NCBI RefSeq assembly: GCF_002120225.1 | Contig: NZ_LAPZ01000007.1 | Location: 62,001-126,000 of the forward strand | DNA length: 64,000 nucleotides | Direction: 5' to 3' | Origin: Tenacibaculum holothuriorum | GTDB taxonomy: Bacteria; Bacteroidota; Bacteroidia; Flavobacteriales; Flavobacteriaceae | Part shown: one piece after another, positions 1-64,000 of the stretch | How the letters are laid out: the number at the start of each line of letters is the position of its first letter | Numbering within the stretch: position 1 is the stretch's first letter | Program-made: the position numbers and the translations under genes | Notes under the pieces: model-generated | What the model saw: the letters and a program-made list of their open reading frames with translations, nothing else | Told to the model about the DNA's origin: nothing | The model's database searches: none

Positions 1-2538
1 AGTATCAGAGTAACGAGAAACTACAGCAACTTTTAACTTCATAAAAAATGCCAAATCTTCTTTATACCGTTGTATTTGTTTCTCTGGTGTTGCTTTGTGA
101 AACTCTATAGAAGATAAGGCTAGTTTTAATAAGCGTGCATATGAATTTAACTGGTTATAAAACTTCGCACGAATTGCCTCATCTCTTAATAATTGTTGGT
201 AAGCTTCAGCATCTTTTTTATTTTCTACAGCCTCGAAAAGTTGCCATACATCAGAATATGCTTGGGGTAACTTTTCTATTTCTATAGTAATATTAGTAAG
301 TGTTCCCTGTAATTGCTCTTGATCAAAATCTTCAAAAGCAGAATAAGTCTTTAGTGCACCATCTAATTCTTTTAATACCCCATAATAATCAATAATATAA
401 CCGTAGTCTTTATCTTTTGCTACTCTATTAACTCTGGCAATAGCTTGTAATAAAGTATGACCAACTAATTTTCTTGTCAAATATAATACTGTGTTTTGTG
501 GTGCATCAAAACCTGTTAAAAGTTTATCTACCACAATAATTAACTCTGGATGGTTATCATTTTTATAACGATTGACAATATTGGTTTGATACTTTTTAGC
601 TGTCCCATGCTCATCCATCATTTTAAGCCAAAACTTTTTTACTAATTCTGATGTTTCTCCATAAGCCGATTCTTCTCCCTCTCTTTCATCTATAGGAGAA
701 ATAACCAATTCACTAGACACTCTACCAATTTCATCCAAATACTTCTTATATTTTACAGCAGCAGCTTTACTTTGGCAAACAACTTGCCCTTTAAATACAG
801 TACCTTGAAAGTTTTTAACGAAATGGTTTGTGATATCCCAACAAATAGCATAAATCTTTTGATCAGCGATATTTAATTGTCCTGCTCTACTAAACTTCTT
901 TTTTAAATCAGCTTTCTCATAGTCAGACAAAGGTTCGGAAACCATGTTGAAAAAGTTATCTAAAGGGCTCGAATTTACATCTTGTAAAGCATGCCTACCC
1001 TCATATAATAATGGAACAACAGCTTTGTCTTTAACAGCCTGATCTACCGTGTAACTGTCTATAAGCGTACCGAATTTAGCTAAGGTATTTTTATCTTTTT
1101 TAAATAAGGGAGTTCCTGTAAATGCGATAAAACAAGCATTCGATAATGTTTTTTGCATTTCTATATTAAAAGTACCATGTTGGGTACGGTGTCCTTCATC
1201 TACTAACACAAAAATATTCGGACTTTCTAATGGCGTTTGTATCTTTTTAACTGCAGTGGTAAACTTATTTACAATAGTAGTAACCACAGCATCACTTTTA
1301 CTCTGCAATAACTCTACTAGTTTCGTCCCAGACTTTGCATTCTCCACATCTACACCACATTTTCTAAATGTTCCTGTAATTTGTGTGTCTAAATCTGTTC
1401 TATCTGTTACTAAAATAATTTTAGGATTCTTAATACTAGATTCCATAGCAATAGCTTGTGCTAGCATTACCATAGTTAACGATTTTCCACTTCCTTGTGT
1501 ATGCCATACTACTCCTCCCATTCGTTTTCCATTTTGTAAATGACATAACTGATTCATGGCTTTATGAATAGCAAAATATTGCTGATAACGTGCAATCTTT
1601 TTAGCTCCATTATCAAATAAAGTAAAATTATATGCTAAATCTAATAATCGTTTTGGTTCACATAAACTAAAGACATACCGATCTTGTGGAGTTGGTAATA
1701 CTCTTGTTTTTTCTAACTCATCAAAATAAGCACGAACATACCTATATCGCTCTGTAAATAAATTATCTTTTACTTTGGTGGAAAGTGGAGTGTTTTTTAA
1801 TTTTAATAACGTTTCTTCGTATTGTAATTCTTCTTCCTTGTTCTTAAAGTTTTCTTGCCATTTTGCCCAAAACTTTTCTGGAGTTCCTGTAGTAGCATAA
1901 CTTCCTTCGTTTACGGTTACACTTATTACCAATTGTGCTAAACTATATAAACTGCGTATTCCATCGTCTTTTTGATTACGCAAGTTTTGTGATATAGCCT
2001 GTTGCAAAGGATCTTTCATATCGGGTCGTTTACACTCTATAACACAAAGAGGAATTCCGTTTACAAACAATACAATATCTGGTCGGTACTCAACCTTTAA
2101 CCCCGAACGTAAGACACTAAACTCTTCTGTTACGTGAAATACATTGTTTTCAATGTTTTTCCAATCTATGTAATGAATATCAAAACTTTTACGATCACCA
2201 TTTATACTTTGCTCTACAGATTTCCCTAAGGTTAGTAATTCATATAATTTTTGTGCTGTGCTAATATATCCATCTACCATAGGAACATCTCGTAAGGCTA
2301 TAATAGCAGCTTCAATATTATTCTCAGTAAAAGCTACTTCTTTAGTAGACGAAACTTTGGCATTATTAATTTGTTTTAATTGGGCTCTTAAAATATTTTC
2401 TAAAAAAATACCTGACGTTTTATATCCTCTTTCTGCTAAGGCTTCTTCTGGGGTTATATAGGTGTAGCCCATTGTAATTAAAAGCTGTAATGCGGGTAAT
2501 TGAGATATATGATCTTCTTTAAATGACGGTGTTTCCAT
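1..2538 (-). CDS. hsdR: Type I restriction enzyme, R subunit HsdR (partial, C-terminus outside window)
   Basis: ATP-dependent translocase and endonuclease subunit of a type I restriction-modification enzyme; with HsdM and HsdS it cuts DNA lacking the host methylation. The reading frame is open from an ATG at 2538 to the window edge (846 codons), so the C-terminus is missing; family members run to about 1000 residues. The N-terminal nuclease domain shows the PD-(D/E)xK pattern D154...E168-C-K170. A SF2 helicase motor follows, with Walker A GSGKS at 349-353 after HTQ, and the DEGH box of the type I family (VDEGHRTQ). The start lies only 5 bp after the stop of the RT-nitrilase gene, so expression is almost certainly coupled to the operon that begins with hsdM at 9153. 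Family identity is certain; the part inside the window appears intact. Confidence 0.96.
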   Translation of the reverse strand, partial: METPSFKEDHISQLPALQLLITMGYTYITPEEALAERGYKTSGIFLENILRAQLKQINNAKVSSTKEVAFTENNIEAAIIALRDVPMVDGYISTAQKLYELLTLGKSVEQSINGDRKSFDIHYIDWKNIENNVFHVTEEFSVLRSGLKVEYRPDIVLFVNGIPLCVIECKRPDMKDPLQQAISQNLRNQKDDGIRSLYSLAQLVISVTVNEGSYATTGTPEKFWAKWQENFKNKEEELQYEETLLKLKNTPLSTKVKDNLFTERYRYVRAYFDELEKTRVLPTPQDRYVFSLCEPKRLLDLAYNFTLFDNGAKKIARYQQYFAIHKAMNQLCHLQNGKRMGGVVWHTQGSGKSLTMVMLAQAIAMESSIKNPKIILVTDRTDLDTQITGTFRKCGVDVENAKSGTKLVELLQSKSDAVVTTIVNKFTTAVKKIQTPLESPNIFVLVDEGHRTQHGTFNIEMQKTLSNACFIAFTGTPLFKKDKNTLAKFGTLIDSYTVDQAVKDKAVVPLLYEGRHALQDVNSSPLDNFFNMVSEPLSDYEKADLKKKFSRAGQLNIADQKIYAICWDITNHFVKNFQGTVFKGQVVCQSKAAAVKYKKYLDEIGRVSSELVISPIDEREGEESAYGETSELVKKFWLKMMDEHGTAKKYQTNIVNRYKNDNHPELIIVVDKLLTGFDAPQNTVLYLTRKLVGHTLLQAIARVNRVAKDKDYGYIIDYYGVLKELDGALKTYSAFEDFDQEQLQGTLTNITIEIEKLPQAYSDVWQLFEAVENKKDAEAYQQLLRDEAIRAKFYNQLNSYARLLKLALSSIEFHKATPEKQIQRYKEDLAFFMKLKVAVVSRYSDT

Positions 2539-2543
2539 AGCAA

Positions 2544-5500
2544 TTATCTGTTTTCAACGTTTAAATAGTCAAAATCAGGAGGTGTATTTTTAAAAACCTT
2601 TGTGTCTTGACCAGAAATTCTCAACTTTTGAAACTCTCTAAGCTTCTTTATGTCTATTTTCCCTAATAAAACGACACTGTTTTCTCCTCCTTTTAACCTT
2701 AAAATGTCTTTTATAGCAGTTTTAGCAGGTCTAGTTATTCTTGAATCTCCAAAATCAGAACTGTTAGCTTGCACAAAATAACAATGCACATCTCTAGAAA
2801 CTGTTTCAACAATATTGGAGAAATAATTTACATCTTGATTATATTCAGATGCGAATAGTACATCTACTTTTGATTTGAATAAAGCTCTATGATGTATATC
2901 TGCCAGCTCATAACAATTATAATTACTAAAGTGAATTCCACGCCATATAAATAAATTATATAAAGCTTTACTAAGCTTAGGAACTATTTTACCTCTGTCT
3001 TTAATCAATTTTGTCTCAGCAGGAGAATAATGATTCTTTAATCTAAAATTAATTATTGCATCTTTAATACCGTTATGCTCCATTGGCAAAATAGTAGCTA
3101 GTAAATTATAACACATATTATTAATTCGGATGTGTTCTAAACCTACAATAATTGCTCTTTGTTTTCTACGAGCTTGGTCTGCCAAAATAGGCAACCATCT
3201 ATATGGAGTACTTACTTCAGGCAATATTAAAATATCAGCTTTTACTTTTTCAGCGCCATTAATTAAGTCTATAAAATCTTTTCGTCTTTCTTTATCTGTG
3301 TTAGGTGTTTCAAATAACGATTTAGCTATATTAGATTTCTCTACTTTTGTATTGGCAACTGCTATTTTTAAATCGTTTGTTATTTTTTTTGATTGTGGAA
3401 TTTCTAAAGTATTATATCCTAATGTTTCATTTTTATCTCTAAAACCTTTGTCTATTTTAAAATAATAATCCTTCAAGTTTTCGGAATAATTACTAACTTC
3501 TTCACCATTTTTTGAGTCAAAATAAGTATTTCTATACTTATAATTTACTTTAAAAAAAGCATTGAAGCTTTTATCATATATTTTTTGCTCTAAATCTTCA
3601 AACATTTTTAAATGTCTATTTTTTGCCTGAAAGATTAGTTTTCTTAAGAAGTAAATACTATTGAATTCATACAAATAAATAAAACGTGGTGCATATCTTA
3701 ATTTCTTCTTATCAAAACTTAGATTTTCTTTACTTAACTCTACATTTAAAGTTCTTAAATAATCATATTTAACTAAATTTACATCCTCTTCATTTGCTAT
3801 TTTTAAATAATTAAGTAATGGTACAACCACAAAGCTATTACGTAATAAATTAGCCCTTACATACTCTTCTTTTAAACTATAAACTCGTTTATAAAAGCTA
3901 CTGTTAAACCAACTAAATCTAAAACGACTACATCTATCTTCCCACCAATTTTGAGTTACAAAGTTAGGATTCAATGCCGTAGCCATAGCACAACAATTCA
4001 TTAAAAACTCACTCAAATACTTTTGTATATTTTCAATTTCTTCCTTTTTAAGCTTCTTGTTGTCAAAAGCTTTTATACTATCAATTGCATATATAGTTTC
4101 TTTAAAAAACTTCCAAAAAGCTTTTCTGTCATCAACTATTACAAAATAAGTTAAGACCTTTTCCCAAAGGTTAGAAAACTCTAAATTTATAATACCTTTA
4201 AAAAAGGTGAGTATTTGTTCTGTAGTTTTATCATCTTTTTCATTATCCGATAATAAACTTACTTTTATTCGTTTTGCTAAAAAAATAGAAGCTCCATATT
4301 TACTTTGTTTAATATCTGAAACACTTCTTAATTTATTAACCGTATCTGTATAATTTAATTCATAAACACTCTCATCAAAATCATCATTAATATCATTTTC
4401 ATTAGGTAAAAACCAAAATGCGCTAGAATGTTGTTCTATTTTCTTTTTAAACATATCTAGTACTGCCTGAGATTCTTTACTCTCAAAAGAATATAAAATA
4501 ATTTTATCTTTTTGTATTTCTATAAGTTCATTATCAACAAATTGATACGTAATTTCTTTTTTGATTTCTTCACAAATACAGTCTTTATTTTTTGATTTAT
4601 GAATCGTCTTTTTTTCTTCTACTTTAGGTTTAAAAATTTTACGATCTACAAAAAACTTATGTAAAAAAGCTTCTAAAGGAGAGTTGAATTTAGTTTCATC
4701 AAATGTTTTTAAAATCTTAGTGTTACTAAATACAATTAAAATATCATCTACGTATCTACCGTAATAAGCAGGTGCTAATTCTTCTTTTATTTTTCTATCA
4801 AAATCAGTTAAATACCAATTAGCTAATATTCCTGAAGATAATATACCAATAGGCATAATTGCTTTAGAATTTTTAGGACATATTTTTTGATACGCATCAT
4901 TTATGTCAAAAATCATCTGGGTAAATAATGTTCCTCTTATTCCTAATTCAGTAGTTATTTTTTGGTGTATTTTATCTTGTAAATCTAGGTTATAGTTAAT
5001 ATTATAATAATATTCTTTAATATCTAAAGCTAGTATTACAACATCTGTATCGTTAGCTACTATATTTTTAGCTAAGTCAACTCCTTTATCTCTCCATCTT
5101 TGGTATTGATCAAAATAAGGTTTAAACAATCGTAAACCATCAACTACATTGCCACTTTCTGAATTTAGTTCTAAATAATATGCATAGTTGTCTTTATGAT
5201 ACTCTTTATGCAATACAAACCCTTCTTTTAAAATCCATAGAATAGAAATAATATGTAATTCTATTGGTCCTTTAAAAAAATAGTTTACTTTTTCTAAAAG
5301 ATAGCTGCTTTCTGTAAAATTGTTACTAATAATATTATCTCCATAATTAAATGGTTCTCTAGAAAACTTTTTTGGAGCTACATAATAATTTATTTCATTT
5401 AATAATGCTTCAAAATAGCTTCGATTATTTACTGGATCATTTAAAAATTCTACCAGTTTAGCTAAGCATTCTTCAAAATTTGAACTCGATTCAAATTCCG

Positions 5501-5609
5501 CTATTTGTTGTCTTAATAATAATGAAAAGTTATCGTAATATACATAGCTTTTTAGTTTTCTATAGGCTAGTTCAATATCCTTGAGTTCAAATTTTGTTTT
5601 CTTTTTCAT
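2544..5609 (-). CDS. Reverse transcriptase-nitrilase fusion, UG1/DRT1-like defence protein embedded in the hsd operon
   Basis: A 1021-residue two-enzyme protein. Residues about 150-330 form a reverse transcriptase palm: motif A LALDIKEYY with D196, motif B MPIG...SSGILAN at 252-264, and catalytic motif C YVDD at 286-289. Residues about 330-730 are a long, mostly helical region with no domain I recognise. Residues about 745-990 are a carbon-nitrogen hydrolase (nitrilase) domain with the full Glu-Lys-Cys triad: E798 in LPEVS, K858, and C899 in YNCYELAD. RT fused to nitrilase is the known architecture of the UG1 (DRT type 1) and related UG-group defence reverse transcriptases, which act against phage; the substrate of the nitrilase is not known. 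No maturase/HNH domain is present, so this is not a group II intron protein. The gene lies between hsdS and hsdR with 50 bp and 5 bp gaps, and both active sites look intact. Assignment to UG1 rather than a sister group needs a tree. Confidence 0.93.
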   Translation of the reverse strand: MKKKTKFELKDIELAYRKLKSYVYYDNFSLLLRQQIAEFESSSNFEECLAKLVEFLNDPVNNRSYFEALLNEINYYVAPKKFSREPFNYGDNIISNNFTESSYLLEKVNYFFKGPIELHIISILWILKEGFVLHKEYHKDNYAYYLELNSESGNVVDGLRLFKPYFDQYQRWRDKGVDLAKNIVANDTDVVILALDIKEYYYNINYNLDLQDKIHQKITTELGIRGTLFTQMIFDINDAYQKICPKNSKAIMPIGILSSGILANWYLTDFDRKIKEELAPAYYGRYVDDILIVFSNTKILKTFDETKFNSPLEAFLHKFFVDRKIFKPKVEEKKTIHKSKNKDCICEEIKKEITYQFVDNELIEIQKDKIILYSFESKESQAVLDMFKKKIEQHSSAFWFLPNENDINDDFDESVYELNYTDTVNKLRSVSDIKQSKYGASIFLAKRIKVSLLSDNEKDDKTTEQILTFFKGIINLEFSNLWEKVLTYFVIVDDRKAFWKFFKETIYAIDSIKAFDNKKLKKEEIENIQKYLSEFLMNCCAMATALNPNFVTQNWWEDRCSRFRFSWFNSSFYKRVYSLKEEYVRANLLRNSFVVVPLLNYLKIANEEDVNLVKYDYLRTLNVELSKENLSFDKKKLRYAPRFIYLYEFNSIYFLRKLIFQAKNRHLKMFEDLEQKIYDKSFNAFFKVNYKYRNTYFDSKNGEEVSNYSENLKDYYFKIDKGFRDKNETLGYNTLEIPQSKKITNDLKIAVANTKVEKSNIAKSLFETPNTDKERRKDFIDLINGAEKVKADILILPEVSTPYRWLPILADQARRKQRAIIVGLEHIRINNMCYNLLATILPMEHNGIKDAIINFRLKNHYSPAETKLIKDRGKIVPKLSKALYNLFIWRGIHFSNYNCYELADIHHRALFKSKVDVLFASEYNQDVNYFSNIVETVSRDVHCYFVQANSSDFGDSRITRPAKTAIKDILRLKGGENSVVLLGKIDIKKLREFQKLRISGQDTKVFKNTPPDFDYLNVENR

Positions 5610-5659
5610 TTGGGAGACTTTAATTTAATTTTAATGAGCTAGTTTCTTATTCTAAAGTA

Positions 5660-5956
5660 TTAGTTTAAACTAACCTTATCTCTAGCTAATGCAACTAAGT
5701 ATTCTTCTTTATTATTATATTTTTTTAAAGCTGTAATTTTACCTTTTACTGTATCTTTTATTGTATTGTCATACTCAAAAGTAACTTTTAAAAAAACTTG
5801 ATCTAACAAATTTATACTGGCTGTAACATCCTTTAGTTTTTCAAGTTTGCCATTAAGAGCATTATGGCACTGTAGATATAATGCCTGAAGATCTTTATCA
5901 AATTCTTGACGCTGGGCTTTGCTCAATTGTGTTATAATTTCAAATTCTTTTTTCAT
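5660..5956 (-). CDS. Unknown 98-aa protein between hsdS and the RT-nitrilase gene
   Basis: A small charged protein that I do not recognise. It is mostly helical at the N-terminus (many K, E, Q and L residues up to about residue 50), then has a likely beta stretch (VFLKVTFEYDN) and a final helix. There is no signal peptide, membrane segment or cysteine pair. It starts at an ATG 31 bp after the hsdS stop and ends 50 bp before the RT-nitrilase start, on the same strand, so it belongs to the same transcript. Position suggests an accessory or regulator of the RT-nitrilase or of the restriction enzyme, but nothing in the sequence proves either. That it is a real gene is supported by operon spacing and by the absence of a competing frame. 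Confidence 0.75.
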   Translation of the reverse strand: MKKEFEIITQLSKAQRQEFDKDLQALYLQCHNALNGKLEKLKDVTASINLLDQVFLKVTFEYDNTIKDTVKGKITALKKYNNKEEYLVALARDKVSLN

Positions 5957-5987
5957 TTTTCTGATTCTTATTTAATTCTTTGTATGT

Positions 5988-7223
5988 CTAATACTTCAAT
6001 CTTTTTTTACCTGTTAGTAACTGCTGCATTAATCCTTTCTTCTGTTGTTGTAATTGTTGTAATTGCACTTGTAGTAACTCAATTTCTTTATCTGCCGTAT
6101 TTAATATATTGGCAATAGCTGTTTGTTCTTTATATTCGGGAATAGTTATTTTTAGTTTTAAAAAATCCTTTTTACTCATAACTCTGTTTCTACCTGCACC
6201 TCCCGGAGATATTAATTCTAATAAGAATCTAAATCTTTTAGTTTTAATAAACTGTTCAAAAAATAATGAACTTCCTATATTTTTTTTAAATGTATATGTC
6301 GGAAATCTGTGAGAAACTAATCCCCCATCATCCTCTTGCTTAACAATAGCAATAGCTCCTTCCCATGCAAAAGTTATATTAACTATAAGATCATTTTTCT
6401 TAACTTCAAAAAGTTTATCAATAGCAATAGCTTCTGGCTTAAAGTTTTTATTTTGAAAAGTTCCTTTGCAATGACTTCTTATACCTAGTTTTGTAAATGG
6501 TATATTAGGTTTAGTTATTGGTCTAGGAGTATATTCTAAAAAATACGTTAAACTCTTTTCTTCCCACTCCTCAGTAAACCCAGGCAAACGTTTTTTACCC
6601 GTTAACAACTGTTGCATTAAGGCGTTCTTTTGAGTTTGTTTTGCTTGTATCAATTGGGTTTGTTTTTCTATCGCAATATCCCAAGTGGATAAACAATTGG
6701 CTATGGCTTTTTGTTCTTGGATTGGGGGTATAGCCAATTTTATCGTCCTAAAATCATTAGTACTCAATTCTAAAAAAGTACTTCCGGAGGATAGCTTAAT
6801 TAATACATTTTTATATTGTCGTAATAAATAAAAAATATATTCCACATCATTTTTATCATTTACGATTAGATTTTTAAACCCTTGATTTGTTGAAGCTTCA
6901 TATTTTGAAATAGCAAGTTCACCAATAGTAGCTCTTGTACAAACCATAATTGTTCCCTTAGGAAATAAAGTTGCAGAAGAATTTTTTAATCCTTCATTAG
7001 AAATTCTTCTTTTAGAAGAATCTGCAAATTTTAAAAAAAGATTAATATCAGAAGGTGTAAACCATAAATGGTCATTATTCCAATACTCTTTTTGATTGGT
7101 ATTTGGTGTTCCACCTGTAACCACTTTTCCTACATCATTTATTTTTAAAATATTCCATTCATTAGGAATCCATCCTAATTTTGTTTTTTTATAGCCTAAC
7201 CTCTTTTCTTTTGGATCTAACAT
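5988..7223 (-). CDS. hsdS: Type I restriction-modification specificity subunit HsdS
   Basis: Target-recognition subunit (411 aa from the ATG at 7223). It has the two-half layout of the family: target recognition domain 1 from about residue 17 (GWIPNEW), a central conserved helix region ending in LMQQLLTGKKRL, target recognition domain 2, and a distal helix region that ends in the same LMQQLLTGKKRL motif followed by KY. The two conserved regions each begin with an IP..EQ.AIAN motif, giving the pseudo-dimeric spacer helices that bind two HsdM. A TTG codon lies directly upstream in frame, but the ATG overlaps the stop of the preceding 134-aa gene by one base (TGATG), which favours coupled start at the ATG. 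No second silent hsdS copy or recombinase is seen nearby. The two half-site sequences recognised cannot be read from sequence alone. Confidence 0.95.
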   Translation of the reverse strand: MLDPKEKRLGYKKTKLGWIPNEWNILKINDVGKVVTGGTPNTNQKEYWNNDHLWFTPSDINLFLKFADSSKRRISNEGLKNSSATLFPKGTIMVCTRATIGELAISKYEASTNQGFKNLIVNDKNDVEYIFYLLRQYKNVLIKLSSGSTFLELSTNDFRTIKLAIPPIQEQKAIANCLSTWDIAIEKQTQLIQAKQTQKNALMQQLLTGKKRLPGFTEEWEEKSLTYFLEYTPRPITKPNIPFTKLGIRSHCKGTFQNKNFKPEAIAIDKLFEVKKNDLIVNITFAWEGAIAIVKQEDDGGLVSHRFPTYTFKKNIGSSLFFEQFIKTKRFRFLLELISPGGAGRNRVMSKKDFLKLKITIPEYKEQTAIANILNTADKEIELLQVQLQQLQQQKKGLMQQLLTGKKRLKY

Positions 7224-7627
7224 CAACTGGTAAACTTTTTAGCTATTAATTCTTTAATTAGTTCTAAATTATCATAAGTAACGTTGTCTTCTACTTTTGA
7301 TTCTCCATAAGTCTCTTCTATAGAAAAGGAAATTGGAGAGATTGAACTATTGAAAAAACGAACCGTTAAAATTCTAGTCTCTTTGCTATTTGACAAATCA
7401 AAAAAATATCGAACATGATCTATAAACATTGTGTCTTTCACTTGGCTATGATAATCTTTAAATGATTTATAGATTGGTGCAGGGTCTATAACACCTCTCA
7501 AATCATTTTCTTCAAAATAATATCCTTTAAACTTAGCTTCTAAAGAAAACTCCTTAGCTATTTGAACTACGTATTTTTTAATTCTATCATCTTGATTTTG
7601 TAACCATTTTTCAAATGTTTTACTCAT
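7223..7627 (-). CDS. Unknown 134-aa protein translationally coupled between hsdM and hsdS
   Basis: I do not recognise this protein. It is soluble (no signal peptide or membrane helix), acidic and basic residues are mixed, and the middle contains alternating hydrophobic stretches that look like beta strands (RILTVRFFNSS, HVRYFFDLS). Its start codon overlaps the hsdM stop by four bases (ATGA) and its stop overlaps the hsdS start by one base, so it is inside the modification part of the operon and should be made together with HsdM and HsdS. This tight coupling argues for a role with the methyltransferase or the restriction complex, for example an accessory or control protein, but that is inference only. 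Confidence 0.85.
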   Translation of the reverse strand: MSKTFEKWLQNQDDRIKKYVVQIAKEFSLEAKFKGYYFEENDLRGVIDPAPIYKSFKDYHSQVKDTMFIDHVRYFFDLSNSKETRILTVRFFNSSISPISFSIEETYGESKVEDNVTYDNLELIKELIAKKFTS

Positions 7628-9153
7628 AATCCTAATTCTTTTAAATAGTTTTCCATTGTTACACGTACCTCGTTTAACTCCTTTTCCAAAGTTCTAATAT
7701 CTTTTTGCACTTCGGTAATATCAATTTCCGTTTCTTCTTCAAAAGTATCTACATAACGAGGTATGTTTAAGTTATAATCGTTCTCCTTTAATTCTTCTAA
7801 AGTAGCCACATAACTATACTTATCTTCTATAATTCCTGCTGTAAGTTTATTTTCTTTAAACTGAGTGTACGTATGTACAATACGCGTTATATGTTCGGGC
7901 AATAATCGGTTTTGGTTTTTATCGCTCACAAAACTTTGGCTAGCATCTATAAACAAGGTTTCCTTGCGTTGTTCTTTACCTTTGTTAAATAATACAATAG
8001 CCGCAGGTATGCCTGTTCCAAAAAACAAATTGGCTGGTAAACCAATAACCGCATCTAATAAATTATCGGTAATTATTTTGGTTCTTATTTTTCCTTCGGC
8101 ACTTCCTCTAAACAAAACACCGTGGGGTACTACCACGCCAATCATACCCGTATCTTTATACGCACTTTCAATCATGTGGGTAATAAATGCCCAGTCTCCT
8201 TTACTCTTTGGTGGTAATCCTCTATGAAAACGCTCAAATCTATCGTCTTGTAAGTCTTCTTGTCCCCATTTATCTAAAGAAAACGGTGGATTTGCTACCA
8301 CGGTATCAAACTTCATTAAAGCATCTCCCTCCAAATGTTTTGGATTACGTAAAGTATCTCCCCAACGGATATTGGCATTATCAAACCCATGTAAAAACAT
8401 ATTCATTACTGCCAAAGCCCAAGTACTTCCGTTTGCTTCTTGTCCGTACAATGAGAAGTTAGTATCGCCAACTTCTTTACCCGCTTTTATTAATAGCGAA
8501 GCAGAACCACAGGTAGGATCATAAATTCTGGCTCCTGGTTTTGATTTGGTAAGCTTTGCTAATAAAGTAGAAACTTCAGCAGGGGTATAAAACTCTCCTG
8601 CTTTTTTACCTGCATCACTTGCAAAGTTTTTGATAAGATATTCATAAGCATCTCCAATAATATCGTTGCCTTCTAAATGTGATGGAGTTAAATCTAACTT
8701 AGCAAAATCTTGTAATAAGTTTTTTAAACGAGTATTTTTATCTTTCTTTTCTCCTAAGTTACTACTGTTAAAACTTACATTTCTAAAAATTCCTGCACCA
8801 TCTGCACTGGTTAGCTTTTCTCGGTTAGCCTCTTCTAAATCTGCTAAACCTATATCTATTAACTCTCCTATATTGGGTTCATTTCTTTGATCGTACAACC
8901 AATTAAAATGACTATGCTCTGGTACTACAAAACGTTCTAACTGCATGGCTCTGTTAGCTCTTTCTATATTTCCATCATACTTTTTTAAATATTCGTTATG
9001 CTTTTCTGTGTATACGTCTGATACGTATTTTAAAAATAGCATTACTAAAATGTAATCTTTGTATTGACTTGGATCTATTACTCCTCTAAAAGTATCACAG
9101 GCTTGCCAAACTACTCCATTGATTTCTTCAGTTGTTACCTTGGTGTTTTTCAT
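7624..9153 (-). CDS. hsdM: Type I restriction-modification DNA methyltransferase subunit HsdM
   Basis: N6-adenine methyltransferase subunit; transfers a methyl group from S-adenosylmethionine to adenine within the HsdS-defined site. From the ATG at 9153 it has 509 residues. The N-terminal HsdM_N helical region (to about residue 150) is followed by the catalytic domain with SAM motif DPTCGSASL (212-220) and the catalytic NPPF motif (288-291). The C-terminus carries the usual helical tail contacting HsdS. A TTG codon 18 bases upstream could extend the frame by six residues (MIIKSN), but the ATG gives the normal family start. It is the first gene of the hsd operon; the region upstream to 9298 has no other gene on this strand. 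Confidence 0.96.
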   Translation of the reverse strand: MKNTKVTTEEINGVVWQACDTFRGVIDPSQYKDYILVMLFLKYVSDVYTEKHNEYLKKYDGNIERANRAMQLERFVVPEHSHFNWLYDQRNEPNIGELIDIGLADLEEANREKLTSADGAGIFRNVSFNSSNLGEKKDKNTRLKNLLQDFAKLDLTPSHLEGNDIIGDAYEYLIKNFASDAGKKAGEFYTPAEVSTLLAKLTKSKPGARIYDPTCGSASLLIKAGKEVGDTNFSLYGQEANGSTWALAVMNMFLHGFDNANIRWGDTLRNPKHLEGDALMKFDTVVANPPFSLDKWGQEDLQDDRFERFHRGLPPKSKGDWAFITHMIESAYKDTGMIGVVVPHGVLFRGSAEGKIRTKIITDNLLDAVIGLPANLFFGTGIPAAIVLFNKGKEQRKETLFIDASQSFVSDKNQNRLLPEHITRIVHTYTQFKENKLTAGIIEDKYSYVATLEELKENDYNLNIPRYVDTFEEETEIDITEVQKDIRTLEKELNEVRVTMENYLKELGL

Positions 9154-9297
9154 ATTTGATTTAATTATCAAAAGAAGACTATACTTATATTATTAAATTA
9201 AAAGCAATTTTTTAGAAGCTTAAAAGTACAGAAATTAGTCGAAATATAATTATAGATTTCCATAATTATATAATGCTATAAGTCTATAAAAATATAA

Positions 9298-9324
9298 AGC
9301 ACTTAGATGTAGTTACTAAGTGCT
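9298..9324 (-). terminator. Rho-independent terminator of the 50-aa gene
   Basis: AGCACTTAG and CTAAGTGCT form a 9-bp perfect stem around a 9-base loop, followed on the minus strand by a T-rich stretch. It sits 24 bp after the stop of the small gene at 9349-9501 and separates it from the hsd operon. Confidence 0.7.
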
Positions 9325-9348
9325 ATTATTGAATTATATTATGTTTAT

Positions 9349-9501
9349 TTAGTTCTTTTTGCTTTCATAAGCTTCCTCTAAAGCTTCAATTTGCATTTCT
9401 GGATAATCAAAACCAGTACCTGAAAGTTTATCGAGTATCCAAGAAGCTTTTTTCATATCCATACCAATTAAAGCTTCGGCAAAATCTCTAGTAATAATCA
9501 T
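9349..9501 (-). CDS. Unknown 50-aa protein
   Basis: A short frame from ATG at 9501 to TAA at 9349, too small for usual cut-offs. The product is acidic and largely helical (MIITRDFAEALIGMD at the start, EALEEAYESKKN at the end), with no cysteines and no membrane segment. It is followed by its own terminator (9298-9324), which supports it being a real gene. Its first bases overlap the decayed AraC gene on the other strand. I do not know its function. Confidence 0.55.
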   Translation of the reverse strand: MIITRDFAEALIGMDMKKASWILDKLSGTGFDYPEMQIEALEEAYESKKN

Positions 9502-9966
9502 TTTATAAAAGCTACAGATAATAATTTATTGTTTTTATCGCCAAGACATACTATATATTGGAAAGTTTTAGGGGAAGATACAATTCACGAAAAAATAGAT
9601 TATTTAATACTATTTAAGCCTGAGTTCCTCTCGTTCAGCGAAACTGTTTATGATATTTATAAAACTTTTCCATTTTTTAATCATAATGCAAATCCTATTT
9701 TTCGTATTTCTGATGAGCTAAAAAAGTATTTTAAAGAACTTATCGAAAAAATTTATTTTGAGTATCAAAACAATAAACAAGATAGTATTGAATACATACG
9801 AAGTTATCTCACTATTTTTCTTTTAACAGCCAAAAGAGAATTAATGCATTCTACTAAAACAATTACTGAAGTAGCTTTTTTACTTGGATTTGAAGATGTT
9901 TCAAACTTTGTGAAGTATTTTAAAAAGCAAACAGGAGTTACTCCTTTAAAATTTATAAAAACCTAA
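9472..9966 (+). pseudogene. Decayed AraC-family transcriptional regulator
   Basis: The readable part, about 165 codons from a stop at 9469 to 9966, matches pieces of a flavobacterial AraC regulator: the end of the N-terminal cupin-like sensor domain (NNLLFLSPRHTIYW), the linker helices, and the last part of the DNA-binding domain (TITEVAFLLGFED, then FVKYFKKQTGVTP). Intact members have about 280-300 residues. The beginning of the sensor domain is missing and there is no ATG, only a TTG at 9529. The first helix-turn-helix is also absent: the sequence jumps from RSYLTIFLL straight to TAKRELMHSTK. Two deletions therefore make DNA binding unlikely. The neighbouring secreted protein at 10053 may have been its target. 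Confidence 0.75.
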
Positions 9967-10052
9967 TATTTTACCTTTTTTACATTGTTTTTAGTATTTA
10001 ATTAATGCTTTTGGCACAATAATTTTGTGACGTAATTTAAAAGCAGATTAAA

Positions 10053-10688
10053 ATGAATATCAAAAATGTAACAATACTTATATTAATAATAACAACTTTT
10101 TTTACTATAAAATTAAATGCTCAAAGTAATTTAAAAGTAACTACCAATGCCGATGATTTAGAAATAGGCTTAACACTATTTAAACCGTTAACTCAAGACT
10201 ATAAACTAACTCTTTTTAGTTTAAATGAAGCTGGATATAGTTATGACAATAATAAAACAGAGTTTATGACTTATAATATTATTAGTTATGATGTATACAA
10301 AGGTATAGCGCCAACAATAGGAACTCGATTTATAAAACAAGAATTTGTTGATAAAGCTGTATTATTAGGAGGTTTAGGGTATACTTATGCAAAAGAAAAG
10401 TTTTTTATGACAACAGTGTTTACTTCTGAATTTCAAAACAATCCTGATTATGAGTTTTTTATTACCTCACAGTATAGACCAAAACTAACTGAAAAATTAA
10501 TAGGATATTTTGAATTTGAATCTTCAATGAACTTTAATTCTCAATCACATTTATTTAGTTTTCAAAAGTTTAGGCTTGGAGTCGATTTCAAAAAACTTCA
10601 AGCAGGTTTTTCTTTAGATAATTATCAATATGGAAAAAATTGGGAATACGAGTTTAAACCAGGTGTATTTGTACAGTTAACCTTGTAA
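10053..10688 (+). CDS. Secreted or outer-membrane protein of unknown function
   Basis: A 211-aa protein with a clear signal peptide (MNIKNVTILILIITTFF... cut near NAQ-S at about residue 24). The mature part consists of alternating short strands with aromatic residues and ends in VQLTL, a pattern fitting a small outer-membrane beta barrel. No catalytic motif is visible. It has its own strong terminator downstream. A decayed AraC regulator lies just upstream, so the gene may have lost its former control. A TAATTTTG promoter-like -7 box lies at 10020-10027. Confidence 0.75.
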   Translation: MNIKNVTILILIITTFFTIKLNAQSNLKVTTNADDLEIGLTLFKPLTQDYKLTLFSLNEAGYSYDNNKTEFMTYNIISYDVYKGIAPTIGTRFIKQEFVDKAVLLGGLGYTYAKEKFFMTTVFTSEFQNNPDYEFFITSQYRPKLTEKLIGYFEFESSMNFNSQSHLFSFQKFRLGVDFKKLQAGFSLDNYQYGKNWEYEFKPGVFVQLTL

Positions 10689-10691
10689 AAT

Positions 10692-10736
10692 AAATAAGAA
10701 AACACAACTTCTAAAAGTAGTTGTGTTTTCTTATTT
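10692..10736. terminator. Bidirectional rho-independent terminator
   Basis: An 18-bp perfect stem (10692-10709 with 10719-10736) and a 9-base loop, with A-rich and T-rich flanks. It lies between two converging genes and can serve both strands. Confidence 0.85.
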
Positions 10737-10769
10737 TGTATAATTAATGAGTATCTATAAAAACATCAA

Positions 10770-12758
10770 TTAATTTCCAATTTGATTAAAAGTAGCGGTT
10801 TCTAAAGCATTAGGATTAGAAGCTGTAATTTCGAAAATAGCATCATTAAAATCATTATCACCATTGGGTACATTAATATCTTCAAAAGCTATTACTGTAG
10901 AATTACAGGTTACGTCATAAAAAATAATACTCTGTTGTCTACCACTAAGGTTATAATCAATATCGGTATGTTGAGAGTAGTAACCGTCTGTAATACTTCC
11001 GTTTCTCCATCCGTTAGCAATTAAAAAGAAACTTACTACTGTTCCTGGTTCAAAACTTCCTAATAAACGCATGGTATTTCCTCTTACTAATTCTCCTCCA
11101 GATCTTTCTGCTGATGCATTTGGAAAAATAACAATTTTGTCAATTTGATCTGAGCTTGTAGGTTTATTTCCTTCTTGATATGTGTAATATCCCAATACAT
11201 TTTTATAACCCGCACCTTCATCAATAAATGTTAAATACAAATCGGTTTCTTCTTTTATGACTAAGTTTTTTACAGGATTCGCAAAATATTCAGGATGTGC
11301 TGTCATAGCATTTTGTCTTTCAGGTAAAACATTTGCGTAAATATTAGGTAATAAGGTACTGCACACTTCTTTATCTTCTTCTAATCCATCTGGTTTTCCT
11401 TGATTGTTATAGGTAGTAATTGTTTTGTATTCATCTTTAATACGTTTTCTTAAAATTTTGAATCCACCACCACCTTTGGCAATGAAAACCCATTCACCAT
11501 CGGCAACAATATAATTAGCAGAAGCACCTTCTTCTGCCATATCCCAATAAAAAACAGGTAAAATATCTTCTCCATTATTTGTTGGATGAGGCGAAATAGA
11601 AATTCCGTCAGAACCATTTGCTGCATATATATAATCGTTATCGGTACTTACTCCGTTTGTGTTTCCAACAACTAACATAGTTCCTTTAGATTCATTTGTG
11701 ATTTCCCCAGAAGTTACGTCAACTAAGGCAATTCCATCTTTTCCTTTGGCTATATAAAGTTGATTATTATTGATAGGGGAGAACTCCATAGTAGATTTTC
11801 CTCGGTAAGTTTCAGCTACATTTTGATGCCAAATAGAGCCAATACTGTAAGAGGTTGAGTTTAAATTTTCATTCACATTATCGACTCTAATTTGGGCATC
11901 TTCCCCCGTAATTAAACTGACTACTTTACTGTTATTTGATGCTCCGTTTACAGCAACATATTTAGCATTGCTATAAGTTTCTGAAGCAATTGCTGATAAA
12001 TTATTTTTATTAAGTTGAATAGTGCCACCATGTGTTTTTCCTGAAGTGACATATAAGTAATTATCAGTAATGGCAATACCATTTGCTGAAGCTGAAACTC
12101 CAGAGTTTTCATAGATATTAGATAAATTTACTCGTCGAAAATTTTCTGTAAAGAGCCCAGTATCAGCTTCTAATTCATATAACTGAGCTCCGTGAGCAGC
12201 ATCAGACATTGCTAACCACACTTTAAGAAAAGAAGAATTGTCTGTATACCCAGAAGTTACGGCATTGATATCGGAATTAAAAAAGGAAGCTTGACTTATA
12301 ATTGCAGGAAAATTAGGGTTAGATAAATCGATAATTTCTACTGCTCCTAAATGAATATTTCCTTGTTTGTGGTAGCTTACATAAGCTTTATTATTTGATA
12401 AAGTAATATGAGTAGCGCTTAATGTTTCTCCACTTAAATTTAATGGAGCTACTTCGGCTACATGCTCCCAATAGTATTGTTCTTGTGTTCCGTTTACATT
12501 GCTAGAAATTTTGCCTAAGCTTCTAGCATTTACACCAGTAACTAATGGAGTTATTGTTGCAGTTCTATTGATATACGTAATTCTCTCTGATAAAGTCGAA
12601 GTATTGTTGTCTATTTTGTAGGGAGATGTTTCAGTTATAATTTCTTCTAAATTTTCATCACTGAAATCTTCTGATGAATTGCAACTTATAAAAATTCCTA
12701 TTAAAATAATAATGATGATTTTTACGTAGTTTTCTTTTGTGTTAATTTTTTGCAGCAT
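10770..12758 (-). CDS. Large surface lipoprotein with LVIVD-type beta-propeller repeats and C-terminal DUF4114 domain
   Basis: A 662-aa exported protein. The N-terminus has a lipoprotein signal ending in GIFISC (lipid-attached Cys near residue 26). Residues about 85-430 contain repeated blade-like segments typical of LVIVD/propeller proteins (AVEIIDLSNPNFP, IALVDVTSGEI, YIYAANGSDGI). The C-terminal part, about 500-650, matches the DUF4114 pattern (LTFIDEGAGYKNVLGYY...GDNDFNDAIFEI), which includes an acidic GDNDFND loop that probably binds calcium. Such proteins sit on the outer surface; function is unknown, with adhesion or matrix binding the most likely idea. It lies 107 bp downstream of the glycosyltransferase gene on the same strand and might belong to that polysaccharide locus. 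Confidence 0.8.
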   Translation of the reverse strand: MLQKINTKENYVKIIIIILIGIFISCNSSEDFSDENLEEIITETSPYKIDNNTSTLSERITYINRTATITPLVTGVNARSLGKISSNVNGTQEQYYWEHVAEVAPLNLSGETLSATHITLSNNKAYVSYHKQGNIHLGAVEIIDLSNPNFPAIISQASFFNSDINAVTSGYTDNSSFLKVWLAMSDAAHGAQLYELEADTGLFTENFRRVNLSNIYENSGVSASANGIAITDNYLYVTSGKTHGGTIQLNKNNLSAIASETYSNAKYVAVNGASNNSKVVSLITGEDAQIRVDNVNENLNSTSYSIGSIWHQNVAETYRGKSTMEFSPINNNQLYIAKGKDGIALVDVTSGEITNESKGTMLVVGNTNGVSTDNDYIYAANGSDGISISPHPTNNGEDILPVFYWDMAEEGASANYIVADGEWVFIAKGGGGFKILRKRIKDEYKTITTYNNQGKPDGLEEDKEVCSTLLPNIYANVLPERQNAMTAHPEYFANPVKNLVIKEETDLYLTFIDEGAGYKNVLGYYTYQEGNKPTSSDQIDKIVIFPNASAERSGGELVRGNTMRLLGSFEPGTVVSFFLIANGWRNGSITDGYYSQHTDIDYNLSGRQQSIIFYDVTCNSTVIAFEDINVPNGDNDFNDAIFEITASNPNALETATFNQIGN

Positions 12759-12865
12759 TTTAATTGAGGTTTAAGTTAATAATACTGTAAATGTATTTTG
12801 AAACTGTACTTTTTTTAGCTGTTTTTCGGTCAAAGGAATGTATGTTTCGGTAAGTGGTAATACTC

Positions 12866-14185
12866 TTACAAACCAGCTCTTTTTGCTTGAATAGATGATT
12901 TATAAGGATTCCAAGGATCTTCAAAAGAACGTTTAAAGAAGAATTCTTTGTAATAGGCAGCGGTTCTTATAATTCTTAAATAAGTACCTGTGTAAATAGT
13001 CATTAAAGATACGTATGGCCATAAGTATAACTCTTCTTTTTTTCTTTCAGAAAATAAATACATGCTAAACATTTGTACATAAGACATTACAAAGTAGAGC
13101 ATGAAATTCATAGGAATTACAAACTGTAATTGACTAGTGTAGTTTACAATAATGTCAATAATGTAAATCCACCAAAGAATATCGAGAATTATATTGTAAA
13201 AAACGTTTTCAGCTAATGAAAAAAAGTTAAGCCAGTTGAAGTTCGTATTAGGAAAATATACATCCTTATGTTTACGCACTCTAAAACGAATAATGGATTT
13301 ATCCCAACGTAAACGTTGTTTCGTTAATACTCTAAATTTAGATGGTGCATTGGTTAAACAAATAGCTTTAGGTTGAAAATATATTTTATATCCAGATTTT
13401 CTAATTTTTACGGTAATATCGCCATCTAGCCCAGGGCCAATATCCCAACCACCAATACTATCTATAATATCTTTTCTAAAGGCACCAAAAGCACCAGATA
13501 TGATTTTATATATTCCTAAATAAGAAGTAATGATCCTACCAACCGATACTGTTTTTAAGTATTCTATAGCTTGTAGTCTAGCACATAAACTCTCTCGGTA
13601 ATTACGCACTTTTACATTGCCGCCAACAGCACCAATTTTTTCATCTAAGTAAAAAGGAATCAATACTTGTTCTATGGCATCATAGTCAAAAGAGCAATCT
13701 GCATCGAGATGTACGATGTATTTCCCTTTGCTATATCGTAAAGCTAAATTGGCTGCGGAAGCTTTTCCCCCTCGCATCTCGTTTCTAATGAACATATCTA
13801 TAAGACCAAGACGCTCTAAGTTTTTTCCAATGATAGGAGTGTCATCATCAGAGCCGTCATCAATAATAATAAGTTCAAAGTTTTTAAAGGTTTGTTCAGC
13901 AAGTGATTTGGTTAGTTTATATAAATGTTTTCCTTCATTTTTACCAGGAATTATTACTGATACAAATGGATTTTCGGCAAATAATTTTCGTTTGGCTTCT
14001 TGGAGTTTTTCTGCTCTTTTTTTTCGTGTTAACCAGAAAATTCCATAGATAATGTAATCAACAATAATATAACGTGTAAATTCGAAAATAACAAAGTACC
14101 AAAACACTCTTATAAACTTGTTAATTCCAACAACAAACCAATAATTAATATATTCTGGAAATAAATTGTGTATACTTACTATCAT
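12866..14185 (-). CDS. Membrane-bound processive glycosyltransferase, family 2
   Basis: A 439-aa inner-membrane polymerising glycosyltransferase of the hyaluronan/poly-GlcNAc/cellulose synthase type. One to two membrane helices (about 20-52) precede the GT-A domain: VSVIIPGKNEG at 75-85, IIIDDGS at 106-112, DAD at 161-163, GLDGDIT around 252-258 and the processivity motif QRLRW at 290-294. Three to four membrane helices follow (about 315-400), forming the export channel. This motif set implies synthesis of a linear polysaccharide from a nucleotide sugar on the cytoplasmic side and its extrusion. The start overlaps the stop of the upstream zinc-ribbon protein by four bases (ATGA). The nearby nucleotide-sugar dehydrogenase suggests a uronic-acid-containing polymer, though that gene is frameshifted here. 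Confidence 0.9.
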   Translation of the reverse strand: MIVSIHNLFPEYINYWFVVGINKFIRVFWYFVIFEFTRYIIVDYIIYGIFWLTRKKRAEKLQEAKRKLFAENPFVSVIIPGKNEGKHLYKLTKSLAEQTFKNFELIIIDDGSDDDTPIIGKNLERLGLIDMFIRNEMRGGKASAANLALRYSKGKYIVHLDADCSFDYDAIEQVLIPFYLDEKIGAVGGNVKVRNYRESLCARLQAIEYLKTVSVGRIITSYLGIYKIISGAFGAFRKDIIDSIGGWDIGPGLDGDITVKIRKSGYKIYFQPKAICLTNAPSKFRVLTKQRLRWDKSIIRFRVRKHKDVYFPNTNFNWLNFFSLAENVFYNIILDILWWIYIIDIIVNYTSQLQFVIPMNFMLYFVMSYVQMFSMYLFSERKKEELYLWPYVSLMTIYTGTYLRIIRTAAYYKEFFFKRSFEDPWNPYKSSIQAKRAGL

Positions 14186-15558
14186 AGCATTGTGTAATTA
14201 TGTACTTGTTTTTCGGGTACTATTTTTTCATATTGAATTATAACTTCGTTATTGCTTTGTTGTAGATTATCACCCAATAATTTATTGAGGTTATACTGAA
14301 TGTTTTCTAATCGTTCTAGTTGGTTTTCTGTAGTTTCAGGTAATAAAATGTAATGGCAATTGTAATTTTTTGTAGCCAATACATCAGCTTCTTTTAAATA
14401 AGATTGTATTATGCCGTTGATTTCTTTTGCTAGTTCATTTTTAACATCGTTGTTTAATAGTTGTAATTGCTCGTTTTTTATCTGAATACTTACAAAGTAA
14501 CTATGACATTGAGTTGCTTTTACACGTTGGATTTCTTGCTTCAGTAATATTTTAAATAACGGAACACTTAAGCTTCCAATAGATTTTTGATTAGAGTTTT
14601 GAGCTGTTTTATTATGTCCTAAAACTTCATTTTCTCCTTTTTGTGTTAATGAATAATTTCCGATAGATTTTTCTAACAACTCGTCTAATTCGTGTTCTGT
14701 AGAACAGTCGATACAAAGCGCTTTCATATTACTGTTTTGAAACTCATGATTACAAGTGTTACATGAATAAATCGTTGAAGGTTTGTCGTAATCTATTCCT
14801 ATATGACGCAATTGTTTGTCACACTTTGGGCATTCTAACCCGTCTTCAGTTTTAAAATCTTTTTCAGGTGCTACGTGTGCGCATACAAAATGATGTATCA
14901 TGTCGTGTGCTTTTATATCTATAGAATCACATTTTGGGCAACATTCTCTAAAATTGATATAATTGCTAGAGCAACTTTTACACAAGTGAACATAGTCTTG
15001 TAAAGTAAATGACAGAAATTTTTGTTGCGTTAACTCTTCAAAGGTTTTTAATAATGATATAATTGCTGTTTGTTTGAATAATAAGGAGATGAAAGGGAAC
15101 TCATAACCAATAATACTTTGACGAGATGTAATAGGAGATAAGGTTGTGTTCCTAGTATAACAATACGCTAAAGTTTTATATTTTAAAAAGTCTTGATGGG
15201 TAGCTTTTTTAGGAGCTTGAAGGTTGTTTATTCTTTTTTTAATTGATGTAATACGCTGTGTATATGTACCTATTAATTCAATAGAAACAACTCCATCTGC
15301 GTGAATTTCTATATTCTTTGGTAATTGATGTGTTGAACTGATAAATATTGGTAATAATGCAATTGCTACAAAATCATTATTTCTTATTTGATGAATAATT
15401 TCTCTAGCAAATTCAACTGACTCAGTATCTATAATAAACCCATCTAGATATTCTAGTTGCTCATGTTCTAACTCATTAGCATGAGCTACTATGAGCAACG
15501 AATATCCGTCTATAAAGACTTTTCTAGAGTTGTTATTATATGTAACTAAATTGAGCAT
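14182..15558 (-). CDS. Zinc-ribbon protein with degenerate GGDEF-like C-terminus (TackOD1-like)
   Basis: A 458-aa cytoplasmic protein. Residues 1-120 look like an alpha/beta receiver-like fold (IVAHANELE, IALLPIFIS). The middle, about 190-300, has several CxxC pairs (CKSC, CPKC, CPKC, CNTC, CIDC) that make at least two zinc ribbons, matching the pattern of the TackOD1 output domain. Residues about 330-450 resemble a diguanylate-cyclase fold (FKILLKQEIQRVKA..., YLKEADVLATKNYN) but contain no GGDEF signature, so it should be catalytically dead. It is coupled to the glycosyltransferase gene by an ATGA overlap, so a role in controlling polymer synthesis is likely. The TackOD1 name is from memory of the pattern and is moderately sure; the zinc ribbons are plain. 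Confidence 0.7.
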   Translation of the reverse strand: MLNLVTYNNNSRKVFIDGYSLLIVAHANELEHEQLEYLDGFIIDTESVEFAREIIHQIRNNDFVAIALLPIFISSTHQLPKNIEIHADGVVSIELIGTYTQRITSIKKRINNLQAPKKATHQDFLKYKTLAYCYTRNTTLSPITSRQSIIGYEFPFISLLFKQTAIISLLKTFEELTQQKFLSFTLQDYVHLCKSCSSNYINFRECCPKCDSIDIKAHDMIHHFVCAHVAPEKDFKTEDGLECPKCDKQLRHIGIDYDKPSTIYSCNTCNHEFQNSNMKALCIDCSTEHELDELLEKSIGNYSLTQKGENEVLGHNKTAQNSNQKSIGSLSVPLFKILLKQEIQRVKATQCHSYFVSIQIKNEQLQLLNNDVKNELAKEINGIIQSYLKEADVLATKNYNCHYILLPETTENQLERLENIQYNLNKLLGDNLQQSNNEVIIQYEKIVPEKQVHNYTML

Positions 15559-15577
15559 TTTAAAGTAGTTTTTTTAC

Positions 15578-16946
15578 TTATAAAGACATGTATACTTGTG
15601 TAGGGAAACGATCTTTCTTGTCTCCTTTTACATCAAAAATTAGAGTTTCTTTTGTGCCATTTTTCAGGTAATCATAGTGTGCTAAATGTTTGTAATCTTC
15701 ATGATCTACGGCTAAAACAATTGCATCAAATTCTTGAGAAGTAGCACTCACAATTTCTAATCCATAACGTCTTTTTACTTCTTCAGGATTTGCCATATAG
15801 TCTTGCACTACAATTTTGTAGCCTCTTTTTTGTAATGCTAAACACAATTCGGCAGTTTTAGAGTTTCTAATATCATTTACGTTTTCTTTAAAGGTGATTC
15901 CTTTTACTAAAATTGACACCTCATTTTTTCTAAAGCGTTTTGCTAATAATCTTCTGTCTAATTGTAAAACAATATGGTCTATCATACCTTCATTAACTTC
16001 TCTTACTCGTTCTAAAAGTTTAGGAGTATATCTATTCTCTTTAGCTTTTTCAATTAGGTAATAAGGATCTACGCCAATGCAATGTCCACCCACTAAACCA
16101 GGGAAATAGTTATGAAAGTTCCATTTTGTACCTGCAGCTTCTAATACATCTTTTGTGTTGATGTTTAAAATTCCGAAGATTTGAGAAAGTTCGTTCATTA
16201 ACCCAATGTTTACATCACGTTGAATGTTTTCTACTACTTTTGCAGATTCGGCTACTTTTATAGTTGGAGCTTTATGAACACCTGCTTCTACTACAGTTTC
16301 ATAAACATTTGAAATTAACTCTAAAGCTTCGTTGGTACTTCCAGAGACAATTTTTTTAATTTTAGTAAATGTGTGTTTGGTATCACCTGGGTTAATTCTT
16401 TCTGGTTGAATAACCAACTGTAAAATCTTCGTTGTATTTTAATCTTGAAATACGCTCTAAAATTGGCACACAAACTTCTTCTGTACATCCAGGAAAAACA
16501 GTTGATTCAAAAACAACACAATCTCCTTTTTTTAAATATTTAGCAATAGTTGCTGTTGCCGATTTTAATGGTGTAAGATTAGGCTTCTTTAACTCATTTA
16601 TAGGAGTTGGAACCGCAACAATGTAAAGCTTAGCATCTTTTAAAATTTGTTCATTTACTGTAAATGCAATGTCTTTGTTTTCAAATTCACTATTGCTTAG
16701 TTCGTTACAAGGATCCTTGTGCTGCATTAATTGCATTACTTTTTCAGCATTGATATCAAAACCAATTACTTTAAATTTAGATGCCATATGTACCGCCAAA
16801 GGCAATCCAACATAACCCAAACCAACTACAGCAATGTTTTCTTTTTTGTTTTTTAATTGATGAAATAACTGATTTCTTTTATACGCTAATTTTGGATAAT
16901 TATTTACCTCAAAATTGTTGTCGTTTGTCTTTGTAACTGTACTCAT
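15578..16946 (-). pseudogene. Nucleotide-sugar dehydrogenase (UDP-HexNAc 6-dehydrogenase type) broken by a one-base frameshift
   Basis: Two adjoining frames together make one complete enzyme of about 455 codons. The N-terminal part (16946 to 16392) has the NAD-binding Rossmann motif VVGLGYVGLPLA (41-52). It runs to VGYS and then goes out of frame (TRKN, stop). The C-terminal part (from about 16410 to 15578) resumes at PERINPGDTKH and carries the catalytic GGHCIGVDPYY cysteine motif typical of the WecC/TviB/WbpA group, which oxidises UDP-N-acetylhexosamine to the uronic acid. Family members read VGYSPERINPGD; removing one A of the coding TCAACC (plus-strand TT at 16406-16407) restores this exactly. 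It is either a real frameshift, which would stop uronate supply unless another copy exists, or a sequencing error. It is first in the polysaccharide operon. Confidence 0.88.
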
Positions 16947-17117
16947 AATTTTATTTTTTAAGGATTAAACTTTTATTGACACTTCTAAATTAGTACAGAA
17001 TTAAAGTTGAATTAAAGGTTATTAGTTGGGTAAGTAGCCTAGTAAAGATGAGTGGTTGTTTTTGTTAGATAAATGGTTTTAACTAATATTTAAATAATAG
17101 ACTACTTAAAAAGAAAA

Positions 17118-17142
17118 ACCTCCAAGTTGTAGTCTTGGAGGT
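17118..17142 (-). terminator. Rho-independent terminator after the HlyD-like gene
   Basis: ACCTCCAAG and CTTGGAGGT form a 9-bp stem with a 7-base loop; on the minus strand it is followed by TTTTCTTTTT. It ends the sensory/efflux gene group and separates it from the polysaccharide genes that start at 16946. Confidence 0.85.
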
Positions 17143-17153
17143 AGAAATAAAGA

Positions 17154-18173
17154 TTAAAATTTACTAATTTTTACTTTAAGATTTAGTTTGTAATATTTTC
17201 CCCATTCTGGAATCTCTTCTTTATTCATAGGAATAATTTCTGCTAGAATATTCCTTTCGGTAGGTTCGTATTTTTTCTGAAACTCGGTAGGTGCTTCATA
17301 CGTTGCGATATATAGTTTATTAATAATTCCTTTAGAGATACTTTTGTCAGGAAATTCTACGTTTACCATACTTCCTTCTTTTACTTTTGCAATATCTTTT
17401 AGATTAAAATAAGCTTTTATAAATACTTTTTCTACATCGTGAATTGTCATTACATTTTCGGTTTTGTAGCAAGCTTCTTCGCTATTTTTCAATATTTGCC
17501 CGATGACACCTTTTATAGGAGAAATATATGTGGTTCCATAATTAGAATTACCCCCAACAATACTTCCAGTTCTACCGTTAACATATTTTTTCTGCAGAGA
17601 AAGTAAATAAATTTCGTTTTGTAATAGTTTTATTTTTGATTGTAATTGTAGTTTTTGATGGATAATTTCATCCAATTTAGTTTTAGTGTATACATCTAAC
17701 AGAACCAATTTTATAGTTTGTTGTTCTTGTATTAATACAATTGAAAGTTGTTCTTTTAAATGTTTTAACTGAATGTTTTTTAGATGTATTTCTTTGAGAA
17801 TCTCTTGCAAATTGTCACGCTGTTTTTCGGATCTGTCAAAATTTTTAAGAATTAAAGAAGCATCACTATCAAAATCGTCTTGAAAATAGTTGAACAAGGT
17901 ATCACCGACATTTACAACTTGACCTTCATTGATAAAAATTTCTTTTACACGAATATCATTGGTAAAGTTCACATCTACTTTCTTCATTAGCATTTGTCCA
18001 TTGCCGTAAATCCAAGTAGTTTTTTTATATACGAAGCTTGCTAACCAAAAAAATAAACCAATTAAAATAATAAAATAAATAACTCTATCAATATTCAATT
18101 TCTTTTTTTTAATCTTAGGCTCTTTTAGGGTTCTTATAATAGCTTTTCCTTTTTTGTATGTAAACTTTTTCAT
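17154..18173 (-). CDS. HlyD-family membrane fusion (periplasmic adaptor) protein
   Basis: A 339-aa inner-membrane-anchored adaptor. A short basic cytoplasmic tail is followed by one membrane helix (about 31-48, YFIILIGLFFWLASF). Then come the first half of a lipoyl/barrel-sandwich domain (VKEIFINEGQVVNVGDTLF), a coiled-coil hairpin rich in L, K, E and Q (about 100-200), the second lipoyl half (TYISPIKGVIGQILKN) and a beta-barrel region. It links an inner-membrane system to the TolC-like channel encoded 81 bp upstream. There is no ABC transporter in the cluster, so the partner may be the family 2 glycosyltransferase, an arrangement comparable to Alg44-type polymer export. That partnership is inference. 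Confidence 0.85.
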   Translation of the reverse strand: MKKFTYKKGKAIIRTLKEPKIKKKKLNIDRVIYFIILIGLFFWLASFVYKKTTWIYGNGQMLMKKVDVNFTNDIRVKEIFINEGQVVNVGDTLFNYFQDDFDSDASLILKNFDRSEKQRDNLQEILKEIHLKNIQLKHLKEQLSIVLIQEQQTIKLVLLDVYTKTKLDEIIHQKLQLQSKIKLLQNEIYLLSLQKKYVNGRTGSIVGGNSNYGTTYISPIKGVIGQILKNSEEACYKTENVMTIHDVEKVFIKAYFNLKDIAKVKEGSMVNVEFPDKSISKGIINKLYIATYEAPTEFQKKYEPTERNILAEIIPMNKEEIPEWGKYYKLNLKVKISKF

Positions 18174-18254
18174 CCCTTTAATTTTATATTAATTTGTCTT
18201 TTTGTTGTATTGGTAAATGTTATCCATTGCCTACTAAATACCCATTATGGGCTT

Positions 18255-19778
18255 TCATCTCTTTAAAGCTTCAAGTTCTTCTGTTATTAATTGCGAAATA
18301 GTTTTTGAGGTAGATTTATCAACTATTGAAAAAATTATATTCTTAGCTCTCAAAAATTGTTGCGCTTGTATATTATCTTTTTGTACTGCGATTGAAAATT
18401 CTTTTTTGGCTTTGATAAATTCATATTGAAAATTGAAAGAATACATATTGTTTTCGTCAAAGATTATTGTTTGCTTTTCTTGAATGTTTTCAAATGAATA
18501 AGGAATCAAAAACTCTTGAATATTATCGTTAGGGCACAATTGAAAAAGATGTGAAATACAGGTGTATAATTGTCTTTTTAATTGGACAATGTTTTCAAGT
18601 ATTTTGAACTTTTCTTCAGTTAATTGTAAAATAAGAAGTCCAGTGTCATAGCTATCTAACTCAGATTTTAATAGTTTTAAAATTCGAATTCGTTCTTCTA
18701 CGACTAACCAATTTTTATATTGATTTTGTACATCTTTTAATTTCTCATTATACGAATTAAGTTGGGTGATTAAAATGTTGTATTGCCCAACTTTTTTGTC
18801 TTTTTCTTGAGCTTCTAGCAATTGTATTTTTGCCTTGATAATTTCTTGTCGTTTATTAAATCGAATAGGAGCTTTAAATCGAATTCCAACAGCAGGAAAA
18901 TATTGACTTCTGGTAAACGAAGCATTAAAATTTTGATTAACGTATATAGATAAACTCAAATCGTTTATAGCTTTGTGGTTCAATCGTACATTTTCTTGTA
19001 AGTAAGAATTATTGTACAAGTTTTTGCTGATAAAAACACTATCAGTTTTTATCGAAAAAACTGGTAGTTTATTAATTATTAATACACTTGATGAAACACT
19101 ATCTTTTACTAGTTGATTTTCTTTTTTTATTAATTCTAATTGATTTTTAAGTATATATATTTGATTACCAACTTTAATTAGTTGTTCTCTTTTAATCAAG
19201 CTTTTCGAATAAAGTGTATTTAAAAAATCAAAGTATTCATTTTCAAAACCTAAGAAAGAAGAGTATAGTTTTATAGCTTCAATGTTGGCTATATAATTAT
19301 AATCAATCCTAAATTGTCTTCGCCATAATTGTTTTTTTACTTGACTACTTTGTAGCTGTAAATGTTCAATTTCATTTTGTTTTTGTTGAGATTTAGTGCG
19401 ATTGTGAGTAAAACCATTTTTAAAAATATTCCATTCTACTTCTGTCCTAAGTCGAAATCTATTAAAGGTGTTTTGTTCTTCGTCAAAAGCATCACGAAAG
19501 TTATAATTGATGTTGGTTTTAAATACCAAACCTAGGTCTTGTTTAAACTGTTTAGACTCTAACTCTTTTAAATGTATTTGATAATAATTTACATCTCGCT
19601 TTTCTGAAATGCTAAAGTTAAAAGGGAATAGTGGTGAAGTGTTTTTTTTAGGAAAAACAAGTGTACTGTTGGTGGTTTCATATAAATCATTAGCTTTTTT
19701 AAGCAAATCATTTAATGTTTGTGCTTGAGAGATTCCGTAGTAAAGAATTAAAAAACTAAGTATTACGTTTGACTTCAT
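18255..19778 (-). CDS. TolC-like outer-membrane channel protein
   Basis: A 507-aa exported protein with a signal peptide (MKSNVILSFLILYYGISQAQ, cut near residue 20). The mature part is dominated by long helices with repeated N, Q, L and K residues and short strands, as in outer-membrane efflux proteins. Similarity to the family is by general pattern rather than a sharp motif. It lies directly upstream of the HlyD-like gene on the same strand (81 bp) and 87 bp downstream of the LytTR regulator, so the channel, adaptor and sensory genes may be co-expressed. Confidence 0.75.
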   Translation of the reverse strand: MKSNVILSFLILYYGISQAQTLNDLLKKANDLYETTNSTLVFPKKNTSPLFPFNFSISEKRDVNYYQIHLKELESKQFKQDLGLVFKTNINYNFRDAFDEEQNTFNRFRLRTEVEWNIFKNGFTHNRTKSQQKQNEIEHLQLQSSQVKKQLWRRQFRIDYNYIANIEAIKLYSSFLGFENEYFDFLNTLYSKSLIKREQLIKVGNQIYILKNQLELIKKENQLVKDSVSSSVLIINKLPVFSIKTDSVFISKNLYNNSYLQENVRLNHKAINDLSLSIYVNQNFNASFTRSQYFPAVGIRFKAPIRFNKRQEIIKAKIQLLEAQEKDKKVGQYNILITQLNSYNEKLKDVQNQYKNWLVVEERIRILKLLKSELDSYDTGLLILQLTEEKFKILENIVQLKRQLYTCISHLFQLCPNDNIQEFLIPYSFENIQEKQTIIFDENNMYSFNFQYEFIKAKKEFSIAVQKDNIQAQQFLRAKNIIFSIVDKSTSKTISQLITEELEALKR

Positions 19779-19865
19779 ATAGCCAAACTACTATGAAATC
19801 TAATCTTTTATCTTTATTAATCGTTAAGTGGTTGGTAATTTAAGACGAACAGAAAAAATGTGAGG

Positions 19866-20573
19866 TTAAAGTAAATTGAGACGTTTCATCAATTCACTTT
19901 TATTAGCTCTACTCACAGGAATAATATCTTGTTTTATCAATACACTATTGTCTTCAATATCCACAATTTTTTGTGTGTTAATAATGTAAGAACGATGTAC
20001 TTTTAAAAACAAATGTTTAGGAAGCTTCTCTTCAATCTTTTTTAAAGTAGAATGTACAATATGGTTTTTTGTTTCTGTCTTTATCTTGATGTAATCTCCT
20101 TTGGCTTCTATGGCATAAATATCAGGAATATTGATTTTTACCAATCTTCTATCAATATTAACATACAAATCGTTTCCAGAATTTTCAGAGGCTGGGGCTG
20201 TTTGTGTAATTGTATTTTTAGTTGTTTTTTCTAGCTTATTTAATGCTTTTTCAAAACGTTCTTTAGTAATGGGTTTTACCAAATAATCAACCACACAATC
20301 GTATTCAAAAGCATCTAGAGCAAAATTTTTATCGGAAGTAGTTAAAACTATTTGTGGTGGATTTTTGAGTGTTTGAATAAAGTCAAAACCCGAAAAAGTG
20401 GGCATATGTATGTCAAGAAATATCACATCAACTTCTTCGCTTGTATTCAAAAATTTAATGGCATCGATAGCGTTTGAGAATTCTTCTGCTACTTCTATTG
20501 TATTATTGCACAATTTTTTAATAATTAATCTTGCAGTAGCGTCGTCATCAATAATTAAGCATCTTTTTTTCAT
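19866..20573 (-). CDS. LytTR-family response regulator (output of the H-NOX pathway)
   Basis: A 235-aa response regulator. The receiver domain (1-120) has the acidic pair in IIDDD and the phospho-acceptor D54 in IFLDIHMP, with the conserved K in LVKPI. A LytTR DNA-binding domain follows (about 135-235; KINIPDIYAIEAKGDYIKI...VHRSYIINTQKI). It follows the HPt gene by 10 bp, so its phosphate probably comes from the HPt protein. The most obvious targets are the TolC/HlyD genes directly downstream and the polysaccharide operon. Confidence 0.93.
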   Translation of the reverse strand: MKKRCLIIDDDATARLIIKKLCNNTIEVAEEFSNAIDAIKFLNTSEEVDVIFLDIHMPTFSGFDFIQTLKNPPQIVLTTSDKNFALDAFEYDCVVDYLVKPITKERFEKALNKLEKTTKNTITQTAPASENSGNDLYVNIDRRLVKINIPDIYAIEAKGDYIKIKTETKNHIVHSTLKKIEEKLPKHLFLKVHRSYIINTQKIVDIEDNSVLIKQDIIPVSRANKSELMKRLNLL

Positions 20574-20583
20574 AGTTCGGGGG

Positions 20584-20901
20584 TTAAATTGTTGTCAAAA
20601 AGTCACTAATTGTATTCAGAATAGTTTCAAATTTTTCTTGTAAATTAAAGTTTTGTTCTTTGATATCTTTCTCAAAATTTGAAGCTAGTATAGTTTCTTT
20701 TTCTAGCCCTAAGATAGTAAACTTATGCTTTATTTTATGTATAAGCTCAGCTAATTCATTATATTTTTTTTCTTTAAGTAAATTAAAATATAATGTTTTT
20801 TCTGTTGGGAATTCTTTTTGAATTACAGCCAAAAGCTGTTGTTCAAAATCTTTATCGCCATTGGCTAATTTTTGTATGTATGTTAGATTAGGTTGTATCA
20901 T
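20584..20901 (-). CDS. Stand-alone HPt phosphotransfer protein
   Basis: A 105-aa histidine-containing phosphotransfer protein from the ATG at 20901, one base after the stop of the histidine kinase gene. The helical bundle carries the site motif LIHKIKHKFTILGLE with the probable phospho-histidine H55, close to the usual HPt pattern AHxLKGxxxxLG. A TTG codon at 20943 would give a longer product overlapping the kinase by 41 bases, but the ATG fits better. It should carry phosphate between a receiver and the LytTR regulator in a multistep relay. Confidence 0.85.
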   Translation of the reverse strand: MIQPNLTYIQKLANGDKDFEQQLLAVIQKEFPTEKTLYFNLLKEKKYNELAELIHKIKHKFTILGLEKETILASNFEKDIKEQNFNLQEKFETILNTISDFLTTI

Positions 20902-20902
20902 T

Positions 20903-22096
20903 TTATTTTGGTAATGTGAAATAAAACGTTGTTCCTTTGTCAAATTCAGATGTTAACCAAATTTTCCCATTATAAATTGCTAAAATCTTTTTTACAATAG
21001 ATAAACCAACTCCAGTAGAGCTTTGACTATCATCTAGAGTTTGAAAAATATCGAAAATCTTTCTATGATATTTTTTTTCAATTCCAATACCATTATCTTT
21101 AATGCTAAATTTCCATTTTTCGTCCTTTTCTTCACAATCAATTTGTATAAAACCATTTTCTGGTTTGCTATATTTAACAGCGTTACTAATTAGGTTTTGA
21201 AATAGTTGATGCAATCTAAATTTATCACCTCTAATTGTTGGAAGATCGTTAGAAACTTCAATTTTTATATGCTCAGGAATATGAATTGTATCAATAATTT
21301 CTTGAACTATAATAGCTAAATCGGTTTGTTGCTTTTTAGCTTCAACTCTATCTACACTAGCATATTTTAAGATTCCGCTAATAAGATGATCCATCTTATC
21401 TATTTTTCGGAATAAATAGTCAAAATTTTGTTTGATATCTTCATTTGCAAATGGTTCACAATCTTCTTGCAACCAAGTAACTAAAGCATTCATACTTCGC
21501 AAAGGAGATTTTAAATCGTGAGAAACTACATGGGCAAAATCTTTTAATTCTTTATTGCTGATTGTTAGTTTTTTAAGTAGTTCTTCACGCTCTTTTTGAA
21601 CTTTTAAATCGTCTGAAATATCTCTAATAATCCCTTGTGCAAAAGTAGGTTTGTCATCATCATCATATACAATACTAGAGTTAATTTCAATCCATTTTAA
21701 CTCTCGTTTTTTATTGTAAACTCGCGCTTTAAAATTTTTAAAACTCCCTTCTTTTAATAATTGTTTAAACGATTCCATTGCGTATTCATAATCATCTTTA
21801 TGTAAGGTAGATAATACGTTAAAAGAATCTCTTTCGATATTGTAACCAAAAAAATCTATAGATGCGTTGTTCATTTTCAAAACATTACCATACAAATCCA
21901 TTAAAATGTATGGATCTACGATTGTTTTGAATAAACTTTCTAGTTGAATTTCTTTCTCACTCAGAACCTTAGAAAGGTTTTGGTTGGTTTGGTATAACTC
22001 TAAAGATTTTTCTTCTAGAATTTTTTCCGCAGCTTTTCTTGCTAATCGTTCGCGTTTTAGTGCTTTTTCTAAGATGTCAATTTTTTGCTGACTCAT
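20903..22096 (-). CDS. PAS-domain histidine kinase, partner of the H-NOX sensor
   Basis: A 397-aa cytoplasmic kinase with no membrane segments. An N-terminal coiled coil (1-50) leads to one PAS domain (about 50-165), a HisKA dimerisation domain with the phospho-histidine H193 in VSHDLKSPLRS, and an HATPase domain with N box (LISNAVKYS), G1 (DNGIGI) and G2 (STGVGLSIVKK). Its start overlaps the H-NOX stop by four bases (ATGA), so the haem sensor and kinase are made together. In other bacteria H-NOX proteins inhibit their partner kinase when NO is bound; a similar control is likely here. Confidence 0.93.
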   Translation of the reverse strand: MSQQKIDILEKALKRERLARKAAEKILEEKSLELYQTNQNLSKVLSEKEIQLESLFKTIVDPYILMDLYGNVLKMNNASIDFFGYNIERDSFNVLSTLHKDDYEYAMESFKQLLKEGSFKNFKARVYNKKRELKWIEINSSIVYDDDDKPTFAQGIIRDISDDLKVQKEREELLKKLTISNKELKDFAHVVSHDLKSPLRSMNALVTWLQEDCEPFANEDIKQNFDYLFRKIDKMDHLISGILKYASVDRVEAKKQQTDLAIIVQEIIDTIHIPEHIKIEVSNDLPTIRGDKFRLHQLFQNLISNAVKYSKPENGFIQIDCEEKDEKWKFSIKDNGIGIEKKYHRKIFDIFQTLDDSQSSTGVGLSIVKKILAIYNGKIWLTSEFDKGTTFYFTLPK

Positions 22097-22632
22097 TCTT
22101 TAATGATTTCAAACTTAACTGTTGTTCCATCGTCTTTTAATAGCTGGTATTTTATAGTTGCTTTTTCGTTGTAATGTTCAAAAGTTTTTTCCATTAATCC
22201 GTGGGCAAAAGCATACATAGCTCTTGAGGAATGATATATCATTGTAAGTTTACTATCGGCATCTTTATTTACTTCAAAATAAGGAAGTTCGGCATCTGGG
22301 TATAATTTTCGTACAGCTACATGTATATGAGCATCAATCGATTCTAGCAACTCTAAAGGAGTTTTATACATGTTTAAAATACTGCCATAGTTTTTAACCA
22401 AAACATCAAAAAAATGCAGACCATAAACCTTTAGTAAGTCATTAGGAGAAATGTTAGTTAAGTTACTTAAATTGGTTAAGAGTGAAGCCATTTCGGTGAA
22501 TTTATAAGTTCCCACTGCGGTATACACTCCGTTAGATTCTAGCTCAGATTCACTAATGATTTGCTCTACGGTTTCTATTCCAAATTTAGATTCTACTAAA
22601 TCTAAAAACTCAGTAAATACAATACCTTTCAT
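22093..22632 (-). CDS. H-NOX haem nitric oxide/oxygen sensor
   Basis: A 179-aa haem-binding sensor. The key signatures are present: the proximal histidine region SIDAHIHVAVRKLYPDAELPYF with H104 as the expected haem ligand, and the haem-propionate motif Y133-H-S135-S-R137 (YxSxR). The length matches the stand-alone H-NOX family. The position five residues after the motif Arg, where O2-binding members carry a distal Tyr, is F142 here, which favours an NO-selective pocket; this is inference from alignment by eye. It starts 6 bp after a receiver gene and is coupled to the PAS kinase, so NO most likely controls the phosphorelay that ends in the LytTR regulator and the export/polysaccharide genes downstream. 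Confidence 0.94.
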   Translation of the reverse strand: MKGIVFTEFLDLVESKFGIETVEQIISESELESNGVYTAVGTYKFTEMASLLTNLSNLTNISPNDLLKVYGLHFFDVLVKNYGSILNMYKTPLELLESIDAHIHVAVRKLYPDAELPYFEVNKDADSKLTMIYHSSRAMYAFAHGLMEKTFEHYNEKATIKYQLLKDDGTTVKFEIIKE

Positions 22633-22638
22633 AGACTA

Positions 22639-23040
22639 TTAAATTAATAAATTATTAGCACTCCAATAAGCTAATAATTTGTTGATTGTTTGTTTGTAAT
22701 CTTCATAACGTAAGGGTTTTATTAAATACCCTGAAATACCAATTTCAAAACATTTTTTTACATCTTCTTTGTTATTAGAACTAGACAAAATAACTATGGG
22801 GATATATTTTAAACGTTCGTTTTTGCGCAAAATATTTAAAAACTCTATACCGTTCATTTTAGGCATGTTTAAATCTAAAATAATTAATTGAGGTAATTGT
22901 TTGTCTAAAATTTTTAAAGCCTTTTCTCCATTTTCTGCCTCTAAGATGGTTGTTTTATAATCGCTTTGTTTACAGATGCGATTAAACTTTAATCGCTCTA
23001 TTTCGTCATCATCAATAAATAATATGTTTAAATGTTGCAT
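22639..23040 (-). CDS. Single-domain response regulator (CheY-like receiver)
   Basis: A 133-aa receiver with no output domain. Acidic pair in FIDDDE, phospho-acceptor D56 in IILDLNMP, conserved T/S in VILSSS and K in LIKPL. It is the first gene of the H-NOX cluster, and the H-NOX gene follows 6 bp after it. In a phosphorelay with the HPt protein it can serve as an intermediate or as a phosphate sink. Confidence 0.92.
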   Translation of the reverse strand: MQHLNILFIDDDEIERLKFNRICKQSDYKTTILEAENGEKALKILDKQLPQLIILDLNMPKMNGIEFLNILRKNERLKYIPIVILSSSNNKEDVKKCFEIGISGYLIKPLRYEDYKQTINKLLAYWSANNLLI

Positions 23041-23185
23041 TTTAATTCTTAAATATATTGCTTAAAGTTGATAATATATTAGTGTATTCACATTTTCTTT
23101 AGTTGAAATATTTACTAACTATCGACGAATGGTTGTTTTAGGTCGGTGAATGGTATTTGATAACTTTTAGAAATTGTAAATCATA

Positions 23186-23216
23186 AAAAAACTCCAACAT
23201 TTTGTTGGAGTTTTTT
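23186..23216 (-). terminator. Rho-independent terminator of the DUF2520-kdsC-DUF2147 genes
   Basis: Stem A-tract plus ACTCCAACA paired with TGTTGGAGT plus T-tract (about 14 bp) and a 3-base loop, 19 bp after the DUF2147 stop; symmetrical tracts mean it could work on both strands. Confidence 0.85.
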
Positions 23217-23234
23217 ATAAAATAGTACTAAAAA

Positions 23235-23660
23235 TTATTTCTTTCTGTGCCAGTATACAGTTCTACCAAAAAGGGCAGCTCCAATATAACCACGTACTTT
23301 TAACTTGTCTTTACCTTTTAATTTGATAAAGCAACTATAAATTTTTCCTTTTTTAGGATCTAAGATTTCTCCACCCGACCATTCATCATCATCTTTACTT
23401 AATCCGGTTAAGATATCCATACCCAGAATCTTTTGGTCTTTTCTATCGTCTGTACATTTATCGCACACCGCATTTTGACGGTCTTTATTCGAAATTTCTA
23501 CAATTTTAGCATATGCTTTTCCGTCTTTCTCATAAACTTCAATTACGCTATCTACTTTTCCTGTATCCTCATCTCTGTTTTCCCATTTTCCAAAAATAGT
23601 TTGCGCATTCATAACTACAGTAGTAGTTAATAACATTAAAGTTACTATCGTTTTCTTCAT
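23235..23660 (-). CDS. Exported DUF2147 protein
   Basis: A 141-aa protein with a signal peptide (cut near MNAQ-T, residue 20) and the DUF2147 pattern: FGKWENRDEDTGK, YEKDGKAYAKIVEI, CDKC, KILGMDILTGL, W.GGEILDPKKGKIYSC, and a final VRGYIGAALFGRTVYWHR. Members are small beta-rich periplasmic or outer-membrane proteins of unknown function. It lies 18 bp after kdsC and ends the three-gene group before the terminator. Confidence 0.88.
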   Translation of the reverse strand: MKKTIVTLMLLTTTVVMNAQTIFGKWENRDEDTGKVDSVIEVYEKDGKAYAKIVEISNKDRQNAVCDKCTDDRKDQKILGMDILTGLSKDDDEWSGGEILDPKKGKIYSCFIKLKGKDKLKVRGYIGAALFGRTVYWHRKK

Positions 23661-23678
23661 AAAATTTAAAATATTTAA

Positions 23679-24206
23679 TTAATCGTATTTAGCGTCAAAA
23701 TTATCATCCCATTTGTGTTGAACTCTTAAAATTTGTTCAATAATATCTCGAGCACAACCTTCGCCTCCTTTTTTATCAGAAATATATTTGGCTACTTGTT
23801 GAATTTCACGAACACCATCGTTGGGGCTACATGGTAAACCAACTTTAGCCATTACTGGGTAATCTGGAATATCGTCTCCCATATACATCACATTTTCAGG
23901 ATTCAAATTGTATTTTGTAACAAGTTCTTCAAACTGAATAGTTTTGTTGTGAGCTCCCAAATAAATATCTGTAATACCAAGGTTAGCTAATCGAGTTCTA
24001 ACTCCTTCATTTTTTCCTCCAGAAATAATACAAACTCGTAGTCCTGCTTTTACAGCAGCTTTTAAAGCGTATCCATCTTTAATATTCATTTGACGAACTA
24101 ATTGACCATCTGGAAAAACAGTAACAATACCGTTGGTAAGAACTCCATCAACATCAAATATTAAAGTATCTATTTGAGGTAAAATTTCTTTATAACTTTT
24201 CTCCAT
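23679..24206 (-). CDS. kdsC: 3-deoxy-D-manno-octulosonate 8-phosphate phosphatase
   Basis: HAD-superfamily phosphatase of 175 aa that removes phosphate from KDO 8-phosphate in lipopolysaccharide inner-core synthesis. Catalytic motif I is FDVDGVLTNG with D18 and D20; motif III/IV are visible as KNEGVRTRL... and YMGDDIPDYPVM. The short form without a cap domain is typical of KdsC, which works as a tetramer. Its start overlaps the end of the DUF2520 gene by 17 bases. Confidence 0.9.
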   Translation of the reverse strand: MEKSYKEILPQIDTLIFDVDGVLTNGIVTVFPDGQLVRQMNIKDGYALKAAVKAGLRVCIISGGKNEGVRTRLANLGITDIYLGAHNKTIQFEELVTKYNLNPENVMYMGDDIPDYPVMAKVGLPCSPNDGVREIQQVAKYISDKKGGEGCARDIIEQILRVQHKWDDNFDAKYD

Positions 24207-24945
24207 TCTTAATTGAATTGGTTAAGATTTTATATATGTTTTTTTGCTCTTCATTGAGCATTTTTAAATGATTCTCTATAGTTAAAACATCGTTCCTTTT
24301 CGCGGGACCTGTTTGTGCTTTGTCAGGTGATATATGTTGAATTTTCCTAGATGTTTCTTCGATTAACGGATGTAACACTTCAAAAGGAACATTGTGTTGA
24401 TTACAAATATCGTACCCAATTTTATACATGTGATTTACAAAATTGTTTACAAACACTGCAGCAACATGTAATTGCTTTCTTTGTAAGGAGGTAATATGGT
24501 AAACTTTCTCTCCAATAGCTTTCGCTAAGGCTTCTAAGAGTTGGAAATCCTTATCGTTCTCAGCTTCTAAACAAAACGGAATGGTTGCAAAATCAACTTC
24601 TTTTGCTTTAGAAAAACTTTGTAAAGGGTAAAAAACACCCTTGCGTCCACTATTTTTGAGTTGATTCATACCAACACTTCCAGAAGTGTGTACTACAAGA
24701 CTATTTTTACCTATAATTTGAGAAGATACTTTGGTAATAGCATCGTCAGTTACCGAAATTATATAAACATCTGCTTCTGCTAAAAGCTCTAAACTATTAG
24801 TAACTGAAGTAATAGGTTTTAAGTGTTCTATAGTTTCAATACTTCTAGCATAAACTTGTTTTAAATGTACGTTTTTTGCCTTATGAAAGGCTTTCACAAG
24901 ATGATGTGCTACATTACCATACCCTATAATTACTACAGAAATCAT
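24190..24945 (-). CDS. Rossmann-fold reductase-like protein with DUF2520 domain
   Basis: A 251-aa cytoplasmic protein. N-terminal NAD(P)-binding Rossmann fold (VVIIGYGNVAHHLVKAF, G-x-G-x-x-A-type) and C-terminal helical DUF2520 domain (about 130-245, QRKQLHVAAVFVNNFVNHMY). Related proteins resemble pyrroline-5-carboxylate reductase and F420/NADP oxidoreductases, but their substrate is unknown. It is the first gene of the kdsC group and overlaps kdsC by 17 bases. Confidence 0.85.
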   Translation of the reverse strand: MISVVIIGYGNVAHHLVKAFHKAKNVHLKQVYARSIETIEHLKPITSVTNSLELLAEADVYIISVTDDAITKVSSQIIGKNSLVVHTSGSVGMNQLKNSGRKGVFYPLQSFSKAKEVDFATIPFCLEAENDKDFQLLEALAKAIGEKVYHITSLQRKQLHVAAVFVNNFVNHMYKIGYDICNQHNVPFEVLHPLIEETSRKIQHISPDKAQTGPAKRNDVLTIENHLKMLNEEQKNIYKILTNSIKNGEKL

Positions 24946-25019
24946 ATTGGCGAAGATATTGAAAATCTTAAAAGAAAAGAAAATGGATTTAGTAAATTAG
25001 CAAATATTTAAATGTTATA

Positions 25020-25736
25020 ATGAAGTTAGATATTTTAGCTTTTGGAGCGCATCCTGACGATGTAGAATTAGGTTGTGCAGCAACTATTGCAAAAGAAATT
25101 TCTTTAGGGAAAAAAGTAGGAATTGTAGATTTAACACGCGGAGAATTAGGAACTCGTGGTTCTGCTGAGTTAAGAGATAAAGAAGCGGCTAAAGCTGCTG
25201 AAATATTAGGAGTTACCGTTAGAGAAAATTTAGCTTTTGCAGATGGATTCTTTAAGAATGATAAAGAACATCAGTTAGCAATCATAAGAATGATTAGAAA
25301 GTATCAACCAGAAATCGTTTTATGTAACGCTATTGATGATAGACATATAGATCATGGAAAAGGAAGTAGTTTAGTTTCTGATGCCTGTTTTTTAAGTGGG
25401 TTATTAAAGATAGAAACTGAATTAGAAGGAGAGAAACAAGAAAAGTGGAGGCCTAAACAAGTATATCATTATATACAGTGGAAAAACATTGAACCAGATT
25501 TTGTAGTTGATGTTACTGGATTTATACAAAAGAAGGTAGATGCAGTTTTTGCTTATGGTTCTCAGTTCTACGATCCTAAAAGTTCTGAACCAGAAACCCC
25601 TATTACAAGTAAAAATTTTACTGATAGTATAGAATATAGAGCAAGAGATTTAGGAAGGTTAATTGGAGTAGATTATGCAGAAGGCTTTACCACAGAACGT
25701 TACGTAGCGGTTGAAGATTTAAGTAAATTAATTTAA
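25020..25736 (+). CDS. bshB1: Bacillithiol biosynthesis deacetylase BshB1
   Basis: Zinc-dependent N-deacetylase of 238 aa (PIG-L/LmbE family) that converts GlcNAc-malate to GlcN-malate in bacillithiol synthesis. Zinc and active-site motifs are AFGAHPDDVELGC (H11, D13, D14) and DDRHIDHGKGS near residue 110. The family-specific TRGELGTRGSAELRDKEA segment is present. The BshC gene of the same pathway starts at 62783 in this window, supporting bacillithiol as the thiol of this organism. No operon partner; the gene is followed by tRNA-His. Confidence 0.95.
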   Translation: MKLDILAFGAHPDDVELGCAATIAKEISLGKKVGIVDLTRGELGTRGSAELRDKEAAKAAEILGVTVRENLAFADGFFKNDKEHQLAIIRMIRKYQPEIVLCNAIDDRHIDHGKGSSLVSDACFLSGLLKIETELEGEKQEKWRPKQVYHYIQWKNIEPDFVVDVTGFIQKKVDAVFAYGSQFYDPKSSEPETPITSKNFTDSIEYRARDLGRLIGVDYAEGFTTERYVAVEDLSKLI

Positions 25737-25743
25737 TTTTTTC

Positions 25744-25775
25744 TTTGGTAGAAAAGTAAAAAAGATATATATTTG
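25744..25775 (+). promoter_or_regulatory. Bacteroidota sigma-70 promoter of tRNA-His
   Basis: TTTG at 25744-25747, 20-base spacer, then TATATTTG at 25768-25775, which is the TTTG/TAnnTTTG consensus of this phylum; transcription should start about 6-8 bases later, just before the tRNA. Confidence 0.75.
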
Positions 25776-25791
25776 CATCCGCAATACAAAT

Positions 25792-25866
25792 GGTGATTGT
25801 AGCTCAGTTGGTTAGAGCGCCGGATTGTGGTTCCGGAGGTCGCCGGTTCGAGACCGGTCTTTCACC
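25792..25866 (+). tRNA. tRNA-His (GTG)
   Basis: Cloverleaf with anticodon GTG in the loop TTGTGGT, D arm GCTC/GAGC, a perfect 5-bp anticodon stem (CCGGA/TCCGG) and T arm. The extra G at 25792 opposite C73 is the histidine identity element. CCA is not encoded. Acceptor pairs 5:68 and 6:67 are both T:T, which is unusual. Confidence 0.93.
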
Positions 25867-25872
25867 CAAAAG

Positions 25873-25904
25873 AAAATCCTTTATCGTACGATAAAGGATT
25901 TTTT
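25873..25904 (+). terminator. Terminator after tRNA-His
   Basis: Perfect 30-bp palindrome (25873-25902) centred on CGTACG with A and T tracts at its ends, 6 bases after the tRNA. Confidence 0.85.
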
Positions 25905-25922
25905 ATTTATGATGTTTTTCGG

Positions 25923-26195
25923 TTAAGCTTGGTTAATTAGTCTTTGTTGTTCTAGCCACTTGTTTACACTGCCTAATTCACGAGCCTTGAAAAAGTTGTT
26001 TTCTTTATTGATGTATAGCCCTTTGTTAGATTTGTCTTTTATCTTAATGAATTTATATAACACAAGTTTTAATAAAGATTCTTTTACTTCATTATAACTT
26101 GTTTCACTATTATTTTCGGTAATCTCTTTTATGAAACGATTAACTTCAATATGTTTTGTTTTGAATATTAATGTCTTAAATACAACTTCTATCAT
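25923..26195 (-). CDS. Unknown 90-aa protein with a strong Shine-Dalgarno site
   Basis: A small basic protein I do not recognise. Middle segment (ETSYNEVKESLLKLVLYKFIKIKDKSNKG) could be a winged-helix-like unit, followed by a short C-terminal helix (NKWLEQQRLINQA). The start ATG at 26195 is preceded by a full AGGAGG at 26198-26203, rare in this phylum, and a TATATTTG -7 box lies at 26216-26223. Location next to tRNA-His and the atypical ribosome site hint at an acquired gene, but there is no integrase nearby. Confidence 0.65.
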   Translation of the reverse strand: MIEVVFKTLIFKTKHIEVNRFIKEITENNSETSYNEVKESLLKLVLYKFIKIKDKSNKGLYINKENNFFKARELGSVNKWLEQQRLINQA

Positions 26196-26343
26196 AACCT
26201 CCTAATTTTATATTACAAATATAAGTTGTTGATATGTAGTTGTTAAAGGAGAAAACCGCAATTTTGTATGTGATTTTCCGTATTTGTTTTAGAAGATAGA
26301 AACAAAAAAATAGCCTCTACATATTTGTAAAGGCATCTTATTG

Positions 26344-27255
26344 TTATTTCTTCTTATTTCTGCGATAGTTTAACCATTCGTCGTATTTACCTCTATGTTT
26401 AAAGCGTTTATGAGACCATAAATAATAAGCAGGTTGTTTTTCAATATATTTATTGGTTATCTCTGCGTACATATCGGTAATATCAAAGTTTTTAAATTCG
26501 TTAGGAGTTTCAGTTAAAACTTCAAAGTAAATTTCATAATAGCCTCTTTTTACTTTTTTAGGAGCGAAGTTTACGACTGGCATATTAAATTTCTTTGAAA
26601 TCATTTCTGCTCCAGTATGAAAAGGAACTTTAACTCCCATGTGGTTTGACCAATGAAATGTTTTATGCATTTGTGGAGATTGATCACTTAATAAAATATA
26701 GATCCCTTGTATGTTGTTATCTACATTATGTTTTAAGTTTTTAATGGTTTGTGCTGTTTCAACTGCTTTAATATCAAATCGAGTTCTAGATTCTAAAACA
26801 AAAGCATCAAAATATTTATTTTGTAATTCTTTATAGGTTCCAAAAATTGGGGTTTCAAAAAATAGTGGTAGTGCACAAGACCATTCCCAATTTCCTAGAT
26901 GGCTACCAGTTAAAATAATACTTTCTCCTTTTTTAGTAAGGTCGGAGAGAACTTCTGGGTTTATACATTTATACCGTTTTTTCATCTCTTTTTCTGAAAT
27001 AGAGTAAAAGCGAATACTTTCTACCATTAAATCAGTAAAATGCTTAAAAAACTTTTTTCTAATTGCTAGTATCTCTTTTTCCGTTTTGTTTGGAAAAGCT
27101 AATTCTAAATTTTCTTTAACTACTTTTTTTCTATAACCAATTAGATAGTAGTTTACTAGAAATAAAAAATCAGAAATAATATATAATACTCTTAAAGGTA
27201 AGAGGGAAAGAAACCAAATTATAGGGTAAACGCAATAAAATGCTAAACGTTTCAT
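26344..27255 (-). CDS. LpxL/HtrB-family lipid A acyltransferase
   Basis: A 303-aa inner-membrane acyltransferase that adds a secondary acyl chain to lipid A. N-terminal membrane helix (about 8-40), then the family pattern: VKENLELAFPNKTEKE, the catalytic HxxxxD/E-type motif GSHLGNWEW (about 117-125), LLSDQSP, VPFHTGAEMISKKFNMPVV and a C-terminal YLWSHKRFKHR. It stands alone, with no terminator seen at 26320. Lipid A acylation fits with kdsC in the same region, but they are not linked. Confidence 0.9.
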   Translation of the reverse strand: MKRLAFYCVYPIIWFLSLLPLRVLYIISDFLFLVNYYLIGYRKKVVKENLELAFPNKTEKEILAIRKKFFKHFTDLMVESIRFYSISEKEMKKRYKCINPEVLSDLTKKGESIILTGSHLGNWEWSCALPLFFETPIFGTYKELQNKYFDAFVLESRTRFDIKAVETAQTIKNLKHNVDNNIQGIYILLSDQSPQMHKTFHWSNHMGVKVPFHTGAEMISKKFNMPVVNFAPKKVKRGYYEIYFEVLTETPNEFKNFDITDMYAEITNKYIEKQPAYYLWSHKRFKHRGKYDEWLNYRRNKKK

Positions 27256-27340
27256 TAAAAATATTTTTTTGCAAATATCGGATTAAAATTTGAACCTACA
27301 TTTTAATCTGTATATTTAAACACTATAATGATTTTTATAA

Positions 27341-27988
27341 ATGAATAGAATAATTTTAATATTAATAATAGCCAATGTATTGGTGTCTTTAAAAGGGTTT
27401 AATGATTTTGGATTTTTCGAAAAATATAAGTTTCAGGTAGGAAGTATACGAAGAGGAGAGAAGTTGCGAATGTTTACTTCAGGTTTTTTACATGTAGATT
27501 ATTTGCACTTGTTTTTAAATATGTATGCCTTGTATTTATTTGGAAAAGTGGTAGCTGTAAATTTTGGAGAAATAAATTTTTTATTGATTTACTTCGGAAG
27601 TTTATTAGCAGGAAGTATGTATTCTTTATATCAACATAAAAACGAATATTATTATAGTGCAGTAGGTGCTTCCGGGGGAGTTTCAGGAATTATTTTTTCT
27701 GCAATATTATTATATCCAGACATGAGTTTAATCATGTTGCCAATTCCAATTCCATTACCAGGATATGTGTTTGGAATAGGGTATTTGTTGTATTCTATTT
27801 ACGGTATGAAAAGTAATCTTGGTAATATTGGGCACTCAGCACATTTAGGTGGGGCTATAGGTGGTTTTGCATTAACATTATTATTAAAACCATATATTTT
27901 TACTAAAGAACCAATGCTGGTTGTAATAATGGGAGCAATAATTTTAGGATTATTATTCTTTGGAGATAAGATAAATTTTAAGAAATAA
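27341..27988 (+). CDS. Rhomboid-family intramembrane serine protease
   Basis: A 215-aa protein with six membrane helices. Catalytic serine S111 in VGASGGVSGI and histidine H168 in IGHSAHLGGAIGG, as in active rhomboids; the helix 2 motif HVDYLHLFLNMYALYLFG with the oxyanion-type H and N is also present. It cleaves substrates within the membrane; the substrate is unknown. Ends at the palindromic terminator and converges with tRNA-Gly genes. Confidence 0.93.
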   Translation: MNRIILILIIANVLVSLKGFNDFGFFEKYKFQVGSIRRGEKLRMFTSGFLHVDYLHLFLNMYALYLFGKVVAVNFGEINFLLIYFGSLLAGSMYSLYQHKNEYYYSAVGASGGVSGIIFSAILLYPDMSLIMLPIPIPLPGYVFGIGYLLYSIYGMKSNLGNIGHSAHLGGAIGGFALTLLLKPYIFTKEPMLVVIMGAIILGLLFFGDKINFKK

Positions 27989-28019
27989 AAAAACCGAAAC
28001 TAATTAGTTTCGGTTTTTT
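27988..28019. terminator. Bidirectional terminator between rhomboid gene and tRNA-Gly
   Basis: Perfect 26-bp palindrome (27991-28016, AAACCGAAACTA and its complement) with flanking A and T runs. Confidence 0.85.
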
Positions 28020-28020
28020 G

Positions 28021-28093
28021 AGCGGGAGACCGGGTTCGAACCGGCGACATTCAGCTTGGAAGGCTGACGCTCTACCAACTGAGCTACTCCCGC
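28021..28093 (-). tRNA. tRNA-Gly (TCC), copy 2
   Basis: Full cloverleaf on the minus strand beginning GCGGGAGTAGCTCAG, anticodon TCC in loop CTTCCAA, T arm GGTTCGAACCC type, discriminator T. Identical in all 73 positions to the copy at 28139-28211. Confidence 0.95.
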
Positions 28094-28138
28094 GGTAAAG
28101 CTTTTGCTTTTTTAATATATTTATTTCAAAGAAATTTG

Positions 28139-28211
28139 AGCGGGAGACCGGGTTCGAACCGGCGACATTCAGCTTGGAAGGCTGACGCTCTACCAACTGA
28201 GCTACTCCCGC
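28139..28211 (-). tRNA. tRNA-Gly (TCC), copy 1
   Basis: Same 73-base tRNA as the next copy, 45 bp upstream of it on the same strand; both are probably transcribed together from the promoter at 28225-28255. Confidence 0.95.
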
Positions 28212-28224
28212 AGTAAAGCGGTTG

Positions 28225-28255
28225 CAAATATAGAAGAGTTTCTGATTTCTGCAAA
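28225..28255 (-). promoter_or_regulatory. Promoter of the tRNA-Gly pair
   Basis: On the minus strand TTTG (28255-28252), 19-base spacer, TATATTTG (28232-28225), ending 14 bases before the first tRNA. Confidence 0.75.
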
Positions 28256-28271
28256 ACATTTTTTAATAAAA

Positions 28272-28718
28272 TTAATAAAAATTTTGGTCATTTCTCATAA
28301 CTTTCACAAAATGAAAGCCATAGATTTCGAAGCCTTCATTGTAATAAAATTTATGAGACTTTTTATTGCCTGTATATGTGTTTAATTCGATGGCTTCACA
28401 ACCTTTTTTCTTTGTGTATTCGTAAATCCAATCGAAAAATTTATTGCCTAAACCATTTCCTCGATAGCTTTCATCAACAATTACATGATCTGGTTCTACA
28501 CTTTTACCAACATAATGTCTTAGTGTATACCATAAACCAGATATTCCTATTAGCTTTTCACCATCAAACATACCAACACATTCGTAATGGGGTAGTTTAA
28601 TCATTTCATAAACTCTCTCTTTTAATATATCGTGTGGTGTTTTTGTGTTAATAACCTTTAGCAAAGGGAATATAATATCGATTTCGTTTTCTGGTATTGG
28701 TCTATATTGTATATTCAT
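28272..28718 (-). CDS. GNAT-family N-acetyltransferase
   Basis: A 148-aa acetyl-CoA-dependent transferase. The acetyl-CoA site shows as HVIVDESYRGNGLGNKFFDWI (R/Q-x-x-G-x-G/A type). The C-terminal KGCEAIELNTYTGNKKSHKFYYNEGFEIYGFHF is the usual family strand-helix end. Substrate unknown. Divergent from a second GNAT gene at 28752, separated by 33 bp. Confidence 0.9.
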   Translation of the reverse strand: MNIQYRPIPENEIDIIFPLLKVINTKTPHDILKERVYEMIKLPHYECVGMFDGEKLIGISGLWYTLRHYVGKSVEPDHVIVDESYRGNGLGNKFFDWIYEYTKKKGCEAIELNTYTGNKKSHKFYYNEGFEIYGFHFVKVMRNDQNFY

Positions 28719-28751
28719 TGTGTCGATTTTTTATATTAAAGAAAATAAATT

Positions 28752-29186
28752 ATGATTAAAATTAAAGTTATCGAGGCAAAAGATACTTATTTTATAAGAA
28801 AAGAAGTGTTGCGAAAGGGAATAGATTTACCGTTTAAGTTTAATGGAGATTTAGATAATAATACTTTTCATTTAGGGGCTTTTTTAAGTAATGAATTGGT
28901 AGGAATAGCTTCTTTTATGAAATCTGGAAATGAAAAATTTACGGAGAATCAATACCAATTAAGAGGAATGGCAACTATGAATAAAGCTAGAGGAAAAGGA
29001 GTAGGAAAAGAGTTAATGGAATTTGCTATAATAATCTTAAGAAATAGGAGTGCTAATATACTTTGGTGTAATGCAAGAGAAGTAGCAGTCAATTTTTATA
29101 AAAAACAAGGGTTTCAAATTTTAGGAAATTCTTTTAGTATAGACAAAGTAGGAACTCATTATATAATGTATGTAGATGTAAAATAA
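28752..29186 (+). CDS. GNAT-family N-acetyltransferase
   Basis: A 144-aa acetyltransferase with the acetyl-CoA binding segment LRGMATMNKARGKGVGKELMEFA and a C-terminal NILWCNAREVAVNFYKKQGFQI. The pattern is like small ElaA/YjcF-type GNAT proteins of Bacteroidota. Substrate unknown. Faces away from the first GNAT gene; not closely similar to it by eye. Confidence 0.88.
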   Translation: MIKIKVIEAKDTYFIRKEVLRKGIDLPFKFNGDLDNNTFHLGAFLSNELVGIASFMKSGNEKFTENQYQLRGMATMNKARGKGVGKELMEFAIIILRNRSANILWCNAREVAVNFYKKQGFQILGNSFSIDKVGTHYIMYVDVK

Positions 29187-29228
29187 TATTTTCTTTTTCG
29201 ACTCATTTATAAACTTAAAACCTTAATA

Positions 29229-30113
29229 ATGAAATTAGCCAAACTAATAGTGAGTATTTGTATGATAGCTTCAATATCAATAAATGCTCAAATGAAAGAT
29301 GTAAAAGTTGTTGCTGAAAAAATTACAGATAACTTATATATGTTAAAAGGTAGAGGAGGTAACATAGGTTTGTTTGTGGGTAATGATGGAGTTTTTATGA
29401 TTGATGATCAGTTTGCTTCATTAACGCCAAAAATTCTTAAAGCTATAAAGGAAATAACACCTAAGCCGGTTAATTATTTAGTAAATACGCATTGGCACGG
29501 AGATCATACAGGAGGAAATGCTAATATGCAAAATGAGGGAGCTGTTATTGTTTCTCATAAAAATGTGCGAAAAAGAATGAGTGTAGATCAGGTTGTTTGG
29601 GGTAAAAAAAGACCTGCTTCACCTAAAGAAGCATTACCAGTTATAACTTTTACTGATGATATGCAGTTTCATTTAAATGGAGAAGAGATACTGGTAACAC
29701 ATATACATAAAGCACATACCGATGGAGACGCAATAGTATACTTTACAAATAGTAATGTATTGCATGTTGGTGATGCGTATTTTCAAGGTAAGTTTCCTTA
29801 TATAGATTTAAATTCTGGCGGAAGTATTGATGGGTATATTAATGGGATAAAGAAAATGATGTTAATAGCAGATAAGGATACTAAAATTATTCCAGGTCAT
29901 GGAAAAGTTTCTAATGAAAAAGAATTAGAAAGCTATTTAAAAATGTTGGTGGATTTAAAAATAAGCATTGAGAATGAAATAAAAGAAGGAAAAACTTTAG
30001 AAGAAGTAAAAAAGAATAGTCAAATTACAAAAGCTTACAAAGAGTTTAGTGGTTGGATTACTGAAGAAAGAATAAGAGAAACAATTTATAAAAGTCTGAA
30101 AGACAATAAATAA
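29229..30113 (+). CDS. Exported metallo-beta-lactamase-fold hydrolase
   Basis: A 294-aa protein with a signal peptide (cut near INAQ-M, residue 21). Zinc motif HWHGDHTGGNANM, a downstream H in HKAHTDGDAIVYF, D in VLHVGDAYF and H in IIPGHGKVS give a complete binuclear metal site. Such periplasmic MBL proteins with a C-terminal helical tail include quinoprotein-relay/SoxH-like hydrolases; a beta-lactamase role cannot be inferred. Followed directly by a terminator. Confidence 0.88.
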   Translation: MKLAKLIVSICMIASISINAQMKDVKVVAEKITDNLYMLKGRGGNIGLFVGNDGVFMIDDQFASLTPKILKAIKEITPKPVNYLVNTHWHGDHTGGNANMQNEGAVIVSHKNVRKRMSVDQVVWGKKRPASPKEALPVITFTDDMQFHLNGEEILVTHIHKAHTDGDAIVYFTNSNVLHVGDAYFQGKFPYIDLNSGGSIDGYINGIKKMMLIADKDTKIIPGHGKVSNEKELESYLKMLVDLKISIENEIKEGKTLEEVKKNSQITKAYKEFSGWITEERIRETIYKSLKDNK

Positions 30114-30141
30114 AAAAACCGAGATTTTTATCTCGGTTTTT
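30114..30141. terminator. Terminator between the MBL gene and tRNA-Met
   Basis: AAAAACCGAGAT paired with ATCTCGGTTTTT, 4-base loop, directly after the stop codon at 30113; symmetrical tracts allow use on both strands. Confidence 0.85.
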
Positions 30142-30155
30142 GTTGCTACTTCTAG

Positions 30156-30229
30156 TAGCGAAGGGGGGAGTTGAACCCCCGACCTCAGGGTTATGAATCC
30201 TGCGCTCTAACCACCTGAGCTACCTCGCC
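30156..30229 (-). tRNA. tRNA-Met (CAT), probably elongator
   Basis: Minus-strand cloverleaf starting GGCGAGGTAGCTCAGG, anticodon CAT in loop TTCATAA, T arm GGGGG-TTCAACT-CCCCC. Acceptor begins with a G1:T72 wobble pair; an initiator would show the C1:A72 mismatch, so elongator Met is more likely. A tRNA-Ile2 with modified CAT anticodon cannot be fully excluded. Confidence 0.9.
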
Positions 30230-30241
30230 TGATTGCGGGTG

Positions 30242-30271
30242 CAAATATAAAGGAATTTTAGATTCACACAA
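30242..30271 (-). promoter_or_regulatory. Promoter of tRNA-Met
   Basis: Minus strand TTG (30271-30269), 19-base spacer, TATATTTG (30249-30242), 12 bases before the tRNA. Confidence 0.7.
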
Positions 30272-30333
30272 CAAAATAATTCAATTTTTTTTTGAAAGAA
30301 TATTTATATATATTGGCATCAAACAAAAAGTAC

Positions 30334-30717
30334 ATGAGTAAAGTAAAATTTGAATTAGAATTTCCTGTGCATGCCTCACCAAGTATGCTATATCAATACT
30401 TTGCTACCCCAGCAGGTTTAGAAGAGTGGTTTGCTGATAGAGTAAACTCTAGAGGTAAATTAATTACATTTATGTGGAATGATTCTGAAGAAGAAGCAAA
30501 GATTTTGGCAAATAAAGCTGATGAACGTATTAAATATAAGTGGACTGAGAGTGAAGGAGATGATAGCTATTTTGAGTTTAGAATTCAGGTAGATCCATTA
30601 ACAAAAGATGTTGCGTTAATGATTACCGATTTTGCAGACGACGAAGATGAGGTAGAAGAGTCTAAGATGTTTTGGGAAAATCAAATTGATGAGTTAAAAC
30701 ATACCATTGGTGCTTAA
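30334..30717 (+). CDS. START-like (AHSA1/SRPBCC-type) domain protein
   Basis: A 127-aa cytoplasmic protein from the ATG at 30334 (MSKVKFELEFPVHASPSMLYQYFATPAGLEEWFAD). It has the helix-grip pattern of the START/AHSA1 group, including the aligned W in LEEWFAD and a C-terminal amphipathic helix with ESKMFWENQIDELKHTIG. A TTG at 30292 extends the frame, but the stretch between looks like promoter and leader (TATATATTG). Function unknown; conserved alone in Bacteroidota in my recollection. Confidence 0.85.
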   Translation: MSKVKFELEFPVHASPSMLYQYFATPAGLEEWFADRVNSRGKLITFMWNDSEEEAKILANKADERIKYKWTESEGDDSYFEFRIQVDPLTKDVALMITDFADDEDEVEESKMFWENQIDELKHTIGA

Positions 30718-30738
30718 CAAAATTTTAAATTAAAAGTT

Positions 30739-30767
30739 AAACTCGACAATATTTGTCGAGTTTTTTT
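30739..30767 (+). terminator. Terminator of the START-like gene
   Basis: 11-bp perfect stem AAACTCGACAA/TTGTCGAGTTT with a 3-base loop, then a T7 run. Confidence 0.9.
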
Positions 30768-30815
30768 ATGCACAAAAAAGCTTAATTAGTAAGTTTGCAA
30801 TCAAATTTTTTTACA

Positions 30816-31640
30816 ATGTTAAATTTTAACGGAGAATTATTAAAAGATTCAACTTTACAGCTAACTAATGAAAATAGAGGTTTTAAATATGGAGATGCCA
30901 TTTTTGAAACCATTAAGGTAGTTAATAATAAGGTGGTTTTTTGGGAAGATCATTATTTCAGATTAATGGCGTCAATGCGTATGTTGCGTATGAAAATTCC
31001 GATGAAATTTACATTAGAGTTTTTACAAGAAGAGATTTTAAAAACTATAGAAGAATCAAACAAAACTTATAGAGTTCGATTGAATGTTTTTAGAAAAGAT
31101 GGCGGTTTGTATACTCCTAAAACAAATGAAATTGATTATTTAATCGAGGTTAAAGAGTTAAATACTACTGTTAAGGAAACTTATAGAATAGATCTATATA
31201 AAGATTTTTACAACTATTCAGGTTTATTATCTACTGTAAAAACCAATAACAGAATGGTAAATACGTTAGCATCTATTTTTGCAGAAGAAAACGATTTAGA
31301 TAATTGTATTCTTTTGAACGAGAAAAAAGGTGTTGTTGAAGTAACTAATGGTAATATATTTATCATTAAAGGAAATATTGCTAAAACTCCAGCTTTATCT
31401 GAAGGTTGTATAAAAGGAGTCGCTAGAAAAAAAGTAATTGAACTGATTGAAAAACATCCAGATTATACAATAGAAGAAACATCAATCTCACCATTTGAAG
31501 TACAAAAAGCAGATGAGGTTTTTATAACAAATGCTATTATTGGTGTACAGCCAGTAACAAATTACCGTAAAAAAACTTTTAAAACTGAACTAAGTGAAAA
31601 GGTAAGGAAGAGTTTACAAACTCAAATGATTTTATCTTAA
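30816..31640 (+). CDS. Class IV PLP-dependent aminotransferase (PabC/IlvE-like)
   Basis: A 274-aa enzyme from the ATG at 30816. Family pattern: NENRGFKYGDAIFETIKV at the start, VRLNVFRKDGGLY, the probable PLP lysine near K142 in STVKTNNRMVN, LLNEKKGVVEVTNGNIFII (E..TNGNIF phosphate-binding segment) and TPALSEGCIKGVARKKV. Length suits 4-amino-4-deoxychorismate lyase (folate synthesis) or a D-amino acid/branched-chain transaminase; PabC-like is the best guess. A TTG at 30795 is upstream, but the ATG is preferred; TAAGTTTG at 30790-30797 looks like its -7 box. Its stop overlaps the converging yqgE stop by four bases. Confidence 0.85.
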   Translation: MLNFNGELLKDSTLQLTNENRGFKYGDAIFETIKVVNNKVVFWEDHYFRLMASMRMLRMKIPMKFTLEFLQEEILKTIEESNKTYRVRLNVFRKDGGLYTPKTNEIDYLIEVKELNTTVKETYRIDLYKDFYNYSGLLSTVKTNNRMVNTLASIFAEENDLDNCILLNEKKGVVEVTNGNIFIIKGNIAKTPALSEGCIKGVARKKVIELIEKHPDYTIEETSISPFEVQKADEVFITNAIIGVQPVTNYRKKTFKTELSEKVRKSLQTQMILS

Positions 31641-32194
31641 TTCAATTGAACATCGCTTGGAGCGTTAGCCCAAATTTTATATTTTCCCCCTTTTTGAAGA
31701 AGTTTATTCTTCCATAAAGTATCATCTTCTTTAGAAAGAATATTGTCGTAATCATTTTCAGACACAAACCATGAATTAGTGCTTAATTCGTCTTCTAGTT
31801 GATTAGCTCCCCAACCAGAATAACCCAAGAAAAAACGAATATCATTGGGATTAATTTTATTCTTAAGTAATAAGGTTTTAAGAGAAGAAAAATCTCCGCC
31901 CCAATAAATACCATCAGAAACTTCTATACTGTTAGGAAGTAAGTGAGGTACTTTATGAATAAAGTATAAATTGTCTTGTTCTACAGGACCGCCTTGATAA
32001 ATAGTAAAATCGCAATCAATCTCAGGAATTAAATCACTAAGAGAATATTCAAGAGGTCTATTCATTATAAATCCAACGGAACTATTCGTAGAATGTTCAG
32101 TTAAAAAAATAATAGAACGCTTAAAGGAACGATCATTTAAAATTGATGGTTCAGCGATTAAAAGTCTGCCTTTTTGTGGTTTTAAAGCGACCAT
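31637..32194 (-). CDS. YqgE/AlgH family protein
   Basis: A 185-aa protein with the family pattern from end to end: KGRLLIAEPSILNDRSFKRSII, GFIMNRPL, IYQGGPVEQDNLYFIH, WGGDFSSLK, RFFLGYSGWGANQLEDEL, W. Members are widespread and structured, but their molecular role is not known (linked to alginate control in Pseudomonas). Convergent with the aminotransferase gene. Confidence 0.93.
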   Translation of the reverse strand: MVALKPQKGRLLIAEPSILNDRSFKRSIIFLTEHSTNSSVGFIMNRPLEYSLSDLIPEIDCDFTIYQGGPVEQDNLYFIHKVPHLLPNSIEVSDGIYWGGDFSSLKTLLLKNKINPNDIRFFLGYSGWGANQLEDELSTNSWFVSENDYDNILSKEDDTLWKNKLLQKGGKYKIWANAPSDVQLN

Positions 32195-32282
32195 GATTGG
32201 TTAAATTAGTATCACTAATATATGTAAAATTTTAGTAAAAATTTAACACATTTCTTTAAAAACTGTAAAAAAAGGAAAAATC

Positions 32283-33032
32283 CTAAATAGAATTTATGAC
32301 ATTAATAACTTCGTTTTTCTTTCTAACTGACACAGGTACAGTCTTTTCATTTGTTAAAACTATGTAGCCTCCATCAGATTTTATAAACTCTTTTATGTAC
32401 TGTAAATTCACTAAATGACTTTGATGAACACGTAAAAAACCGTATTCTTTTAACATATCAGCGAAGTGTTTTAACGTTTTTCCGACTAAAATCTTCGTAT
32501 TATCCTTCATGAAAAACTCTGTGTAATTATTGTCGGACTTACAATGAATTATGTCATCTAAGTTTACCACTAAAATTTTATCAGAAGTATGGAGTGATAT
32601 TTTTTTTGGACGTTGATTCGGGTAATTAATGGATTGTTGTAGAACAGATAATTGTTCATTGTTGGGTTGAATTTGGCTCTTGGCTTTTTCAATAGCAGTT
32701 GATAAATCTTCTTGCGAGTATGGTTTTAAAACATAATCGATAGCAGCAAACTTAAATGCTTTTAAAGCAAACTCATCACTCGCGGTTACAAAAATTATTT
32801 TAGATTGTAAATCTGGATGAATTTCTAAGACATCAAAGCCAGTTCCGTCTCCTAACATAATATCCAAAAAAAGAATATCGGGTTGTTGTTGTCGTAGTAA
32901 TTTTGAAGCTTCAACTACACTTTTTGCAGTTCCAATAATTTCAATATCTGTATGAAATTGTTTTAAATCAGAACTTAATATGTCTAATGCAGAAGGCATA
33001 TCATCAACCAATATGGCAGAAAGTTGTGTCAT
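32283..33032 (-). CDS. LytTR-family response regulator
   Basis: A 249-aa regulator. Receiver domain with D57 in LFLDIMLGDG, acidic LVDD at 8-11 and K in VLKPY; LytTR DNA-binding domain at about 145-249 (KISLHTSDKILVVNLDDIIHCKSDNNYTEF...LRVHQSHLVNLQYI). It starts one base after the stop of the sensor kinase gene, so the pair are co-translated. Family members bind paired direct repeats about two helical turns apart; such a repeat lies at 38487-38521 upstream of the VIT/VWA gene. Confidence 0.94.
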   Translation of the reverse strand: MTQLSAILVDDMPSALDILSSDLKQFHTDIEIIGTAKSVVEASKLLRQQQPDILFLDIMLGDGTGFDVLEIHPDLQSKIIFVTASDEFALKAFKFAAIDYVLKPYSQEDLSTAIEKAKSQIQPNNEQLSVLQQSINYPNQRPKKISLHTSDKILVVNLDDIIHCKSDNNYTEFFMKDNTKILVGKTLKHFADMLKEYGFLRVHQSHLVNLQYIKEFIKSDGGYIVLTNEKTVPVSVRKKNEVINVINSI

Positions 33033-33033
33033 T

Positions 33034-35031
33034 TTAAAAATCGGTTTTTAAAGGAAGTTTAAACCAAACTTTTGTTCCTATTACGTTGTTATTCTCTTTT
33101 AATTCTTCAATAACAAAGCTATTGTTACCAGATAAACTGTGAATTCTTTCTTGAGTTACTTTTACTGCAAGCGAATTATGGCTTTTCTTTTCTTTATCTT
33201 TTTGAGATTGTTTATAACCAACTCCGTTATCCATAATAGAACAATGTAAATAATTATCAACTTCATCAAAAGAAATTGTGAGTACTCCATTTTCTATAGG
33301 CTTAATTCCATGTTTTATACTATTTTCAACAAACGGTTGCATTAACATAGGTGGAATTAAAACTTCATCGGCATCTAAACTAATATGTGTATTAATATTG
33401 TATGTGAAGTTTTTAGAACTCATCTGCTGTTCGAGTTCTATATAGCTTTTTAAAGTAGTAATTTCTTGCGCTAAACTAATTTCTTCCTTTCTCGAATTAC
33501 TTAAAACAGATCGTAATAAAGTAGCAAATGTGTTTATGGTTGAGTGTAATTCGAGTACATTATCTTCTGAAGAAGCTAGGGCTTTAATTCCGTTTAAAAC
33601 ATTGAAAATAAAATGTGGATTCATTTGTAATTGTAATGCTTTTTGTTCAAGAGATAACAAATGATTTTCTAATTGTAGTTTTTCAACTTTGGCTTTGTTT
33701 TTAGCTCTAATTCTGGTAATGTATCTATAAACTATCAGTGTTATTATTAGAAGAATAGTAGTTAGTACACTTATTTGAAACCATAATTTTTTATATAAAG
33801 GTGTATCAATAAAAAACTGAAATGTTTTAAAAGTACTTTCCTTACCATTTACTTTAGATTGAACTGAAAAAGTATAATTTCCTGATTGTAAATTAGCAAA
33901 ATCAACATTGTTTTTAACACTCCAAGGACTTGTAATATTATTTAATTTGTAACGATACCTTACCTTTTTAGGATTGTTAATATTTACGGTTTTAAAACTA
34001 AATGAAATATGATTTTTACTAGGAGGAAGCTGTAATGTTTGATGATAATTATTTATAGAAATACTATCTAAAGGATTATAAACAACTTCAATATTTGAAA
34101 AATTTACAGTGGGTGAATTAGTTTCAGTTATTGGACCTTTTTCATATTTGTAAATTCCTTTGTTAGCAGTTGCTATCCAAGTGTTTTGTTGGTTATCTTG
34201 AAACACATCGTTAATTTGATTGGTTTCTAAAGTGTTGTATTTGTTTATCTTTTTTTCGAATAAATAATCACTATTCAAAACTTCAATACCTTCGTTTTTA
34301 GTGGCAATCCAAATTTGATTTTGCGTTTTTTGAAGCTTAGTTATTTGTCTTGGTGTAGTTGTTATTAATTCTGGTTTATTATCTACAAGATACGTTCCGT
34401 TGTTATATGTAGAAGCGAGTAGTTTATTTTGAAAAATCAATAATGATACAAGGTTTCCTTCTTTTATTTGTTTACTGTTTTGAGGTCTTAGAAGATTATC
34501 AGTTTTCCATAAACCATTAGAAGTAGCTATATAATAGTAGTTGTTGTAATAAATAATACTGTTGACTTTAGAAAAATCTATAGTAGAATTAACTTTTAAA
34601 CGTGATAAATAATCTTCTTTTAAATAGTAAATACCTAATTCGGTACCAACAAAAACTATATTGTTTACTGTTTCTATGCTCAGAATTTTCTTGCATTCGT
34701 AATTATGAAACTTATTTTGAACTTTAATAGATAATCCTTTGTCAGTCCCTATAAATAAACTATCAGTAGAAGTTTTTAAAGTTGTAATGTAATTTGATAA
34801 AATAGAATCTTTTGTAGTATATGTTATAAAATCATTACCATCAAAACTTGTAAGTCCTTTATTAGTTCCAAACCATAAATAGCCAATAGAATCTTGAGTA
34901 ATGTTGTTTATAGTATTGCTAGGTAATCCATCTTCTTTAGAGTAACTTTTTAATGTTAAATCTTGGGTGTATGTGTTGAATATTCCGAAGAAAATCACAC
35001 AAGAAATAATATGTAAAAAGTCTTTTTTCAT
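33034..35031 (-). CDS. LytS-type sensor histidine kinase with two-component regulator propeller
   Basis: A 665-aa membrane sensor. Signal peptide (1-22). Extracytoplasmic seven-bladed regulator propeller (about 25-300; blade signatures GLPSNTINNITQDSIGYLWFGTNKGL, QIWIATKNEG, NTWIATANKGIYKY), Y_Y_Y immunoglobulin-like domain (about 330-410), a single membrane helix (416-436), short coiled coil, His_kinase domain with H473 in QMNPHFIFNVLNG, and an HATPase domain ending near GVGY and GTKVWFKLPL. It should phosphorylate the LytTR regulator encoded directly after it. The signal is not known; related sensors in this phylum often respond to sugars or cell-envelope cues. Confidence 0.93.
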   Translation of the reverse strand: MKKDFLHIISCVIFFGIFNTYTQDLTLKSYSKEDGLPSNTINNITQDSIGYLWFGTNKGLTSFDGNDFITYTTKDSILSNYITTLKTSTDSLFIGTDKGLSIKVQNKFHNYECKKILSIETVNNIVFVGTELGIYYLKEDYLSRLKVNSTIDFSKVNSIIYYNNYYYIATSNGLWKTDNLLRPQNSKQIKEGNLVSLLIFQNKLLASTYNNGTYLVDNKPELITTTPRQITKLQKTQNQIWIATKNEGIEVLNSDYLFEKKINKYNTLETNQINDVFQDNQQNTWIATANKGIYKYEKGPITETNSPTVNFSNIEVVYNPLDSISINNYHQTLQLPPSKNHISFSFKTVNINNPKKVRYRYKLNNITSPWSVKNNVDFANLQSGNYTFSVQSKVNGKESTFKTFQFFIDTPLYKKLWFQISVLTTILLIITLIVYRYITRIRAKNKAKVEKLQLENHLLSLEQKALQLQMNPHFIFNVLNGIKALASSEDNVLELHSTINTFATLLRSVLSNSRKEEISLAQEITTLKSYIELEQQMSSKNFTYNINTHISLDADEVLIPPMLMQPFVENSIKHGIKPIENGVLTISFDEVDNYLHCSIMDNGVGYKQSQKDKEKKSHNSLAVKVTQERIHSLSGNNSFVIEELKENNNVIGTKVWFKLPLKTDF

Positions 35032-35069
35032 GAGCTTTTTTGAATATAAACAAACTTACTAATTAAAAA

Positions 35070-35121
35070 CGTCATTACGAATTATAGCAATCAACTTCCT
35101 GCAACATTCTTCGTAATGACG
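35070..35121. repeat. Intergenic inverted repeat, copy A
   Basis: CGTCATTACGA (35070-35080) and its perfect complement TCGTAATGACG (35111-35121) around a 30-base loop. The same 11-mer begins the element at 38615-38657. Confidence 0.7.
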
Positions 35122-35139
35122 TACCCCTAAAATGAAAAC

Positions 35140-36228
35140 TTATTTCATAGCGTATAAACGCTTGTTGTTCGTGTCTGGTTTTATGTGTTGTAAATCACCA
35201 TATGGCTTGGTTAAAGGCTTAAGAACACATAGTACAGTAGATTTTCCTTTTACAGTAAGTTTGCTGTTTTTTACATTCCATCTCCAACGAAATTTTTCCA
35301 CAGGAATATCTAAGTTATTTAATTCTTTAGCTAAATCTTCGTCGTTGGCAATCCAATCCATTAAGGCTTCTTCAGTTTCAAATGTTGGAATTTCATTATC
35401 TGAATTATGATAATCAAACTCCCATGTTATAGGAACATTAAACTGAAATGTATAAGGCTCACCAATGTAACGCTCACGTTCATTTGTTAAAGCTGCAAAC
35501 CATTCAATTTCTCTTTCGTTAGGATATTTTCTGGCAATCTCTTTTGAAAGATCTGTTTTTCCTGGTGAATTTGCTGTTGGATAAAACACATAGTATGGTT
35601 TTGCTAAATAATGATTTGAAAACTCACCGCCAAAAACATTGTAATATGGAGAAGCTACAACTTGAGGTGCTTCTTTAGCTGAAAATGACTTTTTAAGCTT
35701 TTGCATTAGCTTTGTGTTTTTTCCTAATCCACAAGAGTGAAAAACAATTTTAGTGTTTTCTGTAATTCCGTCTTTTAATTGAGGAATTAATTGATTTTCA
35801 GAATCTCGTTGAAGTGTTTCTGCTGTAATACGCTCTCCATTAATCACAGTTTCTAAACTCATACCTTTCCATGGATTACTATGGCTTACAATATGTACTT
35901 CTCCGTACGGATTTTCAGTAACGTTTTTATTCATCCAGTTGATAACTTCCTCTAGCGAATAAGCATCTTCCACAATTTGATATTGTTTTTCTTTAAAAAA
36001 GGTTCTCGCACTTGAGTAAAACTTGTTATCGCCTTTGTCATATCCTGTAATAAATACAATTGGACTTCGAGACTCTACTGCTGTCTTTTCTTCTAAGTTA
36101 GTTGTAGAAATTTCAATTGTCTCCGCAACTGTATTCGTTGTTTTTTCCTTTGTTTTTGTACAGTTTACAAAAGTTCCTGTCATTAATAATCCTACAATTA
36201 CTGCTACTTTTAAATTTAATTTTTTCAT
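35140..36228 (-). CDS. Lipoprotein with caspase/DUF4347-like His-Cys motif
   Basis: A 362-aa lipoprotein: signal peptide ending in GTFVNC with lipid-attached C23. After an acidic linker, residues about 55-220 form an alpha/beta fold: PIVFITGYDKGDNKFYSSA, then VHIVSHSNPWKG with H116, and IVFHSCGLGKN with C166. A histidine after one core strand followed by a cysteine after the next is the layout of caspase-like and DUF4347-type folds, suggesting a His-Cys peptidase or a relative. I do not recognise the family itself. The C-terminal 130 residues are a separate region with many W and E. It follows the VIT/VWA gene by 39 bp and precedes the LytS/LytTR pair by 108 bp; all four could share one response. 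Confidence 0.75.
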   Translation of the reverse strand: MKKLNLKVAVIVGLLMTGTFVNCTKTKEKTTNTVAETIEISTTNLEEKTAVESRSPIVFITGYDKGDNKFYSSARTFFKEKQYQIVEDAYSLEEVINWMNKNVTENPYGEVHIVSHSNPWKGMSLETVINGERITAETLQRDSENQLIPQLKDGITENTKIVFHSCGLGKNTKLMQKLKKSFSAKEAPQVVASPYYNVFGGEFSNHYLAKPYYVFYPTANSPGKTDLSKEIARKYPNEREIEWFAALTNERERYIGEPYTFQFNVPITWEFDYHNSDNEIPTFETEEALMDWIANDEDLAKELNNLDIPVEKFRWRWNVKNSKLTVKGKSTVLCVLKPLTKPYGDLQHIKPDTNNKRLYAMK

Positions 36229-36267
36229 GATTTTTGAGTTTAAGAGTTAATAATTTATTGTTTCGTT

Positions 36268-38424
36268 TTAGCTTCTTAATGTCACAACAATTCCTTTGTT
36301 AAGCTGAATGTTTGCTGGAAGCTTTTTTAAGATGTTACTTAGGTTATTATCTACGAACCAAGCTCCGTTTTTTTCTTTTTCAATTTTTACAATCTTCCCG
36401 TTTGCGTCGAAATGTATTTTTACATTTTTATGCTTTTGTAAATACATTTTTAATACTGATGAATAGCTTCCTTTTAACCACATTTGTATTGCTCTTTTTG
36501 TTTGTTTTTTAATGTTTGTTGAAAACAGAATTTTGAATGATTTTTTTACTTTAGATTTTCCTGAAATTTCTACTGAAGCTCCAACTGCAGAATTGTTTAC
36601 ATTCATAGGAAGTGGTAATGCTTGTTTAACCGATTTTAATGAACCATTTTTGTTTACTATTTCACTGTCTACCGCTACGAAAGATGTATATTGAGTTGCT
36701 AAATTGTAAGCCAAACCTAGTTGTGTAACTTCTTGTTTTACATCGTCGTAAAAATTCTTTTTATAATCGTCTAATCGTTCTATTCGTTTTCTTGCCCATA
36801 AGTATTTTAAGGCTTTATTGTCTGCGCTTACTACTCCAGTTTTTACATTAATTTTCTGAACTACTTTTTTATTTCCTTGCCAACCTTTTATGGTTATTTT
36901 TCCTTTTGGTTTTCCTTTGTACTTTCCATAAAATACAGTGGGTCTTTCAGCAAAAACGTCTGGAATTGTTTTAGGCTCTACATCATAAATATCAAAACCA
37001 CTTGTTTTTAATTTAATTTGAGTTAATAGGGGAGAGGCTATGTACTTTTTAAATCTTTTTGCAACTCTAAAAGCATCATTTTTATTGGTTGCTATAAACG
37101 ATTCACTTCTACCAATTTTAGCCATTCCTTCAATTAAGTATCTGTTTACACTGCTACCAATTCCGAAAGTGAATACATTGGCCTTGTCCAAATTGTTTTC
37201 AATCAAATGAAAAGCATCTTTCTCTACATTTACATATCCATCGGTAATTACAACCATTGATCTCGATGTGTTTTCATGAACTCTAGGTAAGGAATAAGCT
37301 GTTTTTAAAGCGTCTATTAATTGTGTTCCTCCTCTTGCGTAATATGAACCTGAGTGTAAAAAATGTAATCCTGTTTCTATATTTTTAGCCGTAGCTTTTA
37401 CTGCTTTTTGTTTGAAAATTGATGAGGTAGATGCAAATAATTGAATGTTAAAAGAATCTGTTTCTCTCAAATTACCTAACAAGTTTCTCATCAATTCTTT
37501 TGAAACTTCTAAAGGATATCCGTTCATTGAACCCGAAACATCTACAATGAATAAGTATTCTCTTGGCGGAATTTCATTTTTCAATATCTTTTTAGGTGGT
37601 TGAATCATTAATGAAAAGAAATTTTCTTTTTCACCTTCGTAGAGTAATAATCCAGATTGAATATTATCACTACGTAACGAATAATTGATGATAAAATCTC
37701 TATTTGCGGGATTTTCCTCGTTTTTTGAAATTCCGATTTCTGCTGATTTGTTATCAGGGTAATTCACTACAAGTTCATGAGTTTCTGAAGCCACTTTTTG
37801 AATCATCATTCCAGCATTTATGCAAATATTTAGATCGTAATCAAATGTAGAGGCAATGCCTTTTTTTGTACAAGGTGTGTTGAAAGTGCTTTCCTTTGAA
37901 TTACTTTCTCCTGTATAACGAGGACCAACTACACCAGGGAAAATAAATTGATAATCTCCACCTTTAGGTAATAGCATTTCTGTATAAAAAATATCAACTG
38001 TAATTTCTTCTTTAGGTACTATATTTCCAACCTTCATTTGAAATACATTTGGACGTTGCTGGTCTAGTTTTGCAGCTCTTTTTCCTTCTTTTATAGCTTT
38101 TTGATATACTTTATTAGCTTGTTGCTTTTCAAAAACTGTAGCTTTAATCGTTCTGTTACCAATTTTCATTCTCATGTCGTGTACTGCTGCTTGAGTTGAC
38201 ATAGGAAACACATAATTAGCTTCAATTGGTGTTGTGCCTAAATTTTGAAATGTTTGAGTAATTTGTACATGAGCAATAGTTCCAACTATTTGCACATTAG
38301 CCTTTGTACTTTTTAAAGGAATGCTACTTTTATTATTTATAACTTCTAAATATGGGCTTTCGGTTTTTTGTCCGTAAACCAGAGCGGTTGATAAGAGTAT
38401 GAGATAGAAAAATAAACGCTTCAT
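36268..38424 (-). CDS. VIT and von Willebrand factor A domain protein, exported
   Basis: A 718-aa protein with a signal peptide (cut near VYGQ-K, residue 19). An N-terminal VIT domain (about 25-150; ANVQIVGTIAHVQITQTFQNLG and VFPMSTQAAVHDMRMKIG) is followed by a VWA domain (about 288-470) with an intact MIDAS metal site D295-V-S-G-S299, plus T and D in later loops (GGTQLIDAL, VVITDGYV). The C-terminal part (about 560-718) is helical then compact. The set resembles mammalian inter-alpha-trypsin heavy chains and occurs in bacterial surface proteins; metal-dependent protein binding is likely. It begins the gene group that also includes the caspase-like lipoprotein. Confidence 0.93.
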   Translation of the reverse strand: MKRLFFYLILLSTALVYGQKTESPYLEVINNKSSIPLKSTKANVQIVGTIAHVQITQTFQNLGTTPIEANYVFPMSTQAAVHDMRMKIGNRTIKATVFEKQQANKVYQKAIKEGKRAAKLDQQRPNVFQMKVGNIVPKEEITVDIFYTEMLLPKGGDYQFIFPGVVGPRYTGESNSKESTFNTPCTKKGIASTFDYDLNICINAGMMIQKVASETHELVVNYPDNKSAEIGISKNEENPANRDFIINYSLRSDNIQSGLLLYEGEKENFFSLMIQPPKKILKNEIPPREYLFIVDVSGSMNGYPLEVSKELMRNLLGNLRETDSFNIQLFASTSSIFKQKAVKATAKNIETGLHFLHSGSYYARGGTQLIDALKTAYSLPRVHENTSRSMVVITDGYVNVEKDAFHLIENNLDKANVFTFGIGSSVNRYLIEGMAKIGRSESFIATNKNDAFRVAKRFKKYIASPLLTQIKLKTSGFDIYDVEPKTIPDVFAERPTVFYGKYKGKPKGKITIKGWQGNKKVVQKINVKTGVVSADNKALKYLWARKRIERLDDYKKNFYDDVKQEVTQLGLAYNLATQYTSFVAVDSEIVNKNGSLKSVKQALPLPMNVNNSAVGASVEISGKSKVKKSFKILFSTNIKKQTKRAIQMWLKGSYSSVLKMYLQKHKNVKIHFDANGKIVKIEKEKNGAWFVDNNLSNILKKLPANIQLNKGIVVTLRS

Positions 38425-38486
38425 AACTACTTGATTTTTGAATTATATACTCAAATGTACAAGTAGAATGGAGCTTAATAGTGGGT

Positions 38487-38521
38487 TAATTAGAATTCGT
38501 CGAGAACTAATTAGAATTCGT
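38487..38521. repeat. 14-bp direct repeat with 21-bp period, possible LytTR operator
   Basis: TAATTAGAATTCGT occurs at 38487-38500 and 38508-38521, 63-97 bp upstream of the VIT/VWA start at 38424. The two-turn spacing is that of LytTR-type paired sites; the cognate-type regulator gene is 4 kb downstream. Binding is inference. Confidence 0.55.
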
Positions 38522-38614
38522 TAAATTAAGGTAAAAAGGTTTAAAAAGTTGACACAAACTTCACTGATTCTCACTGATTTTGTTGATTGGTAGTTCTTAG
38601 GGAAAATAAAGTTC

Positions 38615-38657
38615 CGTCATTACGAGGAGTTCATTGAGCGGAGTCGAAATGATGACG
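38615..38657. repeat. Intergenic palindromic element, copy B
   Basis: CGTCATTACGA at 38615-38625 and an imperfect inverse TCGAAATGATGACG at 38644-38657; shares its arm with the repeat at 35070-35121. Confidence 0.6.
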
Positions 38658-38768
38658 AAGTAATCTATTAGTTAAAATAGATTCATTTTTTTAAAGTATT
38701 TAATATTTTCTTTTTTTGGAAAAGATATTTAAACTCTTAGTTTTTAAAGGTGAATTTTTAGGTATAAG

Positions 38769-39596
38769 ATGAGTAAATTGTTATTTTTAATTTTAAAATT
38801 AAAAGTTATGATACCAGAAGAAATTTACCATTATACAAGTATAAACTCTTTAGCATATATTTTAAATTATAAAACTTTAAGGTTTACGATATTATCTAAT
38901 TTAAATGATCCTTTGGAAGGAAAAACTGAAGATGTTGAATATTGTGAAAAATTGGTTTATAGTTCGTCATGGAGTATATCTGAAAAGGATACAATACCAA
39001 TGTGGAAATTGTATACTGACTTAAAAGGAGTTAGATTAAAAATTAATCCCAAAAATTTATTTGCAGATTCTACAGAAATAAGAGAGGAAAATTATGGTTT
39101 ACATAATAAATATTTTGTTTCAACTTTGAATCGCCCTTTAAGTTTAAAAGTAAAATCTATTGATGGCCTCAATGTAAGATATGAAGCGAGTGATAAAATT
39201 TTTGGCCCAGATAAGGTAAAGTATATTGAAGAGGGTGAGGAATACCCATCTGTTATTACTAGATTAGAAGAAGGAATGCAGGGAGGGAAATTAGAACTTC
39301 ATAGAGTAGGACTAGCTAAAAATAAAAATTGGAAATTTGAAAACGAGATTAGATTTAGAATTCCTTTTCAAACCGATATTATTACAATGAATGGAATGAC
39401 TCCTAAAGAGTTCGTGAGTATTTATGAATTTGAATCTTCTTTTTATGATGTAGATATAAATCCTAAAGTATTTGAAACAGCTGAAATTATGTTAGCTCCT
39501 TTGTGTGAAAAATCTGATGAGATAATTGTTAATTCATTAATTCAAGAGTTTGCTCCAAATATTAAAATAACAAGAAGTAATATTAATATAAAGTAA
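38769..39596 (+). CDS. DUF2971 family protein
   Basis: A 275-aa cytoplasmic protein. The N-terminus holds the DUF2971 hallmarks: IYHYTSINSLAYILNYKTLRFTILSNLNDPLEGK (Y-H-Y-T and LNDP motifs), then W.L Y.D (PMWKLYTDLKG) and a late ENEIRFRI. The family is widespread, often in accessory or defence-rich regions, and has no assigned function. Start could be the ATG at 38769 or the ATG at 38808; the second puts the conserved YHYT five residues from the start, which is more typical. Convergent with the PepSY reductase gene, no operon partner. Confidence 0.85.
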   Translation: MSKLLFLILKLKVMIPEEIYHYTSINSLAYILNYKTLRFTILSNLNDPLEGKTEDVEYCEKLVYSSSWSISEKDTIPMWKLYTDLKGVRLKINPKNLFADSTEIREENYGLHNKYFVSTLNRPLSLKVKSIDGLNVRYEASDKIFGPDKVKYIEEGEEYPSVITRLEEGMQGGKLELHRVGLAKNKNWKFENEIRFRIPFQTDIITMNGMTPKEFVSIYEFESSFYDVDINPKVFETAEIMLAPLCEKSDEIIVNSLIQEFAPNIKITRSNINIK

Positions 39597-39609
39597 AACA
39601 GTAACTAGT

Positions 39610-41769
39610 TTAATAACAATCCGTTTTTATTTGACCATTATTTTTAAATTTTTGAAGTGGAGTTTTTAATTCGGAAGCAACAATTTTTTCAAGATTGTTT
39701 AAAACACCATTCATCATCGCTACGGAACCACAAATCATAATAGCATCTCCATTTTTTAAAACAGAAGCTACTAATTTTTGTTCTTCCTGAATACAATCTT
39801 GTACATACTTTTTTTCTCCTTCTTGAGAAAAAGCAACTTTATAATTTATCTTATTCAGATAGGGCTTGTACATTTCTAAAGAATGTTGTGTTCTAAGACC
39901 TAAGAAAACATGTGTTTTAGTTTTGTTTTCTAACATTCCAAGGAAAGGAGCAATTCCTGTTCCGTTGGCAATAAGTATTACTTCTTTAGATTTTTTAGGA
40001 AAATGAAAACTTTTGTTTTGTTGAATCCTAGCAGAAAGGTTTTCTTCTGTAGTTAGATTGTATAAAAGGTTAGAGCAAATTCCTACATCATGTTTTTTAA
40101 TACTTAATAGAATATCGTTTTCAATTTTTCCGATAGAATATAAACGTTCAATATTGTCTTTTTTGGGAGTGATAGATAATAAATCACCTGATTGAAATTT
40201 CATTTTTTTAGTAGGTTGTAAACGAATTAAGAAAGAATCATCATTGTTTAATTCGGTTTTGTCTAATACTTTAAAATTGTATTGTTTTTTAGGTTTAAAT
40301 TCTTGTTGTTTTAATTCTAATGGGATTTGAGTTTGTTCACTCCATTGTATTGCCCAATTTTTAAAATCGCCAAAGTTCTGATTGTTGATTTTTGCTAAAG
40401 AAAGAATAGGAGAGAAGTTGTTTAATTCCTGTAGTTTATTGTCAATATCAATAGCAAATTGACAAAAATGTGGGTATGCATACGAACCTAAACCTACAAC
40501 TGAATATTTTATATTATTGTTTTGTTGAACTAAATCTAAAAGTTGTAAAAATTTAGACGCATTTGTAGGAGCTTCTCCTTCACCATAAGTTGCGGTAAGT
40601 ATGATGAGTTGTTTAGCATTTTTATAGATTGTATAATTGTTTAGGTGATCTACATAAACAGTTTTGTTTTCTTGCAGTAATGCTTCAAAAAGTGATTTAG
40701 CAAAACCAAAGGTACTACCAGATTCAGAGCCTACTAAAATGATAAATTCAGCAATATCTTTTTTGAACTTGTTTTTAGGAAGTTTACTCTTCTTTTTTCG
40801 ATCTAAAGTAATTGCAAAACCAGAATAGATGAAAAACAAAATAGCAAAACAGGATAGTAAGAGTACTATCGACCAAAAAATAGAGCCTCTACCTGTGTGT
40901 AAAAATAAACTCCATTCAGAAAGAATTTTAACCCAAGAAAGTTGTTGATTGCTTGCAATTTCTCCAGAATATTGATGTACTAAAAGTTCTTTGTTATGTA
41001 GTTTTACGAAAAAATAATCTTCCTCATCTTCTGAAAAAGGAAACTCAATGCTTTTTAAATCGCTTAGTTTGGTTTGTTTGAAAACAGGGAAGTTTTTAAT
41101 AGCTAATTTTTTATCAGTTTTAGAAACAAAATCGTACTGATGTTTTACTTTGGTTTTAGGTAATAAAGAAAACTTTTCTAACGACAAATAAACACCTGTA
41201 AGTGTAATTAATACTATCGGAATTAAAAAATAGCGACCTAAGATTACATGGTAAAACTGTTTGAAATCTTCATTGACAACTTTTGTAAAAAATTGAATAA
41301 TTCCACCTTGTCTTTTTATGATTAAAATGCTTCCCGTAACTGTGATTAAAAAGAGAAGGAAAGAGAAAAATCCGACTAAAAATCGTCCTGTAGATTTTAA
41401 AAATAATGAGCGATGTAAGTTTGTTGCGAACTTATAAATAGAAGCTTTTGTTTGAATTGAATGAATCTTTTTTCCTGTTGTAGGATTCACATAAAAAGTT
41501 TCACTTTTACCATCCTTTTTAATTACTGAAGCTGTAACAAAATTGTTTTGATCTACTTTAACAGTAACTACTTCTTTGTATTCTTTTTTTAAAGAACCTA
41601 AAGTTTCGGCAATTGTAATTTGATTGGTATTACGAATAGCATACGGTTTTAGCTGATTCGAAATAGGTTCGAAAGCTAAAATAATACCTGTGATGGCTGC
41701 CAAACAAATAAAAATAAAAGAAGATATAGCCAGAGTTAAATGGCTATATCTCCATATAGAAATTGTCAT
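39610..41769 (-). CDS. PepSY membrane protein fused to flavodoxin and ferredoxin-NADP reductase modules
   Basis: A 719-aa inner-membrane flavin reductase. An N-terminal PepSY transmembrane part has four helices (about 10-33, 128-152, 179-197, 297-322) with PepSY domains between them. A flavodoxin domain from about 341 has an FMN loop GSESGST at 347-353 and TATYGEGEA. An FNR-type FAD/NADPH domain follows, with RLYSIG (FAD), NGTGIAPFLGML and MICGSVAMM (NADPH). Electrons from NADPH pass through FAD and FMN, and probably across the membrane, to a periplasmic acceptor. It ends the group with DUF2271, ankyrin and DUF6607 genes next to a haem-uptake receptor, so reduction of haem- or siderophore-bound iron is the likely task. 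Confidence 0.9.
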   Translation of the reverse strand: MTISIWRYSHLTLAISSFIFICLAAITGIILAFEPISNQLKPYAIRNTNQITIAETLGSLKKEYKEVVTVKVDQNNFVTASVIKKDGKSETFYVNPTTGKKIHSIQTKASIYKFATNLHRSLFLKSTGRFLVGFFSFLLFLITVTGSILIIKRQGGIIQFFTKVVNEDFKQFYHVILGRYFLIPIVLITLTGVYLSLEKFSLLPKTKVKHQYDFVSKTDKKLAIKNFPVFKQTKLSDLKSIEFPFSEDEEDYFFVKLHNKELLVHQYSGEIASNQQLSWVKILSEWSLFLHTGRGSIFWSIVLLLSCFAILFFIYSGFAITLDRKKKSKLPKNKFKKDIAEFIILVGSESGSTFGFAKSLFEALLQENKTVYVDHLNNYTIYKNAKQLIILTATYGEGEAPTNASKFLQLLDLVQQNNNIKYSVVGLGSYAYPHFCQFAIDIDNKLQELNNFSPILSLAKINNQNFGDFKNWAIQWSEQTQIPLELKQQEFKPKKQYNFKVLDKTELNNDDSFLIRLQPTKKMKFQSGDLLSITPKKDNIERLYSIGKIENDILLSIKKHDVGICSNLLYNLTTEENLSARIQQNKSFHFPKKSKEVILIANGTGIAPFLGMLENKTKTHVFLGLRTQHSLEMYKPYLNKINYKVAFSQEGEKKYVQDCIQEEQKLVASVLKNGDAIMICGSVAMMNGVLNNLEKIVASELKTPLQKFKNNGQIKTDCY

Positions 41770-41781
41770 TAATTCAAAAAA

Positions 41782-42255
41782 TTATTGAGGAATCATTCTT
41801 ATGTAACGAATAAAACCTTTTCCTTCAATTTTACCTTTTACATTTTCTGATGTTAACTCAAACTCAACATCGTCTTTGTAATATTCTTGATCTTCAACTG
41901 CAGATTCAAAACGGATTTTATATCCTTGGTCTATTTTATCGTTAGGTATTTCAATAACGCTAATAGCTCTATTTCCTCCACTAATTGTTGCACCTGTAAT
42001 AGCGTCGATATCACTTCTTACTTTTCCGTGGAAATTCCACCATTCGGTAATATCATGATACCAATCTTCGTCATCACCTTGAACATATAAGGTTTTTTCA
42101 TATTTTCCTTCAGGATTCAATAATGAAATTACTACATAAGCACCTTCGCCATCGTAATTCTTCATTTGAATCATGCATTTATACTTTGTACTTTCAGTAA
42201 TTGTGAATGCCATTGTAATTAATGCTAATAGAAAAATTGCGGTTATTTTTTTCAT
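41782..42255 (-). CDS. Exported DUF2271 protein with covalent-flavin (ApbE) motif
   Basis: A 157-aa protein with a signal peptide (about 1-20) and a compact beta-rich mature part. The core shows D84-A-I-T-G-A-T90-I-S, matching the D-x-x-(S/T)-G-A-T sequence that ApbE uses to attach FMN to a threonine in extracytosolic flavoproteins; T90 would be the attachment residue. DUF2271 proteins are known in the company of PepSY reductases. It precedes the PepSY-flavodoxin-FNR gene by 12 bp, so it likely takes electrons from that reductase in the periplasm. No apbE gene lies in this window. Confidence 0.85.
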   Translation of the reverse strand: MKKITAIFLLALITMAFTITESTKYKCMIQMKNYDGEGAYVVISLLNPEGKYEKTLYVQGDDEDWYHDITEWWNFHGKVRSDIDAITGATISGGNRAISVIEIPNDKIDQGYKIRFESAVEDQEYYKDDVEFELTSENVKGKIEGKGFIRYIRMIPQ

Positions 42256-42271
42256 TTTTTTATTATTTACA

Positions 42272-42362
42272 TCTCGATATAATTTTTTCCTTCCTCAAAA
42301 ATCACTCGATGTGACAGGTTTCGTCAGTTCGAGTATTCCTTCGAAGGAGGAATGTATCGAGA
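42272..42362. repeat. Large imperfect intergenic palindrome
   Basis: Outer arms TCTCGATA (42272-42279) and TATCGAGA (42355-42362); inner arms ACTCGATGTGAC (42304-42315) and GTCAGTTCGAGT (42323-42334, 10 of 12 pairs). Fits the CTCGAACTGACG-type dispersed element I know from marine flavobacteria. Lies between the ankyrin and DUF2271 genes. Confidence 0.7.
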
Positions 42363-42364
42363 AC

Positions 42365-43852
42365 TTATTTTAAAAAGCTAATATCTGTATTTTTTAATGC
42401 TTCATTTTCTTTAGCTAAATCATACAAAGTTTCCTCAAAATCTGTTTTTACAGAAGTATCTGCTCCTTGAGAAATTAAATGCTTTATAATTTTATCGTTC
42501 TTAGCCATCATTACAGCTTTTTGTAATGCAGTTAAGCCCTTTTTATTTTTAGCATTAATGTTAATCTTATAAGTTTTTATAAAATCTAACATAGGAATAC
42601 TTTGCTTTTCAATTGCTAAATGATACAATGTTGAACCATCTTTTTGAGTTTTTCCAACCGATAAACCTTTCGCTTTTAAAGTGTTTAATTTCTGTTGAAA
42701 TTCTTTTTTACCTTTTGAATTGAAAGTTTTAAATAAATGATAACTTAAATCATATCCTTTAGTGTCTACTATTGAAACGTCAGCACCTTTTTCTAACAAG
42801 AATTGTACCACTTGTGGTTTGTTCCAAAGTGCTTTGGTTAATACAGAATGTCCATCTTTATTCTTATGATTAATGTTTGAAGTTTTATCAGCAAATAACT
42901 TAATAACTTCTAAAGAATTTCTACTTGCAGCATTTAAAAGAGGTGTATTTCCGTCTTTGTTAGCTTGATTTATATTTACACCTTTATCAATAAAATATTG
43001 TAATGAGGCAATGTCTTTATTACGATATGCTAAGTTATGTAATGGTGTGTTTCCTTCTTTATTAGTAATGTTAGGATTGATTCCTAAGTTTTCTAAATAC
43101 TTGAAATAATTTAAAGAATTGTAACCACGACGAGAACCACGAGTAGCAAATAACATAGCATTACCACCATTTTTGTTTAACTCTTTATATGGAAGTCCTT
43201 TTTTTATCAATAACTCTAACATTTTACGATTGTCTTTTTGAGCTACGTAATTAAAAACTCCATTTCCGTATTTATCAGTACTTTTTAAATCTAACCCTTT
43301 GTTTACAAAATAGTCTACCATAGTAAAATCTTGTAAATTCGGAATAATTAATAATAAAGCATTGGCTCCTTTTGGTGTTTTTTCAGTTAAAACATTTGCG
43401 CCTTTTTCAATTAAAAGATCATACAGTTTTGTGTTTTTAACACCTGCTACTGCTGCAAAGTTTAATAATGAATATCCTTTATCGTCAATTACATCGGTCT
43501 TAGCACCATTTGCTAAAAGATGTTTTACGATAGGCATGTTGTTTTTATATGCGGCCCAAAAGATATAGGTTCTACCATCATGAGTTAGTTTATTTACATC
43601 ATTTCCTTTTTTAGTTAAAAGGTGTTTTATAACTGCTTCGTCTGCATTCTCTAATAAAGCATACACAACAGCATCAAAACCAAAACGATTTAATTGACTC
43701 GGACTGTTACCTTCTTTTATTTTTTCTTCTACTTGTGCTATGGTAGGTTTTATTTTCCAAAAACTTCTACCAATAAAAATGTTTTCTTGAGCAACAAGTG
43801 AAGTGCTTATAAAAAATAAAAATAAAAGGACTATTGATTTTAAAGCTCTCAT
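42365..43852 (-). CDS. Exported ankyrin-repeat protein
   Basis: A 495-aa protein with a signal peptide (cut near LVAQ-E, residue 22) and about twelve ankyrin repeats from residue 55 to the end; clear copies read KDGNTPLLNAASRNSLEVIKL, KEGNTPLHNLAYRNKDIASL and KKGLTALQKAVMMAKNDKII. Repeats of this kind bind proteins; a partner is unknown. It lies 9 bp after the DUF6607 gene and 109 bp before DUF2271 on the same strand, inside the haem/iron reduction group. Confidence 0.93.
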   Translation of the reverse strand: MRALKSIVLLFLFFISTSLVAQENIFIGRSFWKIKPTIAQVEEKIKEGNSPSQLNRFGFDAVVYALLENADEAVIKHLLTKKGNDVNKLTHDGRTYIFWAAYKNNMPIVKHLLANGAKTDVIDDKGYSLLNFAAVAGVKNTKLYDLLIEKGANVLTEKTPKGANALLLIIPNLQDFTMVDYFVNKGLDLKSTDKYGNGVFNYVAQKDNRKMLELLIKKGLPYKELNKNGGNAMLFATRGSRRGYNSLNYFKYLENLGINPNITNKEGNTPLHNLAYRNKDIASLQYFIDKGVNINQANKDGNTPLLNAASRNSLEVIKLFADKTSNINHKNKDGHSVLTKALWNKPQVVQFLLEKGADVSIVDTKGYDLSYHLFKTFNSKGKKEFQQKLNTLKAKGLSVGKTQKDGSTLYHLAIEKQSIPMLDFIKTYKININAKNKKGLTALQKAVMMAKNDKIIKHLISQGADTSVKTDFEETLYDLAKENEALKNTDISFLK

Positions 43853-43861
43853 TTTTTAAGT

Positions 43862-44764
43862 TTACTTTTTAATAAATGATTCGATTACTTCGCTAACTTC
43901 TCCTTCTTTTGTATACTTATCAGTAAACAAGTACTTGAATAATTGCTTGTTTTTAACCTTAGCTTCTAAAGATAAATCTTTGTTTCTAGCAAATACTTCA
44001 TCCCATTTATTTCTTACGATTTGCCACTTAGCTTGGTTTTTAGTCCACCAATCTTTAGCTGCTTTACAACGAGCATTTGGAACTCTTTTGTAAGTATTAT
44101 ATCCTTTTTCACTAGCTAATACGAAATCTTTTTCACCCGCTTTTCTTACAACTTTTTGATTGTCTTGATCGTGCACCCAACCATAATCTGTAATTTCGTG
44201 ACGGTTTCCTCTAATTGTTACATTATAATCACTTCTTTTAGTATACTCTCTTCTTGGTAATGGAGCATCAGTAGTATTTTCCCAATAACTTTTCCCATCT
44301 ATGTGTACCCAAGTACCAGAACCTTCGTAGCGAGGACTATCATCTACTTGATATACTTTTTGTGTCCATTGTTTTCTAATTTCAGACTTTGGTTTGTTTT
44401 TATATAACCAGTTGTTGTCTCCATTGAACATATAAAAATCTCTGTTTTGGTAGATCCAGTCTTGTCTCCAGTGCTTTACTATATAAGGTTTAGCAGGATT
44501 ACCAACTTGTAATAAATGTTGAATAGAAATTTTGTTTTTATCATCTTCAACTAACTGCGCCCATTCTAACCCTTTAGAAACTTTATTTTTCGAAGGTTTA
44601 TAAGTACTGTCTTTTGAATAGTTGAAAGTTTCAGCAAAATTGAAAGTAACTTCAAAACACCCACACATTTTTTTGATAGCCTCTCTATCTTTTTTCTTTT
44701 TACTCTGTGCATTTATAGTAAATACTGATAGCAATAATAAACTCGCTGCAATTAATCTTCTCAT
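43862..44764 (-). CDS. Exported DUF6607 protein
   Basis: A 300-aa protein with a signal peptide (cut near TINAQ-S, residue 20). Highly aromatic and charged mature part with the family segments CGCFEVTFNFAETF, HWRQDWIYQNRDFYMFNGDNNWLY and WTQKVYQVDDSPRYEGSGTWVH. Homologues occur beside haem/iron reductase genes in Bacteroidota, as here; molecular role unknown. First gene of the minus-strand group, divergent from the TonB receptor gene by 104 bp. Confidence 0.85.
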   Translation of the reverse strand: MRRLIAASLLLLSVFTINAQSKKKKDREAIKKMCGCFEVTFNFAETFNYSKDSTYKPSKNKVSKGLEWAQLVEDDKNKISIQHLLQVGNPAKPYIVKHWRQDWIYQNRDFYMFNGDNNWLYKNKPKSEIRKQWTQKVYQVDDSPRYEGSGTWVHIDGKSYWENTTDAPLPRREYTKRSDYNVTIRGNRHEITDYGWVHDQDNQKVVRKAGEKDFVLASEKGYNTYKRVPNARCKAAKDWWTKNQAKWQIVRNKWDEVFARNKDLSLEAKVKNKQLFKYLFTDKYTKEGEVSEVIESFIKK

Positions 44765-44825
44765 TTTATTCTTTAAATATTTTATGTATTAAAAATTTTT
44801 AGCAAAAATATAAATTTTATTTAGA

Positions 44826-44852
44826 TTGATTTAAAATAAGTATATATATTTG
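44826..44852 (+). promoter_or_regulatory. Possible promoter of the TonB receptor gene
   Basis: TTG at 44826-44828, 16-base spacer, TATATTTG at 44845-44852, 16 bases before the start at 44869. Spacing is a little short. Confidence 0.45.
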
Positions 44853-44868
44853 TCGAAAATTATTAAGA

Positions 44869-46938
44869 ATGTTTCTAAATAGAGTTTTAAAATTAGGATT
44901 AGGGTTGATGAGTATTGCTGTGTTCTCTCAAGAGAAGGTGGAAATTATAAAGGACTCTATTAAAGAGAATAATTTAGATGAGGTTGTGGTAACTGCTACG
45001 AGAACAAAAAGACAATTATCGTCATTACCAATGCCAGTAACCTTAGTTTCTAAGGAACAGATACAAAAATCAGGATCGGTAAGATTACGAGATATAATAT
45101 TGGAACAGACTGGTATTGTAATGGTTTCTGATTTTGGAGGATCCGAAGGAGTACAAATGCAAGGAATCGCTGCTGATTACACATTAATAATGATAGATGG
45201 TGTTCCTTTAGTAGGAAGAGTTTCTGGTAATATAGATTTAAGTAGGCTTACTGTTAATAATATTAAACAAATTGAAATAGTAAAAGGACCATCCTCTTCT
45301 TTATATGGTTCTGAAGCTATGGGAGGTGTCATCAATATTATTACAGAACAGCCCAAAGAAGGGCAGTTTAAGGGAGCTTTTCATGTTTTAACTAGAGGAG
45401 GAGCAAGAAATGAATTAGATATAAATACAAATATTGTTAGTAAAAAAAATAAGTTTGGAATTATAGCTGGAATAAATTTGAATTCAAGTGGAGGTTTTGA
45501 TTTATCTCCTGAAGAGCCTACTAACAAAACAACAAATCCGCATCAGAATTTTACGGGGAATTTAAAATTAAGTTATGATTTTTCTGATAAAATTACTGCT
45601 GAAATATCTAACAGATTATTTACGCAAAACATATTTGTTGGAGAGAATAAGAATGAAGTAACAGACTTTAATATAAATGCAAAAGTCCGTCATGAAATTT
45701 CTAGTAAATGGGAATTAGATTATCAGTTTTATGCTACAGAGTATAAAACGGAAAGTATATTTAATGGAGAAACTTCATTGTTTGACAGAAGCTTGTACCG
45801 ACCAGAAATTAAAGCAAAATATAATTTTGAAAACTCAAACATAATAGCTGGAGTAGGAGGGAATTATGATGCTTTAGAGCGTAGTTTTTTTAATGGAAGA
45901 AAAAACTTTGAAGCACATTACATTTTCGGACAGTATGATTTTAATCCAATTGATAAAATGAATATTGTTGTTGGTTTCAGATATGATACTTCAAATAAAT
46001 ATCAATCGGCATTCTCGCCTAAACTATCGGCTAATTATAAATTTAATAATTGGATTACAGCAAAAGCTTCGGTAGGAAAAGGTTTCAAAGTACCAGATTT
46101 TAGACAACTATTCTTCAACTTTAGAAATACTAATGGAGGTTATGTGGTTTTAGGAACACAAACTATTCATGAATTATATCCTAATGTGGCGGGAATAGAT
46201 AGAGTTCAAAAAGAATTAAAACCTGAAAGTTCTATTGGATATAATTTTGGTTTCCAATTAAAACCATTATCAAATTTAGGAGTAAATATTAATTTATTTC
46301 GAAATGACTTTACTGATTTAATAGACACTTTTGATACTCAGTTAAACCCTAGTGATTTAGATTTAAACAATGGTACAAGAACTTTTTCATATAGAAATAT
46401 AGCTGAGGTTTATACACAAGGAATTGAAGTAGAATTTAACTATCGATTAAATAATAATATTAAACTTTTAGGAGGTTATCAATTTTTAGATACTGGTAAT
46501 AAAGAAGAGGAAGCATTAATTAAAAAAGGAGAAGTATTTTTTAGACGAACACCAACCTCACCATCTGAGCAGTTAACACTTTCAAATTACTACGGTTTAG
46601 CAAATAGGTCTAAACACACAGGTAATTTTAAAGTGTTCTATGAAAATTTTGAATATGATTTTTCTGCAAATATTAGAGGTATTTACCGAAGCGAATATGC
46701 CTTGTTTGATACTAATAACAGTCGAGGAATTATTGATAAATACGACAATTTTGTGTCAGATAATTTGCAGTTAAATATGAGTATAGAAAAAACTTTTTTT
46801 GAATTAATGAATGTTCAATTCGGAATAGATAACCTTTTGAATGAAGAAGGATTAGATAACAAACAATTATTTTCTAATAATGATACTGTATTAAGACTAG
46901 GAAGAACTTATTACACAAGAATACAATTTAATTTTTAA
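44869..46938 (+). CDS. TonB-dependent outer-membrane receptor, haem/iron uptake type
   Basis: A 689-aa outer-membrane receptor. Signal peptide (to about 21), a TonB-box-like LDEVVVTATRTKRQLS, plug domain (about 45-165; VSKEQIQKSGSVRLRDIILEQTGI, IDGVPLVG, IEIVKGPSSSLYGSEAMGGVINI) and a 22-strand barrel ending in TYYTRIQFNF. It has no N-terminal carboxypeptidase-like domain, unlike SusC. The HmuY-like gene 20 bp downstream makes haem the most likely substrate. Divergent from the reductase group. Confidence 0.92.
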   Translation: MFLNRVLKLGLGLMSIAVFSQEKVEIIKDSIKENNLDEVVVTATRTKRQLSSLPMPVTLVSKEQIQKSGSVRLRDIILEQTGIVMVSDFGGSEGVQMQGIAADYTLIMIDGVPLVGRVSGNIDLSRLTVNNIKQIEIVKGPSSSLYGSEAMGGVINIITEQPKEGQFKGAFHVLTRGGARNELDINTNIVSKKNKFGIIAGINLNSSGGFDLSPEEPTNKTTNPHQNFTGNLKLSYDFSDKITAEISNRLFTQNIFVGENKNEVTDFNINAKVRHEISSKWELDYQFYATEYKTESIFNGETSLFDRSLYRPEIKAKYNFENSNIIAGVGGNYDALERSFFNGRKNFEAHYIFGQYDFNPIDKMNIVVGFRYDTSNKYQSAFSPKLSANYKFNNWITAKASVGKGFKVPDFRQLFFNFRNTNGGYVVLGTQTIHELYPNVAGIDRVQKELKPESSIGYNFGFQLKPLSNLGVNINLFRNDFTDLIDTFDTQLNPSDLDLNNGTRTFSYRNIAEVYTQGIEVEFNYRLNNNIKLLGGYQFLDTGNKEEEALIKKGEVFFRRTPTSPSEQLTLSNYYGLANRSKHTGNFKVFYENFEYDFSANIRGIYRSEYALFDTNNSRGIIDKYDNFVSDNLQLNMSIEKTFFELMNVQFGIDNLLNEEGLDNKQLFSNNDTVLRLGRTYYTRIQFNF

Positions 46939-46958
46939 TATAAATAGAGAACAGAGAA

Positions 46959-47576
46959 ATGAAAAACTTTAAATCAATTTTAACGGCAATAATTATAGCT
47001 TTCGTGTTTACATCATGTAGCGATAATGAGAAACCAGTAATTAAGCCAGTAGCGTCACAAACTATAGAAAACTTAGCAGCTCCAGCTAGTGGTCATGGAG
47101 GTAAGTATACAGGAGCATTTGCAAAATTTAGCTTTAAAGAAGGAAAAGTTGTAACTGGAGATAATTGGGATATTGCTTTTAGAGCTACTGAAATTATAGT
47201 AAACGGTGGAGAAAAAGGAAAAGTATTAGAAGATATAGACAGAACAGGGCAAGCTTCTTTAGCTATCGTTAACGGAACATTTGCTTCAGTAAAAGAAGTT
47301 CCAACGAATGCTTCTTTTAAACAAGATACAACTACTGCCTTAGCAATACCAACAGGAAGTAATAATGGTTGGTACTCATATGCAGGTCCACCAACACATG
47401 CTATCAATCCGATTGCAGGAAAAGTAATAGTGGTTAAAACTATTGAAGGAAACTATGTTAAGATGGAAATCTTAAGCTACTATAAAGATAAAGATGCAAG
47501 TAACCCAGCAAATGGGAGACATTATACGTTTAACTATGTGTATAATCCAAATGTTGGAGATAAAAGCTTTCAATAA
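46959..47576 (+). CDS. HmuY-family haem-binding lipoprotein
   Basis: A 205-aa lipoprotein (FVFTSC lipobox near residue 20). The fold pattern is that of HmuY: FAKFSFKEGKVV..., NWDIAFRATEIIVNGG, a long internal loop region, then GKVIVVKTIEGNYVKMEILSYYKD and a C-terminal YTFNYVYNP. HmuY captures haem at the cell surface and passes it to the TonB receptor encoded 20 bp upstream. Followed by a terminator. Confidence 0.88.
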   Translation: MKNFKSILTAIIIAFVFTSCSDNEKPVIKPVASQTIENLAAPASGHGGKYTGAFAKFSFKEGKVVTGDNWDIAFRATEIIVNGGEKGKVLEDIDRTGQASLAIVNGTFASVKEVPTNASFKQDTTTALAIPTGSNNGWYSYAGPPTHAINPIAGKVIVVKTIEGNYVKMEILSYYKDKDASNPANGRHYTFNYVYNPNVGDKSFQ

Positions 47577-47619
47577 AGAGAGTATTTTTATTGAATTTTG
47601 TTAGTTTTTGTTACGTTTT

Positions 47620-47654
47620 GAACCGCTTAATTATCCAATAAGCGGTTCTTTTTT
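47620..47654 (+). terminator. Terminator after the hmuY-like gene
   Basis: 10-bp stem GAACCGCTTA/TAAGCGGTTC, 9-base loop, then T6; just before the converging uvrA stop. Confidence 0.9.
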
Positions 47655-47658
47655 ATGA

Positions 47659-50445
47659 TTAAATTTTTTCAGCTAAATAAGGAGCTGTATACGATTCTTT
47701 ATTTTTAACCAATTCTTCAGGAGTTCCTGCAAAAATTAAATTACCGCCATTTTTACCACCTTCAGTACCTAAATCAATAATGTAATCAGCACATTTAATC
47801 AGTTCAATATTATGCTCTATAACAATAATAGAGTGTCCTCTTTCAATTAAAGCATTAAAAGAGTCTAGTAACTTTTTAATGTCATGAAAATGCAAGCCTG
47901 TAGTAGGCTCATCAAAAATAAATAAGGTTTTATCTTTTGTAGTTCCTTTAACCAAAAAGGATGCTAGTTTTATACGTTGTGCTTCACCACCAGAAAGGGT
48001 AGAAGAAGATTGACCTAATTGCACATAACCTAATCCAACATCTTGTAAAGGTTTCAGTTTTTTAGCAACTTTTGGCTGATTGTTTTCAGTGAAAAAAGCA
48101 ACAGCATCATCAATGGTAAAGTTTAAGATATCATCAATATTTTTACCCTCAAAATTAACTTCTAAAACTTCTTTTTTGAATCGTTTTCCGTTACAGGTTT
48201 CACATTGTAAATGCACATCTGCCATAAATTGCATTTCAATCGTAACTTCGCCTTCACCTTTACAAACTTCACAGCGTCCGCCTTCTACATTAAAAGAAAA
48301 ATGCTTTGGTTGATAGTTTCTGATTTTAGAAAGCTTTTGAGCTGATAATAACTTACGAATATCATCATAAGCTTTGATATAGGTTACAGGATTTGAACGA
48401 GAAGATCTACCAATTGGATTTTGATCAATGAATTCTACATTTTTAATAGTATCGAAACTTCCGTTAACAGCTGTATGTTGACCAATTTTGTTTCCATATC
48501 CAATTAATTGTTTTTGCATTGCTGGATACAAAATTTTCTTTACCAAGGTACTTTTTCCACTACCAGAAACACCCGTAATAACTGTTAGATTATTTAAAGG
48601 AAAGGAAACATCAATGTTTTTAAGATTATTTTCTCTCGCTCCAATAACATTAATAGTATTTTTAGAGTTTCTACGAATCTTAGGAATTTCAATTTTTAAA
48701 TCTTCTGATAAATATTTTGCAGTAAGTGTATCAGATTTTAATATTTCGTTGAACTTTCCTTCAGCAACGACATTACCACCATAAGTACCAGCTTCTGGAC
48801 CAATATCAATAATATAATCAGCTTCCTTCATAATGTCTTCGTCATGCTCAACTACAATTACTGTATTACCTAAATCTCGTAAATTCTTTAGTACTTTTAT
48901 TAAACGTTCGGTGTCTTTTGGGTGTAAGCCAATACTAGGTTCATCTAAAATATACATCGACCCTACTAAAGAACTTCCTAAAGAAGTAGCCAAGTTAATT
49001 CGTTGACTTTCTCCTCCAGAAAGTGTGTTTGAAGTACGGTTTAAGGTTAAATAACTTAGACCGACATCTTGTAAAAATTGTAAGCGATTGTTGATTTCAG
49101 TTAATAATCGTTTTCCTATTTTTTCTTCATATTTATTAAGTTGAAGTTGACTAAAAAACTGTGCCAATTCATCTAATGGAATAGTAACCAATTCTGAAAT
49201 TGTTTTTCCACTAATTTGAACATAATTAGCTTCTTTTCGTAATCTTTTCCCTTCACATTCGGTACACTTTGTTTTTCCGCGATAGCGAGAAAGCATTACT
49301 CTGTTTTGAATTTTATAGCTTTTCTCTTCTAACGTTTGAAATAAATGATTGATTCCTCTGAATTTTGAAGTTCCATTCCAAACTAAACTTTGTTGCTCTT
49401 CGGTAAGTTCAAACCAAGGTTTGTGAATTGGAATATTGAATTCATTAGCATTTAAAATCAGTTCATTTTTATAGTTTTTATAACTATCTGTTTTAAAAGG
49501 AAAAATAGCTCCTTCGTAAATAGAAAGTCCAGTGTTTGGAATTACCAACTCTTCGTCAATACCAATTACACTTCCATAGCCTTCACATTTAGGACAAGCT
49601 CCATACGGATTGTTAAAACTAAATAAATGTGTGTTGGGTTCTAAGAAGGTGATTCCATCGAGTTCAAATTTATTACTGAATTCTATAGTACTTTTTTCAA
49701 CAATGTTTTCAATAAAACAAATTCCTTTTCCTTCAAAAAATGCAGTTTGTACAGCATCTGCTAATCGATTTAAGAAATCTTCATCGTGTTTTACTACAAT
49801 TCTATCTACTACTAAATAAAGATTGTCTCCTTTGAATTTATCAACAGGAAATTCATCTATTCGATATACTGAATCTTGATATTTTAAACGAGCATATCCT
49901 TGTTGGGTAAGTACTTTTAAAACCGTTTCTAATTTTCTGTTTTCATTTAAAGTAATTGGAGCTAGTAATAAAAGTTTTATTCTTTCTTCTAAACTCTTAA
50001 CGTGATTTACAACATCGGTAACTGTATGCTTTTTCACTTCTTTACCTGAAATAGGAGAGTAGGTTTTACCAATACGTGCATACAATAACTTTATATAATC
50101 GTATACTTCAGTGGAAGTACCAACCGTAGAACGCGGATTGGTAGAGTTTACTTTTTGTTCAATGGCAATAGCAGGAGCAATTCCTTTAATATAATCTACC
50201 TTAGGTTTATGAAGTTTTCCTAAGAATTGACGAGCATAAGAAGATAAACTTTCTACATACCTTCGTTGCCCTTCGGCATATAATGTGTCAAAAGCCAAAG
50301 ATGATTTACCAGAACCAGAAAGCCCAGTAATTACCACTAATTTATTACGTGGAATTACAACATCTATGTTTTTTAAATTGTGGAGTTTAGCTCCTTTAAT
50401 TATAATGTTTTCCTTTGGATTTACCTTAGAAATGTCTGTCTTCAT
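47659..50445 (-). CDS. uvrA: Excinuclease ABC subunit A
   Basis: A 928-aa damage-recognition ATPase of nucleotide excision repair. Two ABC ATPase modules: Walker [13 protein letters not shown] near residue 43 and [13 protein letters not shown] near residue 628, signatures LSGGESQRI and LSGGEAQRI. Zinc modules are present as [16 protein letters not shown] and CEVCKGEGE...CETCNGKR, plus the [11 protein letters not shown] segment. Length matches UvrA (about 940). No operon partner. Confidence 0.98.
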
Positions 50446-50689
50446 TGAATCAAAAAATAAGGGTTAAAAATACCAAAAAATGAATTGATATGTAACTATG
50501 CTAAAAACGAATTTTAATATTTTTTTTAAGAAAGTTTTGTTAATTTTAAAAAAATAATACATATTTGTAACTCATTACTAATCAGTAAATAATAAAGAAG
50601 CCTATTGATATAAAATTACTTTTTTAAACTAAAATAATCCCTAACCCCAAAGAAAGTCCCTTAAAGACGTTCTTTAAAAAAGTAATTGT
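50446..50689. other. 244-bp intergenic region between divergent uvrA and sigma factor genes
   Basis: No gene. Likely holds both promoters; a near-consensus CATATTTG occurs at about 50561-50570. Nothing else stands out. Confidence 0.6.
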
Positions 50690-51277
50690 ATGCGTAGAGA
50701 AGTAGCAAGTGATAGTGCTTTAGTAAAAGACTACATTAATGGTAATGAATTAGCCCTAGAATTTTTAATTAAGCGTCATCAACAACGTTTGTATAGTTTT
50801 ATTTATAGTAAACTACAAAATAGAGACACTACTGAAGATATTTTTCAAGACACCTTTATTAAAGTTATTAGAACTTTAAAGAGAGGTTCTTATAACGAAG
50901 AAGGTAAATTTTTACCTTGGGTAATGCGAATAGCTCATAATTTAATTATAGACTATTTTAGAAAGAATAATCGAATGCCTTCATTTAGTAGTCCGACTGA
51001 TGATTTTGATATTTTTTCAGTAATTAGTGATAATGTGCCTAATGTAGAAAGTAAAATTATTAAAGAGCAGATTTTAAACGACGTTAAAGAGTTGATTGAA
51101 GAGTTGCCAGATGAGCAAAAAGAAGTGTTAAAAATGCGAATGTATAACGATATGAGTTTTAACGAAATATCAGAAAATACAGGTGTAAGTATTAACACAG
51201 CATTAGGTAGAATGCGTTATGCTTTGATCAATCTTAGGAAGATTGTTGAACAGAATAATATAATTTTGGTAAACTAA
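50690..51277 (+). CDS. ECF-type RNA polymerase sigma factor
   Basis: A 195-aa sigma-70-family factor. Region 2 (about 20-90): FLIKRHQQRLYSFIYSKLQNRDTTEDIFQDTFIKVIRTL, with the DxFQDTF core-binding pattern; FLPWVMRIAHNLIIDYFRK is region 2.4. Region 4 (about 130-190): LIEELPDEQKEVLKMRMYNDMSFNEISENTGVSINTALGRMRYA. No anti-sigma gene is next to it, so control is not obvious. A conserved-looking 47-aa gene follows 58 bp later. Confidence 0.93.
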   Translation: MRREVASDSALVKDYINGNELALEFLIKRHQQRLYSFIYSKLQNRDTTEDIFQDTFIKVIRTLKRGSYNEEGKFLPWVMRIAHNLIIDYFRKNNRMPSFSSPTDDFDIFSVISDNVPNVESKIIKEQILNDVKELIEELPDEQKEVLKMRMYNDMSFNEISENTGVSINTALGRMRYALINLRKIVEQNNIILVN

Positions 51278-51335
51278 ACAATAAATTAAAAAAGTTGTCG
51301 TTAAATAATTGATATTAAGGGATAAAATTATTTAT

Positions 51336-51479
51336 ATGAAACAACTTTACACTGAAAAACCATCTGATTTTCAGATGAAACCTAAACAAGAAACAATTCA
51401 ATTTTTGATTAATTTTTCAAAATCTTTCACTACAGTAAAAACCAAATCAAACTATCTCATTGAATTGAATTTGAATTAA
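51336..51479 (+). CDS. Unknown 47-aa protein downstream of the sigma factor
   Basis: Short frame from ATG at 51336 to TAA at 51477-51479 (MKQLYTEKPSDFQMKPKQ at the start, SNYLIELNLN at the end). It is followed at once by a terminator, which suggests it is the last gene of the sigma-factor transcript. No motif is recognised. Confidence 0.6.
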   Translation: MKQLYTEKPSDFQMKPKQETIQFLINFSKSFTTVKTKSNYLIELNLN

Positions 51480-51485
51480 GAGTGG

Positions 51486-51516
51486 AAAAAGCTTCAGTAA
51501 TACTGGGGCTTTTTTT
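51486..51516 (+). terminator. Terminator of the sigma factor transcript
   Basis: Stem AAAAAGCTTCAGT paired with ACTGGGGCTTTTT (two G:T pairs), 3-base loop, T7 run. Confidence 0.85.
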
Positions 51517-51548
51517 AGTTATAGAGCAACTAAAAAAATGTAAGTATT

Positions 51549-52202
51549 TTACTTTTTCTTGTTGTAATCGTCAATAACCGATTTTCTTCCTACTGTTTGT
51601 GTTATAATATCATTTTCTAATTTCCAACCTCTTGCTGGTGAATATTCTCTTCCGTAGTAAATAATTTGTAAGTGTAATTTATTCCATAATTCTTTAGGAA
51701 ATAATCGTTTGGCATCTTTTTCTGTTTGTGCTACACTTTTTCCGTTTGATAAATTCCATCTGAACATTAATCTATGTATATGCGTATCTACAGGAAAAGC
51801 AGGAATATCAAACGCTTGTGCCATAACTACGCTTGCTGTTTTATGACCTACAGCAGGTAATTCTTCTAAAGCTTCAAAACTAACAGGAACTTTTCCATTA
51901 TGTTTTTCTATCAAGATTTTAGAAAGACCATGAATTCCTTTTGATTTCATTGGAGATAACCCTACGGGTTTGATAATTTCTCTAATTTCATCAACAGAAA
52001 GTTTAACCATGTCGTACGGATTATCTGCTTTTTCAAAAAGAAGTGGAGTAATAGTATTTACTCTTGCATCGGTACTTTGTGCTGACATTAAAACCGCTAT
52101 GAGTAAAGTGTATGGATCTTTATGATCTAACGGAATTGGAGTTTCTGGGTATAATTTTTCTAGCGTGTCAATAACAAATTGAACTTTGTCAGCTTTGGTC
52201 AT
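51549..52202 (-). CDS. nth: Endonuclease III without iron-sulfur cluster
   Basis: A 217-aa DNA glycosylase/AP lyase of base-excision repair. Helix-hairpin-helix LEELPAVGHKTASVVM with the catalytic lysine, and the catalytic aspartate in FPVDTHIHRL are present. The C-terminal C-x6-C-x2-C-x5-C [4Fe-4S] site of E. coli Nth is absent: the equivalent stretch reads YSPARGWKLENDIIT and the whole protein has no cysteine. Divergent from the peroxiredoxin gene. Confidence 0.93.
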   Translation of the reverse strand: MTKADKVQFVIDTLEKLYPETPIPLDHKDPYTLLIAVLMSAQSTDARVNTITPLLFEKADNPYDMVKLSVDEIREIIKPVGLSPMKSKGIHGLSKILIEKHNGKVPVSFEALEELPAVGHKTASVVMAQAFDIPAFPVDTHIHRLMFRWNLSNGKSVAQTEKDAKRLFPKELWNKLHLQIIYYGREYSPARGWKLENDIITQTVGRKSVIDDYNKKK

Positions 52203-52236
52203 TTTCTATATCTTTATATCGACAAAAATACAAATT

Positions 52237-52689
52237 ATGACTACATTAAAAATAGGAGATACCGCACCGAATTTTGAATCATTAGATGAGAAAGGAAATG
52301 TTGTAAAACTATCTGATTATAAGGGAAAAAAATTAGTGCTATTCTTTTATCCTAAGGCTAGTACACCAGGATGTACGGCAGAAGCATGTAATTTAAGAGA
52401 TAATTACCAAACTTTTTTAGCACAAGGTTATGATGTGTTGGGAGTAAGTGCAGATTCGGCTAAGCGTCAGCAAAATTGGATTAACAAGCATGAATTACCA
52501 TTTCCGTTATTAGCAGATGAAACTAAAGAAGTAATTAATGCTTTTGGTGTTTGGGGACCTAAAAAATTCATGGGACGTGAGTATGATGGAATTCACAGAA
52601 CCACTTTTGTAATTGATGAAAAAGGGGTGATTGAAGATGTTATTTCAAAAGTAAAAACGAAAGAACATACTGCACAGATTTTGAGTTAA
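52237..52689 (+). CDS. bcp: Thiol peroxidase of the BCP/PrxQ type
   Basis: A 150-aa peroxiredoxin from the ATG at 52237 (MTTLKIGDTAPNFE). Peroxidatic C46 in PKASTPGCTAEACNLRD and resolving C51 five residues later identify the PrxQ class that reduces hydrogen and organic peroxides. A TTG/GTG-type extension to 52186 is in frame but adds a hydrophobic, non-conserved stretch and overlaps nth. Divergent from nth, 34 bp apart. Confidence 0.94.
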   Translation: MTTLKIGDTAPNFESLDEKGNVVKLSDYKGKKLVLFFYPKASTPGCTAEACNLRDNYQTFLAQGYDVLGVSADSAKRQQNWINKHELPFPLLADETKEVINAFGVWGPKKFMGREYDGIHRTTFVIDEKGVIEDVISKVKTKEHTAQILS

Positions 52690-52702
52690 AGATAGAGTTA
52701 TT

Positions 52703-53437
52703 TTGAAGAACGATATTTATAGTTTTTATTTAAAAGAGTTAAAAACTAATTCGAGTATTTCTGAAAATAAAAAAAGGGATATAGTTACTAATATGCCTTT
52801 AAATTTATTAGGAATATCGTCTAACTTAGTATTTTATACTTTGAATTTGACCGAACAAAAGTACGAGTATATTAATGAAGAGTGTATTAATTTATTTGGA
52901 GTTAAACAAAAAGAGTTTTACGAAAATGGGACACAGATATTACAAAATATCTTTCTAAAGAAAGATTATGAAGACATGACTCTAAAAATTCTTCCAGAAA
53001 TGATGAGTTATGTGAAAACTATAGATAATAAAGATTTATCTAAATTGGTATTTGAGCTTCACTATAGAATAAGAAATAAAATAACAAATAATATTGTATC
53101 TATTATAGAGTATTCTTCTTATGCTGAGTTAGGTGAAGGTGGTAAACCTTCTTTATCTTCAGGTATGTGTATCAGTTCTGCGGTTGACAGTAAAGGAGTG
53201 AGAGGCATTCTTCGTTTTACAGATTCAAATACTATTTTATTTAATAAAGAAGTAACATTTTTTGGAGAATTAACAGAAAGAGAAAATGAATTAGTTAGTT
53301 TGTTATTAAAGGGGTTAACTAGAAAAGAAATATCAGAGAAAGTTCATCTTTCAGTACATACAGTAAATACACATTGTAAGAATATTTATTTAAAGTTAGG
53401 GATAAATAAAAAGAGTGAATTATTTAGTATGTTTTAA
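52703..53437 (+). CDS. LuxR-family regulator with PAS-like sensor domain
   Basis: A 244-aa regulator: a PAS-like domain (about 25-150; NLVFYTLNLTEQKYEYINEECINLFGV) and a C-terminal LuxR helix-turn-helix (about 180-244; LTERENELVSLLLKGLTRKEISEKVHLSVHTVNTHCKNIYLKLGI). The only in-frame start for the full length is TTG at 52703; the next ATG (52790) would cut into the PAS domain. There is no receiver domain, so it probably senses a ligand directly. A small lipoprotein gene lies downstream. Confidence 0.85.
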   Translation: MKNDIYSFYLKELKTNSSISENKKRDIVTNMPLNLLGISSNLVFYTLNLTEQKYEYINEECINLFGVKQKEFYENGTQILQNIFLKKDYEDMTLKILPEMMSYVKTIDNKDLSKLVFELHYRIRNKITNNIVSIIEYSSYAELGEGGKPSLSSGMCISSAVDSKGVRGILRFTDSNTILFNKEVTFFGELTERENELVSLLLKGLTRKEISEKVHLSVHTVNTHCKNIYLKLGINKKSELFSMF

Positions 53438-53495
53438 GGTTGTGATAAAGTTTACTTTTGAGATAATCTTTAAAGCATTTTTTTTTTCTTATTAA

Positions 53496-53519
53496 AAAAT
53501 ACCTAAGGTTGGGTATTTT
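53496..53519. other. Short perfect inverted repeat
   Basis: AAAATACC and GGTATTTT around TAAGGTTG, 59 bp after the PAS-LuxR gene and 52 bp before the small lipoprotein gene. It may be a weak terminator or an operator. Confidence 0.4.
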
Positions 53520-53570
53520 GTAAATTGATTTGTGGTTATAGATTTGATGAAACTTAAAATTTAAATATTT

Positions 53571-53858
53571 ATGAAGAACAAAATCTACAAACAGTTTAGA
53601 ATTTTATGTGTAATGACTTTTTTTTTAATTTCATTGTCTTGCTCAGATTCTGCAACAGATGAAGCAGATACTGGGTGTTCAGTTTTTGTATGGGAACTTT
53701 CTGTGAATTCTCCTCCTGGAGGAGTAACGACTTATTTTGTTAAAATAGGGAAAGATATAACGAGTGCTGTAGATACTCAAGTGGATGAAATTACGTATAA
53801 TTATTATGATAATAAATTTGTTCCTGGTGAAAAACTGTGTTGGGAAGGAAGTAAATAG
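53571..53858 (+). CDS. Small lipoprotein of unknown function
   Basis: A 95-aa lipoprotein with lipobox LISLSC (Cys near residue 24), then an acidic linker and a short beta-rich unit (VFVWELSVNSPPGGVTTYFVKIG). Two further cysteines (CSVF, LCWEG) could form a disulfide. No family recognised. It converges on the response regulator gene with one base between stops. Confidence 0.7.
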   Translation: MKNKIYKQFRILCVMTFFLISLSCSDSATDEADTGCSVFVWELSVNSPPGGVTTYFVKIGKDITSAVDTQVDEITYNYYDNKFVPGEKLCWEGSK

Positions 53859-53859
53859 T

Positions 53860-54486
53860 TTAAGCTATAATTAATCCATTTTGTATTCCAAATTTAATCA
53901 GATCTGGAGTACTATTGGTATTGGTTATCTCAAATAATTCTCGTTTATGAGATTTTAAAGCACTTTCTGAGATTGATAAAATATCAGAAAGTGCTTTTTC
54001 TTTTTTATCAGAATGCTTGTAAAGTGCTTGCAAGATTTCTAATTTTCTATTTGTGAATGTTAAATTACCTATTTTTATTTTTGAAGTTTTATTGATAAAA
54101 TCAGGTTTATTAGCATTATAGCACTCTAAGATTTTATCTTTAAAAACCGATAGGTCAGAATCTTTACTTACAAAAAAATCAATTCCTTTTTTTATAGCCT
54201 CTGACTTAATATAGTTGTTATTTAACGTGGTTAGTGAGATTATTTTAAATGAATTTTTATGAGTTCTTATTTCGTTGATATACTCTAAAGAGCTAACACC
54301 ATTAAAGTTTACATCTAAAATTAAAATATCAAAATTATAATTTTGAGTGTATTTTATTAAATCATCTATAGTAGTAAAAATATTTTTTACCTCAAGTTCT
54401 TCATAAGTATTTAGTTTATCTCTTAAAGCTTCGCAAAAGAATTTATTATCATCAGCAATGATAACAGATAATGTAGTAGGTTTCAT
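53860..54486 (-). CDS. Response regulator with LuxR-like output
   Basis: A 208-aa protein: receiver domain with acidic ADDN, phospho-acceptor D58 in LILDVNFNG, K in VSKDSD; C-terminal helix-turn-helix region (about 145-208; LTFTNRKLEILQALYKHSDKKEKALSDILSISESALKSHKRELFE) related to, but weaker than, NarL/LuxR. It follows the sensor kinase gene by 2 bp. Confidence 0.85.
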   Translation of the reverse strand: MKPTTLSVIIADDNKFFCEALRDKLNTYEELEVKNIFTTIDDLIKYTQNYNFDILILDVNFNGVSSLEYINEIRTHKNSFKIISLTTLNNNYIKSEAIKKGIDFFVSKDSDLSVFKDKILECYNANKPDFINKTSKIKIGNLTFTNRKLEILQALYKHSDKKEKALSDILSISESALKSHKRELFEITNTNSTPDLIKFGIQNGLIIA

Positions 54487-54488
54487 TC

Positions 54489-56306
54489 TTAAATAGGAAT
54501 ATTAATTGTTGTTGATGTTCCTTTGTTTTTTGGGGAGTTTATAAATATATTTCCTTTTAATTCACTAACAATATACTTAATGTTTTGTATTCCGTATGAG
54601 TTTTTCCTAATCATATGTTGATCATAACCGATACCGTCATCTAAAACTATAATTTCAAGTTTTGAACCTGAAGTTTTTGATACATTGACATTTATTTCTG
54701 AGGCTTTAGAGTGTTTAATTGAATTGGTAATAAGTTCAGAAATAATACGATAAATTAAAAAACATTGATTAGGAGTTAATTGAGTATTATCAACTTTAAA
54801 TGTTGATTTTATAATATTATTGGTTGCTTGGTTAATTTTAGAACAAAACTCTTGAAGAGTCTCAACAAAGTTTTCTGAGTTTATTTTAGGAGAATATAAG
54901 TTGTTTAATAAATAACGGTAATCTTTATCGAAAGAGCCTATTATTTCTTGGATTTGTTCTGGAGTTCTTTCAGTTTTATTTAATAATCGAAGTTTTAAAG
55001 CTTCTAAATAACCTCCGAAACTATCATGAATATTTCTAAATAACTTGTTGCGTTCTTCTTGTTGAATTCTTAAAATATTTTCTTGAAAAGAGTTTCTCAA
55101 AATCAAATTTTCATTTTTAAGAGTTATGGCCAAAAATTCATTTTTAATCAGCTGCTTTATAATGTAATAAATGACCAAACAAATTTCTATACTGGTTGCT
55201 ATATATACTAAATAATCAAATAAGAAAACCTCATTAATAGAAGTATGAAAGTCTGGTTCGTCATTAACAAAAATAAAAAATGAAATTATAGGAAGTATAA
55301 ATGCAAAAGCAAGGTAATAAGGGATTACTTTTCTTATAGCTAAAAGTATATGAAAAATTAATATTAATATAATTACAGCTCTAGCTGAGTAAATTATTAT
55401 TTCCTTAGGGAATAACATTTTGTTGGCAATAAAGAATATTCCAAAGATTATAGTAACTATAGCAAAGTAGTAAGAGAAATAAATAAAACCTTTCTGTATC
55501 CATTTAGTCCTTTTATTATACGAGTAAAAGTTTATGAAAAATAATGAAGCAAAAAACATTGCAATATTAGGGACTAGCATTTGAGAACTAGCCTGAAAAA
55601 TAGGAAAATTAAGTATGCCAAATTGATTGTGAACTCCCATATGAAATAAAAAGTCAAACAAAAAGAATACTATATAAAGTGCATACCACAATAAGCTTAA
55701 CTCTTTTTTAGCAATGAAGAGAATCAAAATAAAGAGAAGAAGTAGTGATAAAAATATAGTCTGAGCTATAATTATTATATTTTCTTTTTGAAGCCTATTA
55801 TTGTATTGTTCAAAATTTAAAAGCAATAGATTAAGGTTTGTTTTAGTATTAAAATCCTTAACTTTTATAAAAACATCTGCATTAGAATAGTCTTTGTTAA
55901 TTTTCCATGTTGGAGATCTAAAACCTATAGGAAATTTATTTTTTTCAATTAAAGAGAATTCTTTCTCTTCAACTAATTTACCATTCTCAAACTGTATATA
56001 AAGTTTACTATAATCTAAAAATGTATTCCAAATACATAAATATTTATCCTTTTGTAATGAATTTAATTTAAAATGTAACCATGTTGCAGGTTTGCCTTGA
56101 ACTTCATAAAATAGTTTATTTTCCATAGGTATGGAAAACATCTCATTTTTATGTAGTTCAATAATATTGTGTATTGATAAAGTGTCACTTTTAAAATTTA
56201 AAAAAGTAACTGATTTATATAAAGGAGTCTCAATAGTACTTTCTTGAGAGTTAACAAAAGAAAGATTAAGATTTAAGAAGATAATTACTAATAAAAAACG
56301 ATACAT
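54489..56306 (-). CDS. 7TM-sensor histidine kinase (7TMR-DISM type)
   Basis: A 605-aa membrane kinase: signal peptide (1-20), 7TMR-DISMED2-like periplasmic domain (about 25-175; KPATWLHFKLNS..., NADVFIKVKDFNT), seven membrane helices (about 180-390), HisKA_3 domain with H427 in RNIHDSFGGYLEALKLR, and HATPase (YRIISELITNSIKHSKA, LDDGIGYD, GTSTTINIPI). It sends phosphate to the response regulator encoded 2 bp downstream. The signal is not known. Confidence 0.92.
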   Translation of the reverse strand: MYRFLLVIIFLNLNLSFVNSQESTIETPLYKSVTFLNFKSDTLSIHNIIELHKNEMFSIPMENKLFYEVQGKPATWLHFKLNSLQKDKYLCIWNTFLDYSKLYIQFENGKLVEEKEFSLIEKNKFPIGFRSPTWKINKDYSNADVFIKVKDFNTKTNLNLLLLNFEQYNNRLQKENIIIIAQTIFLSLLLLFILILFIAKKELSLLWYALYIVFFLFDFLFHMGVHNQFGILNFPIFQASSQMLVPNIAMFFASLFFINFYSYNKRTKWIQKGFIYFSYYFAIVTIIFGIFFIANKMLFPKEIIIYSARAVIILILIFHILLAIRKVIPYYLAFAFILPIISFFIFVNDEPDFHTSINEVFLFDYLVYIATSIEICLVIYYIIKQLIKNEFLAITLKNENLILRNSFQENILRIQQEERNKLFRNIHDSFGGYLEALKLRLLNKTERTPEQIQEIIGSFDKDYRYLLNNLYSPKINSENFVETLQEFCSKINQATNNIIKSTFKVDNTQLTPNQCFLIYRIISELITNSIKHSKASEINVNVSKTSGSKLEIIVLDDGIGYDQHMIRKNSYGIQNIKYIVSELKGNIFINSPKNKGTSTTINIPI

Positions 56307-56386
56307 TTAATATATAATAACCATACTAAAGTATGATTTTTTTTTTCAGTAACAAATTAGTTTTGTCAAAGTTAATTATCTAAAAT

Positions 56387-56773
56387 ATGGATTACTTAAA
56401 ATTAGAAAACGAGACTAATAAAAAAAACAACCATATTGAAAAAGAAAATTTTAGAAAGTTAATGAGTGATTTAGTGCATATGGAGCTATCTACAAAAGAA
56501 CTTCTTTTACTAAAAAATACATTAAATATAAAGTGTGAAGATAATTTCTTAACTCACAGTTATAAGTTTAATTCTTTAACCAATAAAGAACTGGAAGTAT
56601 TCTTTTTAATTTGTGATGGTTTAATACCAAAAGAAATTGCAGAAAAACTATTTATAGAAGTTTCTACAGCACAAACTCACAGAAGAAATATCATAAAAAA
56701 ACTAGATATAAAAACCTTTAAAGATTGGTGTTTTTATGCTTCCTTTTCTGAGTATAAAAAACTAGCTAGTTAA
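56387..56773 (+). CDS. Small LuxR-type transcriptional regulator without receiver
   Basis: A 128-aa protein: N-terminal helical part (1-60), then a LuxR helix-turn-helix (about 64-125; FNSLTNKELEVFFLICDGLIPKEIAEKLFIEVSTAQTHRRNIIKKLDIK). It has no sensor domain. Divergent from the 7TM kinase gene by 80 bp, so likely involved in the same control. Confidence 0.85.
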   Translation: MDYLKLENETNKKNNHIEKENFRKLMSDLVHMELSTKELLLLKNTLNIKCEDNFLTHSYKFNSLTNKELEVFFLICDGLIPKEIAEKLFIEVSTAQTHRRNIIKKLDIKTFKDWCFYASFSEYKKLAS

Positions 56774-56794
56774 CGTAGTTTTAGAAGAAAATAG

Positions 56795-57757
56795 TTAAGC
56801 TGCTTTCGATTTTTTTCGAGCAGCTTCTTCTTTACGGAGTTGAGCTTGTAATTGTTTACTTGTCATGGTACTTCCATCATGACTCCAACCTGGAGGCATA
56901 AAAACATACTTTAATCGAGTACCAATTGGCAAATGTTTTTTTCTACTAAAAAAGTCTTTAAAAATTTCTTTCCATTCATGGAAAATAACATTAACAGGAC
57001 CTTTGTCGACAAGATTCGTTGTAAGTCCGAATTTTAATTTTTCGTATTCTTCTTCAGTTTCTTCAGCTTGAAAGGTACCAAACATCCTATCCCAAATAAT
57101 TAAAAACATTCCCATGTTTTTATCTAAATATTTGGTGTTAGAAGCGTGGTGTACTCGGTGATGAGAAGGTGTAACAAAAATGTATTCCCAAACACTTAGT
57201 AAAAAACCAACAAATCCTTTTTTGTTATTCTTTTTAATAAAGTTTGTATGACATAATGTTCCATAATTTTGATTCATTGCATAAGCAAACATAATGTGTA
57301 GCGGTGCAATTCCGATTAAAATTAACGGAATTAAAAACATAAATCGATAAAATGGTTGTAATACAGGGGAACGGAATCCTGTTGTGATATTGTAAAACTC
57401 TGAATTGTGGTGTGTTACATGAACTGCCCAAAAAAAGCGAGAATGGTGGTCAACGTAATGATGTATATAGTATAAAAAGTCTTGACCAACAAAAGCTATA
57501 AACCAATATATGAAGCCCGTGTTTTCCCAGTTAAAAAATCTATATTGATAAAAGAAATTCATGACAATAAAAGAAACTCCATACATTAATGCATCTAAAC
57601 CTACATTAACTAAAGCAAAATACACATTGGTAGACACATCTTTAAATTCGTAGTTCTTAGCTTTTCTTTTGTAGCTAAAATACATTTCTAAAAAAATGGC
57701 AAGCGCACATATAGGTACAAACCATTTGTAAGCATTCTCGTGTGTAAAAATTTCCAT
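56795..57757 (-). CDS. Fatty acid hydroxylase / sterol desaturase family protein
   Basis: A 320-aa integral membrane di-iron enzyme. Membrane helices at about 12-30, 50-70, 85-105 and 150-175; the histidine clusters HHYVDHHSRFFWAVHVTHHNS and TPSHHRVHHASN are complete. It may hydroxylate or desaturate a lipid; the substrate is unknown. Last gene of a five-gene minus-strand group. Confidence 0.92.
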   Translation of the reverse strand: MEIFTHENAYKWFVPICALAIFLEMYFSYKRKAKNYEFKDVSTNVYFALVNVGLDALMYGVSFIVMNFFYQYRFFNWENTGFIYWFIAFVGQDFLYYIHHYVDHHSRFFWAVHVTHHNSEFYNITTGFRSPVLQPFYRFMFLIPLILIGIAPLHIMFAYAMNQNYGTLCHTNFIKKNNKKGFVGFLLSVWEYIFVTPSHHRVHHASNTKYLDKNMGMFLIIWDRMFGTFQAEETEEEYEKLKFGLTTNLVDKGPVNVIFHEWKEIFKDFFSRKKHLPIGTRLKYVFMPPGWSHDGSTMTSKQLQAQLRKEEAARKKSKAA

Positions 57758-57796
57758 ACTACATCATAATTTCGGTGTGCAAAAGTACAATATTAT

Positions 57797-58435
57797 TTAC
57801 AACCTTTGTTCAATCCAACTCTTAAAACTATAAAAATTTTGTGGTGCAACTCCGTGACCTACAGGGTATTCTGAATATTCGTTGCTTAAATTTAATGATT
57901 TTAACACTTCGGGAGCTTTTCTTGCCCATTGCACAGGTAATACCTGATCTACAGTTCCGTGAGAAATATAATAATCGGTTTTTATCGTATTAGAAATCTC
58001 TTTTGGTAATAAATCATTATTAATATATCCACTCAAAGCAATAACATGTTGTACTTTATTTGGTAAATTAAGACTTAACGCATAGCTTAAAATTGCTCCT
58101 TGACTAAAGCCTAATAAAAAAGTTTTAGCGGGATTGGTATTGTATTTAGCTTTAACTTCATCAATAAAAGCTGAAATTTTTTGAACAGATTCTCTTGCTT
58201 GGTCTAAATCTGAAAACTTATCATTATTTGCATCAAAGTTAATAGCATACCAAGCATAACCACCATATCCCATCTCGTAAGGAGCTTGCGCACTTACTAT
58301 TAATAATTCATCTGGAAGTTCTTCAGCGAAAGAAAATAAATCTTGTTCATTACTACCATAACCATGCAGTAAAATTAATAACGGAGGATTTTCAGCCTTT
58401 GTTTTTGGCTGTCTAACAATATAGTTAAGGCTCAT
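57797..58435 (-). CDS. Phospholipase/carboxylesterase (alpha/beta hydrolase)
   Basis: A 212-aa cytoplasmic esterase of the acyl-protein thioesterase type. Oxyanion LLHGYGSNEQD, nucleophile elbow LLGFSQGA with S111, catalytic D in GTVDQVLPV and H in PVGHGVAPQ. Lies 3 bp after the DUF4870-like gene and 39 bp before the sterol desaturase gene. Confidence 0.9.
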   Translation of the reverse strand: MSLNYIVRQPKTKAENPPLLILLHGYGSNEQDLFSFAEELPDELLIVSAQAPYEMGYGGYAWYAINFDANNDKFSDLDQARESVQKISAFIDEVKAKYNTNPAKTFLLGFSQGAILSYALSLNLPNKVQHVIALSGYINNDLLPKEISNTIKTDYYISHGTVDQVLPVQWARKAPEVLKSLNLSNEYSEYPVGHGVAPQNFYSFKSWIEQRL

Positions 58436-58438
58436 GAG

Positions 58439-58765
58439 TTATAATGATTTAAACCAGTTTTGAAAATGCTCACCAAATACAGGTAATAACTTTTTCTCAC
58501 CACCAAAAGCACCAAGGATACTAATTATCCAAAAAATGAATAAAACTACACCAATACCCCAGCCAATAAAACCTCCTATGTATTTATATACTAACCATCC
58601 GTTTAAAAATGAAAGTAAGTGTAATCCAATCATTTGTCTTATATAAAAGCTAGCAAAAGAGTTTTTACTATTTAGGTTTAAAAAGAAAGCAATTATGGTT
58701 CCTAAAATCCAAAAATGACTAATTATAGCGCTTGTTTTTCCGTCGTTAACTGTTTGATTACTCAT
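58439..58765 (-). CDS. Small membrane protein, DUF4870-like
   Basis: A 108-aa protein with about three membrane helices (15-35, 40-63, 65-88) and the DUF4870-like start TSAIISHFWILGTIIAFFLNL...SFASFYIRQMIGLHLL. Function unknown. Five bases separate it from the dihydroorotase stop, so it is in the same operon. Confidence 0.8.
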   Translation of the reverse strand: MSNQTVNDGKTSAIISHFWILGTIIAFFLNLNSKNSFASFYIRQMIGLHLLSFLNGWLVYKYIGGFIGWGIGVVLFIFWIISILGAFGGEKKLLPVFGEHFQNWFKSL

Positions 58766-58770
58766 CGTTA

Positions 58771-60027
58771 TTAATTTAAAATTAATTGATTTTTATTGAA
58801 AATTCCGTACACTTTTCCTTTCAATTCTTTATCTAAGAAAATACTGTTTTTTGAAGTTGAATAAATATGGTCTTCAGTAAAAGTGAAAGTTCCGTTAGGA
58901 TTGAAAAGTGTAATATTTACTTTTTCTCCTTCGTTAATTGATTCGGTATTTATATTGAATCGGTTTTTAGGTTTTGTCGTTAAACATTCAACAATAGTCT
59001 CAGTATCTAATACTGTATTTAAAGCGCTAAATGCAGATTCTAAACCGATAGTTCCGTTTTTAGCAATAGCAAATTCTACTTTTTTATACTCAACATCAAT
59101 CGGATTGTGATCTGAAGTAATGATATCTATAACACCATTTTTAACTCCTTCAACTAAAGCATTTACATCTTCTTGAGTTCTAAGTGGTGGAGTTACTTTT
59201 GTATTGGCATCGAAACCTATTAACTCTTTATCCGTTAAAACTAAATTATGAACAGCAACACTACAGGTAACATTCAATTCTTTGCTTTTAGCTTCTTTAA
59301 TTAATTCAACCGATTTTTTAGTTGAAATAGTAGGGATATGTAATTTACCTCCTGTATATTCTAACAAAAATAAATCTCTAGCAATTTGAAGTTCTTCTGC
59401 TAAAGCAGGAATTCCTTTCAAACCTAATCGAGTAGCATTAACGCCTTCGTGTGCAATTCCGTCTCCAGCAATGCTTTTGTTTTTAGGGAAACTAAGTACT
59501 AATCCATCAAAAATTTGAGCATATAATAAGGCAACTTTTAGTAGATTATCATTGCTAATAGGTTTGTTGTAATCTCCAAAAGCGATAGCTCCAGATTGTT
59601 GCATATCGTACAATTCTGCCATTTCAATTCCTTTGCTTTCTTGTGTTAAAGCTCCAATAGGATAAAGTTCTGTCGCAGAAAAAGTAGCTTTGTTTTTTAG
59701 AAACTCAATAGCTGCTTTGTTATCAACAATAGGTTGCGTATTTGGATTTACAGCAACAGCGGTAAAACCGCTTTTAGCTGCAGCAGTTAAACCATTTGCT
59801 ATGGTTTCTCTTTCTTCGTAACCTGGTTCACCAAAAGAAGCACTGGTGTCGAACCAACCTGTTGAAATATGTAAGTTCTCTAACTCAATAATTTGAGTGT
59901 TTTCTGAAGGATTTATCGTATCATCAATTTTTTGAATGACACCATTTTCAATTAAAATATCTTTTGTTTGTTTGTGAAAAGGACTCGACTTGTCGATTAT
60001 TGTTGCCGATTTTAGCAGCGTTGTCAT
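58771..60027 (-). CDS. Dihydroorotase homologue lacking the HxH metal motif
   Basis: A 418-aa amidohydrolase of the PyrC/dihydroorotase family from the ATG at 60027; this overlaps the BatA gene stop by four bases (ATGA). The barrel pattern fits throughout: GLTAAAKSGFTAVAVNPNTQP, FLLEYTGGKLHIPTISTKKSVEL, CSVAVHNLVLTD, TPPLRTQEDVNAL, ITSDHNPIDVEYK. The metal-binding HxHxR after strand 1 is missing and reads D60-T-S-A-S-F, as in the PyrX-type homologues that support aspartate transcarbamoylase without being catalysts. The SDHNP segment is kept. Either this is a non-catalytic subunit or it uses another metal arrangement; a second dihydroorotase elsewhere should be looked for. Confidence 0.88.
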   Translation of the reverse strand: MTTLLKSATIIDKSSPFHKQTKDILIENGVIQKIDDTINPSENTQIIELENLHISTGWFDTSASFGEPGYEERETIANGLTAAAKSGFTAVAVNPNTQPIVDNKAAIEFLKNKATFSATELYPIGALTQESKGIEMAELYDMQQSGAIAFGDYNKPISNDNLLKVALLYAQIFDGLVLSFPKNKSIAGDGIAHEGVNATRLGLKGIPALAEELQIARDLFLLEYTGGKLHIPTISTKKSVELIKEAKSKELNVTCSVAVHNLVLTDKELIGFDANTKVTPPLRTQEDVNALVEGVKNGVIDIITSDHNPIDVEYKKVEFAIAKNGTIGLESAFSALNTVLDTETIVECLTTKPKNRFNINTESINEGEKVNITLFNPNGTFTFTEDHIYSTSKNSIFLDKELKGKVYGIFNKNQLILN

Positions 60028-61961
60028 GGTTTGAAGAATTTTATAATCAAAATTTCTAACAGCAAAGATACAATGGCTAAGGCTAAAAACCATTTCCAAA
60101 GCCAATGAACTTTATTTTTTTGTTCAATACTTTCAATAGCATCTTTTACCGAGTTAGAAATAATAATTTTATTTAGTTGTGTTGTTAATTCGTTGCTGTT
60201 TAAAAACTCCAATTTACTTTCATCTTTAGCGTAATTAAAAGCAATTTTTTTTATGAGTTGTTGCTCTTTATTTATGTTATAACTTCCTGCAAGTTGTGGT
60301 TGTTCTTTCGTAGTTAGCGTAACTTTATTTTGATAAGCTCTTTGTAAAGGAATAAATGAGCTTTCATTATTTTTAATGGAAAGTATTTCGTCTTTTCCTA
60401 ACTGTTTTTGAACTTCAATAGTATTTTCCTTATCAATCGTATAATACAATTGAGTGGTTTTTAAACTTTGTAATCCGATAGTATAAAAAACAGGAACAAT
60501 TAAAGGAGAGTTGGTGAAGTTAGAACTGGTTTTGTCTAAAGGAGAAGCAAACCAAAACAACCTAGCGGATGGCAATTTTGCCTCCTTTAAGAAAGCTTGA
60601 TTATTTTCAAATTGAATCAAACTGCTTTCCTTTCTAAAGCTAGTTGGGTATTGAATAAGTGAGTTTGGATATTGAAAATTACGAACTCTTTTCTCAAAAA
60701 CATTACTAAAAAATGGATGCTTATAGTTGATGTTTGTGATTTTTAAACTATCAGTTTTCTTTTTAGAAATATTACCAATATTTAGTTTGCCAAAAAGAGC
60801 ATTATAACTATTCGTGTTACTTTCTTTATTAGGAATAAGAATAATATTTCCGCTATTGTTACTAAAAGTAGTTAAACTACTTATTAAGGGTTGCGGAATA
60901 GATTCCAACTGATTTAAAATTACCAATTGTTGATTGTTAATCAAGTTGTAATTGATGCCAGTTTCTTTGTTTTCGATAAAATTAAATTCATCTTTCGAGT
61001 AGATACGTTTTAAAAAGTCATTATTGTTACCAATAGCTAATACGTTGGTTTTTTCAGTACTGTTTACCGAAAAATAAAAGGTGTTATCGAAAGAATAGGT
61101 ATCATTAAACGTTATAGAAACTTTTCCGTTAAAAGTATCGGTTTTATTCACTAAAAACTGTACAGTTTCTGTAGTATTTTTCTCTATTGAAAAAGTTTGT
61201 TTGTTTATCAGTTTGTCAGAATTAAAAATACTAATGGGAACATTCTTTTTAGCATTTCCTTGGTTTTGAACAACAATATTAACTTCTAAATTGGTTGCTT
61301 CTTTACTATTCACAAATAGGCTATCAATACTCAAATTGTTTTGTTGTTCAGGTAATAATTGAATTAAAGTTGTGTTCTTCGGAACATTTGTAAAATCACT
61401 CTTTTTAGTATTTTGAAAATCAGAAATAAAAACAGTTTTCGATTGTTGATTGTTAGTATTGTTTAGTTGTAAAAAAACCGTTTCTGGTAACTTTTCTTTT
61501 GCTACAGGTTTTAATTTTAATAGATGCTCTTTTAAACGATTATAATCAATATTATGGTAGTAGTTAGCGTTTGTTATTAGTGTGTATGTAGCTTCTTTGG
61601 GAGTGTTTTCAATAATTTCTTGCGTGGCAGTTTTTAATAAATTCCCTTTACTTCCTTTCGAATCTAAACTTAAAGAATTGTTTAAATAAATATTGTAATG
61701 CGTTTTCTCTTCAGCAGTTCTATTACTAAAATAAGGTTGTGCAAAAGCAATTATAATTCCTGTTAAAAGAAGTATTCTTGTTAATAAGACTAGCCATTTT
61801 TTTAACTGAGAACTTTTTCGAGTTTGTAACTGTAATTTTTTTAAAAAAGCAACATTGGTAAAAGGAACTTTTTCAAAACGTTGTAGTTGAAAAAGATGCA
61901 CTAGAATAGGAATGATTAATAGTGCTAAAAAATATAAAACTTCAGGATGTTTAAATTGCAT
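60024..61961 (-). CDS. BatA-domain membrane protein
   Basis: A 645-aa protein. N-terminal BatA (aerotolerance regulator N-terminal) domain: membrane helix 1 (about 8-25), VPFTNVAFLKKLQLQTRKSSQLKKWLVLLTRILLLTGIIIAFAQPYF with helix 2 at about 56-75. A long periplasmic part (about 80-620) has a degenerate VWA-like unit and beta repeats (THYNIYLNNSLSLDS), and one C-terminal helix (about 621-641). Related genes occur in large aerotolerance-type operons. First gene of the group that includes the dihydroorotase homologue. Confidence 0.9.
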   Translation of the reverse strand: MQFKHPEVLYFLALLIIPILVHLFQLQRFEKVPFTNVAFLKKLQLQTRKSSQLKKWLVLLTRILLLTGIIIAFAQPYFSNRTAEEKTHYNIYLNNSLSLDSKGSKGNLLKTATQEIIENTPKEATYTLITNANYYHNIDYNRLKEHLLKLKPVAKEKLPETVFLQLNNTNNQQSKTVFISDFQNTKKSDFTNVPKNTTLIQLLPEQQNNLSIDSLFVNSKEATNLEVNIVVQNQGNAKKNVPISIFNSDKLINKQTFSIEKNTTETVQFLVNKTDTFNGKVSITFNDTYSFDNTFYFSVNSTEKTNVLAIGNNNDFLKRIYSKDEFNFIENKETGINYNLINNQQLVILNQLESIPQPLISSLTTFSNNSGNIILIPNKESNTNSYNALFGKLNIGNISKKKTDSLKITNINYKHPFFSNVFEKRVRNFQYPNSLIQYPTSFRKESSLIQFENNQAFLKEAKLPSARLFWFASPLDKTSSNFTNSPLIVPVFYTIGLQSLKTTQLYYTIDKENTIEVQKQLGKDEILSIKNNESSFIPLQRAYQNKVTLTTKEQPQLAGSYNINKEQQLIKKIAFNYAKDESKLEFLNSNELTTQLNKIIISNSVKDAIESIEQKNKVHWLWKWFLALAIVSLLLEILIIKFFKP

Positions 61962-62083
61962 ATGTTATGTTACTGAGGGTAAAAATAAATATTTTAGAAT
62001 CGTAAAGTAAAATGAATCGTTAAAAATCTGTTAGAACTTTTAAAGGATTCCGACCAAAAATCAAATTTTAGTATTTTTGACCT

Positions 62084-62746
62084 ATGACTACACAAGAAGA
62101 CTGTAAGCTTCCTGAGCAAAAAGATTATCAACAGCACTGGAATACAGCTTATAATAAAAATACTACAGATAAATTAGGTTGGTACGAAGAACATTCTACC
62201 CAAACCATTCAATTAATTGAGAAAACAAATTTGCCTAAAAACGCATTAATATTAAATGTTGGGGTTGGCTCTTCAATTTTAATTGATGACTTGCTTGATA
62301 AAGGATACACGAATTTAATCGCAAATGATTTATCTGAAAAAGCGTTGGAAGATGTTAAAATCAGATTGAAAGAAAAAGCAAATGATGTTACTTTTATTGT
62401 TGATGATTTAACGAACTCAACAAAGTTAACTTCACTAGAGGAAGTGGCTTTATGGAACGATAGAGCAGTATTGCATTTTTTCTTAAAGGAAGAGGAACAA
62501 AAAGCGTATTTTGATTTACTGAAAAATAAAGTAGCTAAAGACGGATTTGTAATTATAGCAGTATTTTCAAAAGACGGAGCTGAAAAATGTTGTGGTTTAC
62601 CCTTACAACGTTATGATGTTGAAATGTTAAAAGAAAAACTAGGTAGTGATTTTGAACTTCAAGAAAGTTTTGACCATGTTTTTATAAATCCATACGGAGG
62701 AGAACGACCTTATGTTTATACTTTATTCAAAAGAATGCATAAGTAG
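62084..62746 (+). CDS. Class I SAM-dependent methyltransferase
   Basis: A 220-aa cytoplasmic methyltransferase. SAM motif I ILNVGVGSSILIDDLLDKGY, motif II acidic end LIANDLSEKAL, motif DLTN and WNDRAVLHFFLKEEE. Similar to thiopurine/tellurite-type small-molecule methyltransferases in general layout; substrate unknown. A possible -7 box TATTTTTG (62072-62079) lies only 4 bases before the start, which would give a nearly leaderless message. Confidence 0.85.
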   Translation: MTTQEDCKLPEQKDYQQHWNTAYNKNTTDKLGWYEEHSTQTIQLIEKTNLPKNALILNVGVGSSILIDDLLDKGYTNLIANDLSEKALEDVKIRLKEKANDVTFIVDDLTNSTKLTSLEEVALWNDRAVLHFFLKEEEQKAYFDLLKNKVAKDGFVIIAVFSKDGAEKCCGLPLQRYDVEMLKEKLGSDFELQESFDHVFINPYGGERPYVYTLFKRMHK

Positions 62747-62782
62747 TATTTAAAGCAACTAACTAATCTTAAACAAGAACTT

Positions 62783-64000
62783 TTGGAAGTAACTCATATA
62801 CCTTTTAAGGAAACGGGATTTTTCTCAAAAACGATGATTGATTATCTAAATCAGTCACCTAACATACAACCTTTTTACCATAATTTTTCTGATATAAACG
62901 GAATTGAAAAGCAGTTAGAAGAAAAGAAAAAGTCTTTTCCTAAAAATCACAGAAATGTATTAGTAAAGGTTTTAAAAGAACAATATAAAAATGTTGAAAC
63001 AAGCGAATCAACTCAAGAAAATATTGAACTTTTAGCAAAAGAAAATACGTTTACAATTACTACTGGGCATCAATTAAATTTGTTCACAGGACCTTTATAT
63101 TTTTTATATAAAATTATTTCCGCAATTAATTTATGTGAAGAATTAAGAGAGAAAAATCTAGAGCATAATTTTGTTCCTATTTATTGGATGGCTTCCGAAG
63201 ATCATGATTTTGATGAAATAAATTATTTCAATTTTAAAGGGAAAAAAGTTCAATGGAATTCAGATCAAATTGGCCCAGTAGGAAGATTTTCTACAGAAGG
63301 ATTAGAAGAAGTATTTAAAGTGTTCTCTCAAGATTTAGGCACTTCTAGAAATGCTGAATATTTAAAAGACTTGTTTAAAAAGGGATATATCCATCATCAG
63401 AATTTAGCAGATGCAACACGTTATATAGCCAATGAATTGTTTTCATCTTACGGTTTAGTAGTTGTGGATGCAGATCATAAAGAATTGAAACAGCTTTTTG
63501 TTCCTTATGTAGAAAGAGAGTTCACTGAAAATGTTTCTTATACTAATGTTACTGAAACCAATAAAAGCTTAGTAGAATTCTATAAAATCCAAGTAAATCC
63601 GAGGGAGATTAACCAGTTTTATATAACCAATACATTACGAGAACGCATTATTGAAGAAAATGGAGTTTTTAGAGTAATCAATACTGATATTTCTTGGGAC
63701 CTAGAGGGATTAAAAAAAGAGTTGTCAGAAAGCCCTGAACGTTTTTCTCCAAATGTAATCATGCGTCCGTTGTATCAAGAGGTTATTTTACCAAACTTGG
63801 TATACATTGGAGGAGGAGGAGAATTAGCTTATTGGATGGAGTTGAAGAGCTATTTTAAAGCAGTAAACATTCCTTTTCCTGTATTGTTGTTGAGGAACTC
63901 GGTACAAGTTATTTCTGAAAAGCAAGCTAAAAAGCTAGAGAAGTTGCAAATGTCAGTTCAAGATGTTTTTAAAAAGCAGCATGATTTACTAAAAGAAAAG
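62783..64000 (+). CDS. bshC: Bacillithiol biosynthesis cysteine-adding enzyme BshC (partial, 3' end outside window)
   Basis: Ligase that joins cysteine to GlcN-malate, the last step of bacillithiol synthesis. 406 codons are inside the window; the family has about 530. The start THIPFKETGFFS...DYLNQSP matches BshC, as do TTGHQLNLFTGPLYFLYK, PIYWMASEDHDFDEI, NVIMRPLYQEVILPNLVYIGGGGELAYWMELK and the coiled-coil end EKQAKKLEKLQ. No ATG is in frame upstream (stop at 62744-62746), so TTG at 62783 is the likely start. Confidence 0.93.
   Translation, partial: MEVTHIPFKETGFFSKTMIDYLNQSPNIQPFYHNFSDINGIEKQLEEKKKSFPKNHRNVLVKVLKEQYKNVETSESTQENIELLAKENTFTITTGHQLNLFTGPLYFLYKIISAINLCEELREKNLEHNFVPIYWMASEDHDFDEINYFNFKGKKVQWNSDQIGPVGRFSTEGLEEVFKVFSQDLGTSRNAEYLKDLFKKGYIHHQNLADATRYIANELFSSYGLVVVDADHKELKQLFVPYVEREFTENVSYTNVTETNKSLVEFYKIQVNPREINQFYITNTLRERIIEENGVFRVINTDISWDLEGLKKELSESPERFSPNVIMRPLYQEVILPNLVYIGGGGELAYWMELKSYFKAVNIPFPVLLLRNSVQVISEKQAKKLEKLQMSVQDVFKKQHDLLKEK

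What the first reader, a model, noticed from the sequence alone, without database searches (positions are those of the whole stretch)
2536..9153. RT-nitrilase defence gene built into a type I restriction operon
Seen in sequence: a 1021-aa protein with an intact RT active site (D196, YVDD 286-289) and an intact nitrilase triad (E798, K858, C899) is placed between hsdS and hsdR, 5 bp before hsdR, on the same strand, with no terminator inside the operon. Established knowledge: RT fused to nitrilase defines the UG1/DRT1-type defence reverse transcriptases; the anticodon nuclease PrrC is encoded within a type Ic hsd locus and acts when the restriction enzyme is blocked. Inference: the RT-nitrilase may be a second line of defence that is kept in check by, or released from, the restriction complex when phage anti-restriction proteins act. 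This would be a restriction-coupled RT system rather than a stand-alone DRT.
Basis: partly seen in the sequence, partly recalled or inferred. Interest (0 to 1): 0.93.

Follow-up and report, generated by a model that had tools for sequence, protein, structure and literature searches.

The report
RT-nitrilase cargo in restriction operons
A complete type I restriction operon carries, at a spot where related operons hold other genes, an intact reverse transcriptase-nitrilase gene that is likely a second, self-standing anti-phage weapon, and gene trees indicate that distantly related restriction operons have taken up such genes repeatedly, which makes a link between the two defences worth testing.

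Summary
An intact 1021-aa RT-nitrilase lies inside a complete type I operon, same strand, 5 nt before hsdR. It is UG5-type, not UG1/DRT1 (864.6 against 89 bits). Two small genes were missed: 134 aa between hsdM and hsdS, 98 aa between hsdS and the RT. The arrangement recurs: 18 of 80 UG5-nitrilase loci have a same-strand hsd gene within 2 kb, 17 within 300 bp, in several phyla. RT and hsd were not inherited together: one RT clade sits in three distant hsd groups and AU tests reject congruence. In other type I operons the hsdS-hsdR gap usually holds other genes (19 of 24; 7 of 7), many defence-type among those scanned. Print already calls this gap a potential recombination hotspot for defence systems (PMC12255303). 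Best reading: an exchangeable cargo slot, filled here by a likely autonomous, DRT1-like abortive-infection enzyme. A PrrC-like guardian that senses blocked restriction is possible but not favoured. New occupant of a known kind of slot; the repeated captures are the interesting part. My searches found no report of UG5 RTs in hsd operons, but three key papers were not held.

The parts
7624..9171 (-). hsdM, type I N6-adenine methyltransferase subunit (515 aa from TTG 9171; ATG at 9153 is an alternative start)
   Evidence: PF02384 3e-105, HsdM_N 4.3e-26; TIGR00497 above cut-off; PDB relatives include EcoR124II M protein
7223..7627 (-). 134-aa accessory gene in the hsdM-hsdS gap, overlapping both neighbours by 4 nt; no known family
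   Evidence: the protein database search found only itself, but relatives (34 and 35% identical) lie in the same hsdM-hsdS gap of two other Flavobacteriaceae hsd operons in which no RT was found (L168, L170)
5988..7226 (-). hsdS, specificity subunit with two target-recognition domains
   Evidence: PF01420, two stretches
5660..5956 (-). 98-aa accessory gene in the hsdS-hsdR gap; no known family
   Evidence: two relatives in the protein database; one (55%) in the hsdS-hsdR gap of an hsd operon in which no RT was found (L169)
2544..5609 (-). UG5-type reverse transcriptase-nitrilase, 1021 aa (RT core about 160-350, helical middle, nitrilase 742-1016)
1..2538 (-). hsdR, type I restriction/translocase subunit; continues past the window edge, intact (1071 aa in L136)
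   Evidence: HSDR_N 4.3e-32, SWI2_SNF2 2.3e-78; TIGR00348; L136
9172..9350 (-). likely promoter region of the operon upstream of hsdM (inferred from position only)
   Evidence: intergenic stretch read; the promoter scan finds no excess over shuffles (35 against 39.3), so no site is claimed

Best explanation
The operon is a complete type I restriction-modification operon in which a UG5 reverse transcriptase-nitrilase sits in the gap between hsdS and hsdR, a likely exchangeable cargo slot, and the enzyme likely works as an autonomous second defence layer, likely co-expressed with the restriction machine but not part of it. Shown: intact hsdM, hsdS, hsdR and RT-nitrilase on one strand with gaps of 5 to 50 nt or overlaps; recurrence in several phyla; RT and hsd trees that conflict; the same gap filled by other genes in related operons. 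Inferred from the solved and tested relative DRT1: the RT domain would make short untemplated DNA covalently on its own protein, this would build the tetramer that arms the nitrilase while a C-terminal lid keeps it quiet, and phage replication would release it, so that the nitrilase consumes an unknown essential amide or amine metabolite and aborts infection. The advantage of sitting in the hsd operon would be shared expression and joint transfer, with the RT covering phages that escape restriction.
For: Family and active sites. DRT1 mechanism, and template-free DNA synthesis by DRT1, DRT5S and DRT5L: PMC13275509. Recurrence: 18 of 80 loci, 17 within 300 bp, one further locus with hsd on the opposite strand. 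Exchange: RT clade window/L035/L013/L021/L014 spans three Hsd groups; the RT of L013 is 65% identical to the window's while HsdM and HsdR are 29%, and the reverse holds for L030 (RT 40%, HsdM 70%, HsdR 55%); AU p 9.9e-34 (RT data), 6.6e-66 (HsdR data), 1.5e-5 (HsdM data) (15 loci, groups named after seeing the trees, so the p values flatter). Position follows the Hsd group in groups A-C: between hsdS and hsdR 6 of 6, after hsdR 4 of 4 same-strand, after a terminal hsdS 2 of 2. Gap as cargo site: 19 of 24 other operons of M-S-R order hold at least one ORF of 90 aa or more there, and 7 of 7 in Flavobacteriaceae relatives with hsdS in view. GC: RT 26.1, p98 26.9, p134 27.4% against hsdS 29.4, hsdR 32.1 and hsdM 34.6%. 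Precedent: embedded TgvAB protects alone and regardless of HsdR nuclease activity (PMC11411939 section 8).
Against: No expression or phage data for this operon, and none for any UG5 enzyme in what I read. The position rule fails elsewhere: L080 (in group B's clade) has the RT on the opposite strand beyond hsdS; L064 and L138 differ; L065, L078 and L141 differ. The hsd-linked label is somewhat clustered on the RT tree (14 changes, shuffled mean 17.3, as low in 15 of 500), and the best alignment column separates embedded from free RTs better than in any of 60 permutations, which relatedness may explain but which could also hint at adaptation to hsd. TgvAB alone protected 10- to 100-fold less against several phages than the whole cluster, which its authors ascribe to expression. 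DRT1 was tested in E. coli MG1655, which from my own knowledge has its own type I system, so full autonomy is not proved there either.
Confidence: 0.62

Rival explanations
1. Restriction guardian, as PrrC: the RT-nitrilase is held inactive by the Hsd complex, or senses its blockage, and is released when a phage anti-restriction protein inhibits the restriction enzyme.
For: PrrC is embedded in a type IC operon, sequestered in the enzyme complex and released on T4 infection (PMC3874165, passages; PMC12707154, passages). Tight, same-strand, sometimes overlapping placement.
Against: RT lineages pair with distant Hsd families, and 38 of 50 evaluable loci have no same-strand hsd within 4 kb; embedded copies show no extra domain (mean 1003 aa, n 16, against 1050, n 37); the nearest solved relative carries its own silencing device (PMC13275509).
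Confidence: 0.18
2. Restriction feeds the sensor: DNA ends or single strands made when the type I enzyme cuts phage DNA activate the RT-nitrilase, so restriction is the trigger rather than the brake.
For: DRT1 activation needs the T4 single-stranded DNA helicase Dda (PMC13275509 section 9); any type I family would make similar DNA ends, which fits pairing with distant Hsd families.
Against: 38 of 50 evaluable UG5-nitrilase loci have no same-strand hsd neighbour within 4 kb; I saw no data that UG5 responds to DNA ends.
Confidence: 0.1
3. Plain defence-island neighbourhood: the RT lies next to hsd only because defence genes cluster, with no shared expression or benefit.
For: Of ten hand-picked RT neighbours four are defence-type (two at L024, one each at L048 and L074); type I operons hold many kinds of cargo; one of four control Drt1a loci also abuts hsdR.
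Against: Where hsd is near, it is nearly always on the same strand (18 of 19 loci) and within 300 bp (17 of 18), in seven loci with hsd genes on both sides, which plain clustering would not give.
Confidence: 0.1

Closest known systems
DRT1 (UG1 RT-nitrilase; PDB 9yfd; PMC13275509)
   Same: RT plus helical middle plus C-terminal nitrilase in one chain; D288/D289 and C899 align with DRT1 D324/D325 and C1116; conserved C-terminal tail with invariant K1007 and T1009, which I read as the counterpart of DRT1's lid (K1219, T1220)
   Different: Different UG group; DRT1's priming serine S402 is reported as not conserved in other class 3 DRTs; gene inside an hsd operon
UG5 RT-nitrilase (PADLOC RT_UG5-nitrilase; probably the 'DRT5L' of PMC13275509)
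   Same: This is its family (PDLC03780); purified DRT5S and DRT5L make DNA without template. That DRT5L equals UG5-nitrilase is my inference
   Different: Embedding in type I operons is not mentioned in the passages that I read; the words 'type I restriction' and 'restriction-modification' do not occur in that paper's main text
PrrC in EcoprrI (type IC)
   Same: A second-line gene embedded in a type I operon
   Different: PrrC is an anticodon nuclease with a described tie to the Hsd complex; no PrrC-type domain is found here
TgvAB in the V. cholerae VPI-2 type I operon; RloF of Campylobacter jejuni
   Same: Defence genes within a type I cluster (RloF between hsdR and hsdS, TgvAB similarly placed); TgvAB acts without HsdR nuclease activity
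   Different: GmrSD-type type IV restriction, not an RT
DarTG2 in the RptR-RMS-DarTG-M48 island of E. coli
   Same: Cargo between hsdS and hsdR, with a metallopeptidase gene downstream as in L136 (YgjP-like); the authors call the site a potential recombination hotspot
   Different: Toxin-antitoxin cargo; RptR was not looked for here
[quoted passage not shown]
   Same: An earlier printed remark that an RT lies with restriction genes (passage)
   Different: Another RT class (AbiK, a plasmid pSRQ800 example), no nitrilase, type of restriction system not given in the passage

Membership tests
UG5 RT-nitrilase (class 3 UG/Abi RT) | Best match to the UG5-nitrilase profile over full length | tested here: met
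   PDLC03780 864.6 bits, residues 2-1017; the next two are also UG5 models (471.4 and 382.2), Drt1a 89 bits
UG5 RT-nitrilase (class 3 UG/Abi RT) | Intact RT catalytic aspartates and nitrilase Glu-Lys-Cys | tested here: met
   D196, D288, D289, E798, K858, C899 invariant in 32 sequences, the window's included
[quoted passage not shown]
   Reported for DRT5S and DRT5L in PMC13275509
DRT1 (UG1) | Belongs to the UG1 RT-nitrilase family | tested here: not met
   Drt1a profile 4.4e-26, 89 bits, against 864.6 for UG5
DRT1 (UG1) | Nitrilase-fold C-terminal domain with catalytic Cys | tested here: met
DRT1 (UG1) | Autoinhibited filament with swapped C-terminal lid | not testable with these tools
   Only the conserved tail K1007, T1009, P1010, P1011 is seen
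PrrC-type restriction guardian | Gene lies inside a complete type I hsd operon | tested here: met
PrrC-type restriction guardian | PrrC/RloC protein family | tested here: not met
   Pfam and PADLOC find RT and nitrilase families only
PrrC-type restriction guardian | Long-term pairing with one Hsd family | tested here: not met
   AU tests reject congruent trees; for PrrC itself the pairing was not tested here
PrrC-type restriction guardian | Silenced by Hsd, activated by anti-restriction protein | not testable with these tools
   Needs a bench test
Defence cargo embedded in a type I operon | Same-strand gene between hsd genes of an intact operon | tested here: met
Defence cargo embedded in a type I operon | The same gap holds other genes in related operons | tested here: met
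   19 of 24 control operons; 7 of 7 in the family; contents of picked genes
Defence cargo embedded in a type I operon | The cargo defends against phages | not testable with these tools
   Inferred from DRT1

The most novel reading that the evidence does not exclude
UG5 RT-nitrilases are a restriction-guardian module: in type I operons of many bacteria they have been captured independently because they read the state of restriction itself, firing when the Hsd complex is blocked by anti-restriction proteins or when restriction-made DNA ends meet phage replication, so that a self-priming reverse transcriptase becomes the alarm of a restriction system that is blind on its own.
Probability: 0.22. 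Interest if true: 0.85.

Novelty: new member of a known kind. Interest (0 to 1): 0.5.

Why it matters
Restriction systems are among the commonest bacterial defences, and the hsdS-hsdR gap is emerging as a place where second-line weapons are exchanged. If class 3 reverse transcriptases enter type I operons again and again in distant restriction families, then either joint expression with restriction is worth a great deal or the enzyme reads something that any type I system produces. Both readings can be tested with one operon in E. coli. It also gives a simple way to find cargo: scan hsdS-hsdR gaps. The two small genes seen here (98 and 134 aa) belong to unnamed families found in the same gaps of other operons.

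Tried and rejected
UG1/DRT1 membership: rejected by profile scores. RT and hsd as one co-inherited unit: rejected. Noncoding RNA as in class 2 DRTs: no Rfam match at gathering threshold in window 1-10000, which does not exclude an undescribed RNA. Plasmid carriage: no match in 72,556 plasmid records at 1e-30. Viral contigs: 191 of 277 pattern stretches encode a relative (best 80 kept); of 79 listed loci only L172-L175 cover most of the protein; their surroundings were not analysed. Embedded-specific domain: none found (lengths; largest occupancy difference reached by 42 of 500 permutations). Homologs of the 98-aa and 134-aa proteins by database search: 2 others and none, although relatives turned up in genome stretches, so that search misses some. 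DRT1 (9yfd) did not appear in the fold search listings; the library ends in April 2026 and I did not check whether it holds 9yfd.

Counts that I corrected or weakened: two neighbours first taken for Hsd were not confirmed by Pfam: L137 (Eco57I-type methylase) and L139 (DEAD/ResIII helicase without HSDR_N). Row L002, the same locus as L137, was labelled hsd in the tree, so its 14 changes may be one too many. In profile-drawn samples, leaving out the two centres G000 and G422, 9 genomes remain: same-strand hsd within 2 kb in G159 (60 nt), G463 and G620 (one gene between); hsd some 4.9 kb off in G239; not confirmed in G295 and G002; none in G282; in G211 only an hsdM-like piece some 8 kb off; contig too short in G307. 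Controls: Drt1a loci 1 of 4 beside hsdR (L146; of the other three, L092 lies on a 4.9-kb contig and L145 at a contig start), Drt3a 0 of 5 (an HsdM-like hit several kb off in L151); these numbers are too small to show that UG5 is special among RTs. The control samples come from Bacteroidota and the control hsdR loci from genomes that carry UG5, so they are not random. The trees use the 15 of 22 chosen loci that have RT, HsdM and HsdR in view and an RT not in many pieces (L064 dropped); quick trees without the mixture model, with long-branch warnings. Genes were called by a simple ORF chooser and Hsd by home-made profiles; ten of the weaker Hsd calls were checked in Pfam, eight stood. The position rule was stated only after seeing groups A-C and fails in other groups. 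The cargo proteins scanned (9, 8) were picked by me, mostly the largest: 15 of 17 have a nuclease, ATPase, helicase, Schlafen, TIR, SLOG, DUF3800 or PADLOC candidate-defence match, 2 have none (L112, with a marginal DrmD match, and L164).

Literature: I judged from search listings and opened seven papers (PMC8934634, PMC4244168, PMC12707154, PMC3874165, PMC12255303: passages; PMC11411939: passages and section 8; PMC13275509: abstract, passages, sections 5, 8, 9, 18). Kojima and Kanehisa 2008, Simon and Zimmerly 2008 and Mestre 2022 (the last looked for under a DOI that I recalled) are not held; any of them may already mention hsd neighbours of UG5 RTs. Searches listed nothing that I recognised as reporting UG5 RTs inside type I operons; I did not open all listed papers.


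Full report
WHAT IS THERE. On the minus strand lie, in order, hsdM (9171 or 9153 to 7624), a 134-aa gene (7627-7223), hsdS (7226-5988), a 98-aa gene (5956-5660), the RT-nitrilase (5609-2544) and hsdR (2538 to beyond the window). Following the contig (L136), hsdR is intact at 1071 aa and overlaps by 1 nt a 231-aa gene that Pfam names YgjP-like metallopeptidase. Gaps between genes run from -4 to 50 nt. The consensus scan finds no convincing internal terminator and no excess of promoter-like sites, so one transcript is likely but not shown. hsdM, hsdS and hsdR carry their defining domains.

IS THE PLACEMENT MORE THAN CHANCE? I collected the best 80 of 534 confirmed UG5-nitrilase loci in species genomes with up to 10 kb on each side and searched them for Hsd genes. 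18 of 80 have a same-strand Hsd gene within 2 kb, and 17 of these within 300 bp; one more has hsd on the opposite strand. Of 50 loci with at least 4 kb on both sides, 12 have one. In seven of the 80, Hsd genes lie on both sides within 2 kb. Hosts include Bacteroidota, Pseudomonadota, Bacillota, Campylobacterota and Fusobacteriota (the Fusobacteriota case, L063, shows only two partial hsdS pieces). In profile-drawn samples (8 of 395 Bacteroidota and 3 of 299 genomes of G422's phylum), three of the eight evaluable non-centre loci have same-strand hsd within 2 kb, two of them with one gene between. Control RT families gave 1 of 4 (Drt1a) and 0 of 5 (Drt3a), too few for a firm contrast.

WERE RT AND HSD INHERITED TOGETHER? 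No. The window and Tenacibaculum larymnensis (L035) share the arrangement except for the two small genes (RT 82%, HsdM 97%, HsdR 88%). Flavobacterium aquaticum (L013) has a 65% identical RT beside HsdM and HsdR that are only 29% identical, in the order R-M-S-RT. L030 has a 40% identical RT beside a 70% identical HsdM and 55% identical HsdR, again between hsdS and hsdR. HsdM and HsdR trees agree on a group A (window, L035, L030, L014, L041, L057), while the RT tree joins the window with L035, L014, L013 and L021. Forcing agreement is rejected (p-AU 9.9e-34 for RT, 6.6e-66 for HsdR, 1.5e-5 for HsdM; groups named after seeing the trees). On the RT tree of 83 rows the hsd-linked label needs 14 changes, perhaps 13 (with the correction); it is mildly clustered (shuffled mean 17.3, as low in 15 of 500). 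In groups A, B and C the place of the RT follows the Hsd group: between hsdS and hsdR, after hsdR, or after a terminal hsdS (6 of 6, 4 of 4 same-strand, 2 of 2). L080, in group B's clade, is an opposite-strand exception, and in other groups the place varies.

WHAT ELSE SITS IN THE GAP? I took 31 other hsdR loci from genomes that carry UG5-nitrilases. Of 24 with M-S-R order (L110 counted although no hsdM is in view), 19 hold at least one ORF of 90 aa or more between hsdS and hsdR and 5 hold none; the other 7 have another order or are incomplete. Ten of 249 Flavobacteriaceae genomes have a close HsdR, the window's included; eight further loci were read: seven of seven with hsdS in view hold cargo there, and no RT was found in any of the eight. 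Scanned cargo includes GmrSD-type nucleases, an OLD-like ATPase, a Tmn-like and a LmuB-like protein, Schlafen-type proteins, TIR plus SLOG proteins and PADLOC candidate families. The 134-aa protein has relatives in the hsdM-hsdS gap of L168 and L170, and the 98-aa protein one in the hsdS-hsdR gap of L169. GC content sets RT and the two small genes (26-27%) below hsdS (29%), hsdR (32%) and hsdM (35%). So the window shows two cargo gaps, one holding the 134-aa gene, the other the 98-aa gene and the RT.

HOW IT LIKELY WORKS. The best-supported reading is a type I system with exchangeable second-line cargo; the present cargo is likely an autonomous DRT1-like enzyme. Shown elsewhere: DRT1 primes untemplated DNA on itself, the DNA builds tetramers and dormant filaments, RT and nitrilase are both needed, and T4 escapes by mutating the helicase gene dda; purified DRT5S and DRT5L also make DNA without template (PMC13275509: abstract, passages and sections 5, 8, 9, 18 seen). 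Inferred: that UG5 works the same way, that it is co-transcribed here, and that its trigger is phage replication rather than blocked restriction. The embedded TgvAB system protects on its own, and a nuclease-dead HsdR does not matter (PMC11411939 section 8), a precedent for independent cargo; PrrC is the precedent for the opposite (PMC3874165, PMC12707154, passages).

NOVELTY. Defence genes in the hsdS-hsdR gap are in print, and the gap has been called a potential recombination hotspot (PMC12255303, passages). [quoted passage not shown] My searches listed nothing on UG5 RTs as such cargo, but three key papers are not held and not all listed papers were opened. Hence: a new member of a known kind, with repeated capture across distant type I families as the surprising part.

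Noticed in passing
7223-7627 (-) and L168:7244-7648, L170:13220-13633: Unnamed family of about 134 aa in the hsdM-hsdS gap of three Flavobacteriaceae type I operons, two of them without an RT in view; overlaps or nearly touches both neighbours.
   Followed up: partly
5660-5956 (-) and L169:8533-8826: Unnamed family of about 98 aa in the hsdS-hsdR gap; only two other database relatives besides L169.
   Followed up: partly
left of the window, L136:8628-9323 (-): YgjP-like metallopeptidase gene overlapping the end of hsdR by 1 nt; genes of similar size (231-262 aa, not scanned) follow hsdR in most group A operons read, and an M48 gene lies downstream in the published RptR island.
   Followed up: partly
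left of the window, L136:6099-8357 (-): 752-aa KAP-family NTPase two genes after hsdR, possibly another defence gene.
   Followed up: no
L146:3359-7354 (-): A split Drt1 (UG1) RT-nitrilase abuts an hsdR of 1331 aa that contains an IS200-like Y1 transposase domain in the same open frame.
   Followed up: partly
upstream of hsdM in L164, L166, L167, L168, L169, L170, L171: A short same-strand gene of 184-208 aa with an HsdS-like match precedes hsdM in all seven group A relatives whose hsdM is in view (directly in five, with small ORFs between in L167 and L169), but was not seen in the window.
   Followed up: no
RT-nitrilase residues 390-432 (window 4442-4314, -): A run of invariant residues (S396, F398, L401, P402, Y420, D422, N425, R428, S429) lies in two of the least confident stretches of the model, as expected of a loop that changes state or carries the priming residue.
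   Followed up: no
L064:9983-14102: In Ochrovirga pacifica the RT-nitrilase after hsdR is in several pieces; described only.
   Followed up: no
G000:C22:430464-431660 (L143): The window's genome has a second hsdM-hsdS pair; no hsdR was found in the 20 kb read around it.
   Followed up: partly
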